Position numbers and translations under genes: made by a program
The notes under the pieces: model-generated
What the model was told of the DNA's origin: nothing
Seen by the model: the letters and a program-made list of their open reading frames with translations, nothing else
The model's database searches: none
Assembly (NCBI GenBank): GCA_039545315.1
Contig: BCIM01000002.1
Span: 461,369-525,368, forward strand
DNA: 64,000 nt
Origin: Kondoa malvinella
Lineage: Eukaryota; Basidiomycota; Agaricostilbomycetes; Agaricostilbales; Kondoaceae
Direction of reading: 5' to 3'
In this document: piece by piece, positions 1-64,000 of the stretch
Position numbering within the stretch: position 1 is the stretch's first letter
How the letters are laid out: each line of letters begins with the position of its first letter

Positions 1-343
1 GATTTTACGTTCTCAACCTCATCTGTGTGACTTGGCTGACCGACTTATCAGGTCCCCAAACCAACTGCGCAGGCAAGGACGGCGAGCTGTCTGCCGTGGG
101 CGCTGTTTGATGAGCTGCTTGTTCTCCAAGGCGATGAGGTCGTAAAAGACTTACAAGAGCAGCTGAGAAAGGGGATCAATGATCGGCTAAAAGGACTTGA
201 GGCAATCTCTAATCGCATGTTAAGTTCCAGGTGAATGAATTGCACAGCTCAGAATCATATGGCTACATTGAATCGGACTACTGTGACTATGTACATTGCT
301 TTTCAAACGATTCTTATTCATAGTCTCTGGCGCCCAAAGCCTA

Positions 344-1755
344 TCATACAGTCTGTTCGCTACCTTTTGCTCTCTCAGAATACTGGAGCGCTCCAGCTGT
401 TTGTACACAGGTTGATGGATACGTCGTGTCAGACGGGAGATAGTGTCCGTCCTGAGGCCGACCATATACGTTGGCTGGGAAAGCAATCAGTGAATTACAA
501 ACAGCATATAGAAGCAACACACAATAGTACCAGACTTCAGATCTGTAATGAGACGATCAATTTGATACCGACTATTAGAAGAGGAGGATAGCTTACACAT
601 AAATTCTGCCATCATCATCGCTACCTTTTCCAGCTTCTGTCTCGTTGTAGCTTGGCCCGGAGCAACCGATCTAGAGCGACACTTTAGATGCAAAGACACG
701 AACGATATTTTGACACCCACATGGGGTAGGGCACCGAACCGGTCTGTCAGCGTCTTCTCGAAGTCGGACAGCGAGTAGCCTGTTGAGTTAGACTGCCAAT
801 CGTGCTCAGTGATTTCCGTGAAGATAAAGGTTCTGGCTTACTGGCTTGTAGCCTGCTTCTGCGAGCCAGTCATAGGTAGGCAATTGCTTGTGACGTTCGA
901 CAGTGGTAGTCGCGTAATCGACAGTGCCTTCCCGTGCAACATACTTGGGACCATAGCACTGATCTTGGAAGGTAGAGAAACAGGTTGCGTGTTTACTTTC
1001 AACCAATAAGAAGTCGGTACAACTGCTCGCTCGATTGACTACGAACCTGTATTCGTGGGCCCAGAGGACCCAATTAGGCTGGTTTCTGGCTACCCAGTGG
1101 CTACAAAGTGCTTTACTTTAGCTTACTATGCATTGGACAGAGGACTCACTCGTTCATGTATTTGATAAGGTCAAGATTACCGAAGCTCGCGAGAATGTCG
1201 TCAAACTGCTCGCCTGTCCAAGGAGAAGCAGTCATATTGGTAGTTCCATACGGAGTGCTTGGATCTGGGTCGGGGTCGAATTGCTGAGAGAAGAACATCG
1301 TGAGACCAGCTCCCAGCTGAGCGCAGCCAGACAAACCTTGGACAGATCACACCACTGTGTGTAGGAGCCATCGCAATAATCTGGCCAAAGACCCTGTATT
1401 GGACTCTCAGCAACCGAGCGAAGCGGGAGAACAGGACTAACGTGAATGCCCCAATGCTCCTTCGGAAGCAACTGGCCTTCACTTTCTAAGTTCGTATAGA
1501 TGGTCCAGAATTGGGTGAGGAGAACAAGAGGACCTGTCGGAACCATCAATATCAGATGCAAGCTGTTGAGAGCTACCTACCGAAAGTCTCAGTGCAACAA
1601 CTGTCCAAGCTGGGATTCAAGGTGAGGTTCGCTTGAGGTGTGCAAGATAGAGGAGGATTCTGATACAGAGCACAAGTGTGGTTGTACGCCGATTGATCAG
1701 GGTAGATCTCGGCTGCAGCTAGACCTATTGCCGCCAACAAGAACAAAGAGAGCAT
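344..1755 (-). CDS. Secreted ribonuclease T2
   Basis: Acid endoribonuclease of the RNase T2 family, secreted or vacuolar, cutting single-stranded RNA. The ATG at 1755 opens a hydrophobic signal peptide (MLSLFLLAAIGLAAAE). Seven or so short introns are needed; for example 1534-1580 and 1394-1441 have clean GT/AG ends. Joined exons give the first active-site block HGLWPD followed by YCDGSYTQWCD, then the second block HEYSKHATC, then PTYDWLAEAGY, PHIGCSG, a VSEVWYY strand and QDGHYLPSDTTYPSTC, all in the family order. The stop is TGA at 344-346. Odd point: block two has Tyr and Ala where the family usually has Trp and Gly (HEWxKHGxC); the catalytic His, Glu, Lys and His remain. Family assignment is secure; some internal exon edges are approximate. 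Confidence 0.85.
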
Positions 1756-2061
1756 GGTCCAGATTGGTAATGGTACGAGAGGAAGAAAGAGCGGCGTTTG
1801 GATAAAGCAAGATTTTGCACTAAGATAAGAACGTGTGTCATGCACGCTAAGGCTCACGTTCGCCCTACGCGTAAAAGTGCCAAGACAAAACGCGTTGATT
1901 CGCGTATAACAGCCAGGAAGCGAATAAGAAGACAGGCAGGTAAGGTGGTGATGATACGCAAGCAGAAGGTATACCTACTCCACAAGTAATCAGCGAAATA
2001 TTGACATCATAATGCAAACGCGTAACGACGATTCTTGAGGCTAACGACGCCCAACACCACT

Positions 2062-4128
2062 TCAGTCCCAATGCATGCTAGCGTCCACGATCTCGAAGTG
2101 ATCAAAGAGACCCTACAGAAAGAATAAGACAGAGGTCTCCCATGCAAGCAGGCATTCACCTTCATCAGCTCGATGAGATAGGCGACATCCTTGGTGCCGG
2201 CAGTCTCTCGCTGCACAGAAGATCAGCTGCTGCTCGCAGCTATACATCTATTACTCACAATAGAGTGCATAGATAGCTGAGCGCAACCAATGTCGACTGT
2301 CCTTAGACCAATCTTGGAAATCAGGGGACCGATGGTTGAACCACAAGGCATGTCGTTGCGGATCTACGTTCTTTTTAGTTTTCATACCACTTGCAAGAGA
2401 TAGTGCATACCTCATACTCCTGCAAAGGCACGCTGACTTTCTTTGCAATTCGCTTCAACAAGAAAGCAGATTCAGCAGATGTAGCGTATCGTTGTTTCGC
2501 ATTGGCTGTATGAAAGTATCAGCACTGTATACACAACCGTAGAGGAGTGAAAGACTCTTGATGGCCGGCCCGCGGTTCATCATTGGTCGATGATTCACTT
2601 CGTGCTTCTCCAGGAAGCTTGGGTGAAGTGCATGGCCCTGTACGCGTGAATATCAACACACAGAATTACCTGTTTGAGTAGACTACATACCATGTCACAC
2701 GACAAAAGGTATGAGTTCGCAATTGAGCGCTACATTCATCTGTCAGAGAAGCCGGATCAACGATAGAAATTACTCACGTGAACGACTTCCTCTTCAGCTG
2801 CTTCCGAGTACAAAGCAGTCGTCACTCTCCCAATGACTGATTCTAAGAAATTACTCTCTGCGCCCACAGCTGAAACGCTGCCAATTTCCTCATGATCAAA
2901 TAGACAAATCAACCTGGTCGTCTTGCTGTTGACCAAATCCTGATCTTTGATTGCAGCAGCAGCTCGAACTGCGCAATAAGTCGAAAAGAGGTTATCGATA
3001 CGAGCGGAAAAGATGAATTCGTTCATTGCGCCGCCAATGGTGCTTGGTTGTACGTCGAAGAAGGACAAGTCAAAGTCTTCGATTTGGGAAATGGAATCTA
3101 GATTGAGGTGATCTTTGAGGATAGCGAGCAGGATTGGGCTGTGTGTTTCCGATTCTGATTTGCCATTACCGTTTGACGAAGCCGAAGGTTCGTTCATCGC
3201 TGCTGTTAGGAGAGACAAGATCGGTACCATTTGTGTCTCTTGGTTGTAGAAGGTTTTCCTGCTCGAGGGATGAGACCGTTATAGATCGCTGAGCATCTGA
3301 CGTACTCGTTCTGAGTTCGGTCAAGATGAATAGCAACAGTCGGTATACGCGCCTGAAGGCAACATCAGCCAAGCTTCGATAGCAATCAATGGACTTACAA
3401 GAGGTTTCGCAATGTGCACCAAATGATGAGAATAGCTATAGCCATCCGAGTTGGCTACGACTACTCGACCCGCCAGACCGAGATCTCTATCCAGCCAGGT
3501 GTGCCATAGCCCGCCTCCGTAAGTCTCTACGCCTACTCTGACCTACTCGATCATCAATACAACATCTCGGATAAGAATTGGAGACGCACATAGCCATTAT
3601 CATTCCTCTGCCTGCACGTCAGTACGATCATAGACTGGCAGAGACATAGCATACCTTTGAGATAGGTCTGACTTTGAAGCAGCATGAATCCGTGTGCGTC
3701 CCAACAATGCTGAACCCATTTCCAGACTGATACCCATCACCCAAAGCAAAAGCAATCAAGCTAGACTGATTCCTCGTAACATAGTATTTCCCCTTTCTTT
3801 CAAGAGCGTTTTTCCAGCTCTCGCGTTCATGCAAACGAGTGTAACCTTCGGCTTCCAACATTTTGCTAGCTTGCGAGACGGCATGATAAGGCGTAGGAGC
3901 TGCATTGACGAAATCGACAAAGCCTTGAGCTTCACGTCCTTCAGCTGACCCAACGTCGATCCAAGTAGGCGAGATATCATTCGAAGTGGAAGTAGTCATG
4001 TTTGCTGAACGTGGAATCAGCGACGAAAGCCGAGGCAGTCGTGTGCTGCTGTTGAAGATTCTGGTAGCTATATTGTGTACACGTGCTGCAGCAGAAGAAT
4101 GCAGCAGAAGTTGGCTTCTGAAGAGCAA
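2062..4128 (-). CDS. Aspartyl aminopeptidase (M18 family)
   Basis: Dodecameric zinc aminopeptidase that removes N-terminal Asp or Glu. Seen in order: [15 protein letters not shown] near the N-terminus, GTHTDS (first zinc ligand His), ARIDN (bridging Asp), FDHEEIGS (catalytic and zinc Glu pair), [38 protein letters not shown] and a C-terminal [16 protein letters not shown] ending at 2062. Several introns of about 50 nt interrupt it. The ORF starts at 4128 with 43 residues rich in Arg, Ser and Ala and lacking acidic residues, typical of a mitochondrial presequence, before a second Met (MTTSTSND) that matches the usual cytosolic start. Both forms may be made from one gene. Family and residues are certain; targeting is inferred. 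Confidence 0.92.
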
Positions 4129-4285
4129 ATCGGTTCTCTGAGAAAACTCATAGCATTCGGCTGATGTGATTGTCCCCCGCCGAATTAGTCAAAGAGAGAG
4201 AGAGAGTGTAAAGATATCAAAGAGCATCGCAGCACATCGCATGTCACAGCACCAGCAATTATCCCCTCTATTCCCGCTTGACCGA

Positions 4286-6237
4286 TCACAAGACCAGAGT
4301 CTGTCCCAGAGCGAATCAGTTGACTGTCTATAACAGCGATAACAGATACGAACAGTCTCGACCATGATACCAGTGACCTGTGAGAAGCGAACCGGACCGT
4401 AAGTAATGTGAATTACCAAAACCAATTCTCATGCTCACCTGGTAGCAGTCAATGTTACTCGCTGGGCGTCTGTCTTCGAAGTAACCGTAACCTTTGGCCG
4501 AGACGGATCTGAATCACGTGATTAGTATACACTCAAAAAGGGAATCGAAATAAAGCTCACCGAGGAATACGGATGCTTAAGAATCGAAAAAGTCAGCAAT
4601 CTTTTCACCAAGCAACAGTCTTGAGAGCATTACCTAGCACCTCTGTACGTCAAAAAACACTAATCAGTATTGATGTACTGAACAGCGTTTCTCATGTCCG
4701 TACCTGTTAGCAACACCAGATGAGAACTGGCTGATGTGACCAGTCTCGTGAGCGCCGGTAAGACGGAGGTCGTTGTCGGTACCGTAGACGGCAATGTGTT
4801 CCTGTAAAGCACATTGGGCCATCAGCCACCATGAAGCGGCAAATCGCATTAGCGCCCACATTATGTCTCTTCTCGAGCTTCTCAATCATAGACTTGATGA
4901 CGGCCATACCGTTCTTCTCGTCACGGGTACCGTTGGTTGAGTAGTTGGTGTGAGCTCCTGCACCGTTCCAGTCGCCCTTGAGTGGTTTAGGGTGGAAAGA
5001 GACTTTGATGCCCCATTCTTCGGCACATCGGATGAGGAGGAAACGAGCCATGGTCATGTGGTCGCCAGACTCGATACCGATGCAAGGACCGACTTGGAAT
5101 TCCCATTGAGCGCTGTGATGATTTCAATTGTAAGAAGACCGAGAGGATCTTATCGGTAAAGGCAGTGCTTACGGCATGACTTCGGCATTGATACCAGAAA
5201 TCTTGATGCCAGAGTACAAGCAAGCGCGGTAGTGAGCTTCAATGAGATCACGAGCGAACACGCGTCCGGTACCTACGGCCAGATTTCAGCTTTTGCATAA
5301 TAGTGCGTTAGAAAGAGCACGGACCGACACCACAGTAGTATGGACCTTGAGGTCCTGGGAAACCGCCTTTTGGCCAACCGTATGGAGCGCCGTCGTTGTT
5401 GAAGAGGGTGTATTCCTGTTCAATGCCGAACCATGGCTCTTCGCTCTTGACTTGCTCCATGAGCTTGTTGCAGTGGTATCTAACCATACATGTTCGCCAT
5501 TACCTCTTAATAAGTTGACGGAAAAGGCATACCTGTGGTTGGTCTTGTTGGGGGTTCCATCCGGGTTGAAAGTCTCGCAAAGGACGAGAATGTTGCTGCC
5601 ATTCCATTGAGCTGAATCATGCTGCGTTTGGGAGAAGACTCACTCTCCAAGACGGAAAGGATCCCTGAAGATGGCAGCGGGACGAAGGAAGACGTCAGAG
5701 TCGTGGCCGGCAGCCTGGTTGGTAGAGGAGCCGTCAAAGTTCCATTCCGGCAGGTCGTCAACGCTCTTGATAGGGCCAGTGAGAGTCTAGTAACAGATAC
5801 AGAGCGGATCAGCACTTGTCTGTTGACTGATAGACCTGAGACATTCTGCGGCGTTTACCCGCGCACGCAAGGGAGATGTCTTCAGATCCGACAGAAAGCC
5901 TTACCTGGGTCTTGCAACGGAAGCCGAGCTCGCCGTCTGTACGTGGACAGTGCTCTCAATACCCTGGACAGGCAGTGGAGTTGTATACAAACGTACCTCT
6001 GCGGAGAAGGGGCAGAGTCAATATTTGCAACAAATGCCAAAAGAGGCCGTAAAGCTACTCACAACCAAACATATTCAGCTTGAATCTGGCCGCCTTGGTC
6101 AAGCTGGAGGTAAGGAGCGAGAATATCTCTGTTGGAAAAAGGGCGAGGCCACCGTTATCAGCCGCTGTGCTGCCAATCAAAGTGTTGCTATCTCGAATTG
6201 CGGCTTACTTGTGGATGGAGTAAGGGTCACGAGCCAT
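4286..6237 (-). CDS. GLN1: Glutamine synthetase
   Basis: Type II (eukaryotic) glutamine synthetase, cytosolic, ATP-dependent amidation of glutamate with ammonium. Start [10 protein letters not shown] at 6237. Visible blocks are [87 protein letters not shown] and [12 protein letters not shown]. These cover the beta-grasp and catalytic domains with the metal and ATP-binding residues. Many short introns occur. At the 3' end a simple ORF would run to 4189 with an odd Cys-rich tail. A 53-nt intron (donor GTTCGT, acceptor GGGACAG at 4301-4303) instead gives [12 protein letters not shown], which keeps the conserved VETT ending, so I place the stop at 4286. Confidence 0.93.
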
Positions 6238-6403
6238 TGTAGAGTGTTTTCGAGAGAAGTCGATGTTTTGGGGTAAGATGATAAGCTTCTCCCTCGAGCG
6301 AAGGAAGGGGAAAGATAACCGGAAGGTCTCGGGACAAGCTCCGTTCAGGGAGAAGAGTCTGCTGTGTGATAGATAGTGTTACATTGCTATAGATACAAGT
6401 GCG

Positions 6404-9400
6404 CTAAGCCATTTCAGGGTCCGAATCCGAATCATTGTCCAAGAAAAGCCGTTCCGAATAGTTGATCTGCTCTTCCAAGAAGTCCGCATCTTCACTGTCA
6501 GCCCAACCTCTCCCACCGACATAAGATAGCGCAACAGGCAGGAACACCAACCCATGCAATGCGCCTGCGAGGATCAATGCGAGCCACATGCGGAAGTAAT
6601 ATGTCTGCATGCACAGCTCAGCGTGTGTTAGCCATGCAACGCATTCCGATCACTTACCCGTAATAGCTGTGAGCGAGTCAGGGCGAGTACAGAGATACCG
6701 ATAAGCTTGGTCATTGTAATGCCAGATAAGACCTGTAGACATGTTCAGTCTGCGTCTCACTGGCAAAAGGAGAGAGAACTCACCGAAGACCCAACATCTG
6801 CCAAAGCGACCCAGGCTCTCTCATCCCTCTCTTTCTGTCCTGACGGGTGATGATAAGGTAAACCGCCGCCCAGAGCACCCATGAATGCTCTAGCGATATG
6901 CGAGCAAAACTCGACGCTGATCCCAATCGATATCACCAAATTGACCAAGCTGACTGCGTTCAAGCTAATGTTCCAGAGACCCATGATGCCCATCACCATC
7001 ATGACTGACATGAAGGTCGTCCAAGCTACTACTGCACCTGTTCGGAATGAACCGAGCATGAAGCTGGTCATGCCGAACACAGCTAGCAAAGCGAGAAAGA
7101 GGACTTGTCGTGTAGTAGCTGTGATAGTCGCGTATTGATCAAAGAAGACATAGAAGACCGAATATGGGTAGACATGGCCGCCACTGGTCTGGGAAAGATC
7201 ATCTGCAACTCGATTGACTGCTGCCATGGCATCGATAAAGTCCGCTTGTGACTTGAGTGGTGTATGATAGGTTCTTAAGTGCGATGCTGTGACGCCATGT
7301 GCAGACTTGAGACTGATCGCGGACGAGTACGGCGCTTGGCCTCCTAGAGGACATGCTTCATCTGTAGGTGATTGGAGCCATTGTTCGAGGTAGCGCATGA
7401 ACTTGTCGCCTTGAGGTAATCCTTCCATTGAGACGTTCCATTGCTGACTTTCTGCTTCGTAGCATGGCATACATCTTGATTCTGATTCTGAAGGACCGCA
7501 AAAGATGTTGTGGTCGTTTCTTCTCACTCGACAGCAAGTATCTAAAGCTGGATTGAGCCATTGGAAGAAGTCATCAAGCCAAACAGCCGGTGGCTCGGCA
7601 AGGAAGGAAGAATCGGACTGCTTGCGTTCAGCTTCTAGGATATTAGCTATAGATTGGTCTTTGCAAGTTGAGAAGCGACCACAGAGGGCTTGTTGTCCAG
7701 CTCGAGCTGTGACATTGACGTCTTCCGTCACAAAGTAGACGGGCGGTCCAACATCAAGGAAGTCGTCCAAAGCGTTAAAGTATGGAATGAGGTAAGACTC
7801 TGAAGGAAGAGCTAGTCGTTGATCTGCGAAAAGTCGGTCAGCTGAGATCACAGCATGCCCAATTTATGCCATACCCAAGCCTAGATCCACTGTTCTAGCA
7901 GCTACCCATGATAGAACAAAGAGCAGAGAAAAGATTGCGAGAACAGCTTGCTTCGTGTACTTTCTGAGCAAAAAAGGTGCATAGTGATTCGAGATGAATT
8001 TCGCGACGCTGCTTGAAGCCACTGCATATGTACTGGGTTTGGCAGGTGGCATCTTGACACATGGTAGACAATCGACCCGGTTTGCCTGAAAAGATATCAG
8101 CTTACACCGGCATATCATGCAAGGTCTTACCTCTGTTCTTCGCAAGTCGATCGTGATAGCGCTGACGAACACAGTCACTTGCAAGACAGCATTGATCGCG
8201 ACAGCTCCAGCAGCATAGATGGCAAAGTTGCGCACAGCCGGCATCCCAACCAGGGTGCCAAGCGAGAAAGCAACCGTCTCGCAGACTGCACTGAGAGTTA
8301 TAGAAGGTCCCATGCGTGAAAGCGCACGGGCGACTCGTTCTTCAGGCGGCGGCAAACCATCGAGGTCTTCATCATATTCTGCTCGTCGTTGATCATCGTC
8401 TACTAAGGCTTGACCTCCTCCATGTCTAGGCATGGTGGCATAGGCGCGAGCATTCTGTCTCTCTAGCTCATGAGCGAGAATGAAGACGTTATCGACACCG
8501 ATGGCGAGCACGAGAAAAGGGATAACTTCGGCGATGATCAGGGTGATCTTGATACCAAGCATGGAGAAGAGACCAACAGAAGTCGATACCGACAATAGGA
8601 CGACTATATCTCATCAGCGTGTAGTCAACGCTGGGTGATGTTGGCTTACTTGCGATGCCCCAAAGGCCCAAAAGGAACTTCGACTCGACCAAGACCCTTC
8701 GAAACAGGTGACCAGGCTTTTGTTCTCCATCCCCTTCATTCTCAAGGTAGATCGCGCCGCCCTTAATCTTCCTGTACACGACCCTATGTACTTGCCGCAG
8801 CAGACTGTCTAAAACGCCAAACAGACTACCCATTGTCCCTCCTAATGCAAGGGAGACATAGATGAACATGACCACATAGGACAGAATGACGATAGGGACA
8901 TCGGTATTAGTGGATTTGTTCAATTCTTGTTCTAGAGAAACACCAGTGGAATAGGCGATCTGGAGTCCAGCTTCCGATCGGGCTCGAATAGCTAATTGCG
9001 CAAGGTAGGTTCGAAGAGCATTTTCCCAGTCTTCTGCTTTGGCAATGACGGCTTTATCGAGCGAATTGTCTACGACATAGGTGATGACTAAAGCTCGAGC
9101 TTCTGTTGCCCGAACTAGAGCATCTTCATCCTCTTCCACTGTGAACAGAGCGGCTGAATGATTCCCACTATAACCTGGAATACCACCGAAGAGCAGTCGG
9201 GGAGACAAAGGCTGGCCGCTAGGAGGCAGACACAGACTCGGCGAGGAAGCACATTCGTTGATCGATTTTGCCCAGCTGGAGCGAATATTCGCAGCATCGT
9301 TGCCAAAGTAGCCCATGAAACTTTGCGTGACGCAATCGTCTGCTGATCTCGCTTCTCCAGAAGGCGCGAAGCAGACATCTCTCAGAGTATAGCCTTTCGG

Positions 9401-11112
9401 TGAAGTGAGTTGGCGGATTTCCTCTTCTATTCCAGCCCACCACTTCATTCGTTCATAGGTCAAGACAGGTTTGGTTGGTTCATCGAGAACAGAGAGGAAG
9501 ACCTGTTCGGTGCGGTAGAATGGACCGAAATCTGACTCAAAAGCTTCTTTGTTTCGTGCTGAATCTGATCCTTTCGCGACCCATAGCCTCACTGGATCTT
9601 TCTCAACTTTGAAGCGCCCCCAACCAGAGTTGAGCAAACCGCAGACGAGCAGACCGAGACAGAGGGTGATGTAAGGCTTCGAAGCGCAGAAATAGCCCAA
9701 GCTGTAGAACCACTTTGAGAGGTACGTATTGACAAAGTAAGATCGTGGTTGAGAAGCTTCTAGTGGTCCTCGTTCGAGCAGCGATGCACCTCGGCCTAAA
9801 CGATTGCGAGATAATGATTGAGCTGGTGAGCTGTCCATGATAGACGAGCCTGAAGGTGGTCCAGTAGATCGCAACAGTGCAGCAGAGTGTGACGAGTTGG
9901 AAGACTGGTGATCATGCGACTCGTTCTGATCCAATGGGTCGTCCATCGAGATTCCACTGACGTTGGAATTCCTGGACCGAAGTTTTGGCAAGATGACGGA
10001 TCTTCGTTCCCAGATGTTCTGTATACCGACACCGAACATAAAGCAAAAGAGCGTGATGCCGTACAGGAGGACCAGAGCGAAGTCGAAGCAGCGTAGTTTG
10101 CCTACCCGGCATTCCGAAGCGCGGACCTCTTGGGGCGAAGGAACATGAGGTAGCTCGAGGCAGTTTTCAGGACAATCGGGACATGCGCAACGAATGGACG
10201 GATCAGAAGAATTGCAGGCATTCACATTTCGGTCGAAGGGCTTGATCGTGGCATCGTGCACCGGCTTAGATCCAGGTATAGGCAGATCATCTACAGGTTG
10301 AGGGAAGTCGATTTGGAAAGGTGACCCGAGTCCAGGTCTCTGCAAGCAACAGCTGATTCAATCTTCTGTAGAAGATTGACAGCAAAAGCATACCTCTGTG
10401 CCCATGTATCGCACGAAACTCAGCCAATTCTTTGCACCGCCGCCCAAGAATTCCATCGCATAGCCATTTGTGGCGCCAAACTTGACATTCTTACAGCTAT
10501 CAAAGAAGCCTTGACCGAACTGCGTCGAGACATGAAAGGCCAGATTCTTGACTGCTGGTCCAGGAGCTGGTGCCAATGATGTATCTTCGAAAGCTGCAGC
10601 GAAAGAGGAGAGATTCTGTGTAGCTGTGACGGAAACGAAGAGACTTTGATCAGGAGAACACGTCATGCCGCAATAGAAGTCGCGAAAGTTGAGGCGACAG
10701 GCAGGACATAACGCCAGCAGAGGTTCAGCTTGAGCAAGAGATTGTTGAAAGGTCTCTAGCTGTGAAGGAGTACAGCAGGCGTGCGTCCAATCGCTATCTG
10801 TGCCACAGACTTCTCGCAGCGACGCTTGAAACGATGAATCTACCTAGAAAACCGGCTGATCAGAGGCTGCCACTGTGCTGCCGTATGGTTAAGACACACT
10901 TCTCTCGCTTTGCCGTTGTCTGCGCAAGGCAGCTCTTGGCCGAATATTCCTCCTTTCCGTCCGCAAGCGTCATACATCGAACACCTGCCAGCTTCTCTGA
11001 CAGTCTCCTGGCCCCAACGACGCTCATCTTGTGCTGCTACTAACTGGGTATAACCAAACGAAAGGTATACTGCTATCGGGAATATTGTAGTCATTAAAGT
11101 CAACAACCGCAT
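6404..11112 (-). CDS. NCR1: NPC1/Ncr1-type sterol transporter
   Basis: Polytopic vacuolar or lysosomal membrane protein of the Niemann-Pick C1 family (RND fold) that hands sterol from the lumen to the limiting membrane. ATG at 11112 starts a signal peptide ([19 protein letters not shown]), followed by the Cys-rich sterol-binding N-terminal domain ([29 protein letters not shown]). Next come a first membrane helix, a luminal loop, and the sterol-sensing domain around [16 protein letters not shown]. After a second luminal loop come the C-terminal five-helix bundle ([17 protein letters not shown]) and an acidic tail [11 protein letters not shown]. Introns are few, for example 44 nt near 8600-8650 and 51 nt near 7801-7851. 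About 1,400 residues, normal for the family. It lies 213 bp downstream of the Argonaute stop on the same strand. Confidence 0.93.
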
Positions 11113-11324
11113 CACGGTCGCTGGACAAAGCCCGTTATCAAATTCTCGCAGCAAAGGTGATGACCAGAGTCTAGTGAGCAGATTTGATATGGTTGCAGCG
11201 ATGCTAGCTGCGCATGATATTGCAATTTCACGATTCAATGCTATCCTTCCTTCGTTACCGCATCGAGACCAGAAGCAGAAAACAAGACGGAGTATCGCGA
11301 GTGGTTGAAAGGGACGCGCTGCAC

Positions 11325-14300
11325 TCAGAGGAAGAAGCCTGAGCCTTGCAAGTTGACGTGAACTTGCTTGCCAATCTTCTCTCTGGCAATAGACTGTAGT
11401 CGTGCATGTTAGCAAGCAGAAAAGACATTACATAAACACTGACCAGAGCATCATTGCGAGCACGATCGCGTTGTTCACTTGAGACGCTTCCAGTGCTGAG
11501 GTCACAGAACCTTAAGCAATGCCCAAGAGCACAACAGATGTCTTCGACTCACGCGGTAGTCTGACCGTCATCTTCTGGCAAGTATGCTCGAGCACGAGTA
11601 GCGACCAGATCGGCAAAGTAGGCAGGGCTGCACAGCGAGACCGAGCGAGTGGACCGAGCTGTGGAATGCTGGATTCAGTGACGTTCCATGAAACGAAATG
11701 AAGCACGACTCACGGAAGAGGTAGCACAGACTGTAGATCAACTGTTGTAGATCGTCTGGCTGGAAGTTACATTCGTCTAGGAGGACGTTGTAGTGGGTCG
11801 GTTTGCTCGTTCTATGATAGAGCAACACTTAGCGCGAACGAACCAGACTGTAAATGAGCTCACCCTAGCAAGCCAGCGTGAGAAAGTAGGTAGAAGTCGT
11901 TGTTGTATGGGTGGGCTAGGGCACAATATGAGATGGAAATCGACATTCATGTGTCAAGACATACTGATGGTGTCATCGACAACAGTACCAGCTGGTGCAT
12001 TACCACTCTTATCGCCGCCATCTTCAGGGAACAGACGAATATGGTGTCGCTTGGCGCAGATGACATCTGCTCGTAGACAAGTCGATCATCAACCTTGAGC
12101 TATATGATAAGACGGAGACGCACAGGTGATCTTCGGCTTGTAGGCCGCGTCAATGGTAGTGCAGGCTTTTTTGAGCGCTGCGATCTCTCTGACGGCTACG
12201 GCAGCGAATTGACCTTCCTGCAATCGAGTTGTTGTCAGTAAACAGGATGCTAAGTTGGAGCTCAACACACCGAAACACCATCTCGCTATTGCACCGAGCG
12301 TCAGCACTTTTGCCAGACCTGAGAGAAAGAGCCGTACGAAGAACAAGATGCGCGCAGGCTTCTGCTTGGATTGCTTGTAGTAGCCCTTGATCATGTTGAT
12401 GGACATGGTTTCCAGGTCGGTAATGATCTCCTCTCGAGAGTTTTGGGCGCGGAATTCGGTGTTGTAGCCAGTCGCGGTCGGTTCGAAAGATCCGACACAA
12501 GCTGCGATGGAAGGAGCCGAAGAGCCAGGACTGTGGCATACATTAGCTAGCTAAGTAGCATGTAGACATCGTGCCTACCCAGGATGAGCGACATCGGCTG
12601 AGAATGTGCAGGCGGAAAATCAGCACAAAGCTCAATTGCCAAAGAGAACACGCACCGCCAAAGACGATGGTAGGGACACTAGCGATGTTGACGCCCTTCA
12701 GCTGAGGTGGAGCGAGGATAGTGTTGGTACCGCGAAGCTTGACATTGATCTTCAAGGCGACATTCGCGCAGTAGGCAGGTTTGCCAGTTCGAGCTTTGCC
12801 AATCCGCAAGCATTGGGTCGCGACGCCACGGTTGAGATCACCGAAGGCTGCCCAATATTAGACGACAGCAGACATAACGACAGGTCAAGACGTACCTTTG
12901 ATGGCTCCATACTTGCTTGGACCAGACTCGGGCAAGAGACAGACGACCAAAGCAGGGATTTGCTTGCCAAGCTGTTCATAGAGCTGCTTGAACCATGGCT
13001 CAACTTCCTGACTGTTGCCAGCATAGATGATAGGAGGCCTATCGGACGACATAAAGTTTAGCTGAGTACCAGGCCAGCATAATCGGGCGAACCTTTCGTT
13101 GGCGACTGCCATGCCATAGTCTTTGCATGCACGGACGAGCTGACCCATCAAGTTTTCCGTGTCTTGACGAGGCATACCAGATCCACGACGACCGTCACCA
13201 CGCTCAGAGTCAAAGACGATGACACCCCTGTGATATCAAGGCAAGGCGTGAGGCAGAACACTGGCAAAGCTAGACGAGACCCACCAGTGACCGATCTTAG
13301 CAGGCTGGTGGAACTTGACTCCTCTATAATCCTGCCAGTCCGACAGGAAAGTATCAGCCGAAGCCAAAAGATCACCAATCGCACTGACCATTGTGCCATT
13401 TCCAGTCTTCATAGTAATCTGTTTCATGCCTCTGTCCTTGACGAGCAAGTTGGGCTGGGGCAGGATTCGACCGTTGACAGACATAGGTTCTTGATTGATA
13501 CCGAAATTCCAAGCGGAAGTGACATCGTTTGCGTTGTACCCCAGCAGACGGACACCTTCGCTGATCAAAGCTCGCTTTTCATCTGGACGTTTGGTTGTGA
13601 ACTTGAGCGTTTCACTGATTTGGTCCGGAGTAAGTTTGCGAGTGAAGCGGTCGCCCTGTGCATTAAAGATCACACGACATCAGTTTCGCATTGAGTAAGC
13701 AAAGTCTTACGCACAGTATTGACTTTTACGAGCTCGAGAGGATACCAGGCACGCTTGGTCAAGCGAACGCAAGGGAGATTAGGGTTCTGGAGACGATAGC
13801 CATTCGACTGGAAGTATTGCGCAACCGAGACTTTCTTATTATCGTCGGTTGTCATCATCTTCTGCGAAGCAGATTCACGAGACATTTCCTTGATTTTGAA
13901 TTTGCTCGTTGGTGAGGTGCCGCCGATGAGAGGAGCAGAGACGTTGATGCCTTTGAGGAAGCGAGAGAGTTCGACACGAGGACGATCGGCTAATTTGGCG
14001 AGCTGAGAGGCGTCTCTCACTTTGGCAAAGGAGGCTGCGACAGCTGGAAGATCACCAGGAATGATGAAAGCCTGTGCGACAACTCATCATCAAAATACAC
14101 AAATGCGCATGATAAGAGAGGACGTACACCAGCAGTGGTGTCAAAGTTCATGATGAGTTTGCCATTAGCTGGACGAAGAGAGGAGAAGAAGCCACGCCAC
14201 AGCTCGAGCGCACCGCCAATGTACATCTTTTGGTCGTCCTTGGTCGGGCGAGGGAAGATCGATGCATTCTACAACACATTAATGTGATACGCTATAAGCA

Positions 14301-15261
14301 TGCACGAGATCTTACCTTATTGGCATACATCAAGCTGGGCAAGTGTCGAATCATGACGTTGAGTGCGACAATGCTCATCAGGATGCTGTAAAAGAATCAG
14401 CAATCAATATCATAGAGATATTACGGCTGATTTCGTCACTTTGCGCTAACAGGAGCTTTCTTTTTAAGGAACAAGCCCAACTCGTGAAGGTTGAGGTTGT
14501 TGGCTGGAAAAGCGGAACCAAGTTGGAGCGAAGGTTTCTCAAACTATACTCGGTGTGACCTACCGACAGTGAAGACAATCTTGAAAGGACGTCCGCCTCG
14601 GTCAGAACCTTCATCAGGCAAATTGACGGTGTACTGCTCAACATCAACATTTGCTCATTTCACAAGATTAGGTAAAACTGACTTCTTTCTTTTCAGCGCC
14701 GAAAGGATGACCATTCGCGAATGCAATCTGTTCGCCGTCGTAGACGACTTTGCAGCTTTTAAGCGATGCGCCGTGTTCGACTTCGAATTGACGCCAGACT
14801 TGACGTTTGACCGTCTTTGGTACGTCTGGTGTCATGACCACATCGTCTGTGTATTGGCTTGAGCTCAGTACACAGCAAGAAGCAGATAAAGCGCACATTG
14901 AGTGATCTTGAAGTCGGGCAACGCTTTAACTTCAAAGCAGTTGACCTATAACTCTGGCGTCAGTACTAACCCTACTCTACGCACACCACAGCGGCTGACT
15001 CTCAACTTGATTGGGCGGCCTGCCAGAAAATTGGATGAGCTCCCACAACATTGACCAAATACCATGGTTAACGCACCTCTGCTACCGTAACCCTACACGC
15101 TCGTATCAGCACAGCGCGCTTCACACGGATTGAAGAGGCTCACGGTTCTATGGGCAATTCTACACAGAGAGGGCAGCCTCAGTATGCGAGCTATGCGGGG
15201 TTGTTTGTACTAACTGGGCATCTGCGACGTTTCCCTTGAAGGAAGTAATGCCTTCAGACAT
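11325..15261 (-). CDS. Argonaute (AGO clade) slicer protein
   Basis: Eukaryotic Argonaute, the small-RNA-binding effector of RNA silencing. Start [16 protein letters not shown] at 15261. N domain and linker lie in roughly 15.2-14.2 kb, PAZ around 14.1-13.6 kb, MID and PIWI from 13.6 kb. PIWI motifs: [31 protein letters not shown] (first Asp), RDGVSEGQF (Glu finger and second Asp), [20 protein letters not shown] (His). The DEDH slicer tetrad is therefore intact. The C-terminus [15 protein letters not shown] matches the usual hydrophobic Argonaute end. There are about 15 introns. One exon, 12271-12285, is only 15 nt (RDGVS) and lies between phase-0 introns. No Dicer or RNA-dependent RNA polymerase is seen in the window. 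Some N-terminal exon joins are unsure. Confidence 0.92.
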
Positions 15262-15626
15262 GATGGCAGTCTTGGTGAAGAGGGCAAAAAACACAGAGCA
15301 GCGTCTTTTGAGAGAAAATTGTTGCTTGAATGGCTCGAAGGTCTTCGAAGGCCGCAGCAATGACTTGTCTAATGAGACAAGATGGAAGCGTTGAGGGAGT
15401 TCTGTTAGTTTTGAGGTATGAGTGTGAATGTAGCAGCGCTGCAGAGTAGACTGTAGCGCGTTGGCAGTCACAACCCGAGGCTAATCTCGCTTTGTGCTGG
15501 CAGTCTGGTCACTTGCTATCTGTACAACCTGCATGGAGGCGTTACATGCAGCTTCTAGGCCGAATTGCTATTATACAGAAGTGTCCGTCATGCATATACA
15601 CACGTTCCATCTCGAATGAAAAGCAA
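15262..15626. other. Intergenic: Argonaute 5' flank and exopolyphosphatase 3' flank
   Basis: 365 bp between the stop of the exopolyphosphatase gene and the start codon of Argonaute, both on the minus strand. It must hold the Argonaute promoter. I see no recognisable motif and no convincing ORF. Confidence 0.6.
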
Positions 15627-17894
15627 TCAAAGAGCATCGGCCTTCTTGTTCAACCAAGCCGTCACACTGCATCAACCTAATCAGCGACTTCCCTACCACT
15701 CAGATACAGCATACCTGTCTTCAACGATAGGGCGCACGACCTTTCTACCTCCCTTAGGATCAAGGTTCCACCATCTATCGACTGATTAGATTCATACTTG
15801 AGCACAAAGAGGCAACATACACTTTTCGCTTGTGACCACTTTGACCGAGATCAATCTTGCTAGGCTTAGTAGGTAAGCTGCTGTTCTTGATGTCCGAAAC
15901 GACGTGGTTGAATAGGTCTACAGCTTCTTCATGCGTCAAACGACCGCCGCTGTACAAGCACTCCATGTAAGTCGTCCATCATCAAGCTCAGAGAAGCGGA
16001 ATCGCACGCTTTGACCACCAAGACGATTTCGCGACGTTTTTGCTTTTCGCCATTCTCATCGCGCTCTTTGTAGCTCGTCAAAGCGAGAGAGATGTCCGCG
16101 CCCTGTTAGCAGGAGTATGATGGTGAGAAAGTGAAGAATCAAACCAGCAGACCACTAACGAGCTCTTCGACTGTCCATTTGCTCTCGATACTGCAACAAA
16201 ATTTTAGCTTGGCTAAGGAGCGCGAGGAGATAGACTTACGCAAACCATTCGGTAGCGGTCCCGGTGACGGTGCCTGGAAACATGAACGAGAAGCCCGTGA
16301 GGAATCTCATAAACTCTCAACTTACGGCTGATCTGGTCTTCCAGCGAAACGGCTGAAATACATGTTAGTCTAGTTCATAAAAGCTTGAAAAACGCTCACG
16401 GATCGAAGCCATTCCTGAGAATTGAAGTCAGCATGCTTCGGGCGAGACACCACGAGCGAGACCATACCTAGATGAAGTGAAAGCTTCTGGTTGTTCGATC
16501 GTACACTGTGTACGAGATTTTTCGCATCAGCCGCAGCCGAAAGCAGAATACCTCGACGCACATGTCACCCTTGTAATCCCTCGCTAAAAGGTCGCGCACG
16601 CTCAACGAGCCCAAATCTTTCTTTGCTTTCTTGAGTTCTTTAGCTGTTGAATAACATGACTGAACTTGTTTTTATGAAGCAAAATGATGATTGATGCTTA
16701 CCTAGCTTTTCGGCGACTTTCTGCAATTTCTTGCCTTTCCAGGTCGAATAAGACAACAGCTGTCGGGAAACTTCTCGATCCATATCTTCTTCCGGTGGGC
16801 CTGTGCACAACCAAAAAATATCAATCTACTTGAAGACAGAAATTGAGGTAGACGCACCCTTGGAGAAAGCTTTCGAATCCAACGCAATAACGCTGAGGAG
16901 CAAATCGACCAGCTCGGTCGGTAAGTTCTGCACGCTTCCTGCTTGGAGCAAAATGTTGGCTGTCAAAGTACTGCAAGAAGCGACCATTTTGACGACTCTT
17001 GGGTTCGCATTTGGGTAACTGCCTTCGTCCCGGTGATGATCAATTAGACCAGTCACTTTCTCACCACCGTGTTTGCCATCTACATGCAGCAGAAGAGATC
17101 TGTCAGCGATATACTGAGAATGCAGCAGTTGACGCACAGGCGGTATGGAGCTGAATAATGTGTCAGTAACAACAACATAGATACGGAGAAGGCTCACACG
17201 AGGATGATCAACAAGAACAAATTCCCCCACAAGTTGAGCAACTTCATTACGGTGGTAAGGTAAGTCGTCGAGCGAAAGCAAGTCTTTGTGACCATTTTCC
17301 ATGCCAGCGTGCTTGAGTGCAAGTCTACCAGATGCATTAGGTAATACTGAAGAGCAGAGTAGCCACGAACGTGTTCTCAGGTCTGAGATCAAGAGATTGT
17401 TCTTGGGTTTGTAGAAGCGCGACGGCCTTCTTTGGGCTTTCGGCGTGGGTGAGGTGGAAAGCGTATGCCAGAGCTGCCACCATGCTGTCCAAATCTCCCG
17501 CTTACGATAACGGAATGAGCTCGGACTTGTATTCAGAGCGAAATCATACCTGAATGGAAGAAAATACGCATATACGGATCAGGTCTATGCAAGAATGGCC
17601 CTTCAGAAGCTCTTACCTTCATTCCCGAGTACCAGGGTCCAATCTTGGGCAGAGTTGTTCAACAGAGCAGCTGGCAGACGTCAGCTCACGCTATTATCGG
17701 TCGCTGCAGCACCTACCGACAAATTCCTCTTTGTTAGCGCGACTCCATTCAGACAGATCATCTGTGGGAGCGCTGGCCAGATCATTCCTGGTAGCACTGG
17801 TCTTGACAGCGGTGAAGGGAAGTTGCATGACCGGACTTGCAGCGGCTTTGAGTGCGAAAGCCAAAGGGAGCAGCGCAACGACGCTGAAATGCAT
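15627..17894 (-). CDS. Exopolyphosphatase-like DHH/DHHA2 phosphoesterase with signal peptide
   Basis: DHH-superfamily phosphohydrolase of the PPX1/prune type that removes terminal phosphate from polyphosphate or related substrates. Visible: GNEG and DLDSMVAALAYAFHL (metal-binding loop), NEVAQLVGEFVLVDHP, LIDHHRDEG (the DHH motif), SVIALDSKAFSKG, then a DHHA2 domain with REIVLVVKACD, KRKVYVASL, DRWWNLDPKGGRKVVRP and the end VTAWLNKKADAL at 15627. The ATG at 17894 gives MHFSVVALLPLAFALKAAAS, a clear signal peptide or anchor, unlike cytosolic yeast Ppx1. A vacuolar or secreted polyphosphatase is inferred. It is divergent from kynureninase with 148 bp between start codons. Confidence 0.85.
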
Positions 17895-18042
17895 CTTGTC
17901 TACTTTCGGAGGATGTGAATGTGAATGCAGTAGTCGCTCTTTGCAAAGGAAGTCCGAAGCTGGAGGATCGCCGTAACTGTCCAAAAGCTGATATGACGGT
18001 GTTTACAATTTTGGAGTTATACGGCGGCGCGTATACTAACGA
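17895..18042. promoter_or_regulatory. Divergent promoter, exopolyphosphatase / kynureninase
   Basis: 148 bp separate the two outward-facing start codons, so both promoters must lie in or overlap this interval. No specific factor site was recognised. Confidence 0.6.
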
Positions 18043-19722
18043 ATGTCTCCAGATCCGCTGTCTAGGCAATTAGCCGCTTCAGGCGCCCTATCGCTCTTTG
18101 ATCCTGCCTTTTCTGCCTACCTTGACAAGACGGATCCGACAAAAACGAGGCAACATTTTCATATCCCTACCAAACGCGCCACGGGCTGCACTTCTGTTGC
18201 AAAGGGTCCGCCTGTGTCTCTCTTTCTCTTTCATGTGTTGATCCGTTGTGCTCAGGCGATGACCCTTGTGTCTATCTATGCGGCAACTCGCTCGGCCTGT
18301 TACCTAAACGTACAGCCAAGATGGTCTCTGAAGAGCTAGCTGTATGGGCAGAGAAGTATGTCTCGTCCTCCCCGGTACCTTGTATCATGCTCACAGATAG
18401 AACAGAGGCGTACTAGGTCATTTCGATCATCCGCTAGACAGACCATGGAAGAACATTGACAGCCTCGTCATACCCGGTCTAGCGACTGTGGTAGGCGCCA
18501 AACAATCAGAAGTAGCGTGCATGGGCTCGCTTACTTCCAACATACACACTTTACTATCGAGCTTCTATCGACCTACTAAAGAGCGGTATAAAATCCTTTA
18601 TGAGGAAAAGGCTTTCCCTTCTGATATCGTCAGTCTTGATCTCCACTTGACTCGTATTGTCTGAGCACATGTTGATTCTGACAGTACGCTTTCACGTCGC
18701 ACATCGAAATGCATTCCCTCGATCCCGATGCTACACTCATACCACTGGCTCCTAGGCAAGGCGAATTCGCACTCCGGACAGAAGACATTCTCTTAACGAT
18801 ACAAGAACAAGGAGACGAAATAGCGATCGTCATGTTTTCCGGTGTTCAATTCTATACGGGACAATGTTTCGAAATGCAAAAGATTACCGCTGCAGGTCAT
18901 GCCAAGGTCCTTTTCTCCTCTTTATTTTCCTATTCAATGTGCTGACCACGATGTAGGGTTGTCTGGTCGGCTTTGATCTAGCTCACGCAGCTGGCAATGT
19001 AGTCCTCAACCTGCATGATTGGGACGTCGATTTCGCCGCTTGGTGCACTTATAAATACCTCAATGCCGGTCCTGGTTCAATAGCGGGTATTTTTGTACAT
19101 GAACGTCATGCTTCACGGCCCAGGTCAGTCCAGACGATCGGATTAGGAAAGAAAGCTGAGATGGTGTGATAGGTTATCAGGCTGGTGGGGTCACAACACG
19201 ACTACTCGATTCGCTATGCCATCTAACTTCGATCCATCACCTGGAGCAGCAGGATTTCAACATTCCAACCCATCTGTATTATCCATCATGCCGCTCTATG
19301 CTTCGTTACAAGTGTTTCAAGAAACTTTCTCAGGCGAAGGTGGTGGACAAGGGATGGCTCGATTAAGGAGCAAGAGCGAGAAACTTACTGCTTACCTGGA
19401 GAAGTTGCTCTTGGCTAGCGAGTATGCTATACCAATCAATCAAGCGAAGGAATGGAAGGGAGAAGCGAGTTTCACCATCCTGACGCCTTCGAACCAAGTG
19501 GAAAGAGGAGCGCAATTGAGTGTATTGTTCTTGCCTATGGCTCAAGGGGTGATGCAAGGTGTATTCCAGCATTTGAGCGAGAATGGTGTCGTGGGTGATG
19601 AGAGGGAGCCGGATGTCATTCGATTGGCGCCTGCTCCGCTGTACAACACCTTTGGGGATGTTAGAGAAGCGGTAGAGGTGTTGATGCAGGGGATAGTGTT
19701 GGAGCGAGAGAGGTTGAAATGA
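18043..19722 (+). CDS. BNA5: Kynureninase
   Basis: PLP-dependent hydrolase of the kynurenine pathway (de novo NAD+ synthesis from tryptophan), converting (3-hydroxy)kynurenine to (3-hydroxy)anthranilate and alanine. Start [16 protein letters not shown]. Family blocks in order: [80 protein letters not shown] with the PLP lysine in TYKYL, and SGWWGHN. After that comes [18 protein letters not shown] and the C-terminal domain. Four or so short introns. The stop TGA at 19720-19722 is only 21 bp before the TRM10 start on the same strand. Confidence 0.92.
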
Positions 19723-19743
19723 CATGTTTACTCTCGTGTCACC

Positions 19744-21265
19744 ATGTCAGGTATACCTGAAGCTTCCACCAGCGCTGCAGTCGATACTTCAGCAGCTTCA
19801 CCGTTGTCCAAGAAGGCCCAGAAGAGACTGGCCAAGCAGGAAAAGTATGCAGAATTCAAAGTAGAGAGGCGACAGCGTGAGAGAGCAGCAAAGAAGCGCA
19901 AAAGGGCAGAGAGGAAGGAAGCAATTGAGAATGGCCAAGACGTGCAACCTTTACGAAAGAAGAGGAAGCCTGCTCAAGAACAAATCAAACCTTGGGATGG
20001 CACTTGTATTCTCGAATTGGCCTTCGATGATAAAATGACAGACAAGGTGAATACTCTCTGTTGCTGTGCATTGTAGTGTGCTGAGCAGGTCTTGAATGTC
20101 CCAGGAATTGATTTCGCTGCAGAAACAACTCGCTCATTGCTACTCCAGCATGAGGTACAGCATCCAACCCATGCCGCTCTTATGCTCTTCTTTCGGCGGA
20201 AAACTAGCAGATCGAATGAACGGCCTACTCAAGGGCGTACATGAGCGATGGACAGGCACCAAATTCACAGACTCAAGTCTACAAGCTTTGATGGACAGTC
20301 GTGAAGTTAACCCTGAAACGGTAGTCTATCTCACTGCAGACTCGCCTAATGAACTGGAAGCGCTTGAACCTGGGAAAAACTATGTCATCGGTGCTTTGGT
20401 GGACAAAAATCGATATAAGGTCATTCCTCATGTCCGCGCTGCGTAATGTAGCTGACTGACCAGAGGATATGACAGAACCTCTGCTACAACCGTGCGAAAG
20501 AGATGAATATCGCTCATGCTCGTCTGCCGATCGGGCAGTACATCCAAAACATGCCAACGCGCAAAGTCTTGACCGTCAATCAATGTTATGATATTCTGCT
20601 TAAATGGGTAGAGACGAAAGATTGGGAGACGGCCTTCTATTCTGTTATCGTCAGTGTAAACTACAAGATTCTAGCCTCGGCTGATGCTTTTGGTGTCATT
20701 TTGACAGCCGAAACGAAAGTTCGAACAACCCAAGAACGGTCAAGTAGGATCTAGCAAAGGCAAGGAAGAGGAGCAAGAAGAGGACGAAGACGAAAATGAA
20801 GATGAAGAGCTCATCACTGGTCTAGAAGAACCAGAGCAAGAAAGCGTCACACCAGCTTCTCATCAAGGAATTATTCTTCAAGGCGCCAACGGAGAACCCA
20901 TCTTAACCCAGTCAGAAGATGTCAATTCTCTGTCCTCCTCTATCGCAGCAGCAAAAGAGGCAGAAGAGAAAGTCGTACCGGCTAAATCCCATGGACTTCT
21001 TGTGACCGGTAGTGACGGAGTTCCGTTGATGATGACTAGAAGAGATGCCAAGTCTATACAAGCTGCTCAAAGTGCTCAAGAGGTACCAGTGCTGGCTCAG
21101 TCAGGAGGAGTGGTTCTCCAAGGCGCTAATGGAGAACCAATGTTCATGATGCGAAGTGATGCGGCGGGAACGAACGCGAATGATAGTACCCCTCAAGTCG
21201 CTTCTGGGTGCGCGGCTATGCTGGATGTGGACGGTAACCCAGTATTTGCATCGACGAACACTTGA
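19744..21265 (+). CDS. TRM10: tRNA (guanine9-N1)-methyltransferase with repeated C-terminal tail
   Basis: SPOUT-class methyltransferase making m1G9 in tRNA. The N-terminus is a basic Lys/Arg-rich helix (KKAQKRLAKQEKYAEFK, RAAKKRKRAERKEA). The SPOUT core follows: ELAFDDKMTDKELISLQKQL, SFGGKLADRM, VVYLTADSPNELEAL, YVIGALVDKNRYKN, ARLPIGQYIQNMPTRKVLTVNQ and LLKWVETKDWETAFYSVIPKRK. Introns follow the K of TDK and NRYK and the I of YSVI. The usual protein ends soon after this core. Here it continues with an acidic stretch (about 20760-20820) and four imperfect copies of a G-x-x-L-x-G-x-x-G-x-P unit near 20867, 20993, 21107 and 21206. The tail's function is unknown. Confidence 0.9.
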
Positions 21266-21332
21266 TCAGCAAGGAAAGGCAGGGTTTGGACGATTATTTG
21301 GCATTTTATTTCTACATGTATATCGATTGCAT

Positions 21333-22651
21333 CTATGAAAGCACGTCTCCTAGTCTTTGTGTTGCGCTACCTCTTTTAGCTGGTTTGGGCTGGTTCTCTG
21401 ACGGTTTCCATCCGATCTATAATCTCAATCAGCCCAAGTCTGCGCACAGAAGAGATGGCATACAGCGTAAATGACTTGGAAAGTCGCTGGAACAGTTCCA
21501 TCTTCATTCCCGTGCATCGCTATTTGTCGTGAGCTATAATCTACTATTCTGAAAGATTGGCTCACCTTGATATATAGCCGCAGCAGCAATCAACTCATCC
21601 CTCGGCAGACTACTCGATCTCTGCCAAACCGCATTTCCCTCACCCATAGCTCTCAGATCCTCCATCAACTCCATCATACTCGGATAATTGACTTTGATCT
21701 CATCTACGTCTATTGTAGGTAAAGCGAATCCAGCGCGGGAAATGAGGTTCGTCAGGGATTGAGAATCGGTCATAGGTGAGATCCGAGGCGCGAGACCGCC
21801 TGACCGCTCGAGGGATGCTAATTGTAGCGAGGTGCTGGATGGGAATGAGCTTGCGTGACAGAACAGTGCAGATATGCCATACCGTAACTCGAAAAGCGTA
21901 TCACCACCTAGCATAGCGCATAGGAAAGCTCCATCTGGCCTGAGTGTTCTTCTGACTTGAATCAAGACGCCTACGAGATGTTGAGCTTTACCACACGGAG
22001 CAAAAGGCAAATAGGTACCTGGCAGATCATTGACCCAGTGCATGCCCATACTTGACATGATACAGTCTTGGGAGTTTTCTTCAAAGGGTAAGATCTCGTG
22101 GTCTCGTAGCAGTACTCGATCGACCGGTACTGTTGCGACTAAGCTGCCGCGTTCGTGAGTGAGAAGATGAGGCTCACTGTCATACTCGATATCCGCATCT
22201 CGATAGAGCGTCTTTTCTGCAGAACAGTAAGTAAGGCCGCAGTAATGGAAAGTGAATGCTTACCTGACGAATCCACCATGGTTACTTTCTGAGTAATCTC
22301 AGGCTCCATCTCTTTTATAATATGACCTGCGCCAGAGTAGAGGTCCATAATAGAAGGGAAACGGCGTTTGATATCCTAGCAGAAACATAAGACACCGACG
22401 AACAGATGACAGGCGAGAAGTACAAGCAAGCGATCGACCATCACAGCAGCCAATTCGTCCCGGACATAATCTGTAAGCCTGCTCTGTTCTGGATCTGCTG
22501 CTGCACGATTACGCTGTGCCAATTTTGACCCGGCATCGAATACATTTAGAGCAGAAGAGGGTGCCAGCGGAGAGCCAGAGACTGAAGTAGCTAGACTTCT
22601 TATCGACGGCCGGACTATCCTCTGCAGGGCAGATCGGCGACAGGCATACAT
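21333..22651 (-). CDS. Complex I assembly factor NDUFAF5-like methyltransferase-fold protein
   Basis: Class I SAM-dependent methyltransferase fold related to NDUFAF5, a mitochondrial complex I assembly factor that in animals hydroxylates an arginine of NDUFS7. ATG at 22651 begins MYACRRSALQRIVRPSIRS, an Arg-rich probable mitochondrial presequence. Conserved blocks: NVFDAGSKLAQRNRAA, MDLYSGAGHI (SAM loop), CIMSSMGMHWVNDLPG, VRRTLRPDGAFLCAMLGGDTLFELR, LAPRISPMTDSQSLTNL, VNYPSMMELMEDLRAMGEGN and DELIAAAAIYQAMHGNEDG. Two more splices give QVIYAIGWKPSENQPKPAKRG, the family's usual C-terminus, ending at 21333. It converges with TRM10, with 67 bp between stops. Confidence 0.88.
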
Positions 22652-22868
22652 AGTGTGCCTTGCGTTGTCTATGGACAAGACGATTCCAAAATATCTTAAA
22701 CATGTTTTGACATCCAACAGCCATTATATACCCCGAGCCAGAGAGCGCGCGCTTCTAAGTGGATAATACCGTCTTGAGAGATACCGTGACAACTCTGCTG
22801 TGAAACCTTTGGATGAAAGGCCGTAGCACATCTCGCGCTTCCAGTCACCTGACAAGACCTTCGACAAT
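22652..22868. promoter_or_regulatory. Divergent promoter, NDUFAF5-like / kinase
   Basis: 217 bp between two outward-facing start codons. Both promoters must lie here. No defined motif recognised. Confidence 0.55.
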
Positions 22869-24656
22869 ATGACTACGCTCAGACTGGACTCGTTGTTGCT
22901 TTCGCCTTCGTCAATGAGCCCGGCTTCACGTTGGGCAGAGTTTGGCAATGCAAGCCCTGATCCTAGCAAAGAGACAGACAGAATGAGATTTATGACACCT
23001 TTGCCTTCGCCTACATCTTTCTTGGAATCCAATAATCCGTTGGGTCAATCAAGAAATCGCAAACACAGCGATGCAGCAAGCGATACATCTTCAGTCACTT
23101 CTTCGCGTCGAAGTCGAACTATGGACTTCTTCAACTCGCCAGTCACTATAGCCAAACCTACTTTTCCTTCTACCTCCTTATCACAATCAACATCCAGTCT
23201 ACAGACATCCAGCGAGAACCATGGCACGCGACTAAATCGATCAGTCTCCGTTACATCTTCTGCAGCTTCGGCACGTTCGCTTTCACCTCCTTCGCCGAGA
23301 TCAAGTCCCGCGCGATTTGTGGATCGTTCAGAAAGACAAGAATACTCTAACGACTCGCTAGGATCGTTAGGCTCGCCTTCTAAAGCATACAGCAGCCGTC
23401 AAGGTTCTCTTGGGCTAGGCAACTCACCTACCAAATCGCATCAACATGACGGCTCAGTCCCTCTCAATCCTCCCAGTCGCTTTCCTACCATCCTTCGACC
23501 GAGACCGAGACACGTCTCCACTTCGAATCGCACACCAGATCACGCTCCCAATCGTTCAGCATCGCCATCTCAAATTTCGCCTACCGAACCTTCTCCCTCT
23601 CAGCAAGTGGATGATGACTTACAACCAGGCAATGCACTCGGTACAGAACATCGCGTCATCCGTCTACTAGGCCAAGGCGCATTCAGCAAAGTCATTCTCG
23701 CAGAACCTGCAAACGGCCAAAAACCAGTAGCTATCAAAGTAGTCGACCGGAAAACGTGTCAGAAGAATGATCGAATGCGAACCAGTGTTATGCGAGAAGT
23801 CGAAGTGCTCAAACACATTCATCACCCATCTCTTATTCACTTGCTCACTTCTTTCAATACTGTCAAGTATACTTGTCTCGTGCTAGAATATGCGCCTGGT
23901 GGGGAATTGTTTGATTTATTGGCTAGTCATCATGCCGATTTCACGGAACCGTTTGTGAGACGGATATTTGGTGAATTGGTTGATGTGCTTGGGTGGATGC
24001 ATAGTATAGGACTAGTGCATCGAGATATCAAGCTAGAGAGTGAGTCCTTGCCAACATCCGAATCATCGACTTGCTGATCCGATAAAACAGTCATCATCCT
24101 CACTGCACATCCTTTCAATCCCGTACCTGCAAGCCTACCCTCACCTTTGATCAAGCTCACCGATTTCGGTCTATCCCGCTTTATCGACTTAAACGAACCC
24201 ACACTCCGAACCCGATGCGGATCAGAAGAATACGCCGCTCCAGAACTAATTATGGGTCAGGCCTATGACGGTCGACAAACAGACGCTTGGGCATTAGGAG
24301 TCGTTCTCTTTGCTCTGCTCACTGGGGCACTACCTTTCCTCGCCAATACAGAAGAGCAACCTGTTGATATGAAGGCTCGCAAAAGCTATTTAATGAAGAT
24401 TGCTCGAGCGGATTATAAATGGCCTGCTGAAGAGGGGAAATTGGTCAATAGAGAGAGCAAACAAGTGTGCGAAAGGTTGTTGGTTCGTGTACCGGCGAGT
24501 AGGGCGAAAGTAGACATGTTGTGGGAAATGGAATGGATGCAAGGTGGGAGCGAGGATTGGCATAGAAAAGACAGTCAGGATGAAGCGGATATCTGGTACA
24601 AGGAGGAAAAGAGGGTCAGCCAGTTGCTTCATTCTGAAGATGCGGAGGTGCCGTGA
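22869..24656 (+). CDS. Serine/threonine protein kinase with long Ser-rich N-terminal region
   Basis: About 250 N-terminal residues are low-complexity Ser/Pro/Thr-rich with many SP and RS sites. A complete kinase domain follows: LLGQGAFSKVILAE (glycine loop), VAIKVVD (ATP lysine), MREVEVLKHIHHPSL (C-helix Glu), VLEYAPGGELFD, GLVHRDIKLE (catalytic loop), LTDFGLSRF (DFG), CGSEEYAAPE (activation-loop APE) and DAWALGVVLFALLTGALPF. One intron splits KLE and IIL at about 24041-24090. The short C-terminus is acidic. The domain resembles CAMK/fungal Prr- or Kin-type kinases; substrate and pathway cannot be assigned. Confidence 0.85.
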
Positions 24657-24888
24657 TGCAGCGTAGACTACACTACACTTTTGTCGTTGTGTTCCGTTGT
24701 ACTATGTAACAATGATTCGGAAGAAATTGCTTGTATAAGGTATTCATCCCAACTCGGCCTTCAAGACAGCAGAGGGAATATGGATACGTGCCAAAAGCGC
24801 GTCATTTCGATATTTATTACTCTCTCTCTGTCAGACTACCAATCTGACTGTCCTCAGACTGTTTTCAAGAGCCCGTCTTGCTACCAGA

Positions 24889-26830
24889 ATGGCCGCAAAC
24901 AGATCGAGCAGTCGCTTAGCAGCTAAAACCCTGAAACGATCTGTATCTCCTCAAGAAGACCTCTCTGCTGCTATTCCTTTGCCTGTGCTGCCCGTTGTCA
25001 AGAGTGAGGCCATCGCTGAAGTCATCGAGCCTCCCAAGAAGCGTAGACGAACTGCCAAAGCCAAAGCAAAGGCAGAAACGGACGAAGAGCTCGACGACAA
25101 GCCTGTGAAGAAAGCACGCAAGGCGAAAGCAGATGCTGAAGATGCAACCGCTGCACCAGATGACGAGGTCAAGCCCGTCAAGAAGCCACGAAAGAAGAAA
25201 ACAGACTTGCCTGAATCCTTTCCTGTTCGTGATAAGGGCGAGAGCAAGAAGTACATTGGCTCGCATTGCTCAGCTGCAGGAGGTACGCTTGCTGTCTGCA
25301 TATATAGCTACGTAGGCTGACCCAGTGGTAGGTGTCGAGTTCTCGCCAGTCAATGTGAGCGACTCAGCCCGTCTCAAAAATAATCTAAGCGATGCATAGG
25401 CACACAAAGTCACTGCACATGCTTTTGCGCTCTTCCTCCGCAATCAAAAACAATGGGCAGCCAAGCCGATGGCAGATAGCAATGTGGACCTCTTTGCTGC
25501 GCGATGTAGCGGTAAGACGGGCAAGGATGACGAGATACTTGCGGACGGGAATGGTTTCGATCGCAAAAAGCATGGTAGGTCACACCTATGAGCTGGAAAT
25601 CACCATTTATGATCATTCGGCAGTGCTGCCTCACGGAAACTACTTGGTGAATTTGGCGAATCCCGATGCAGACAAGTGGAAGAAGTCGTATGCCTGCTTC
25701 CTGGATGAGCTCAAGGTGAGCTTCTGTACCGAATGACCATTCTACCTGATCCTGACATCTGATGGATCGTAATAGAGAGCGGAACAGCTGGGAGTACATC
25801 TTTTCAACTTTCAGTATGTCCACAACAGTAGTTTTGGGCTCTGTTGATACCGAGGCAGTCCTGGCTCTACAACAGGTGCTTGTACGCGCGAAGAAGGTAT
25901 AGCGTCAATTGCCAAAGCCATCAATGCAGCACACAAAGAGACGAGCTTTGTCCGTATTCTCATCGAAAACATGGTAAGCTATTTCATGGCATTCGTCACT
26001 AGTCACTTCGCTCACCTCTCACCTAGGCCGGAAAGGGCAACATTATCGGAGGCAAATTCGAAGACTTGGCTGAAATCATCGCTCTAGTAGACAACAAGGA
26101 TCGAGTGGGAGTCTGTATCGATACAGCACACACTTTTGCAGCTGGATACGACCTCAGATCTGCCGAAGCATATCAAGAGACAATGAGCCAACTGGATAAG
26201 ATCGTTGGACTTAAGTATGTGCTCGCCTTTCATTGCAACGACAGCAAAGCAGAGTACGTGTCTTGCTCAAGCTTTGGTCTTGACAGTGCTCAAATCAACA
26301 TGCAGTCTAGGTACCAATCGAGATCTGCATGAAAACATCGGCATGGGTCATTTAGGCCTCCGAGCGTTCGCCAATCTTTTATCCGATGAGCGGCTTGACG
26401 ACCTACCCTTTATTCTGGAAACACCAATGCTAGATGTGAGCGTCAATTCCGATGTCTTATCTGCATGAGGTTCTGAGAGCTACCGTAGGGCAGATTGGAT
26501 GCCAGCGGTATTGGCGGAGCAGTTTGGCGAAACGAAATCGAGCTGCTGTATCGATTGGAGACTACCAGTAAAGGTTGCAAGCCAGATGAGGTACAGCAAA
26601 AGATTGACGCGGACGAAGTAGTGCAAAGGCTTTTCGGGGCGGTCAAGGACGTTGTTCTGACGAACAGAGAAGAGCAGGAAAAGGCAAAAGAGGCGAAGAA
26701 GGCTGCAAAGGCCGAGGCTAAAGCGAATGGTGAATCGCCAGCAAAGGGTAAGAAGGGCAAGGGCAAGAAGGCAGCGAAAGAGGAGGAGGATGACGGGAGT
26801 GCTCTGTCCGATCTGCCAGACGAGGATTGA
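24889..26830 (+). CDS. APN1: AP endonuclease, endonuclease IV family
   Basis: Zinc-dependent apurinic/apyrimidinic endonuclease of base excision repair, probably nuclear and perhaps mitochondrial. The first roughly 120 residues are Lys/Ala-rich with several nuclear-localisation-like clusters (PKKRRRTAKAKAK, PVKKPRKKKTD). The TIM-barrel core shows KYIGSHCSAAGG, HGSYLVNLANPD, FHPGS, ILIENMAGKGN, GVCIDTAHTFAAGYD, FHCNDSK, HENIGMGHLG and ILETPM, which carry the three-zinc ligands. The C-terminus is a second Lys/Glu/Ala-rich tail ending ALSDLPDED. About seven introns. Both basic tails are longer than in yeast Apn1. Confidence 0.93.
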
Positions 26831-28149
26831 GCAAGACGACGGGCGAGCTTGACGATTCGGAATGGACTGATTCTTGAAGACGAATGCCGAGAAGCCCTTT
26901 ACATATCCGAACTACAATGAAACTGGCGAAAGCCGTACATATTGCACGAAACGATTTCTTCATTGTATTGCTCTTACATACATAATCGCAATCCACAATC
27001 GGATCGAGACGGGAGAGCTGTTTTTGGTGTTTACTCGAGAGACAAATTCAGCTTGCATTGTGATGCTTTTTCATCCTGGAAGTATTCATTGCGATGGGTA
27101 TTTGTACAGCGAAAGCGAAGGTGTATCGCGTGGAATCCGAAGAAGCTGGTGGAATAGTGAAGTGCTGGCAATTGCCGGACGCAGACTGGACCGAGTATAC
27201 TGTGACGGAAGGGATATAGCAGTGCTGAAGTCTAGCCCAGTGCAGTCGCATGGCGCCTGAATCGAAACAGACAAGGACGAGTGCATAGTTCTGCGGCCTG
27301 CTATGGTGCTGAATCCTCATTCGTAGTGGTGCACGAGCAGAACCGCGCCAGATCATCGAAAGCATTTCAGAGCGGTCTTGTGGCCTGTATGTAGGAGCTT
27401 TATGATCCAGTTGAGCAAGCGTAGAGAGCTCAGCGAGGCAGGGAAAGGAGCATCGAGGTAGCGACATGACGGAGAACAACACGGCGCGAGAATTGCTGCA
27501 ACGGCTTGGCTATTGCACTGCACAGTCGGCAGGTGTACTCTCTAGAGCACTGTGTCATCCAAGCTTGACTTTGGGCTTTGGCCGTTCATTGGCGACTCGA
27601 GGTCGAATTCGAGTTGCTATGAAAGACCATTTGCCTGTGTATCTGCCTTGCTTCTATCAGCTCACCTGCTAGCCAGAAGATCATCAAGCCCTATGCTGGC
27701 CGTGGGAATGCTTCCATTCGTCTCACATGACTCCCGGGACCCAAATTGCTGTTCCCTGACCTTGTCTGCTATTTCACGTCTTTTATGTTCTAGCGCGCAT
27801 GTCTTTCGGTCATTTGGAGAGTTTTCTTCGTCTCGCTGGGTCTTGTAACCGCCTGCGACGCATGAAGCGGATGTTCTGTTCTGCGCGACTTGATTTATCT
27901 GGCCAGCAATCAAGGCAAACACTCTGCTTGTGATGTGTTTACTCGCATTTCATGCTGGACTGTGTCATCTCGCCGGACAAGCTTGCAAGAACCAAATTTT
28001 CTGCTCTGCCTTTTCGTGTCGGCATTCGTCAATTCACCGGCCAGGCTAACAGAGCGCATATCTTCACGCTGCTCCTGAGCAACACTAGTAAGTGTGCAAC
28101 AACGTCCACTGAAGGCACTGAGCACAACGATCTCGTGATTTCCCAGAGT
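26831..28149. other. Gene-poor interval
   Basis: About 1.3 kb after APN1. Short ORFs are present on both strands, but none shows family motifs, splice support or a hydrophobic or charged pattern typical of a protein. I see no RNA gene here. It leads into the tRNA-Ser locus. Confidence 0.5.
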
Positions 28150-28523
28150 GTAAAACCTTAACGAGCATGGCAATGTTTGGGCTTGGCACTGCGTGATGAC
28201 GGTCAACTCCCGCTCCAACTCGAACAGGTGCTATATTACTACACGAAGAGTGGATCTAGCACAGTATCAAGCAATCAACCACAGATCATCTTACCATTGC
28301 AAGCATCGCTTGTCAAAGTGAAGAGAAGAGAAGTACAGCATCATCTCAAAGTAGACTCTCAAACCTACATCGCTACAGCAACCGAACATGATCCTTACAC
28401 TCTAGTAATGGTTCTCCGACCGCCCAAATCAGTTCTGCCTCGAAATTTGTTCAAAATTAGACAAAATCGACGCGGTTTGATCAGTTTTGACATGGCAAAC
28501 GCCGCAGGAAGCAGAACAAGGCC
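28150..28523 (+). repeat. Upstream module (U) of duplicated tRNA-Ser locus, copy A
   Basis: About 370 bp immediately upstream of the tRNA-Ser gene. A highly similar inverted copy is found at about 33460-33833. Shared text includes the start near aaccttaacgagcatgg, the stretch around cactctgggaa-free edges onward through tactacacgaagagtgg, and the end cgccgcaggaagcag. It contains an open frame of about 120 codons in copy A, which is broken in copy B, so coding is doubtful. Confidence 0.75.
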
Positions 28524-28622
28524 TTCACGATGGCCGAGTGGTTAAGGCGGTAGACTTGAAGGCTCCCAGAGCCGCGAAATCTATTGACATCTGTCGCGTA
28601 GGTTCAAATCCTGCTCGTGAAG
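28524..28622 (+). tRNA. tRNA-Ser (anticodon UGA) with intron
   Basis: A seven-base-pair acceptor stem pairs ttcacga (28524-28530) with tcgtgaa (28615-28621), followed by discriminator g. The box A region is tggccgagtggttaaggcg. The anticodon arm is tagacttga...atcta, giving anticodon tga. An insertion of about 17 nt (ggctcccagagccgcga) follows the anticodon as a canonical tRNA intron. A class II long variable arm (ttgacatctgtcgc) precedes the T arm gtaggttcaaatcctgc. All points fit a eukaryotic tRNA-Ser. Confidence 0.93.
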
Positions 28623-28885
28623 CTATGAAAACATTGTTTTTGCAATGTTTTTGCACTGGTTTCAACAACCTGGCTTCGACAACCTGTTGCTTGTTTCAAC
28701 GTGCTTGATGGATTCAGAGCTCCAGACCGTTTCTCGTCCAACGCTATGACCGAAGTTGCAGGTCCAGAAGGAAGGCCTGTCGCGTGTACTGGCAGCACCA
28801 CCTTACTTACGCTCCTAGATTGCTATGGCGCGCCAAGCTCTGCACATCAATGCGTCAATACATTCAGATATCTTGCTCAAATCCT
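28623..28885 (+). repeat. Downstream module (D) of duplicated tRNA-Ser locus, copy A
   Basis: Sequence following the tRNA is similar to 33123-33370 on the same strand. Shared stretches include tttctcgtccaacgctatgaccgaa, ggtccagaaggaaggcctgtcg, and gctctgcacatcaatgcgtcaatac. Identity is lower than in module U. No coding evidence. Confidence 0.65.
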
Positions 28886-29316
28886 ACTTTTTCCTGGTTC
28901 TTGCATTCTGCCTAGTCTTTGGTCGCCAAGCATGACCTTCCAAGGCAAGCTGAGTTATTCAGCCTCTCCTCCAACGCATTGAAAGCCCTGCAAAGCAATG
29001 TTAAAAAGAAGGTGGACCCTGCAGAAGGACATATGCAAGAAAGCGGCAGAACAAGTAACAGGAAGTAGCAGAGAAATAGATCATGTGACTAGATTAACTG
29101 TACCATTCAAAGGCCAATTGGACCGACGTGACGCAGCAGGTGGCAGGAAAGAGAAAAAGATTGAGCTCGTAACAATGGAAGGAAGAAGACGAAACAAAAA
29201 AGGCAACCTGCGTCGTTGAAATGGGACCTGCGCCAACAACGCCGCTCGTTGTCCTTCAATAAGATACTCTTGAGAGCAGTTCCGTGTTTGCATCTCTCTT
29301 GATTGTTACAGATGTA

Positions 29317-31023
29317 TTAGAGTCCGCCTGGAAAAATTGCAGCGAAGAAGAGCAGCCCGGCGAAAACGAAGCCAGCGACAGCAAGGCCCCTGCCTTCCAA
29401 CCTTTCTGCGACATCAGTAGCTTCGGCCTTATCGCCAGAAGCGGCTTCAGACTCTGTTCCATCTTCTTCCGTCTCTTCACTGCTGTCTGATGTCTCAACG
29501 TCGGTCCTCGTCCCTTCGTCCCCATCCATACCATCATTGGCAATCCCCTTCTTTCTCGAATGGACCGCGATGCGTTCGCCGGGTACTTTGTAGATAGACA
29601 CCACCGTCTGAGGTCCGAAAAAACTGGAAGAAGTCGCAAGCATATAGCGACCATCAATGTAGACATCTTGGTGACGACTGCCGAGTTGCCTGAAATCCTC
29701 CACCACTGCGCGAACAATCTGAGCCATACTTATCGCTAAGACTTCCATTATGTCAGTAGGGAGAGGTTCAGATCGTTCAGGTATGAGATGTTGAACTCCA
29801 CGCTTGATGACGAGCATGTCCTGATCGCAGATGGTGAACCCAAAGTACTTCATATTGGGCATAGCATGTTGCTTGAGCATTGGTTCGAGTGCTTTTGACC
29901 CAATGTAAGCCGCAGGTCGATACCGGGACACGCTGATATGCAGATCTACCGAATACAGCTTTTCTAGCCAGGGAGAGCCTTCCGGCTGCTGAGCGACAGC
30001 AAGAATGAAATCTTCTGCACAATCTGCACTGAGATGTAAGAAGAGAGTTGTGCATGAGGTGAGAGGCGAGAAGATGCTTTCAAATTCGTATATGTGAACC
30101 TTTCGCAAGGTGCCGAGAGTGAGCCTCTTGACCTGGTGGAGATGGCTGCATAGCGTTTGTAGTCGACTGCCGGTCAGAGTATCGTGAATCCACTTGAATT
30201 CCATACACTCCAACGAGGGAAACCCTCTGCTCAATAACGAAATGAAGCTGTCCAACTGCCGAGCTTCCTTCACATCGTCATGGAAGTCCCAGTTGTGGAT
30301 CCGGTATGAGAGAGAGGTGATTTCAGGAGACAGCTCAGACTCGGTGATGACGGGAAGAGGGACGTTGCGAATGTCAACATGACGAAGGTGCGGCAAGTAA
30401 TAGGCGAATTGTGCCAAGTCCATGGCAGCTGGATTCTTGTCCATGTCGTCACCGATGCTGATGCTGTAATACTTTAGTCGGGGCACACACGGTAGACTTT
30501 GCAGTTCTTTCAATGTAGGTAGGACGAGGATGTTGTCTTCCCAAAATCGATGGCGTCTATTTGTCAGACAATCTACGTCGATCCAGAGCCCTTGTAAACC
30601 GGAAAAGGAGTGTAGAAGGTGAAGAATAGATGTCATGTCGTCCTGACTGCTTTTCAATCCAGCTTCAATTGCCGATTCCAACTCTGGCGTAACCTCATCT
30701 GAACTATAGTCCTCCTCCAGGACTGCGCCCTGCGCATCTCGAACGCGAAGATCGGTTTCCAATGACCAATAAGCTCGGCGAATCAAGTGACCGTAAGAGC
30801 GGTCTACGATCAGTTGTCGCAAGCTCTGGTCCTTCAGGTTCTGGGGAGACAAAGCTTGAAAGAGTACAGGAAGCGCGATAGAGTAGAAGGTCTTGTTGAC
30901 CAGTAGTAGAGGCAAAATGAGTTGGCGAGATGTCTCAAAGTGAAGCGAAGGCTCGCATTTACGATCTTCGGCAATCATAGAGAAGATGCTCTCTAAGATC
31001 TCGACTGGAAAGGGCATCGCCAT
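29317..31023 (-). CDS. F-box-like protein with C-terminal membrane anchor
   Basis: Single-exon frame of 568 residues. The N-terminus MAMPFPVEILESIFSMIAED, then LILPLLLVNKTFYSIALPVLF, follows the pattern of fungal F-box-like domains (Leu-Pro-x-Glu-Ile-Leu start, Trp/Tyr-phe helix end). The middle has LRR-like spacing (LPHLRHVDIRNVPLP, FPSLECMEFKWI). Residues about 490-545 form a Ser/Thr/Glu/Asp-rich linker, and the last 22 residues (LAVAGFVFAGLLFFAAIFPGGL) make one hydrophobic helix, as in a tail-anchored protein. That would place an SCF-type substrate receptor on a membrane. The F-box call is by pattern only; the substrate is unknown. Confidence 0.7.
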   Translation of the reverse strand: MAMPFPVEILESIFSMIAEDRKCEPSLHFETSRQLILPLLLVNKTFYSIALPVLFQALSPQNLKDQSLRQLIVDRSYGHLIRRAYWSLETDLRVRDAQGAVLEEDYSSDEVTPELESAIEAGLKSSQDDMTSILHLLHSFSGLQGLWIDVDCLTNRRHRFWEDNILVLPTLKELQSLPCVPRLKYYSISIGDDMDKNPAAMDLAQFAYYLPHLRHVDIRNVPLPVITESELSPEITSLSYRIHNWDFHDDVKEARQLDSFISLLSRGFPSLECMEFKWIHDTLTGSRLQTLCSHLHQVKRLTLGTLRKVHIYEFESIFSPLTSCTTLFLHLSADCAEDFILAVAQQPEGSPWLEKLYSVDLHISVSRYRPAAYIGSKALEPMLKQHAMPNMKYFGFTICDQDMLVIKRGVQHLIPERSEPLPTDIMEVLAISMAQIVRAVVEDFRQLGSRHQDVYIDGRYMLATSSSFFGPQTVVSIYKVPGERIAVHSRKKGIANDGMDGDEGTRTDVETSDSSEETEEDGTESEAASGDKAEATDVAERLEGRGLAVAGFVFAGLLFFAAIFPGGL

Positions 31024-33089
31024 TGGTGCGGGTTCTGAGCCTTGTTGCCAGAAGCTGAAATTCTACAGCAATTGCACGTCACTAAGCGTAAAGCGAGAAC
31101 CAGAGACGACTTACAGTCATATCGAGGGTAGGACGGACAAGAGCACACCCTGGTGACCCGCTCGAAACGCGAAACCCTTCGAAGCTCGATTTTCGAGACT
31201 TTCGAGACAGTAGTATTGCGTCGTACGAGCTAGCGACACGGTCCAGCACGTCAAGGTCGGTCTGCTGAATGCTCAATCACTTGCTAGCTGTGCGATTAAA
31301 GTTTTGCGATAGCACGACAGTTCCAAGACAAGAGTGACATGATGTACAGTGAAAGCAGCGCTCAGCTCGCAATGCAGAATTGGTCTCCTTCCTTTTTACT
31401 CCCTCTCGACCGCTGTTGCAATAGCCCATCGCTATCCGCCTCATGCGAGATGCCAGCATCGAGGCCGCGGGACTCGGTCATTGAGGAACGACTCACTGCG
31501 ATACGACTACGATACGTGTAGACGACATGTAGCCTGCACCGAGAGCAGGTAGAGATCACCGCGTGTTACCTGGATGCGCCTCAATAACGCGTCACGTAGA
31601 TGCCAGAATCGAGCTAACTCCATCAAAGTCTTCGAGCAGCTTGAGCCAAGTCATGTTGAGCACCTTGAATTCTAGTTGATGTACAAGCAGGCGAGTGCAA
31701 GTAGTCGAAGGCATCCGCGAAGATGCCAAAAACGTAAAGATCGCGCAAACGAATTCGGTAGCTTCAAGGGCGAGACAGAAGTCCTTGAAAGGTTGGCCGA
31801 GAGTCACAACGATCAGGCAGATCGTAGGAGAAGAGGATCATCGAGCTGATTCATATGAATCTGTCCAAGCTCGTTCATTTGGCCATTTGCTAATTCTGTC
31901 TACTAAGTTGATTTTGTGACGATTGACTGACACGGGACATCAGTTCTCTCATTTTCGACACAGATGAAAAGCAAAGCGCACATGTAATAATTTGTCCCCG
32001 AAGTAGTACTGTCTTGCCATAGCGAATGCTCGAAACAGGCAGACATTTCCAAAACAGTAAAGGATCGATAAGACGCGCTGCACAGCTTCCACCCTTAGCA
32101 AAGAGCAAGAGCGACTTCTTCGTTGCCATACAACCGCAAGCGGAAAGACAGACACGCTGGGGAAGAGCAATATCGAGAGTGAACGCCTGCCCAATGCAGG
32201 CCCGAGTTTGCCAGTGACAGACCAAAGTGGGCGAAAAGAGCAAGCACAGAGGAGACAAGCGATGTATACAGCGCTGAACATATACGCAGCCAGGTCGTAG
32301 CTGCTTCTTGCATCTTTGGTACCAAGTACCACTTTCGCAAAGATTTCCGCCACACGAGAGCGATTTCTCGCTGTTCAGAGATGTGACATCGGGTCACTCA
32401 ATTCTTGCTTTGAGCCAATCAAATTGTATAGAAGCATGCTTTGAGTGGTCACGATCAGGACCTTGCTATCTACGATACGCGGAAGTAGTTGACAACGCGG
32501 TTCAATCGATTTGAAGTTGGGAAGCCATTAAATCGATATCCACATGCATTTGCGCGGTGTGAGACATCAGGTCGGCCAATTCACGTTCAGACAGATTTGC
32601 AGCTCGTTTACACAGACTGTGTTCCTCCACGGATGTGACCTTGCTCTTGAGAGGTCTTCCAGTTGCCTCTTCTCCGCTAGCTGTCACGACCGAGTCTCGC
32701 TCTCGCCAAGGTCTCAATCCGCCGTAGTTGAACAGTCTCTTCACTCTGCACAAGGACAGAGACAGCAGTCAGTCCAGATTTGGCTTCCTGCGATATTCGC
32801 GAATGCATGTTCGAGCGGTGCTTCTCTCAGAACGATCGTCTTGCGCTGCGACAAGGCTGTGGAGTATCCTTTGCTGCATGGTATCTACCGACTGTTGCCT
32901 TTCACTCGCTTTGTTTGCTCTCTGCTTGGGCGTTCATGAACATGATCTTTGCACTTTGAGGTCTTGCACTTGTCAACAGCGATCTGTAACCTGTATCTGG
33001 CTATAACGCCTGCCTCTTTGTCCTTTCTTTTGCCTCTTGCTATCTTCTCCGTATGTCAGCCTTCTGGCTCGCTGTCAAGTGTCGGGAAA
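31024..33089. other. Intergenic, no supported gene
   Basis: About 2 kb upstream of the F-box-like gene. Overlapping short frames occur, for instance an 83-codon minus-strand frame at 32502-32753 and a hydrophobic minus-strand frame at 31949-32353. None has splice-consistent extensions or family motifs that I can recognise. Confidence 0.45.
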
Positions 33090-33122
33090 GACATCTGTCG
33101 CCGGCTCAAATCCTGCTCGTGA
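33090..33122 (+). pseudogene. tRNA-Ser 3' half, detached
   Basis: The 3' part of the tRNA-Ser gene: variable arm acatctgtcg, a mutated T arm (ccggctcaaatcctgc) and the 3' acceptor strand tcgtgaag. No 5' half precedes it. The 5' half lies about 300 bp further on, on the other strand, so this cannot fold as a tRNA. Confidence 0.8.
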
Positions 33123-33370
33123 AGCGATATAACACGCTCTTTTTGCAGTGCTTTGAGAACCTACGCTTTTTTTTTTGGTGCTCGATCCGTGTGCAGTCGT
33201 TCAGCTTCAGTCTATCAAGTCTTTCTCGTCCAAGGCTATGACCGAAACTGCATGTCCAGAAGTAAGGCCTGTCGAGTGTACTTCAGCACCACTTCACCTA
33301 CGTCCCTGTGTTGCCATGTCTCGTCGAGCTCTGCATATCCATGCGTCAATACGTTCAGACATCTCGCTCG
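33123..33370 (+). repeat. Downstream module (D), copy B
   Basis: Same-strand copy of 28623-28885, directly following the detached tRNA 3' half as in the intact locus. Diverged, with shared blocks around 33226-33262 and 33330-33358. Confidence 0.65.
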
Positions 33371-33419
33371 AGTATGACTCCTCTCTGCTTCTCACCCTCT
33401 ACCCGGTCTGTGCATTTGC

Positions 33420-33459
33420 TAGCCTTCGTCCACCGCCTTAACCACTCGGCCATCGTGAA
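33420..33459 (-). pseudogene. tRNA-Ser 5' half, inverted
   Basis: Read on the minus strand: ttcacgatggccgagtggttaaggcggt, then gacgaaggct, corresponding to the acceptor 5' strand, D arm and anticodon 5' strand up to the intron. After that the sequence diverges. It is joined to the inverted U module (33460-33833) exactly as in the intact locus. Confidence 0.82.
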
Positions 33460-33833
33460 GGGTTATTCTGCTTCCTGCAGCGTTTGCCATGTCAAAACTG
33501 ATCAAACCGCGTCGATTTTGTCTAATTTTGAACAAATTTCGAGGCAGAACTGATTTGGGCGGCTGGAGAACTACTGATAGAGTGTAAGGATCATGTTCGG
33601 TTGCTGTAGCGATGTAGGTTTGAGAGCATACTTTGAGATGATGCTGTACTTCTCTTCTCTTCACTTTGAAAGCGATGCTTGCAGTGGTAAGATGCTCTGT
33701 GGTTGATTGTTACTTTGCTAGATCCACTCTTCGTGTAGTAGTATAGCACCTGATCGAGTTGGAGCGGGAGTTGACCGTCATTACGTAGTGCCAAGCCCAA
33801 ACATTGCCATGCTCGTTAAGGTTTTGCACTTTG
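33460..33833 (-). repeat. Upstream module (U), copy B, inverted
   Basis: Reverse-complement copy of 28150-28523 at high identity, including tggcaatgtttgggcttgg and tactacacgaagagtgg. Small indels break the long frame present in copy A. It ends about 50 bp before the start codon of the seven-TM gene, so part of that gene's promoter region derives from it. Confidence 0.8.
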
Positions 33834-33884
33834 AGGCGGGTTCCCTTCAGAGCACCCAAGGCCAGCTCTACAGCAGCTACACGT

Positions 33885-34962
33885 ATGTCTGTCGACATCA
33901 CTGGCGCTTCAGAGTCCTTCCAAGCCGTGTTTGCTTTGGATGTGCTCACCGCTTCACTCGCTTTAATTGCGTTCGTTCTCGCCTCTGGACCAACTTTTAA
34001 ACGGATCAAGAGCCGCAAACTCTCTGTTAGAAGGGAAGATGAAGAGACGAAAGGCACAACGCCGTTAAAGACGACGCTCGGCACTTATCTTTTCCTTTGG
34101 CCTGCGCTGTTCTGCCTCTTTTTCGCCTACACTTGTCGACTGGTGTCGGATCTGCTATACACATCTGGTACAATCGATTATGCCTCTGATCTAGAGCTAC
34201 AAGGTCGCCCTTCATTCACCCGCAACAGATATGCGACCTCTATCTCTGTCTTGTCGTTCTGCACTGTATTGGCAAATGTCTTTGTTACTACACTCTTGAC
34301 GGGCGGCGTATGGATTCATTCAGCCCATGTAACCAACAATGGCTCGGGTATAGCTGGCCCAAACATGAAGAGCAAGATTTACAATTCCTTTATACTCTTT
34401 GCCATCTTTGCATCAGGTGAGCTTCCTCTGTTTCATAAGGAATACAAGCTGACGACTTGTAGGCGTGGCAGCTTGGGCTAGAGGTGTTTCATTGAGCAAT
34501 TTGGATGCTGTAACACCTACTTTTTCGGCTGCGATAGATGAAGATATACCTACCCGAGCGGTCTATGTTGCTCATAGAATCATCACTTTCCTTTCTTCTC
34601 TATCGGTCGCCACGGAAGTTTGGAGTAGTTATGCAAAACTTAAAGCGAACAGCAACAAAGATGTGCGTTTGTTCTTTCTTGATGATGGATCAGGCTGAGA
34701 TAAAACACAGTCATCAGACAGTTCTCACCTCCAGCGTTTCGCTTTTGTCATTATTCCATTTATTTTCCTCCGGAACTGCTTCATTATCCTCGAAATCGTT
34801 CTGATCGGGGTAGACACTGGAAGCTGGTCTTTGGCAAGCACATTAGCCGTAAACTTTTTGGAGATTGTCTTTATTCAGCTCTTCAATTTGGCTATTCTGT
34901 TGATGGTGCTGTGGGGAGCTTGGGATATGGGCAAGACGCGCAGTCTGTATGGCAGCGTCTAA
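33885..34962 (+). CDS. Seven-transmembrane protein of unknown function
   Basis: Start MSVDITGASESFQAVFALD at 33885, chosen because the upstream in-frame codons fall in the repeated U module. Three exons. The first ends at IFAIFASG, the second at KANSNKD (donor gtgcgt), and the third starts RFAFVIIPFIFLRN and ends MGKTRSLYGSV at 34962. Seven hydrophobic segments are visible, the last two being FVIIPFIFLRNCFIILEIVLI and NFLEIVFIQLFNLAILLMVL. The topology resembles uncharacterised fungal seven-TM proteins (DUF7702-like), but I see no decisive motif. Function is not assigned. Confidence 0.72.
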
Positions 34963-35518
34963 TAGGCAATATGTGAGTCTTGACTTCTGTCTGCGAGGGA
35001 GTTTCTGAAGTCTATCGCCTATCGTCAACAGATCAGCTAGAGTATACTCGTCTGCGGCACTCTTTCAACCTCGTCCATCGTTATTCATGAGAAGCATCAA
35101 ATCATCATCGCTATACCTGTCTGGCTCGCCCAATATCATCATCAACGAGACTCTGGCTACTCGCAAACCTTCGTCCTCAGGGTGAATGTCTTGCAAGTGG
35201 ATTGCTACTGGGGCTATACTTCGTCCAAACTTCAAGTGCTGAAGGAACATGTATGTAGCAATAGCAACATTAATCTTGTAACACATTCTCGTAGCACTGC
35301 AACAGATGGTGGTAGAGATGGAAGAAGTCAGAAGAACGCGCCGCGTTGTCTCATGCGCTTTGACTGGCTGTTGTCTTGCTCCACCAACATCAGTATCGCA
35401 CTTTCGACAATATACCCTCTCACTTGCCCTTTTATCGTGTATCAAATTTCATAGCAGCTGGCCTGCGACTCTCGAGACTCTTTAGGATTTCGTTCAAACT
35501 ATACCAAAGTCGCCCAAA
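34963..35518. other. Intergenic
   Basis: 556 bp between the seven-TM gene and the copper ATPase start. A minus-strand frame of 126 codons (35065-35445) is present, but it has no recognised motif and may be chance. Confidence 0.45.
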
Positions 35519-38483
35519 ATGGCCGAAACATGCAATACCACGCTCAGGATAGAAGGAATGACTTGCGGAAGCTGTGTCAAGGTGCGGCCTGCTCTTTGAG
35601 CGAACCATCCGAAGCAGTCTGAAGCATAAGCGTTCAGGCAATCGAAGACGGACTATCGCAACAACCTGGCGTAGTCAGCATTCTCGTCAATCTGCTCGCA
35701 GAAAAGGCCAGCATAGCCTATGACCCAGCTCTATGGGATCCAGTCAAGCTAGCCAATGTATGCTCTTGCCTCTGCCACCAATCAGGAAGCACTCTTCTAA
35801 CAATAGGGCCGAACAGGAAATTGAAGACTTTGGCTTTGGTGCTTCTCCCATCACTGCAATAGAAGCTGGCGTAGCGCAAATATCAATCTACGGCATGCAT
35901 TGCGCCTCGTGTACTTCGACTATCGAGAAAGCATTCCTCGCCACGCCCGGCGTTCTCTCCGCTTCTGTCGTGCTTCATCCTGGTTCGGCTAGAGTAACAT
36001 ACGATACCTCTTTACTTGGTCTACGGGATCTCATCACCCTGGTGGAAGATAGAGGTTTCGACGCTGTGTTGGCAGATGAAGAAAGCAAGCTGACTCAACT
36101 CCGGTCGCTGGCTCGAACAAGGGAAATTACAGAATGGCGACGAGCCTTCCATATTGCTGCTGCTATTGCTCTACCGGTGTTCTTCCTCAGCATGATTTGT
36201 CCCATGGTGTGGTGCTTGAAACCCATCATCAATTACAAGCTTTTGCAAGGCATTTACCTTGGCGACATGATCTGCTTCTTCCTAACTATACCAGTACAAT
36301 TCATCATCGGCTCTCGATTCTACAAATCCGCATACAAAGCCATCAAGCACAAATCAGCGACTATGGACACCCTGGTCGTTATATCCACTTCGACCACCTT
36401 CTTCTATTCGACTTTCGCAATGTTCACCGCTCCATTCAGCTCTTCAAGTCCAGACTACCACCCCAAACTGTTCTTCGAAACTTCTTCCATGCTGATCGCT
36501 TTCATCACGCTGGGTCGCTATACTGAGAACATGGCAAAAGGCAAAACATCAGTCGCGCTTTCCAAGCTCATGTCGCTCACTCCTTCTACCGCAACGATCT
36601 ACACCGACGAAAAGTGTACCCAGGAGAAACGAATTCCAACTGAATTGATCCAGAATGGCGATATCGTCAAGATTATTCCTGGCGATAAGCTACCTGCTGA
36701 TGGCTGCCTCGTGTCCGGTGCAAGTGATGTAGATGAAAGCATGATTACTGGTGAAGCCCTACCAGTGCACAAGACGCCTGGTGAAATGGTGATTGGCGGG
36801 ACAGTGAATGGTTCAGGGACTTTCGATATGCGGGTGACGAAAGCTGGAAGAGACACGGCGCTCAGCCAGATTGTCAGTTTGGTGGAAGAAGCTCAAACTT
36901 CTAAAGCACCTATTCAAGCTTTCGCCGATACCGTTGCTGGCTATTTCGTTCCTGCGGTCGTCGTACTTGGCATCGGCACCTTCTTCGGTTGGATGATCAT
37001 CTCGCACAACAACCTCATGGATCCTCTACCAATGTTTTTCCGCGATGCTGGCACGCCAAACTACCTCGTCTGTATGACAATCGCCATTTCGGTCATTGTG
37101 GTTGCGTGTCCTTGCGCATTAGGCTTAAGTACGCCTACTGCAGTGATGGTTGGTACGGGTGTTGGAGCGCAGCATGGAATATTGATCAAGGGTGCGGGAC
37201 CGCTAGAAGCGAGTAAGAGTATCAACAAGATTGTATTGGACAAAACTGGCACCCTAACAACGGGCAAGATGGTTGTCGCCGGTGTTTCGTGGTCAGACTC
37301 TTTGTTTGCGCAAGAAGAGGCCTGGAGGCAAGAGGCGCTTTTGGCAATCTATGCGACCGAAAGCAAGTCTGAACACCCTCTGGCGAATGCTGTGGCCGAA
37401 TATGTTCGCTCTCAACTCAATATACTCTCTCTACCTGAAGAAGTCAAAGTGCACGCGTTTGAAAACACTGCAGGCAAAGGCGTAACAGCATCCATTTCTA
37501 CCTTGAACCACCACTCGCGAGAAATCGTCATCGGCAATGCTGCTTTACTCTCCTCGCACAACGTTTCTCTGCCACCCGCAATGGAAGAGTTCCGTGCTGC
37601 CAACCAATCTATGGGTCGAACGGTCATCTCTGCTGCCATTGATCAATCCCTAACCTGCTTGTTCGCAATATCCGATACCATCAAGCCGGAAGCGAAGCAG
37701 ACTGTCGAAGCGTTGAGAATGTTGGGTGTTAGCGTTTCTATGGTCACCGGTGATCAGCTAGCTACCGCTGCGGCCATTGCAAGAGAAGTCGGCATCGATG
37801 AACATGATGTGTATGCGGGTGTTAGTCCGGCTGGCAAGCGAGAGATTGTGTGTCAACTGCAGGGCGAAGGGTACAAGGTAGCTATGGTTTGTTCTAAATT
37901 TCTTGACTAGACCCATGTTCATGATTGTTCACAGGTTGGGGACGGCATCAATGACTCGCCAGCATTGGCTGCATCAGATGTCGGCATCGGTCTTTGCTCT
38001 GGCACCGATATCGCTATGGAGGCAGCAGACATTGTGCTTATGCGGTCAGATCTGTTGGACGTCGTCGCTGCACTGCATCTTTCTCGGCGGATCTTCAAGC
38101 AGATTCGATTGAACTTCCTCTGTAAGCTAAACTTTAATGTCATAGAAATCCAGCTGACCGTGCTTCCAGGGGCAACTATATACAACATGGTCGGCATTCC
38201 AATAGCGATGGGTCTGCTTCTGCCTTGGGGCATCATGCTACATCCGATGATGGCAGGCGCGATGATGGCCTTCTCTTCCGTCTCTGTTGTCCTCTCCTCG
38301 CTTTCACTTCGACTTTGGCGCCGTCCCGCAATCTCAATGCGTGGTCCGACGCTCCAGCCTAAACAGCAATACATTAGCGACCTTTACAATGTGGTCAAAG
38401 AAGCCAACCCATTCAGTCGATACGGAAGACCAAACAAGGAGATGGACCTGGAGGAATCTGTACCATTGACTTCTCAGGTGTAG
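35519..38483 (+). CDS. CCC2: Copper-transporting P1B-type ATPase
   Basis: Pumps Cu+ into the secretory pathway (trans-Golgi) for loading multicopper oxidases. Start [13 protein letters not shown] at 35519. It has two heavy-metal-binding domains, GMTCGSC (exon 1-2) and GMHCASC. Membrane helices follow, then the actuator motif [21 protein letters not shown] (CPC metal site), [12 protein letters not shown] (phosphorylated Asp), SEHPLANAV (SEHPL) and [10 protein letters not shown] (hinge). The end is [10 protein letters not shown]. Introns: after SCVK; 35760-35817, where the correct acceptor is gaacag giving [11 protein letters not shown]; and one before VGDGIND. The C-terminal helices contain a tyrosine-Asn pattern (NVIEIQ) as in Cu-ATPases. 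Confidence 0.94.
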
Positions 38484-38715
38484 AATAGTCTGTAACAATG
38501 CATTTTGAGATAGTCACTGGTTGGCTTCAGACATTGCTGAATGAGGAGTGTATACATATGGATTCTGTCGTGATGCTCGTCCGCACATGTCCTCATTGCA
38601 TAAAGATGTCTATTTTACACAGCCAAACGGTATCTCATCTTATATACTGCAAAGGTGACCAGTCAGTTCAAATCGACAGTCCAGCGCCGAAGAACTTACT
38701 ACTGCTCTTTCTAAA

Positions 38716-42881
<4,166 letters not shown>

Positions 42882-43763
42882 TCATGGCAAAGCGAGTCTG
42901 TTGTGAGCCGATACAGAGGTCGCCAAGTCAATACGAAGCTGCCACTTGATGCTAAGCCTTGAAGGGTATTCGCTGTAGTTCGGCGGAATCAAGCTGAATC
43001 AAGCGGAATCCGCCTTGACAAGCTTGCTCCGGCTTGGTTCGGAAGTCCCATATTGTACTATTTGCATATGCAACTATCTAATAGCGTATATGCATACCAT
43101 ATCATGATACTGGACATATCCCGAGCAGCGAGTACACTGATTCACATGCGATGACGGTCTTGCGAAGTTGCAGTTACTCCCCTTAGATGACGACAAAGTC
43201 TGCGGCCCGAGAGATGAACCCGTCAGCTCGTATACAACAGCGCACTGTCCAATACTTGATAGTCAGAGAATAGAAGTGATACGCAACTGTATCGCAGTGA
43301 ACATCAGCTGCCCATCGATGCATAAGAACAATCTGCGTCCTTCGGGTACGAGTGCTACTTGAAGTGAGCAAGTAGAGCCTCTTCGGAGCGTGCCGTTGAC
43401 AGAAAACTAGAAGGGATTAGAGCCAGACTTCGCTCAAAGCGACAGACGCCATGCCCTGGCTACTAGCAGCGATATCACGGAAGACGCCCGAGAGCAGGAA
43501 CAGTGTACAAAAAGAGAAGAAAAGGTTGACGCCAGAATCAGGCATCAGGCAAAAGCGCTCCCATGTCAGGTGATTGGCATCATAGACGCGCGTGCAAATG
43601 GACACAGAAGTAGCTTGTACAACAATTACAGAGGGTCTTCGCAAGCACGACCTAGACACGTTCGAAGATATATCGCGGTTAGCGAAAGACGTCGAGCGAG
43701 TGTTGATCAACAGCGCCTCTGCTCCTGCACCGTTGTCCAACCAGCAGCTGAAGTCTCTTGAAG
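42882..43763. other. Intergenic with inverted and direct repeats
   Basis: About 880 bp. Around 42983-43020 the unit gaatcaagc occurs twice next to a near-perfect palindrome gcggaatccgc. The next 120 bp are AT-rich with gcatatgc-type palindromes. It holds the USP7 promoter and the MAPEG promoter. No convincing ORF. Confidence 0.5.
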
Positions 43764-44360
43764 ATGTCGCTCACCTCCAACTATTCTGTGCATTCCATCG
43801 TTGCAGCATACATCCTTTCACATGTAATTGTACGTCACTTTCTGCAGACTCGCTGTATTACTGTGCTGAACGCCAGCTTCAGTCTGCACCTCGAGCTGCC
43901 GCCTTGCGTCTGGGAATCGATAACAACATCAGTCCTCGAGAATCTGTCGCCCGCGCTGAGAAGGCGGGCAAGACTAAAGCCGAAGATCTTGATCGTTTGA
44001 GGAGGTACGCTGCTTTATCATAGCTCCATAGAGGGCTAAACGACATGTTGCATAGGAATTATGGAGCGCACTACAATGCTATCGAGCATCTGCCTCTGTA
44101 CATAGCAGCGGTCGTATGTCTTTTCCGTGGACTGCACACTTGAGCTGAGCAATACGTAGATCATCGGCAACCAAGCACAACTCCCAGCAAGCTACATGAA
44201 CCGCTTTGCCATGTTCTACCTCGCAGACCGAGCAGTCTATCTATGGATCTACCTCAACAACACTACGCGTCCTGCTAGTTTGGTCAGATCGGTTGTCTGG
44301 TGGATTGGTAACATCTTGTGCTTTACGACGCTCATCAAGGCGGGAAACAAGCTGGTTTGA
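43764..44360 (+). CDS. MAPEG-family membrane protein
   Basis: Small integral membrane protein of the MAPEG superfamily (eicosanoid and glutathione metabolism in animals; role in fungi mostly unknown). Start MSLTSNYSVHSIVAAYILSH at 43764. Splicing at gtaattg...cttcag gives SAPRAAALRLGIDNNISPRE and AEDLDRLRR. Two further introns give NYGAHYNAIEHLPLYIAAV and IIGNQAQLPASYMNRFAMF. The last exon, YLADRAVYLWIYLNNTTRP through CFTTLIKAGNKLV, ends at 44360. The E-x-L-P and R-x-x-Y positions and four hydrophobic helices are typical. About 145 residues, normal for the family. Confidence 0.82.
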
Positions 44361-45573
44361 TTTGGTCTGCTGGATCCCGCTTCTCTCTTGTCACCCTTCC
44401 TCGTCTTTTCGCTGGTCTGCTCATCTAAATCAACTGGTATTCGAGCTTTATCCAATACGCGCTGTCGGGTTTGGTCGCCTCAATCCCGCTGCTTACGATT
44501 TTCGGCCATATTTCACGCGAATCTCCCTCGATTGCTTTCATCGCATTGCACGTCTTGAAGACCTCGTCTGGCTATTCCAGTCTTAGCAGCAAGCCCAGTC
44601 AGACAAGTGAAGGCGGAACCTTGATTAGCGCGTCACAAGCAACGGGTCAACAAAAGGTCAAAAACTCAAAAGTCTGCTTACCTGACCTTTTTTGGCTCTT
44701 GTCGCTCTCTTCTGTCACCTCCCGTTCTATCTGCTGCATTGACTGCTGTGTGCTGTACTATCGCTTGAAGACATGTATCATGCAGCCTTACACGATTACC
44801 TGCGATGCTCATGATACAAGAGTTGCCTTTTTGTATGCAATCTCGCGTCAGTTAAAGTTTGAAGTCGTGAGGCCCTCTCGCTTCGTCTATTTTACTGCTG
44901 TGTCATCTCTCTATCCCTGTATGGTATCTTGCTCGGTGGAAAGAATCGGATGAAAGGAGAAGTTAGACGATGACATCCCATCATTGTTTCATTAATTTTC
45001 GCAAGCGGAGCTTTGTCATCGGCTCATCGTTATTGACAGGAGGCTCTGAAGCATTGCGACAGGGTCTGAGACGTGTGGATCTGTTGCCGGTAGACGCGTA
45101 TCAGAGGGAGCAAGCACTGTGGCTTTAGGACGCTTCATGAGAATCACGATTCTAACGAAGGCTTGTTCTGATTTCGCAATTTGAGCTCATTGCCAACAAC
45201 ATCACCTCAGAAGGTGTGCTCTGGCGTTCTTGGCCTAGAGTTTTTATTGGCTTACTTGAAAGCTTGAGTCACCTTTTGTCACGGCCGGGTGCAAATAACC
45301 ACTATGTACAAGATAAAGTCCAAATCAACAAAAAGGACATCATGTCAGATTGTGATATTGATCGAGAGAAACTGTACAGAATGGTGTCAGCCTCATTTGA
45401 ATCCTGTATGCTCCCGTTTCAGACTTACGACAACATCAGAAGATAATGATAGAAGGAGGAGTATCACAATATCAATATCGGTCCTTATGCAGTAGAGAAC
45501 GACGAACGTGTACTGCGATGGTCTAGCCATCTCCGACAACATCAGTAGTCTGTGTCGTGTATTCTGTAATAGT
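44361..45573. other. Noncoding interval downstream of the XPG-Fanzor gene
   Basis: About 1.2 kb between the MAPEG stop and the 3' end of the Fanzor gene. No convincing coding frame. The part next to the Fanzor stop (about 44950-45573) is where a guide (omega) RNA would lie if the usual OMEGA arrangement holds. I cannot demonstrate an RNA. Confidence 0.45.
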
Positions 45574-48500
45574 TCAAGCTAAGGATCGCAGTGCGATGAC
45601 GACAGGCTCTAGCTCACCCTCTTTTCGGTCGAACGGGTGACATCCCCAGACCAGCCAATGCCAGGCAGCAAAGGCAATGTTGCAAGCAGCAGCGGTGTCT
45701 CTGTTGTACTTGCGATGGCACTTCTCGCATTGGAGTACCCGTTGACAGCGGCGACCAGAATCCACAAAGGTGGGCTTGTGCAGACTGCCCGATGAATCAG
45801 CGGACTCTACTCGCAAAGATAGATGAGATCAAACATACTATGATCGTATCCAGTCTTCCTCTGGCTTGTCATCTTGTGAAACTTCCCAGTCTGGGCCCGG
45901 TGGGCGCAAACACTCGGTATCCGGGCAAACTTGCGAACTGAATCCTTCTTTAACCAGCATAGACATGACTTCAAGCATCTGACATTCTATTTCGGACAGA
46001 ATAGCGCGAAGAATGACATTTCTGAAGTCGGCAGTATGAGTCTTGATGCCCTTTGCTGGACCACAGTCGGCACCAATCGCAAATATGATCTTGAGTTTCT
46101 GATCCAGACATCGCTTGCTGGCTGTACCGGCGGAATGCTGCCGTCCATAACGAGCACCAGAAGCTTCCAGAACTTGAGCTGAGATTCGGGCGTTCGCAGA
46201 CTGGCGGCGTTGACGCAGCAGCCAGGCTTCGTTGCGGACTCTTCTAGACGTGCGGAAGAGGATTTTGAAGCAGGTATGAGCAAACCCAGCCAAGGAGCCA
46301 GGCATCACATTCTGCGGAAGCAAAGACCGGCTGCGAGTCTCTTCCAGATCGATCGGAAAGATATCGCGTAGCTGTGCGACATTACGACTATGTGTCTTAA
46401 TCTGCTCTTGAAGCGCCTTCGGAGAGAGCAAAAGTCGACGTTGAACAGCTTTCCCGGTTTCATCGAACGTTCTGATCCAGAAAGCATGCGTAAAGGTGTG
46501 ACCAGCGTCGTTGCCTATGAAGACAGTCTTGGTGCATGCTTCTGCGACATCGACGTTTGCCTTCCGCGCGCAACAATCACCATCAATGTCCATCTGCAAT
46601 TATGTCAGCTGAAGCAACAGTAGTCTTGGACCGATTCCTCACCTCTTTGTCTGGCTCTTTGGGTACTTCCTCTGCTCTAACCAGTCTCTTTGCACTACTC
46701 TTGCCCAAGACAAAATCTCGCCCGCTTTGCACCGTTCTTTCGTCAAGGACCCTCAAACCCATCGGCAGGCCGTTTCTGGTCTTTTCTGGTCCGACGAACT
46801 GGACTGAAGTGAAAGGCCGCCTCATGCTGTCAAGTCGACATCCACCTTGACCTGGCGCGCAGTAGGTTGGGATGATACGTGATTTCCCAAAGCTGCTCTT
46901 CGGTCGTTCTGCTTCGTTCATCTCCGAATCTTGAGAGTCTCGGGTCGCGGTGGGCGGTGAAGGTGAAAGATGAGTCTTGTTCAGAAAGTCGATTTTGTCT
47001 ACTCGGGAAGTGTCTAGGAGAGCGTTCGTCTTGACCTGGGCGTTGACTCGTAAAAAGATCTCCTTGATATTGAGGTTGCCAGTGTTGTCTTGCTTGCCAC
47101 GAGACACATCTATGCCGTTGAGGACGAGTGCTAAACCATCGAATTGAAGTCCACCAGTCGGGATGAAATACTCGGGAACATCTGACAGGTCAAAGACGAT
47201 GTCGAGAAGCGGTAATATCAGACCCTTCGAGTTGTCTGCTGAAAGGAATTTCTTGATGGAGTGGGGAGACAGCTGTTCGCCAATGTGATCGGAGTATCGC
47301 TCAGCAGCTCTGATAAAGTCTTCACTTGCTACAAGTCCTTCAGCTTGAGGTAGGCCGACCTTCGATCTTAGCAGCTTTCGACCTATTGTCATTCGATCCA
47401 TTGAATCTCTCTTCTGGCCTGTTGGCATCTTGGCGCAATGCTCGAAGCATACCAAGGAGTCGATGAGTCCTGCTGACTGGAAGGCAAGGTCTGACTTGAC
47501 TCGAGCGGAAGGATCTTGATGCGGATGATCTGCTGATGCCGTTGAAGATTCTTCCAGGCACGACTGAGACATGAAGGTGTGCCAGCGAGGAAGGCAAGCC
47601 CGGTTTAGCCAATTTGTAGCGGAGCTGATAAATTGACGAGGCTTAAAGATTAAGGGACGTAGGATTATGAAAGGGATGGGTAAGAAGGCCGGTGCGAATT
47701 CCTGTGCTGTCAAGTAAGCAGATGAACGGGACCTGAGCGAGTACGGACTATCATAGCTCCATCTGGCTTTTCTTGGTTCAGAAGCATTGTATGACGCCAT
47801 CGGAGCAAGCGCAGGGGATCACTAGCCAAAATTTGCCTTGGTGTAGATCCGAGATCGACTGTATCTTCCATCAGATGGTTTCTTTGCTGGAGAAGCGGTG
47901 TGAGAATTGATTTCAGCAGATGCTGCAGAGGGGGCTCTATTGCAGTAGCCTGAGCAGACATATTGTGATGCTGAATTGCTTTTCGCAGACGAGCTTTGAT
48001 ACCATCGGAGAACGGAGGAAGACCGTCGCGAGTTTTTGTCGTCGGTAGTTGCATCAGAAGGTTAATCAGGACGTTAGAGATGGACTTCATCGAGCGGCGA
48101 AGCAAGTGATATCCAGTAGAGTTGGGTTTGACCTTCTTTAACAATCGTTTCACTTCTCGTCCCACGCAGGCTTGCAAGTCCTCTTTGGAGGCGACGGTCA
48201 AGTTTGTCGCGATCTTGACCGAGATGGCTTCCCAGAGATGGGTTGGGGCAGCAAGATAAGGAAGAAGGGGGTATGTGCTGTTGAGAAGTGCTTCTACTGA
48301 CTCGATAAGGATAGGGTCGAGATCTTGGATGTCGCGAATCCTGCCTAAAATTCTTGGAGACAAGCTATTGGCGTAGGCTCTCGCTTTCGCTAGAGCTTGT
48401 TCCGAAGGTTGCTTGCTACTCTTGCTGAGGTCGACCTCGAACCATCGAACGAATTTCGGCCTCAGCAGACCTTGCCGGAATTCTGCAAGTTTGGCTGGAT

Positions 48501-51098
48501 CGGTCGGGTCTGCTCCTTTCTGTTCTTCCGTGAGCAATTGACAGAGCGTCTTGATCATCTGGGATAGCTCGCCAGGGTTCTCATATCGCCCTCTTACAGT
48601 GGACTTGCGCAAGATGGCGTTGATGAGGTGGAAGCGAAGACAGAAGGAAATTGAAGGTAAAGAGAGTTGCTGACATAGGTATACAAGAGAGAGAGTGGTG
48701 ATAAGCGGCTTCGAGTGCGATGGATCTGCTTCTTCGAAATGCTGGCGGACTAGAGCATTTGCTATTCGGATACACACTGACACAGAGTAGACGGATTTGT
48801 GGTTGTAGGGTATTTGTTTCTGCTTCTCCTTCTCCGTCTTTGTTTGTCGCTTTTTTCTGGTTGTTGAATTTCCGGCAGGACTTGACTCTTCTTCATCTGG
48901 ATCATCAGCTTGCAACTCTTCTGTCGCCTCTGCCTCCGCCTGCGCATACGATTCTATATCCTCTAGATCCCCATCCGCAATATCTAATTCATCCGGAACG
49001 TCTGCTGCTCTGACCTTGCTCAATTTTGCCAAGCGCTGTTTCCGAAGCTGTGCGAAAGTTGCGACTTTTTCTTTGACTTGTCTTTCCGGTAGACTTGCAT
49101 TGAACTTGTGAGCTTGCTCGAAAGCCGCCTCATCCGCCTCATCGATGGTCTGTTGGTTCGCTTGCTGTTGCATCTTTGAGCGCTTCTTTCTCGGTCTTGC
49201 TCGTTCGATGCGTTCAGAGTACCACATAGGTGGAGGAAGCTCTTGTTTGCCTGGCTTGAGGTAGATTGGGCTTGACCGGCAGTAGGACTTTGCAGCCAGT
49301 TTCAGATGAGCGCCATAATCAGGTGACAGGGCGGAAATATCGACCTCGTCGAGATCCATATCATCTGCTGGTCTGTCTGCAGGTCTTTCGTCTAGATCCA
49401 TGTTAGATGTAAGGTTTGGATCCGAATCTGGATGGTTCAGCAAGGCTAGGAAGGGATTTTGAGCATTGGGGTAGGACGTCGGACGAGGAGGATTTGCAAA
49501 AGGGTATCGAAGATTCTGCCTAGACTTATTGGGAAGACCGACGGACGACATGATTGACTCTTCGAGTGCCTTGGCTCTAGCTGCTGCTGCTGCTAGATCT
49601 TCGTCTGATGCTCGGGTGTGACAAAGGTACTTCAAGCACAAAGCTCCCTCGAGAAACGTTCGATCAAAGTTTGGCCGATTGATGGATTCTTGCATCTGGT
49701 GATACATTGATCTTTGCTCATCGCGTCGCTTCTTGGGCAGACGCCGGATAACATCTTCACAGTGATCTTGAAAATTCTCTAGTGTCTCTTGAGGGTCATT
49801 CTATTGATTCGTGATCAGAGAGCGATCTAGAAAGCCAAATCAGAGCTTACGGAAGAGATCATATCCATCAAAGGCTCGAGCCGAGTCACGCCAAGTTGGG
49901 CAATGCCTTTCCCGCCCGTCACATCTTGGCCAGCGATCATCGCCCATTGCTGTGCCCTTCCCTCGGTCTCGGGCCACTCCGCTTGCGATTCAAGCAACTT
50001 TTTATCACAAAGCTCCCACTTCTCGCTAGACCTATTGACGTATCTGCGCTTTGGCTGGCGAAGAATGTATCGAAAGGATGTTGATCGTCTAAGGATAAGG
50101 AAATCGGAGTCGAAAGTGATCGCCACGGACGAATCAGCTGTAGCGAAGCCGAGGAAGATCTGTGCGTCTGAGTAGCGACAGCTGGAGAAGTCGCTTTCGT
50201 CAACTGACTTCACAAGTTTGATGGGTGCTCGAGATGATAGAAGATTGGCGTTTGCGTTGCGCCAGCTAGCATCAAAGGCGGTAGAGTCACTTGAGCAAGA
50301 AGAGGGTCGAGGTAGGCTTGCAGGCTGCTCGACGAAGACAGCTGTACCGGGTGGGAAAGAGTCCAGTATGGGAGCATTGCCCCTTGAGAGATCAAAGTCG
50401 GAAGAGGTGATTGCAAACGAATAGAAATGGATGACGTTGTCGGTGAAATCGCGATGAAGATTCCTGAGACGTCGATATAGACGCGAGATTTCTGCGGAAG
50501 AGTCGAACGCCGCTTGCTTGCTCATTCTGGACTTGCTTGATCTTGACTTGGGCGATTGGGCGGCCTGAAGTCGGTCAAGTTGAGATACAACTTCTTCAGC
50601 TTCCTCAAATGCCTTTTGAGCGAGACATCGTCCTTTCAATCGTGCAGATACACGGTCTTCGTGCGTTGCCAATTTGCCAGCGACAGAGGCGCTTGCTTCT
50701 CGATCGTCAAAGAAGAGGACAGTGTCTTGCGCGTTGCTTGAGCATTCTACGGCGACCGAGCAGACATAGTCGACAGTCTGAGCCTTGAGGTAGTCGTTGG
50801 CTGCTTTCACGGTTGCGAATTTCTTGCCCCTTCGAGCGCATAGTCGAGCGAAAGGGCCAACAAAAGTCAGACCTTTCTTTATTCTATCGCTTTCAGACCA
50901 GGCGATGTTGGTCACGTCGATCCGATAGTCTGTAAATGTATATCATGAGCCTCGGCTAAACATACTGAACATCAGCATACCACGCAATGGCACAGGCATA
51001 GAGGATGCCGCAGAGGTGATTGATTCATGGCGAGCGAGTATCTTGCCGACGCGTCCTGAGATCTTGGCGACATATCCCCATCCGCCTGACCAACCCAT
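45574..51098 (-). CDS. XPG/FEN1-like - Fanzor (TnpB-type RuvC) fusion protein
   Basis: Six exons (50981-51098, 49851-50929, 47749-49800, 46643-47701, 45839-46593, 45574-45784), joined by introns of 47-54 nt. They sum to 5,274 nt in one uninterrupted frame of about 1,757 residues. Residues about 1-400 resemble XPG N and I regions: RIDVTNIAW, TVLFFDDREAS (113-119), YSDAQIFLGFATADSS with ITFDSDFLIL (D313, D315), and a helix-turn GQDVTGGKGIAQLGVTRL. The usual first EAxxQ glutamate is absent. Basic and acidic linkers follow (about 400-700), then a helical Fanzor-like N-terminal region. The RuvC nuclease: IGNDAGHTF (D1465), FAIGADCG, LVKEGFSSQVCP (E1652), a CxxxxC...CxxC zinc ribbon (C1659, C1664, C1707, C1710) and YNRDTAAACNI (D1717). 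The alternative start is at 51137. Fanzor identity is strong; the XPG call is moderate. Confidence 0.83.
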
Positions 51099-51221
51099 AT
51101 GTTGTGTTGGAGAGGTAGCCGAGGGCAGGCGACGCAAAGAGGGGCTCGAGCTTCGGACAGCTCTCTTGACGGCTCAGAAAAGGAAGGTGTTTCGGGCCCA
51201 AAAAGGAGCGAGTGACAAAGC

Positions 51222-51262
51222 ACAGACGGTTAACGTCTTGCCCAACAGACGGTTAACGTCTT
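51222..51262. promoter_or_regulatory. Tandem 18-bp near-palindromic repeat upstream of the XPG-Fanzor gene
   Basis: Two identical copies of acagacggttaacgtctt at 51222-51239 and 51245-51262, 23 bp apart, 124 bp before the ATG at 51098. Each unit is close to a palindrome around gttaac. It could be a factor-binding site or a remnant of a transposon end. Confidence 0.6.
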
Positions 51263-52019
51263 AGAAGTTACGAGGACACGGAAGTGGAAATGTCCACAAA
51301 CGACACCGACAGCTCTCGCTGCCGACTGAGCAACGGTATCACCAGACGAGTGAGCTGGTCTCGAAAGTCTGAAGGGGTATCAAGGCAGCAGTCAACATTC
51401 GGGATCACAATAGCTTGCTTTCACGCATCAAAGTGATGTAGACATCCCCAGGTGCGCGCGGTCCATGCGGGAAGCTCTCCATCCTCATTTTGCTAAGTCT
51501 TGAACTCTTCACTGAACAGACTCGAAGCAGCTCGAGGGAACATGCAAGCATCTTTCCAATCGCTCAACCTTATACAGGACCTCTCTCTAATCAGGCGTTC
51601 CGCTGTAGCGAGTCATCGAGCCTGCCAGTGTTCATCATGATGCCCACCTAGGTCTTGCCAGCCTGGCCCAGATGCAATGCTCCTGGTCTATGCTACGTCT
51701 GTTTGTTGGTCACCTTGAGCTCCCAAAGGGCTCCCTTCCTCTCGCGAATCGCCGCCTATTTGTGTTCTTTGGGCAGTGCCCATGCTAGATGAACATGTTT
51801 ACCAACGCTCGAAGCCTTGCCATAGGCTGGCTGTACTGCTCTGTTGGCAGCTATGTTATACCCTTCAACGCGATCAAGCAGCAGATTCAATCCAAGTCGA
51901 TGCGAACGCTTCACATCTGTCGTCGCTCTACCCCATCATCAGCGGTCTAGTAGCCCTAGCTTACGCTCCAGATGGCCAGTGAGCTTCTATTCCATCGAAT
52001 CATGCGCGTGGTTGACGCG
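51263..52019. other. Intergenic
   Basis: About 760 bp between the repeat and the GID4-like sequence. No clear coding frame; short frames around 51776-52041 lack family motifs. Confidence 0.45.
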
Positions 52020-52650
52020 TTTGCAGCTGACTCTGCCGTAGGACTAGGATCGTGTTCTGCGACATTGCTGAGCCGGAGCGGGCAACCAAAATCTGGTCGT
52101 TGCAAGAGACGGTTGCGAATCTCGTAACTGAAGGTGGAATATGGCATTCTGGTTCACGTCTCGTCTGCTCGCATCAAGAAGCAAGGCGATATGCAGGTGT
52201 TGATCTACTTTGACGGAGAGATTATCGGTCGTGAGTGTATTCGCTAATTTCGCGAGCTAGTTACGGCATAGCTCATTTCTTGCAAAGGACATCACTCGCT
52301 GTTCCGAAAACCGCAGACAGTCATGACGGCTGAAGAGATCAAAGATACGACAACTCGATCAGAAATACTGGGCGCAGCTATCCTCGTTCAGCGGCGTTTA
52401 TTCAGAATCAATCAAGGAGAATGGCTACAATAGCGGGATGTTTGGCTATATTCTAATGAGGTGGAAGGAGAAGGCCTTCATAGGCGACGTGCATCCTCCT
52501 CGGACGAGTCCTTCTTTGCATCCGCATCACCTAGAAGACGATCGCTACCTCAACAAGCTCAGCGTTTATGCTCTGCGACGCCTACATCTGTCGACTATTC
52601 TCCTAGCTGCTCCACTTAAGTCGATCTCGCTCACGACAAACACCCCATGA
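52020..52650 (+). pseudogene. GID4/Vid24-like sequence, apparently disrupted
   Basis: Resembles the substrate receptor of the GID/CTLH ubiquitin ligase. Read on the plus strand: SRSGQPKSGR, then LKVEYG and SSARIKKQGDMQVLIYFDGEIIGR. After an intron (donor gtgagt, about 52210-52287) come HHSLF, then DQKYWAQLSSF and GYILMRWKEKAFIGD, in the order of the GID4 barrel. Two faults: an in-frame TAA inside KRRLRIS-LKVEYG (about 52127), and a frame change between HHSLF and DQKYW. The usual GASFxGFYY C-terminal strand is not clear. Either it is a pseudogene or very short introns remove both faults. Confidence 0.45.
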
Positions 52651-53246
52651 AGTCATTTTCCCTTCGACCGAAGCACCTACCACACACCTAGACAGCATGA
52701 AGGGAAACGTCAAGCTACCGTCAACCATCTTGCCTGACTACACCTCCTTGTGGAACTGCTTGTGCTTTCTAAGGGTCTCTTCGGTCTTGTAGGCCTTTGG
52801 ACAGTTGGCTATAGCAAACCACATTGGAGAAACTCAAGCGTTTCGGACAATCGCTGAAAGTTTCTGCTAGGGTGACCATCTCAGCAGAAGAAAGTTCTGT
52901 TGAGTGGAATTCCCGAATCAAGGGTTATTTCGCGAACACCAGCTTCAATGCTATGTGTAGTAGACAGCTGTGTAAAGGTAGAGTAACACTACTTCCGAGT
53001 GCCGAATCGCATGGGAAATCGAAATTATGCTTGACCGCGAACTGTCACTTCCGCTAGTCCTATCTCAGAAGAGGCAAACTGCCTCTATACCCTCATCTCG
53101 TCACTCTACAAGCATACGTGATACACAAAAGAGCTCGATCCTATTCCAGCCTGTCGAGCAGAATCAGGCTCTTTCGAACGCGTATTGTCAGACGTGTCTA
53201 ATTCGGCCACTGAATCCACCCACATTCCAAAACGCACGCAAACACC
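52651..53246. other. Intergenic
   Basis: About 600 bp without a supported gene. Presumably it holds the promoter of the following gene. Confidence 0.45.
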
Positions 53247-54901
53247 ATGTCTACACCAGTAGCCGACTTCCTGACTGTGTTTGATCAAGCTCGCTGTATC
53301 TGTCGAGGTGCCTTATCTCGCGACAGCTATATAGCAAAACTAATGGCTACGGTCGCTAGACTGTGGAGAGAGGCCTCTGGAGCTCATCATCAAGGACAAA
53401 GACGGTTTCCTATGCCGTGCGTCCATTCGCAGCTTCGATTTCGCGCTCATTCATTTGTAGCGCCTTGCTACGCGGTTTCTGTCGCGATGTCCAGCAGTCT
53501 GCAAAGCGTGTAAGCTCGAAACCTTGCACCATGACCTCCCTTATGCGCTTGAGCAGGCACTTGGGCGAAGTTGGTCGCGCAAAATTGCGAAACGCGATGC
53601 GTCGCCCGCAAGAGGCTCAGCTTGAAAACGCGCAGCACGTCAGTATCAAGTCTCAAATGCCTAGCCTAATGATCATGGCGACAAAGCTCAAGGACAATTG
53701 TTCCTCATTGAACATTGAACTCTATGCCAAAGTAAATTCGCAAGACAGGGAGAACCTGAAAGTCTTGATCAACCAATCCAGCACCACTGTCGTGCTCAAA
53801 TTACAAGATATGATTCTTGCCAACGCGGCCAATGTCTCGACTGATGATCTGCTTGTCAACTTTGCCAAAGTCATCACTATCCACCTTGGATCAATTCAGC
53901 TTGACCAGATGGCGTTTGGCGAAGCTGTGCTACACCTCGGAATCTTGAATGAATTAGTGAAACAGCGAGAAGCAGCTTCTTGGTTGACGTTAGTCCGGCC
54001 GTTACTCAGTCAAGAATGTATTCCCGTCTTCGAGCATTTCAAAAGTAAGTTGGAGGCGGTGTGCACGCTAGGCGAGACACAAATCGAGCAGCTTGCCGAC
54101 AATCAGACTTCTCATTGCGACCTAACATTAGCCTTGAACCTGTTGTTGGCTGGCATTCTGGCGGGCGTATCTGCTACTGGATCGACTCCAGCAGTCCCTT
54201 CATCAGCAGTTTCAACAGCAGTCGCCTCATCAGGAGCTTCAGCAGTCGTACCAGCCGCATCATTATCATTTGTGCCAGCGGATTCCTCGTCAACGATTCC
54301 AACTGATTCATCAGTAGCAGCCGATGGTACGTACTATCTTCTCACATTGATCTGTTGGCTAATTCTTTGACGCGATAGAGATCAAAGCCCTTGCCAAATT
54401 GGGAGGCGAAGCTTTGCTGGAAGCATTCAAGAATTCCAAGAACAAGGTCATTACCGGAAAGAGCATCAAAGACTTCCTCGCTGCAGAAAGCATTGGCGAA
54501 AAGACTGCAATCAAGGGCATTCCGCTCATAGTCGGCAAATATGGTCCAAAATCCGCAGCTCAGGATACAGTAACGCAAGCAGAGTCGCCTGCCAAAAGGA
54601 AGCGGCCGCGGCTTGACGAAGGGTGAGTTCTATGCATATGCATTCGCCAATGCTGATTCAGTTCTACCGATGCAAGACACAGCACACCGAGCGCTCAAGC
54701 AGAGGCTGACGATCAAGAAGAAATCGAGAATGACTTTGAGCAAGATGAAACTTATGCAGCAGAAAGACCCTTGTCGCCGTCGAAGCTTGGTCAAACTCAA
54801 AAGCGCGTTACTAGAGGATCGGTATGCTGTCTTTTCCAGCGAATGTATATGTACTTATGATTCTATAGACCTCATCTAAACCTCAACAGACGTCTGACTA
54901 G
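53247..54901 (+). CDS. Hypothetical protein, unrecognised
   Basis: Multi-exon gene of unknown function. The proposed start MSTPVADFLTVFDQAR at 53247 is uncertain; the long exon to about 54325 is better supported. It contains helical text (LMIMATKLKDNCSSLNIELY, VNFAKVITIHLGSIQLDQM, FGEAVLHLGILNELVKQ), then an Ala/Ser/Thr/Val/Pro-rich linker (about 54160-54325). After an intron comes IKALAKLGGEALLEAFKNSK and GKSIKDFLAAESIGEKTAIKG, then a basic patch SPAKRKRPRLDEG. The last exons add an acidic segment and end TSSKPQQTSD at 54901. The basic patch suggests a nuclear protein. I do not recognise a family. Confidence 0.5.
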
Positions 54902-55299
54902 TTATCGCACCTTGATGCCCAGCGCTTCTTTATGTGTGTATGTAGTATGGGATGTATTACTGCTTGTGGATTGTATGCCTTCGTGACAGACACAAGTAGA
55001 AACATTAAAGCGGAAAATATCCGAGATGCATGAGCCATCTACTCCAACAATACCGAGGACTGTCGCGTTAAGTTTCGATCTTGTCGTTGTCTGCCGCCTG
55101 ATGAGTATCTTTCGATGTGCTAACAGTAGCAAGGTATACCTCGCTAATCGCCATGCTGACGATGGTTTTAGACAGCCCCATAGCGGTCTAGGCCGCTTTG
55201 CAACCGGTAGAGGCTGGACGTGGTCGCAGGTGGACCAAATGGCATCCAGGTAAGCATCTATGCGACAGGGTTTTCTGCCTCTCGGACAACCATTCATAG

Positions 55300-55752
55300 C
55301 ATTCGCCTTACCATCTTGAATGTACGCACACGATCGAGTCGATGCTGAACGACCATGGTGTGAACGCGGCAGAAGACATCGGCGATTATGCCCTCTTAGA
55401 ACCAGCAGACTTACGACTGCTGAGAGCGAATCTGGTACATGGCGACAATCAGGAAGCCAGAGAAGCACAGCTCAAGATGTTCGAGCTTGAAATGGTCGTT
55501 ACTTCAGAAGAGGTGGACAAGAAAGTGAGTCTTCTTTTCAGACCATAGTCCAAATTTGGACTAATAGCAGCGTAGAGGTCCCGAAAGCTGAAGATTCGGC
55601 GGGAGATTGCGTCCGAAAAAGCAGCTCATGATGACAAAGTCAAGACAAGCAAAACGAAAGAGCGAAAGGTCGAGAAGGAAAAGAGGGAACGAGCAGCCAG
55701 GGTCGAGGAGCGCAACGCGAAGAAGGAGCATGCTGCCAGGGAAAGTGCCTGA
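55300..55752 (+). CDS. Hypothetical protein with basic coiled-coil C-terminus (5' part unresolved)
   Basis: Two exons joined in phase: HSPYHLECTHTIESMLNDHG...DYALLEPADLRLLRANLVHG...VTSEEVDKK (55300-55524), then RSRKLKIRREIASEKAAHDD and a long Lys/Glu/Arg coiled coil ending KKEHAARESA at 55752. One or more upstream exons must exist in about 55026-55253, because the exon opens without a Met after a good acceptor (catag). I could not fix their frame. Role unknown; no family recognised. Confidence 0.45.
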
Positions 55753-56542
55753 TAGTAAGCGTTGGGACAGTCATGATCATAGCTTGAAGCACGGATCCGC
55801 CAACGTTCTTGGACACGTGCAAGCCAGGCAATGAACACCATAGTAGATAGCAGTATTATACTACTCTGAGCTGGAAGGCGATTCTGAAGGTTCATTTGGT
55901 GCTGCGATCAAGAAGGCCTTGCGATCTCGAAGCCAATGTTGACTTTTTGTCGTCGATTCCCACCAGACTACTATCGACCTTCATGCCTGCCGAGTCGATG
56001 CATGAACAGTGGAGACTATAGATCGAGCATCTACGAGCGACCAAGCCGTGTCGCTGCATGATATCGTATAGCTAACAAATTTACGGCTGGAAGTGTGACA
56101 AGCCTTCTGGTGTTGCACACCTCGTGGAATGAAGCATAACAAGTACATTGCAGCTTGAGCTTTGCTGCTCTGGTCAGGCGAGGCCTCGATGCGCTTGCTC
56201 GTAACAAGCGTCGAGACGGACATCGGACGCACATAAAACAGGACTTAATGTCCACTTTCAAAAACGGACTTCGCTTTGCCCGCCGTGAACCTTTCTGTCA
56301 CCATCACCACGACCTCATTTGTTCAGCACGACGAACGACGGCTTCCTGTTCCCAACACTTTTCCTGTCATTTCTCTCTGCTTCAGCCCGCTAGCGACTGC
56401 TTCGATCGCAAAATAAACTTCATTGCACGTTGCCCGCGACCAAGTGAGAACGTTCGCTAGGCAACAAACAACTGCAACAGCTATACCAGCTCGCTCGCTT
56501 TCCTCCTGCGCCGCAACCTTGCAAGCGTCCAGCCTGGCTCCC
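55753..56542. other. Intergenic
   Basis: About 790 bp between two plus-strand genes. It includes the promoter and probable 5' UTR of the Ecl1-like gene. No supported ORF. Confidence 0.5.
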
Positions 56543-57821
56543 ATGATAGGCCACCAGCCAGTCTCGAATGCAAACACTGAAGAAGATTTACTTTTCGGCA
56601 ATTTCTGTCTGTTTTGCGGGAATGACTCGCTGCCAGAACAAGCCTACTGCTCTTCTATCTGTGAACTTCAGGTATGTACATCGGTTTAAAAGCTCAAGTA
56701 GTCAAAGCTCATTACTTGGACAATTAAAGGATCTGCAATCATCATCTGATCAAAAGTACATCGTGCCAGCTTTAACATCCGGAAGCACGTCAACGGGTAG
56801 TGGGAGCTCGATATGCTCGACTCCTCCTTCATCGCCTGAAAAATCGCCCGCTCAAGCCCTCGGAACGGTTGATGAATCGACGGCCGACATTAGCTCTTTC
56901 AACCTTCCGCCTTCGCTCCTGAAAGCAAAGCCGCTCCCTAGCAAGAACTTGCACTTCAATTACGGTTCGGCAGTAGGTTCGATCGCATCTTACACTAGGC
57001 TTGAACTTAAATTTGCTTATCAGACTACACCTGCTGATTTGTCTATCGACGACATTTCACCTCCTTCACCAGTTATGCTCGGCAAAACGTATGGCAAGAA
57101 GCTAACAAAGAGCAATTCCAATCAAGGCTCTTCGTGGGATGCCGGTTCGCCCACTACACCAACCGAAACACTGCTGCGTCTACAGCGGAATCAGTCTCAG
57201 CTCCCATCTGCACCGCGAAGAGAATCACGAGGTCTCATGTCACCTCAGCTCAAAGCGACTCAGCCATCAGACCTCAATTTCGCCAAGAAGACTGCCGTTC
57301 GGATCGCTCATTCAAACCTTTCTCCCGGCGCTCGAGCATGCGGCAAACCAGGCTGCGATTCACTACATCACCCAAACCCTGTTCCCCCAAAGTTTGACAC
57401 CCGTCGTCCTTCAGCGCCTGCTGTGCGGAATTTCAAAGTCGAGTTTTCGGATGAGGACGATGCGGATGCGGAATCATCTATTGTCATTCTCAGAGGAAGG
57501 AAGAATCGTCGGGTCAGGGATGGATCAGAAGTGCCTCGGTACGGAAAGAGGAGCGAAAGTGCGCATGCACTCGGTGGAGGAGTGTGCGATCGCTTCAAGC
57601 CGGACATTGGAAGTCATTCGAGTGGGCTAGACATGACGCCTCTGGACCTTGGAGAGAGCGCAGTGAGGAGCAGTGATGAGTCGGATGACGAACAAAAGTG
57701 CTCGAGGGGAAGAAGCTACAAGCAGGATGCGAGTGTTGGTGAACGTGGCAGGAGCAAGAAGAGGGAAGGTCCGGCTGCTGAGAGGAGATCCAGGAGTCGG
57801 CATAGGGAGTTCAGTCGGTGA
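56543..57821 (+). CDS. Ecl1-like zinc-binding protein with Ser-rich tail
   Basis: Start MIGHQPVSNANTEEDLLFG at 56543. The first exon carries FCLFCGNDSLPEQAYCSSIC, matching the short Cys motif (CxxCG...YCSxxC) of the fungal Ecl1 (extender of chronological lifespan) family. After one intron near 56670-56730 the rest is low-complexity Ser/Pro-rich (SGSTSTGSGSSICSTPPSSP), with an acidic patch SDEDDADAESS and an Arg/Ser-rich end RRSRSRHREFSR at 57821. Family Ecl1 proteins act as stress or nutrient regulators. The match rests only on the Cys motif and its N-terminal position. Confidence 0.65.
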
Positions 57822-58687
57822 TCAACAGGTGAGAAGCTTACGCCTAGGCAATGTGACCATTCTGACTGGTGCAATATTGCCACAGAATCAATCGTATCAC
57901 TCGTCTAGCGCTATGGCTGTGCATCTGTTCATCCATCTGTATCATCTGCTCTCCTCTCCCAAACACAGCATCAACGGTATATCCAAAGACTTTCAACAGC
58001 AGCAGAAAAAACACATCGCAAAATCGATACCCATTCAACATTGGCACCTCATACCAGCAATCTCAAGAAGTTCTCAAAAGAAGACGTGTACTATAGTCAT
58101 TCAAATCAATCAAAAGCAAAACCACTCATCTGCACCAAAATTCACCAAAAGAACATTTAGATGGACAGATCTATTTATTCGTGCTTCGAAAGTTCAAATG
58201 CTATTTGTTTCTTCGATCTGATCGACGACTGTTATACGCGAGCCGTTCTCTGCCCTCGGTCTCGCGTCTTCATCGATCTAATTTTCCCCCTTTATAAATG
58301 ACTCTAAACCTTTCCTTCTGCCTAGACATTAGACAACTTGATGTCGCCATCGTCTACTTATTGCTCTGCTCGAACGTGCTTCTGCCAGGGTGTTTGTTAG
58401 CCATTTCGTGCTCATTTTCCCTTTGTGTCGCCCATCGCTGATCGCCCCTCGACTCCCGGTGGCTCTTCTCCAAGGCCAGTCATCAGCCTCTAGCCAATAC
58501 AAATGGGTCATGTAGGTCCGTTTGCACTGAATTGTCAGGTCCAGCGATTGGTCCTTATACCTCCTTCTGTTCATAGTGACATATTCCATCGCTTGGCTGT
58601 CTGCTGGTAGGTGCTTCATGATATGCTGCTCTTCAGCTGCTGAAAGTACGCTGCAGGTATCTGTGGGTCAGTCCTCACAGGGTGGTT
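57822..58687. other. Intergenic
   Basis: About 870 bp. AT-richer near 57950-58200 with A-tracts, as in a 3' UTR and promoter. No supported gene. Confidence 0.45.
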
Positions 58688-60111
58688 ATGCTCATATCAA
58701 TCCCGGTTGATTCCTTCGACTCTTTGTTCAGGCTTGGTATAGCGACAGAGATCATTAGGATATATCAAGAAGCTACTATACTTCAAGCACGCCAAGACTC
58801 GTACAACAATGATGGTGGCGTTGTACGCTTTGATCAAGGGTTGAGAGATAACTGGTATGTCTCCGTTCACCCTGTCTGCTGCAAGGTCGATCTGATGACT
58901 GTCTAGTCCGTACTTCGTTCCGTACACAGACGTGAGTCTCTTTCGCTTCATAATGTTCGGAAGCTGAACGATTGGATGACAGGTTCCGAATCGCAAGTCA
59001 CTTCGTTACAATCGGTCTATGTCAACTGAGTGTACCCCAATTCAGAGCCTGGCAGCTGTAAGTGATCTTGCGACACACATCGATGTCGTAAAACGTCGCT
59101 GAAAAATGAAGATAGATGGGACTGCTCCGGGTTGGCATGTGGTAATTCTCTTTCATCGCAGTCTAACAGGTCTGAATGACAGCGCAGGCGACTGCTCTCG
59201 TTCTTTTCTTTCTCTTCCTTTCGGAACTTCCAGGCACCAGTGCGTGCTCTCAAGAACGAGCAGGCAAATGCTGATACCCCCGTCCAGCTTGGTTCTTGAA
59301 GCGTTTGAGCTGGATCCCGCTCTTCTTCAATGACAAAGAGAAGAAAGGAGGTCCCGTCTGGCCAAGTAAGCTAACATGCGGCGATGTATTCGCATCCTAA
59401 AGTGCATCGTAGCTGGTGTCTTGCAGATTCTGATTGGCCTTGGCATGTGAGTACATTTGCTCGTATGCGGATATGTACTGATCCTCTGACAGATTGGGGT
59501 GCGCGCGAATCTCGCAGTGTACTATGAAAGCTGAATGCGTGCAAAGCGTTCCTGTCGCAATAATGGGCAATTACTATGAAAGTAAGCTTGACTTACAGAC
59601 TTAGGACCTAGCTGATGCCTGTGCGACAGTCTGGTTCCGCTTCGTGACCGGCTGGATGCTTCAAGGCATCGGTCTCATGTAAGTGATGCGAAGTTCGCAT
59701 GCCAAAGCTTTCACTAACAGCTTCGATTTGTAGCAACCTCATACATGGCCTCCTTATAGGCGAAGATATACGCGAACAACGCGGTCAGTGGGTGAAGCCC
59801 GAAGAGAAAGATGATCCGGACAAGAACAAAGCCGTCTTGACTGCTTGGGCCGAACTACACTCAAATCTCAATACTTTGGTCGCAGCCAACGCCAATCTTG
59901 GGTTTGTGGATTCCAATATTTGTAGCACTGCTGACGTTGACGTTCCTGCCACAGAGCGTATGTAGCCAGGTATTTTACCATTTCACCTCTTCTGCTCGAA
60001 GGCTGAAGTCGATACAGCATCGGCAAGATGGAGGATGCGTATGTCTCTCACCTTGCTCTGTTCTTTAGCTAACCAATGAGCAGAGTAACCGAATTGAACA
60101 AGAAAGATTGA
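58688..60111 (+). CDS. Multi-exon small membrane protein, unrecognised
   Basis: About nine tiny exons join in phase into one frame. The early part reads DSYNNDGGVVRFDQGLRDN, CPYFVPYTD and VPNRKSLRYNR. After less certain joins come ATALVLFFLFLSELPGT, WFLKRLSWIPLFFNDKEKKG, GGPVWP, GVLQILIGLGILGCARIS and MGNYYEIWFRFVTGWMLQG. The end is IGLINLIHGLLIGEDIRE, KPEEKDDPDKNKAVLTAWAE and a coiled C-terminus VTELNKKD at 60111. Three or four hydrophobic helices are seen. The first exon and start are uncertain. Alternatively the gene begins at an ATG at 59375. I do not recognise the family. Confidence 0.55.
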
Positions 60112-60263
60112 CCAGGGATTGATCGATTACGGTTGGACTACGGAATTGCGGCTCTCTTAATATGTAACTATCTACATTAACACAACGCATGGCTTAGATG
60201 TAGATTCCAGAGTTTTCCGAATTTTTAAAATGCGACCGCAAGTCCAGATCAACCTCTTTTGGT

Positions 60264-61093
60264 AGAATTTGTTGACTCTCTCCCAAGACGATTCCCCATC
60301 TGTCGTAGCTGTCTTCGCACCTGAAGGTGCATCTGCTTTGGATACCTCATCAGTACAAGAGACTAATCACTATCCAACCAGACTTAAATCGCTCGAGAGT
60401 TCCTATACACCAAAAAGATCTCGTCGGTCTACAGCATGCATCTGCTCGGATACCAGGGCTGATCAGACGGCGATACAGAATAATGTCTACTCCTGAGCTC
60501 GCCGCAACCTACGCTTGCCTCATCCTCGCCGATGAGGAGATGGAAATCACCGCAGACAAGATCAACTCGCTCGTCTCTGCTGCCAAGGTCGAAATGGAAC
60601 CTATCTGGGCTTCATTGATGGCCAAGGTACATTACATGATGATGAGACACCGGATGTGATGCTGAGATTTGGGTTGAACAGGCTCTAGAGGGCAAGAACA
60701 TCAAGGAGATGCTCACCAACGTCGGATCTGGCGGTGGAGCTGCTCCCGCTGCTGGAGGAGCTGCTGCTGGAGGTGACGCCGCTGCCGCACCTGCCGCTGA
60801 GGAGGAGAAGGCCAAGGAGGAGGAGAAGGAGGACGTACGTGTATTCTTCAGCTGCTCGTTCAATCACTCATTTGCCTTGTGCGCTATCAGTCAGATGACG
60901 ACATGGGCTTCGGTCTCTTCGATTAGAGCAAAAATCGCATCGTATCATTACCGCTNTGCAGAACCAGACCGACAGTCAGCAATTTGCCTAGTGTCCTTTT
61001 TCTGCTGCACTGGATTTGTCATGCGTTGTCTCTCTCACCTTTCCAGCCGTCGCTGTCTTGAACTCTTTCTGCACTGCGATGCTCTTCGCATAT
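60264..61093 (+). repeat. Segmental duplication, copy 1 (contains RPP1)
   Basis: About 830 bp nearly identical to 62982-63811 at a constant offset of 2,718 bp. It covers the promoter, the whole P1 gene and its 3' flank. An ambiguous base n is at 60956 (c at 63674), and a few substitutions appear after about 61010. Confidence 0.95.
60483..60926 (+). CDS. RPP1: 60S acidic ribosomal protein P1, copy 1
   Basis: Acidic stalk protein of the large ribosomal subunit that recruits and activates translation GTPases. Start [19 protein letters not shown] at 60483. The helical dimerisation domain ends IWASLMAK, then an intron (donor gtacat). Next come [17 protein letters not shown], the Ala/Gly hinge, the acidic stretch [12 protein letters not shown], a second intron (donor gtacgt), and [11 protein letters not shown], the conserved P-protein tail, ending at 60926. 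About 109 residues, normal. The sequence upstream is open in the same frame but lacks homology. Confidence 0.95.
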
Positions 61094-61528
61094 TAATGTG
61101 GTCAGCTTGGATTCTTGACACCGAGTCAGCCAGACTCGCTCACCAAGTAGACATCCGTAGAGGCGTGTATTCGCTGAGTAGCTGCCTGCAGCTAGCGATA
61201 TCCCTATGCCTACGGCTCCCAGCCGCCGTAATTTCGTGAAACGAATAGGTGCTCGCCTTGCTTGAGCCTTTTCCAGCATCCAGTGCAGCTATGCAGCTGT
61301 CACACGGCCCTGCTAATGCACTAAGACAGTCTATAATCGCCTTCTTATCAAGAGATAGACACATTCACGGTCAAGAGAGGAAAGAAATGAAAGGGAGTCT
61401 GTTCGACTCGCCGCGTTCGCGTGATGCCAGTCTAGCTTCTAGCTGCCAAATGCGAATTCGTCTCCGATGTCAAACGCAGTAGAACAATGAAATGATGACC
61501 GCCTATGTGTCGTGCAGATACCATTCAG
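60927..61528. other. Interval after RPP1 copy 1
   Basis: The first 167 bp belong to the duplicated segment. The rest shows no supported gene or motif. Confidence 0.45.
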
Positions 61529-62416
61529 CTATTGGCTTTGTTCTCGTGCGTCGATTTCTTCCTGTAAACGGACATTTGCTAATTCCAGCTTTGACAGTCG
61601 ATCAATGACGGCGCTCAAGTCATATGTCAATGACTGGCGAGATGGTAGATGTCCAGCTCGCTTGCCATCGTTTGTATCGGAAGGACTGCGTTTCTTCGCT
61701 TCGACGCGTATGCTTCCCTTGTAAGTCGTCAGCGCCGTCGTCACAAAGCACCTGCTCATCAGTCTGTTTTCGCTTTCGACAGCTTTGCCGAATCTCATGC
61801 TCCGAATCTGAACCGCTCGAAAGATGCGAAAGCCATTGAGGTGACTTCCTTGCCTTGCTATTAGATTTTGTTCGCGTTCGATTGTTCATGACGACCATCA
61901 CTTCTCTAGAACATCAAGAGAGCGAGCAGACCCGATATGCTGGTTACAAGGTGTGCCATCGAAACCTAACTATGCGAAATCCGACACTAGAATCATAAGT
62001 TTTACTCCTCTTTTCAAAGCTGAGGTTTTGACGGAACTGATGTCCTTCTCGCAATCAGATGTCTCGCCGAAATCAGCTGCATCTTCCTCGTGGTAAGCAT
62101 CATAAGCTGAAGCCTCGAACAACTCTCTGATATCGCAGAGTAGTTCCTTTACCGTGCTAGTTTGAAGAGCGGGAATGAAAACGTGCTTGCCGAACAGGTC
62201 TTCATCTCCCTCGTCAGCATCCTCACCAACGTCGTACGAACTTGGTGCTTCTATCCCTGCTTCATCTGCCCTCACTTTGGCATCTTTTAAAGCCCGTCGT
62301 TCTCGTTGCCCAAGAAACCGGAAATGCCTCTCTGTTTCCCTTGCAGCCAATGCTTTGGAGTATGCTGCAGTCTGAAGTAGTCTCTTGATTGTGCGGTCGA
62401 TGCCTCGCAGGAACAA
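61529..62416 (-). CDS. Hypothetical protein, acidic/basic with coiled coil
   Basis: Probable minus-strand gene. The first exon starts MFLRGIDRTIKRLLQTAAYS at 62416 and runs to SSVKTSALKR near 62000. It contains an Arg-rich helix (RHFRFLGQRERRALKDAKVR) and an acidic linker. Further exons give SGSDSEHEIRQSCRKRKQTD and, after another splice, SIRVEAKKRSPSDTNDGKR and a coiled coil DRLSKLELANVRLQEEIDA ending at 61529. Splice choices between 61900 and 62000 are not settled. It lies between the two copies of the P1 gene. No family recognised. Confidence 0.4.
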
Positions 62417-62981
62417 GCGAGTAACCTTTCACAGAGACCTCTACTATGTCTATACACTGTACTAATACCCACATGTCCTTGGTATACCTATGCGCAAACC
62501 TTCCGTGCTCACTTGTCAAGCTGCTCTCCCTTTGCCTCGTACGCCTGCTACTGCTGCCGCTACGCTGGCCTGGACTTCCTAGTCGACCACATTATCACAA
62601 ATTTACCACTTCCGTCAAAACGGCTTCTTGGTTCAAACCTTCGGTCTACACGTTCGCGTCTATGCTATGCTACGCCAGAATGATCAGCTCAGACGAAGAC
62701 CGTGCCCAGATCCACGCTAGTGCCTGCATGTCAAAACCGTTGATTACGATAGGATTCTCCAAGTTACTATCCTTGACCAACCTCGTTTGTTTTCTTCTAC
62801 CTGCGCAGTAACTCTTGATCCACCAACCTTTAGTCTTGGTCTATCTGTGTCGGCGTGCTGCACTTACCAACTGAAATCCAGAGGATTCACCCGTGACATA
62901 TAACAGGCCTGTCTGAAATCTTTGGCAGACTTCTAGGTATCCTGAAAACAGCAGGCTGTGCTGCTTTGCATTTCAAAAGAT
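62417..62981. other. Interval before second P1 copy, with short mosaic repeat
   Basis: Contains 62589-62727, which recurs diverged at about 63817-63945 after the second P1 copy. No supported gene. Confidence 0.5.
62589..62727 (+). repeat. Short repeat, copy 1
   Basis: From cacaaatttaccac through agaatgatcagctcagacga to the segment gcctgcat. It is matched with about 10-15% differences at 63817-63945 on the same strand. It flanks the second P1 duplication on both sides. Confidence 0.8.
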
Positions 62982-63811
62982 CGAATCTGTTGACTCTCTC
63001 CCAAGACGATTCCCCATCTGTCGTAGCTGTCTTCGCACCTGAAGGTGCATCTGCTTTGGATACCTCATCAGTACAAGAGACTAATCACTATCCAACCAGA
63101 CTTAAATCGCTCGAGAGTTCCTATACACCAAAAAGATCTCGTCGGTCTACAGCATGCATCTGCTCGGATACCAGGGCTGATCAGACGGCGATACAGAATA
63201 ATGTCTACTCCTGAGCTCGCCGCAACCTACGCTTGCCTCATCCTCGCCGATGAGGAGATGGAAATCACCGCAGACAAGATCAACTCGCTCGTCTCTGCTG
63301 CCAAGGTCGAAATGGAACCTATCTGGGCTTCATTGATGGCCAAGGTACATTACATGATGATGAGACACCGGATGTGATGCTGAGATTTGGGTTGAACAGG
63401 CTCTAGAGGGCAAGAACATCAAGGAGATGCTCACCAACGTCGGATCTGGCGGTGGAGCTGCTCCCGCTGCTGGAGGAGCTGCTGCTGGAGGTGACGCCGC
63501 TGCCGCACCTGCCGCTGAGGAGGAGAAGGCCAAGGAGGAGGAGAAGGAGGACGTACGTGTATTCTTCAGCTGCTCGTTCAATCACTCATTTGCCTTGTGC
63601 GCTATCAGTCAGATGACGACATGGGCTTCGGTCTCTTCGATTAGAGCAAAAATCGCATCGTATCATTACCGCTCTGCAGAACCAGACCGACAGTCAGCAA
63701 TTTGCCTAGTGTCCTTTTTCTGTTGCACTGGATTTGTCATGCGTTGTCTCTCTCACCTTTCCAGCCGTCGCTGTCTTGAAGTCTGTCTGCACTGCGATGC
63801 TCTTCGCAAGT
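62982..63811 (+). repeat. Segmental duplication, copy 2 (contains RPP1)
   Basis: Near-exact direct copy of 60264-61093. The coding exons and introns show no difference that I can see. The edges are abrupt: the match begins at aatctgttgactc versus aatttgttgactc, and ends near ctcttcgca. Confidence 0.95.
63201..63644 (+). CDS. RPP1: 60S acidic ribosomal protein P1, copy 2
   Basis: Second complete P1 gene, encoding what appears to be the same protein as the gene at 60483-60926: start [19 protein letters not shown], hinge, acidic stretch and tail [11 protein letters not shown], with both introns in the same places and with the same sequence. Roughly 200 bp of upstream flank is also shared, so it should be expressed like copy 1. 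Either a very recent duplication or gene conversion, or an assembly duplication. Confidence 0.93.
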
Positions 63812-63816
63812 CAACA

Positions 63817-63945
63817 CAAATTTACCACTCTCTCTTCAAAACCGCTTGTTGGTTAAAACTTCGGTCCACACGTTCGTGTCTATGCTATGCTATGCCAGAA
63901 TGATCAGCTCAGACGAAGACCGAGTCCAGATCTACGCTAATGCCT
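63817..63945 (+). repeat. Short repeat, copy 2
   Basis: Diverged same-strand copy of 62589-62727, starting immediately after the second P1 segment ends. The last 55 bases of the window after it show nothing recognisable. Confidence 0.75.
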
Positions 63946-64000
63946 GCATAGGATCCCCTGATTTACCATCGTTAACCCACCTCTTGATTTCTCATCTATA

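Follow-up and report, generated by a model that had tools for sequence, protein, structure and literature searches.

A predicted fungal gene family joining a likely XPG/FEN1-type nuclease to a Fanzor-like RuvC nuclease

FEN1/XPG enzymes cut 5′ flaps. Fanzors, eukaryotic relatives of TnpB, are mostly 600–700 aa long and carried by mobile elements (PMC3627910, PMC11423790). Their defining pattern is given as D-X(125,275)-[TS][TS]xx-C4 zinc finger-X(5,50)-RD (PMC3627910), the RuvC-II glutamate is described as relocated to six residues ahead of the first cysteine, and a TDG motif in the WED domain is named as a Fanzor1 feature (PMC10711439). Cleavage by one of them, SpuFz1, produces 5′ overhangs (PMC10432273), and another, PpFz1, has an FRI domain of ~100 aa inserted in RuvC (PMC11423790).

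The gene described here is encoded on the minus strand of the window (the whole 64,000-nt stretch that was analyzed, to which all coordinates refer), part of a 19.1-Mb genome that was assigned to a fungus by 22 Fungal_trans matches, vs. 0 in 14 control genomes. Spliced in silico, its six exons of 118, 1079, 2052, 1059, 755, and 211 nt gave a single open frame of 1,757 aa, reproducing the exon lengths and coordinates of the first-pass annotation, and the five introns, for which that annotation had given 47–54 nt and GT/AG ends, measured 51, 50, 47, 49, and 54 nt, all GT/AG. Exon 1 (50981–51098) begins with MGWSG, a FEN1/XPG-type MGxxG start, and is followed by a phase-1 intron in all four paralogs (see below). 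The remainder of the XPG/FEN1-like region (aa 40–399) is encoded by exon 2 (49851–50929) and the middle region (aa 400–1083) by exon 3 (47749–49800); no domain was recognized in the middle region of the window gene, in or near which lie basic, NLS-like runs (KKRR, KRSK, and KKVK). Exon 4 (46643–47701) covers aa 1084–1436, where the WED/REC portion of the Fanzor-like region is predicted, exon 5 (45839–46593) holds the RuvC core with D1465 (RuvC-I), E1652, and Cys1659/Cys1664, and exon 6 (45618–45784) carries Cys1707/Cys1710 and the RuvC-III NRD motif (D1717). The first-pass version of exon 6 extended to 45574. Because a strong donor past ...FDRKE is common to the window gene (GTGAGC) and its paralog C3 (GTGAGT), opening introns of 54 and 57 nt, respectively, the final 211-nt exon is probably a 167-nt exon plus a further 41-nt exon; this predicted exon 7 (45523–45563), placed from the donor and acceptor in both genes, would encode the final residues and the stop of a 1,756-aa protein.

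Three further full-length genes (C3, C2b, and C12) were found in the same genome, with predicted splice products of 1,724, 1,664, and 1,680 aa, and all three keep the same domain order: an XPG-like N-terminus, a middle of 616–684 aa, and a Fanzor-like C-terminus. Full-length identity was 37% between the window gene and C3, 43% between C2b and C12, and 21–22% in the remaining four comparisons. Synonymous sites were saturated in the two pairs compared (pS 0.76–0.85), while pN was 0.25–0.50 in each of their four segments, and the sequences support a four-member family kept for a long time under constraint.

The RuvC D-E-D residues, the four cysteines, and the moved glutamate are present in every member of the family. 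The constellation D..[TS][TS]..C4..RD likewise occurred in 4/4 members and in none of 2,000 shuffled proteins, using a pattern that also required D.G and in which the Cys spacing was widened to 2–4 and 10–60; the glutamate six residues before the first cysteine was found in 4/4 members and in one of 2,000 shuffled proteins (Cys spacing widened). In the window gene, NDAG replaces DPG at RuvC-I, and the first two cysteines are spaced as CxxxxC instead of CxxC. Pfam TNB was named in all four members with weak scores (best 5.1e-6; 24.0 and 25.8 bits for the window gene vs. a curated cut-off of 26.3), as was NCBIfam guided_TnpB (best 3e-4; 11.9 for the window gene vs. a cut-off of 100), and the earlier assignment of the C-terminus as Fanzor-like is upheld by the motifs together with these weak profile matches. 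An AF2 model of exon 5 alone was unusable (pLDDT 37). The TDG motif of the Fanzor1 WED domain was found in none of the four members, and we therefore class this part, which spans 602–715 aa across the family, as Fanzor-like, without a clade.

At 45300–45347, also on the minus strand, there is a right-end-like sequence (...GTCCTTTTT..GGAC..TTGTACATAGTG) that recurs at two truncated copies (L009 and L010) and at a solo site (C4). The flanks of the four sites diverge after TAGTG(A), with those of L010 and C4 staying somewhat similar for about a dozen bases. A mobile element and a would-be guide-RNA scaffold likely share this interval as their 3′ end, and because the sequence recurs at the truncated copies and the solo site, the gene family is likely of mobile-element ancestry. 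RNA folding of the 3′ region (45297–45530) was no better than that of shuffles (z −0.47). The two copies, which contain the C-terminal part only, are 94% identical over 1.5 kb, and one has a stop and a frame break; a retrocopy origin was ruled out for them because they retain the intron that precedes their last coding exon. The first-pass annotation had reported no visible transposon ends and had suggested a domesticated host gene. The former is contradicted in part by the right-end-like sequence; as to the latter, long retention under constraint agrees with it, but mobile ancestry is also supported, and domestication is therefore one possible reading.

Among the alternatives, the one that survives best is that the gene belongs to a still-active selfish element, with the fusion serving the element's copying or holding and no host role, which we consider possible, if at odds well short of even. 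The four right-end sites with mostly differing flanks and the 94% identity of the C-terminal-only copies would fit such an element, as would the solo ends, which are akin to the “ghost loci” described in PMC10432273. Against it, the right end had no inverted counterpart within 4 kb on the upstream side of the window gene, none of the three paralogs C3, C2b, and C12 had a recognized right-end-like sequence in the 700 bases that follow it, and the full-length members are old, being only 21–43% identical.

For the N-terminal part, the four-member alignment contained the invariant residues M1, G2, G5, D114, K125, R132, E284, D313, D315, G373, D375, G379, G381, and G386, among others. These include the MGxxG start and the D..K-x6-R motif as well as the E, DxD, and GxD residues of the XPG_I region, all found in 4/4 members. 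D44, read by eye in this region, is outside the list of invariants. When compared with XPG_I of the genome's own FEN1/RAD2/YEN1/mt-type proteins, N-terminal profile columns 272–382 scored 33.4 (E 3e-4), vs. at most 16.9 for four other segments and at most 19.1 for 300 column shuffles, none of which scored as high as the real alignment. In the first shuffle set, made with another alignment (real score 29.6), one of 100 shuffles scored higher, at 134.8 over 18 columns, which we read as a numerical artefact yet counted. In the XPG_N half, 19 of 150 shuffles reached the real score, leaving the motifs as its support. NCBIfam is without any XPG model. We conclude that the N-terminal part is likely an XPG/FEN1-type nuclease, and the earlier description of a flap-nuclease-like N-terminus stands for the XPG_I region, with the XPG_N half resembling such nucleases in its motifs. 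That the N-terminus is instead an unrelated or inactive domain with coincidental motifs, making the protein a Fanzor whose N-terminus is greatly extended, is unlikely: such a domain would fit the lack of Pfam XPG_N or XPG_I matches in all four members, the XPG_N half without profile support, and an unusable AF2 single-sequence model of exon 2 alone (pLDDT 40), but the XPG_I match scored above its segment controls and all 300 column shuffles, and the acidic residues and MGxxG start are retained at ~21% identity.

Relatives outside the genome were few. Among 7,989 scored candidates from 5.8 billion proteins, no full-length homologue was found at E ≤ 1, nor was the fusion found in other species. 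The Fanzor-part profile gave a single match at E ≤ 0.01 among 7,999 scored (P0001, sources lgn and ena), which is 92.6% identical to the window exon-4 region over 311 aa, and the N-part profile a single match at E ≤ 1 among 7,996 scored (P0002), an ORF near-identical to window exon 2 on an ENA contig. In viral contigs, the 22 pattern matches to the Fanzor profile included no relative; the PDB gave no match by sequence and, by profile, three chance-level chains per search, neither XPG nor Fanzor; PHROGs gave weak transposase-family matches only (best E 0.0085). The main text of the open-access literature searched contained no description of a Fanzor named together with XPG, of TnpB fused to a PIN domain, of a Fanzor in basidiomycetes, or of an XPG-bearing novel fungal transposon, though a large fungal Fanzor may sit unremarked elsewhere. 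This agrees with the first-pass view that a flap nuclease joined to an RNA-guided nuclease is undescribed. The terms Fanzor and FEN1, and also TnpB and flap endonuclease fusion, co-occur in one genome-editing review.

Three introns, which in the window gene follow residues 399, 1083, and 1687, keep their alignment column and phase in 4/4 members. Because the domain order is shared as well, the window locus is very likely one fused gene rather than two neighbors. No XPG-like part without the remainder was found in this genome, where exon 2 of the window gene and exon 2 of C2b matched two places each, together the four full-length members. It is very improbable that an XPG-like/middle protein (exons 1–3) and a Fanzor (exons 4–6/7) merely adjoin and were joined on paper only: the window exon-4 frame is open upstream of its intron, with an ATG (ORF 46583–47818), and P0001 and P0002 are single-exon ORFs on short contigs, but the exon 3/exon 4 intron is in phase 0 at an identical column in all four members (47, 48, 50, and 50 nt), a stop inside it closes the exon-4 frame in C3, C2b, and C12, the Fanzor part reaches its first Met only at its residue 36–48 in 4/4 members, and the stretch before that Met is similar by eye in C3, C2b, and C12. 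The earlier claim of one protein of about 1,757 residues is thus sustained as to the single fused gene, by domain order and intron positions in the four paralogs, but its length shifts by one residue with the likely seventh exon.

We favor, with a probability of roughly 0.55, the reading that the locus is one spliced fungal gene of a four-member family, combining a Fanzor-like RuvC nuclease with a likely XPG/FEN1-type nuclease into a predicted guided two-nuclease DNA cutter of likely mobile-element origin that was long kept. The open exon structure, the co-linearity of the four members, and the motifs, copies, and right ends were observed; splicing, RNA guidance, both nuclease activities, and their cooperation are inferred. 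Transcription of the element's right end would supply a guide RNA for the C-terminal 602–715 aa to bind, and the guided Fanzor-like part would open and cut double-stranded DNA beside a TAM, like tested Fanzors. The XPG-like nuclease would act next, on the R-loop flap or a single/double-strand junction, or on the RuvC-made 5′ overhang, and so trim the break or widen it. Probably derived from a mobile element, the family would since have been retained long, together with its introns and the catalytic residues of both nucleases. More tentatively, and on balance doubtfully, the protein could be a natural dual-nuclease RNA-guided enzyme in which the Fanzor passes the R-loop or 5′ overhang to the fused XPG/FEN1, with the four diverged genes kept by a fungal lineage for a cellular job (mobile-element control or trimmed programmable breaks). 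If true, four old paralogs carrying a second nuclease by fusion would represent a natural answer to end processing after guided cutting and a possible template for guided cut-and-trim editors, and whether a eukaryote put Fanzors to use would become testable. The XPG–middle–Fanzor order offers a search pattern for other fungi.

In relation to known systems, the family shares the TNB zinc ribbon and RuvC-III motif with bacterial TnpB and Cas12f, whereas it is far larger, eukaryotic, and intron-bearing, with weak profile scores confined to the C-terminus. Like PpFz1, it would be a Fanzor with an additional domain, although the ~100-aa FRI domain of PpFz1 sits within RuvC and is not termed a nuclease in the available text of PMC11423790. 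With XPG/RAD2/FEN1/GEN1 nucleases it has in common the MGxxG start, D..K-x6-R, E, DxD, GxDx[TS]G, and the XPG_I profile match, but Pfam XPG is unmatched, a long insert separates the two halves, and a RuvC nuclease is attached. With Fanzor1 and Fanzor2, it shares RuvC D-E-D with the moved glutamate, the four cysteines, [TS][TS]xxC, and the NRD motif, as far as these are set out in PMC3627910, PMC10432273, PMC10711439, and PMC11423790; the Fanzor-like part (602–715 aa) compares with the 600–700 aa given for most Fz1, and, as in Fanzors, a right-end-like sequence lies downstream of the window gene. Unlike Fanzor1 and Fanzor2, the family lacks the TDG motif, has CxxxxC as its first Cys pair and, in the window gene, NDAG at RuvC-I, contains four to six introns, and adds 1,009–1,083 N-terminal residues that include the XPG-like region.

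Spliced in silico, the six exons proposed by the first-pass annotation for the minus-strand gene at window 45574..51098 joined into one uninterrupted frame of 1,757 codons, and the five introns that it had placed are all short with GT/AG ends. A GTGAGC splice donor lies immediately 3' of the sequence ...FDRKE, with GTGAGT at the counterpart in a paralog; the predicted introns that start there are 54 and 57 nt long, respectively. Because this donor is common to both genes, an additional small seventh exon and a predicted product of 1,756 aa are more likely.

Fungal_trans was matched 22 times in the source genome (19.1 Mb, 20 contigs) and never in 14 control genomes, marking it as fungal. Searching this genome with exon 3, exon 5 and the TNB model revealed six related loci, counting the window; the TNB model by itself detected four of the six, none above its cut-off. 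Three are full-length paralogs with predicted splicing: C3 (L008, 1,724 aa), C2b (L018, 1,664 aa) and C12 (L019, 1,680 aa). Pairwise identity was 37% between the window gene and C3, 43% between C2b and C12, and 21–22% in the remaining four comparisons, and all four members share the order XPG-like part, middle (616–684 aa), Fanzor-like part. Two truncated copies retain the C-terminal part only, corresponding to window residues 1432–1743 (L009, on C2) and 1166–1743 (L010, on C1). They are 94% identical across 1.5 kb, and L010 is interrupted by one stop and one frame break. In the alignment, the introns following window residues 399, 1083 and 1687 have identical column and phase in all four members. 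For the first intron, only the phase agrees in all four, the columns being 51, 51, 43 and 41 in a poorly aligned stretch; the final intron is common to the window gene and C3, and the C3 counterpart of the intron following residue 1436 falls at a different column in a gap-rich stretch.

All four members carry the Fanzor motif constellation and moved glutamate, as defined in the available text of PMC3627910 and PMC10711439, respectively (D1465, E1652, D1717 and Cys 1659, 1664, 1707 and 1710 in the window gene). Cysteine spacing in our pattern was widened relative to the published one because the first pair in the members is CxxxxC; at that spacing, 0 of 2,000 shuffled proteins matched the constellation and 1 of 2,000 the moved-glutamate pattern. 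Pfam TNB and NCBIfam guided_TnpB matched weakly in all four.

Residues invariant across the family include M1, G2, G5, D114, K125, R132, E284, D313, D315, G373, D375, G379, G381 and G386, which we take to fit the XPG/FEN1 series. For comparison, an XPG_I profile was built, with rows joined by hand, from the genome's own FEN1-, RAD2-, YEN1- and mitochondrial-type genes, labels that reflect our own reading. A profile of residues 1–399 matched it at columns 272–382 (score 33.4, E 3e-4), against at most 16.9 for four other segments and 19.1 for 300 column shuffles. An alternative alignment scored 29.6 (E 0.0012; reversed profile 9.4), and the one shuffle of 100 that exceeded the real score was read as a short artefact. 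The XPG_N half was without signal in the profile comparison (19 of 150 shuffles equally good), a Pfam search named no XPG family for any of the four members, and a single-sequence AF2 model of exon 2 reached pLDDT 40. Weighing the XPG_I match against these results, we label the N-terminal part XPG-like and regard the support as good, though short of final. One XPG-type gene of this genome (L029, on C5) also has a long insert parting its two halves, as in this family.

Selection has long preserved these proteins, since synonymous sites are saturated (pS 0.76–0.85) while pN is 0.25–0.50 across all four segments in both pairs, lowest in RuvC. Homologous single-exon ORFs on other contigs also retain the frame: P0002 (exon 2, 99%), whose contig is perhaps from the same species, and P0001 (exon 4, 92.6% over 311 aa).

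The window gene sits in an ordinary gene setting, with NPC1-like (8492–10357), heavy-metal P-type ATPase (35724–37907) and USP7-like (38886–40846) neighbours. A tRNA at 28524–28622, detected by Rfam and missed by ARAGORN as run, is probably intron-bearing because it is 99 nt long. About 125–165 nt upstream of the ATG (51222–51262), an 18-bp near-palindrome (AAGACGTTAACCGTCTGT) occurs twice with 5-bp spacing and could be a regulatory site. A 57-bp stretch at 56231–56287, 89% identical to one lying some 1 kb away from L009's truncated copy, is perhaps a short dispersed repeat. The window contains one N (60956).

Downstream of the gene, window 45300–45347 (minus strand) is similar to the 3' ends of both truncated copies, L010 (77% over 48 nt, E 2e-4) and L009 (73%, E 0.10, alone not significant); similarity between the two truncated copies ends at the same point, directly past TAGTGAG. 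Just left of L009's truncated copy, 98 bp (reverse strand 7131–7228) are 93% identical to C7:169687 (L024). A solo right-end-like sequence with no protein (L025, C4:100833–100906) lies about 50 bp upstream of an ATG, a possible gene start, and is similar to the protein-less "ghost loci" described for Fanzors in the available text of PMC10432273. Of six genomic occurrences of the 12-mer TTGTACATAGTG, four are at right-end-like sites; by itself the 12-mer proves nothing, because its reverse, used as a control, was also present four times. No inverted copy of the 12-mer was found within 4 kb upstream of the window gene, and no right-end-like sequence was recognised within 700 bases downstream of C3, C2b or C12. 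We read these sequence features as pointing to mobile ancestry, the window type having been mobile at least in the past, and do not take them to prove activity today.

Substrates cleaved by FEN1/XPG enzymes include 5' flaps and bubble junctions. The most economical reading of the fusion is that the Fanzor-like part would cut under RNA guidance, leaving an R-loop junction or overhang on which the XPG-like domain would then act. According to the available text of PMC10432273, the Fanzors that have been tested work with an RNA derived from the transposon end, its 3' flank serving as guide; the cut made by SpuFz1 has 5' overhangs, whereas other Fanzors produce blunt ends or 3' overhangs. Our literature search, which covered the main text of openly available papers, found neither Fanzor together with XPG nor TnpB with a fused PIN domain; a genome-editing review came up for Fanzor or TnpB in combination with FEN1 or flap endonuclease. 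None of the four members has the TDG motif, which the available text of PMC10711439 gives as a marker of Fanzor1, and for that reason we make no assignment to Fanzor1. In length, their Fanzor-like part spans 602–715 aa, compared with the 600–700 aa given for most Fz1 in the available text of PMC11423790.
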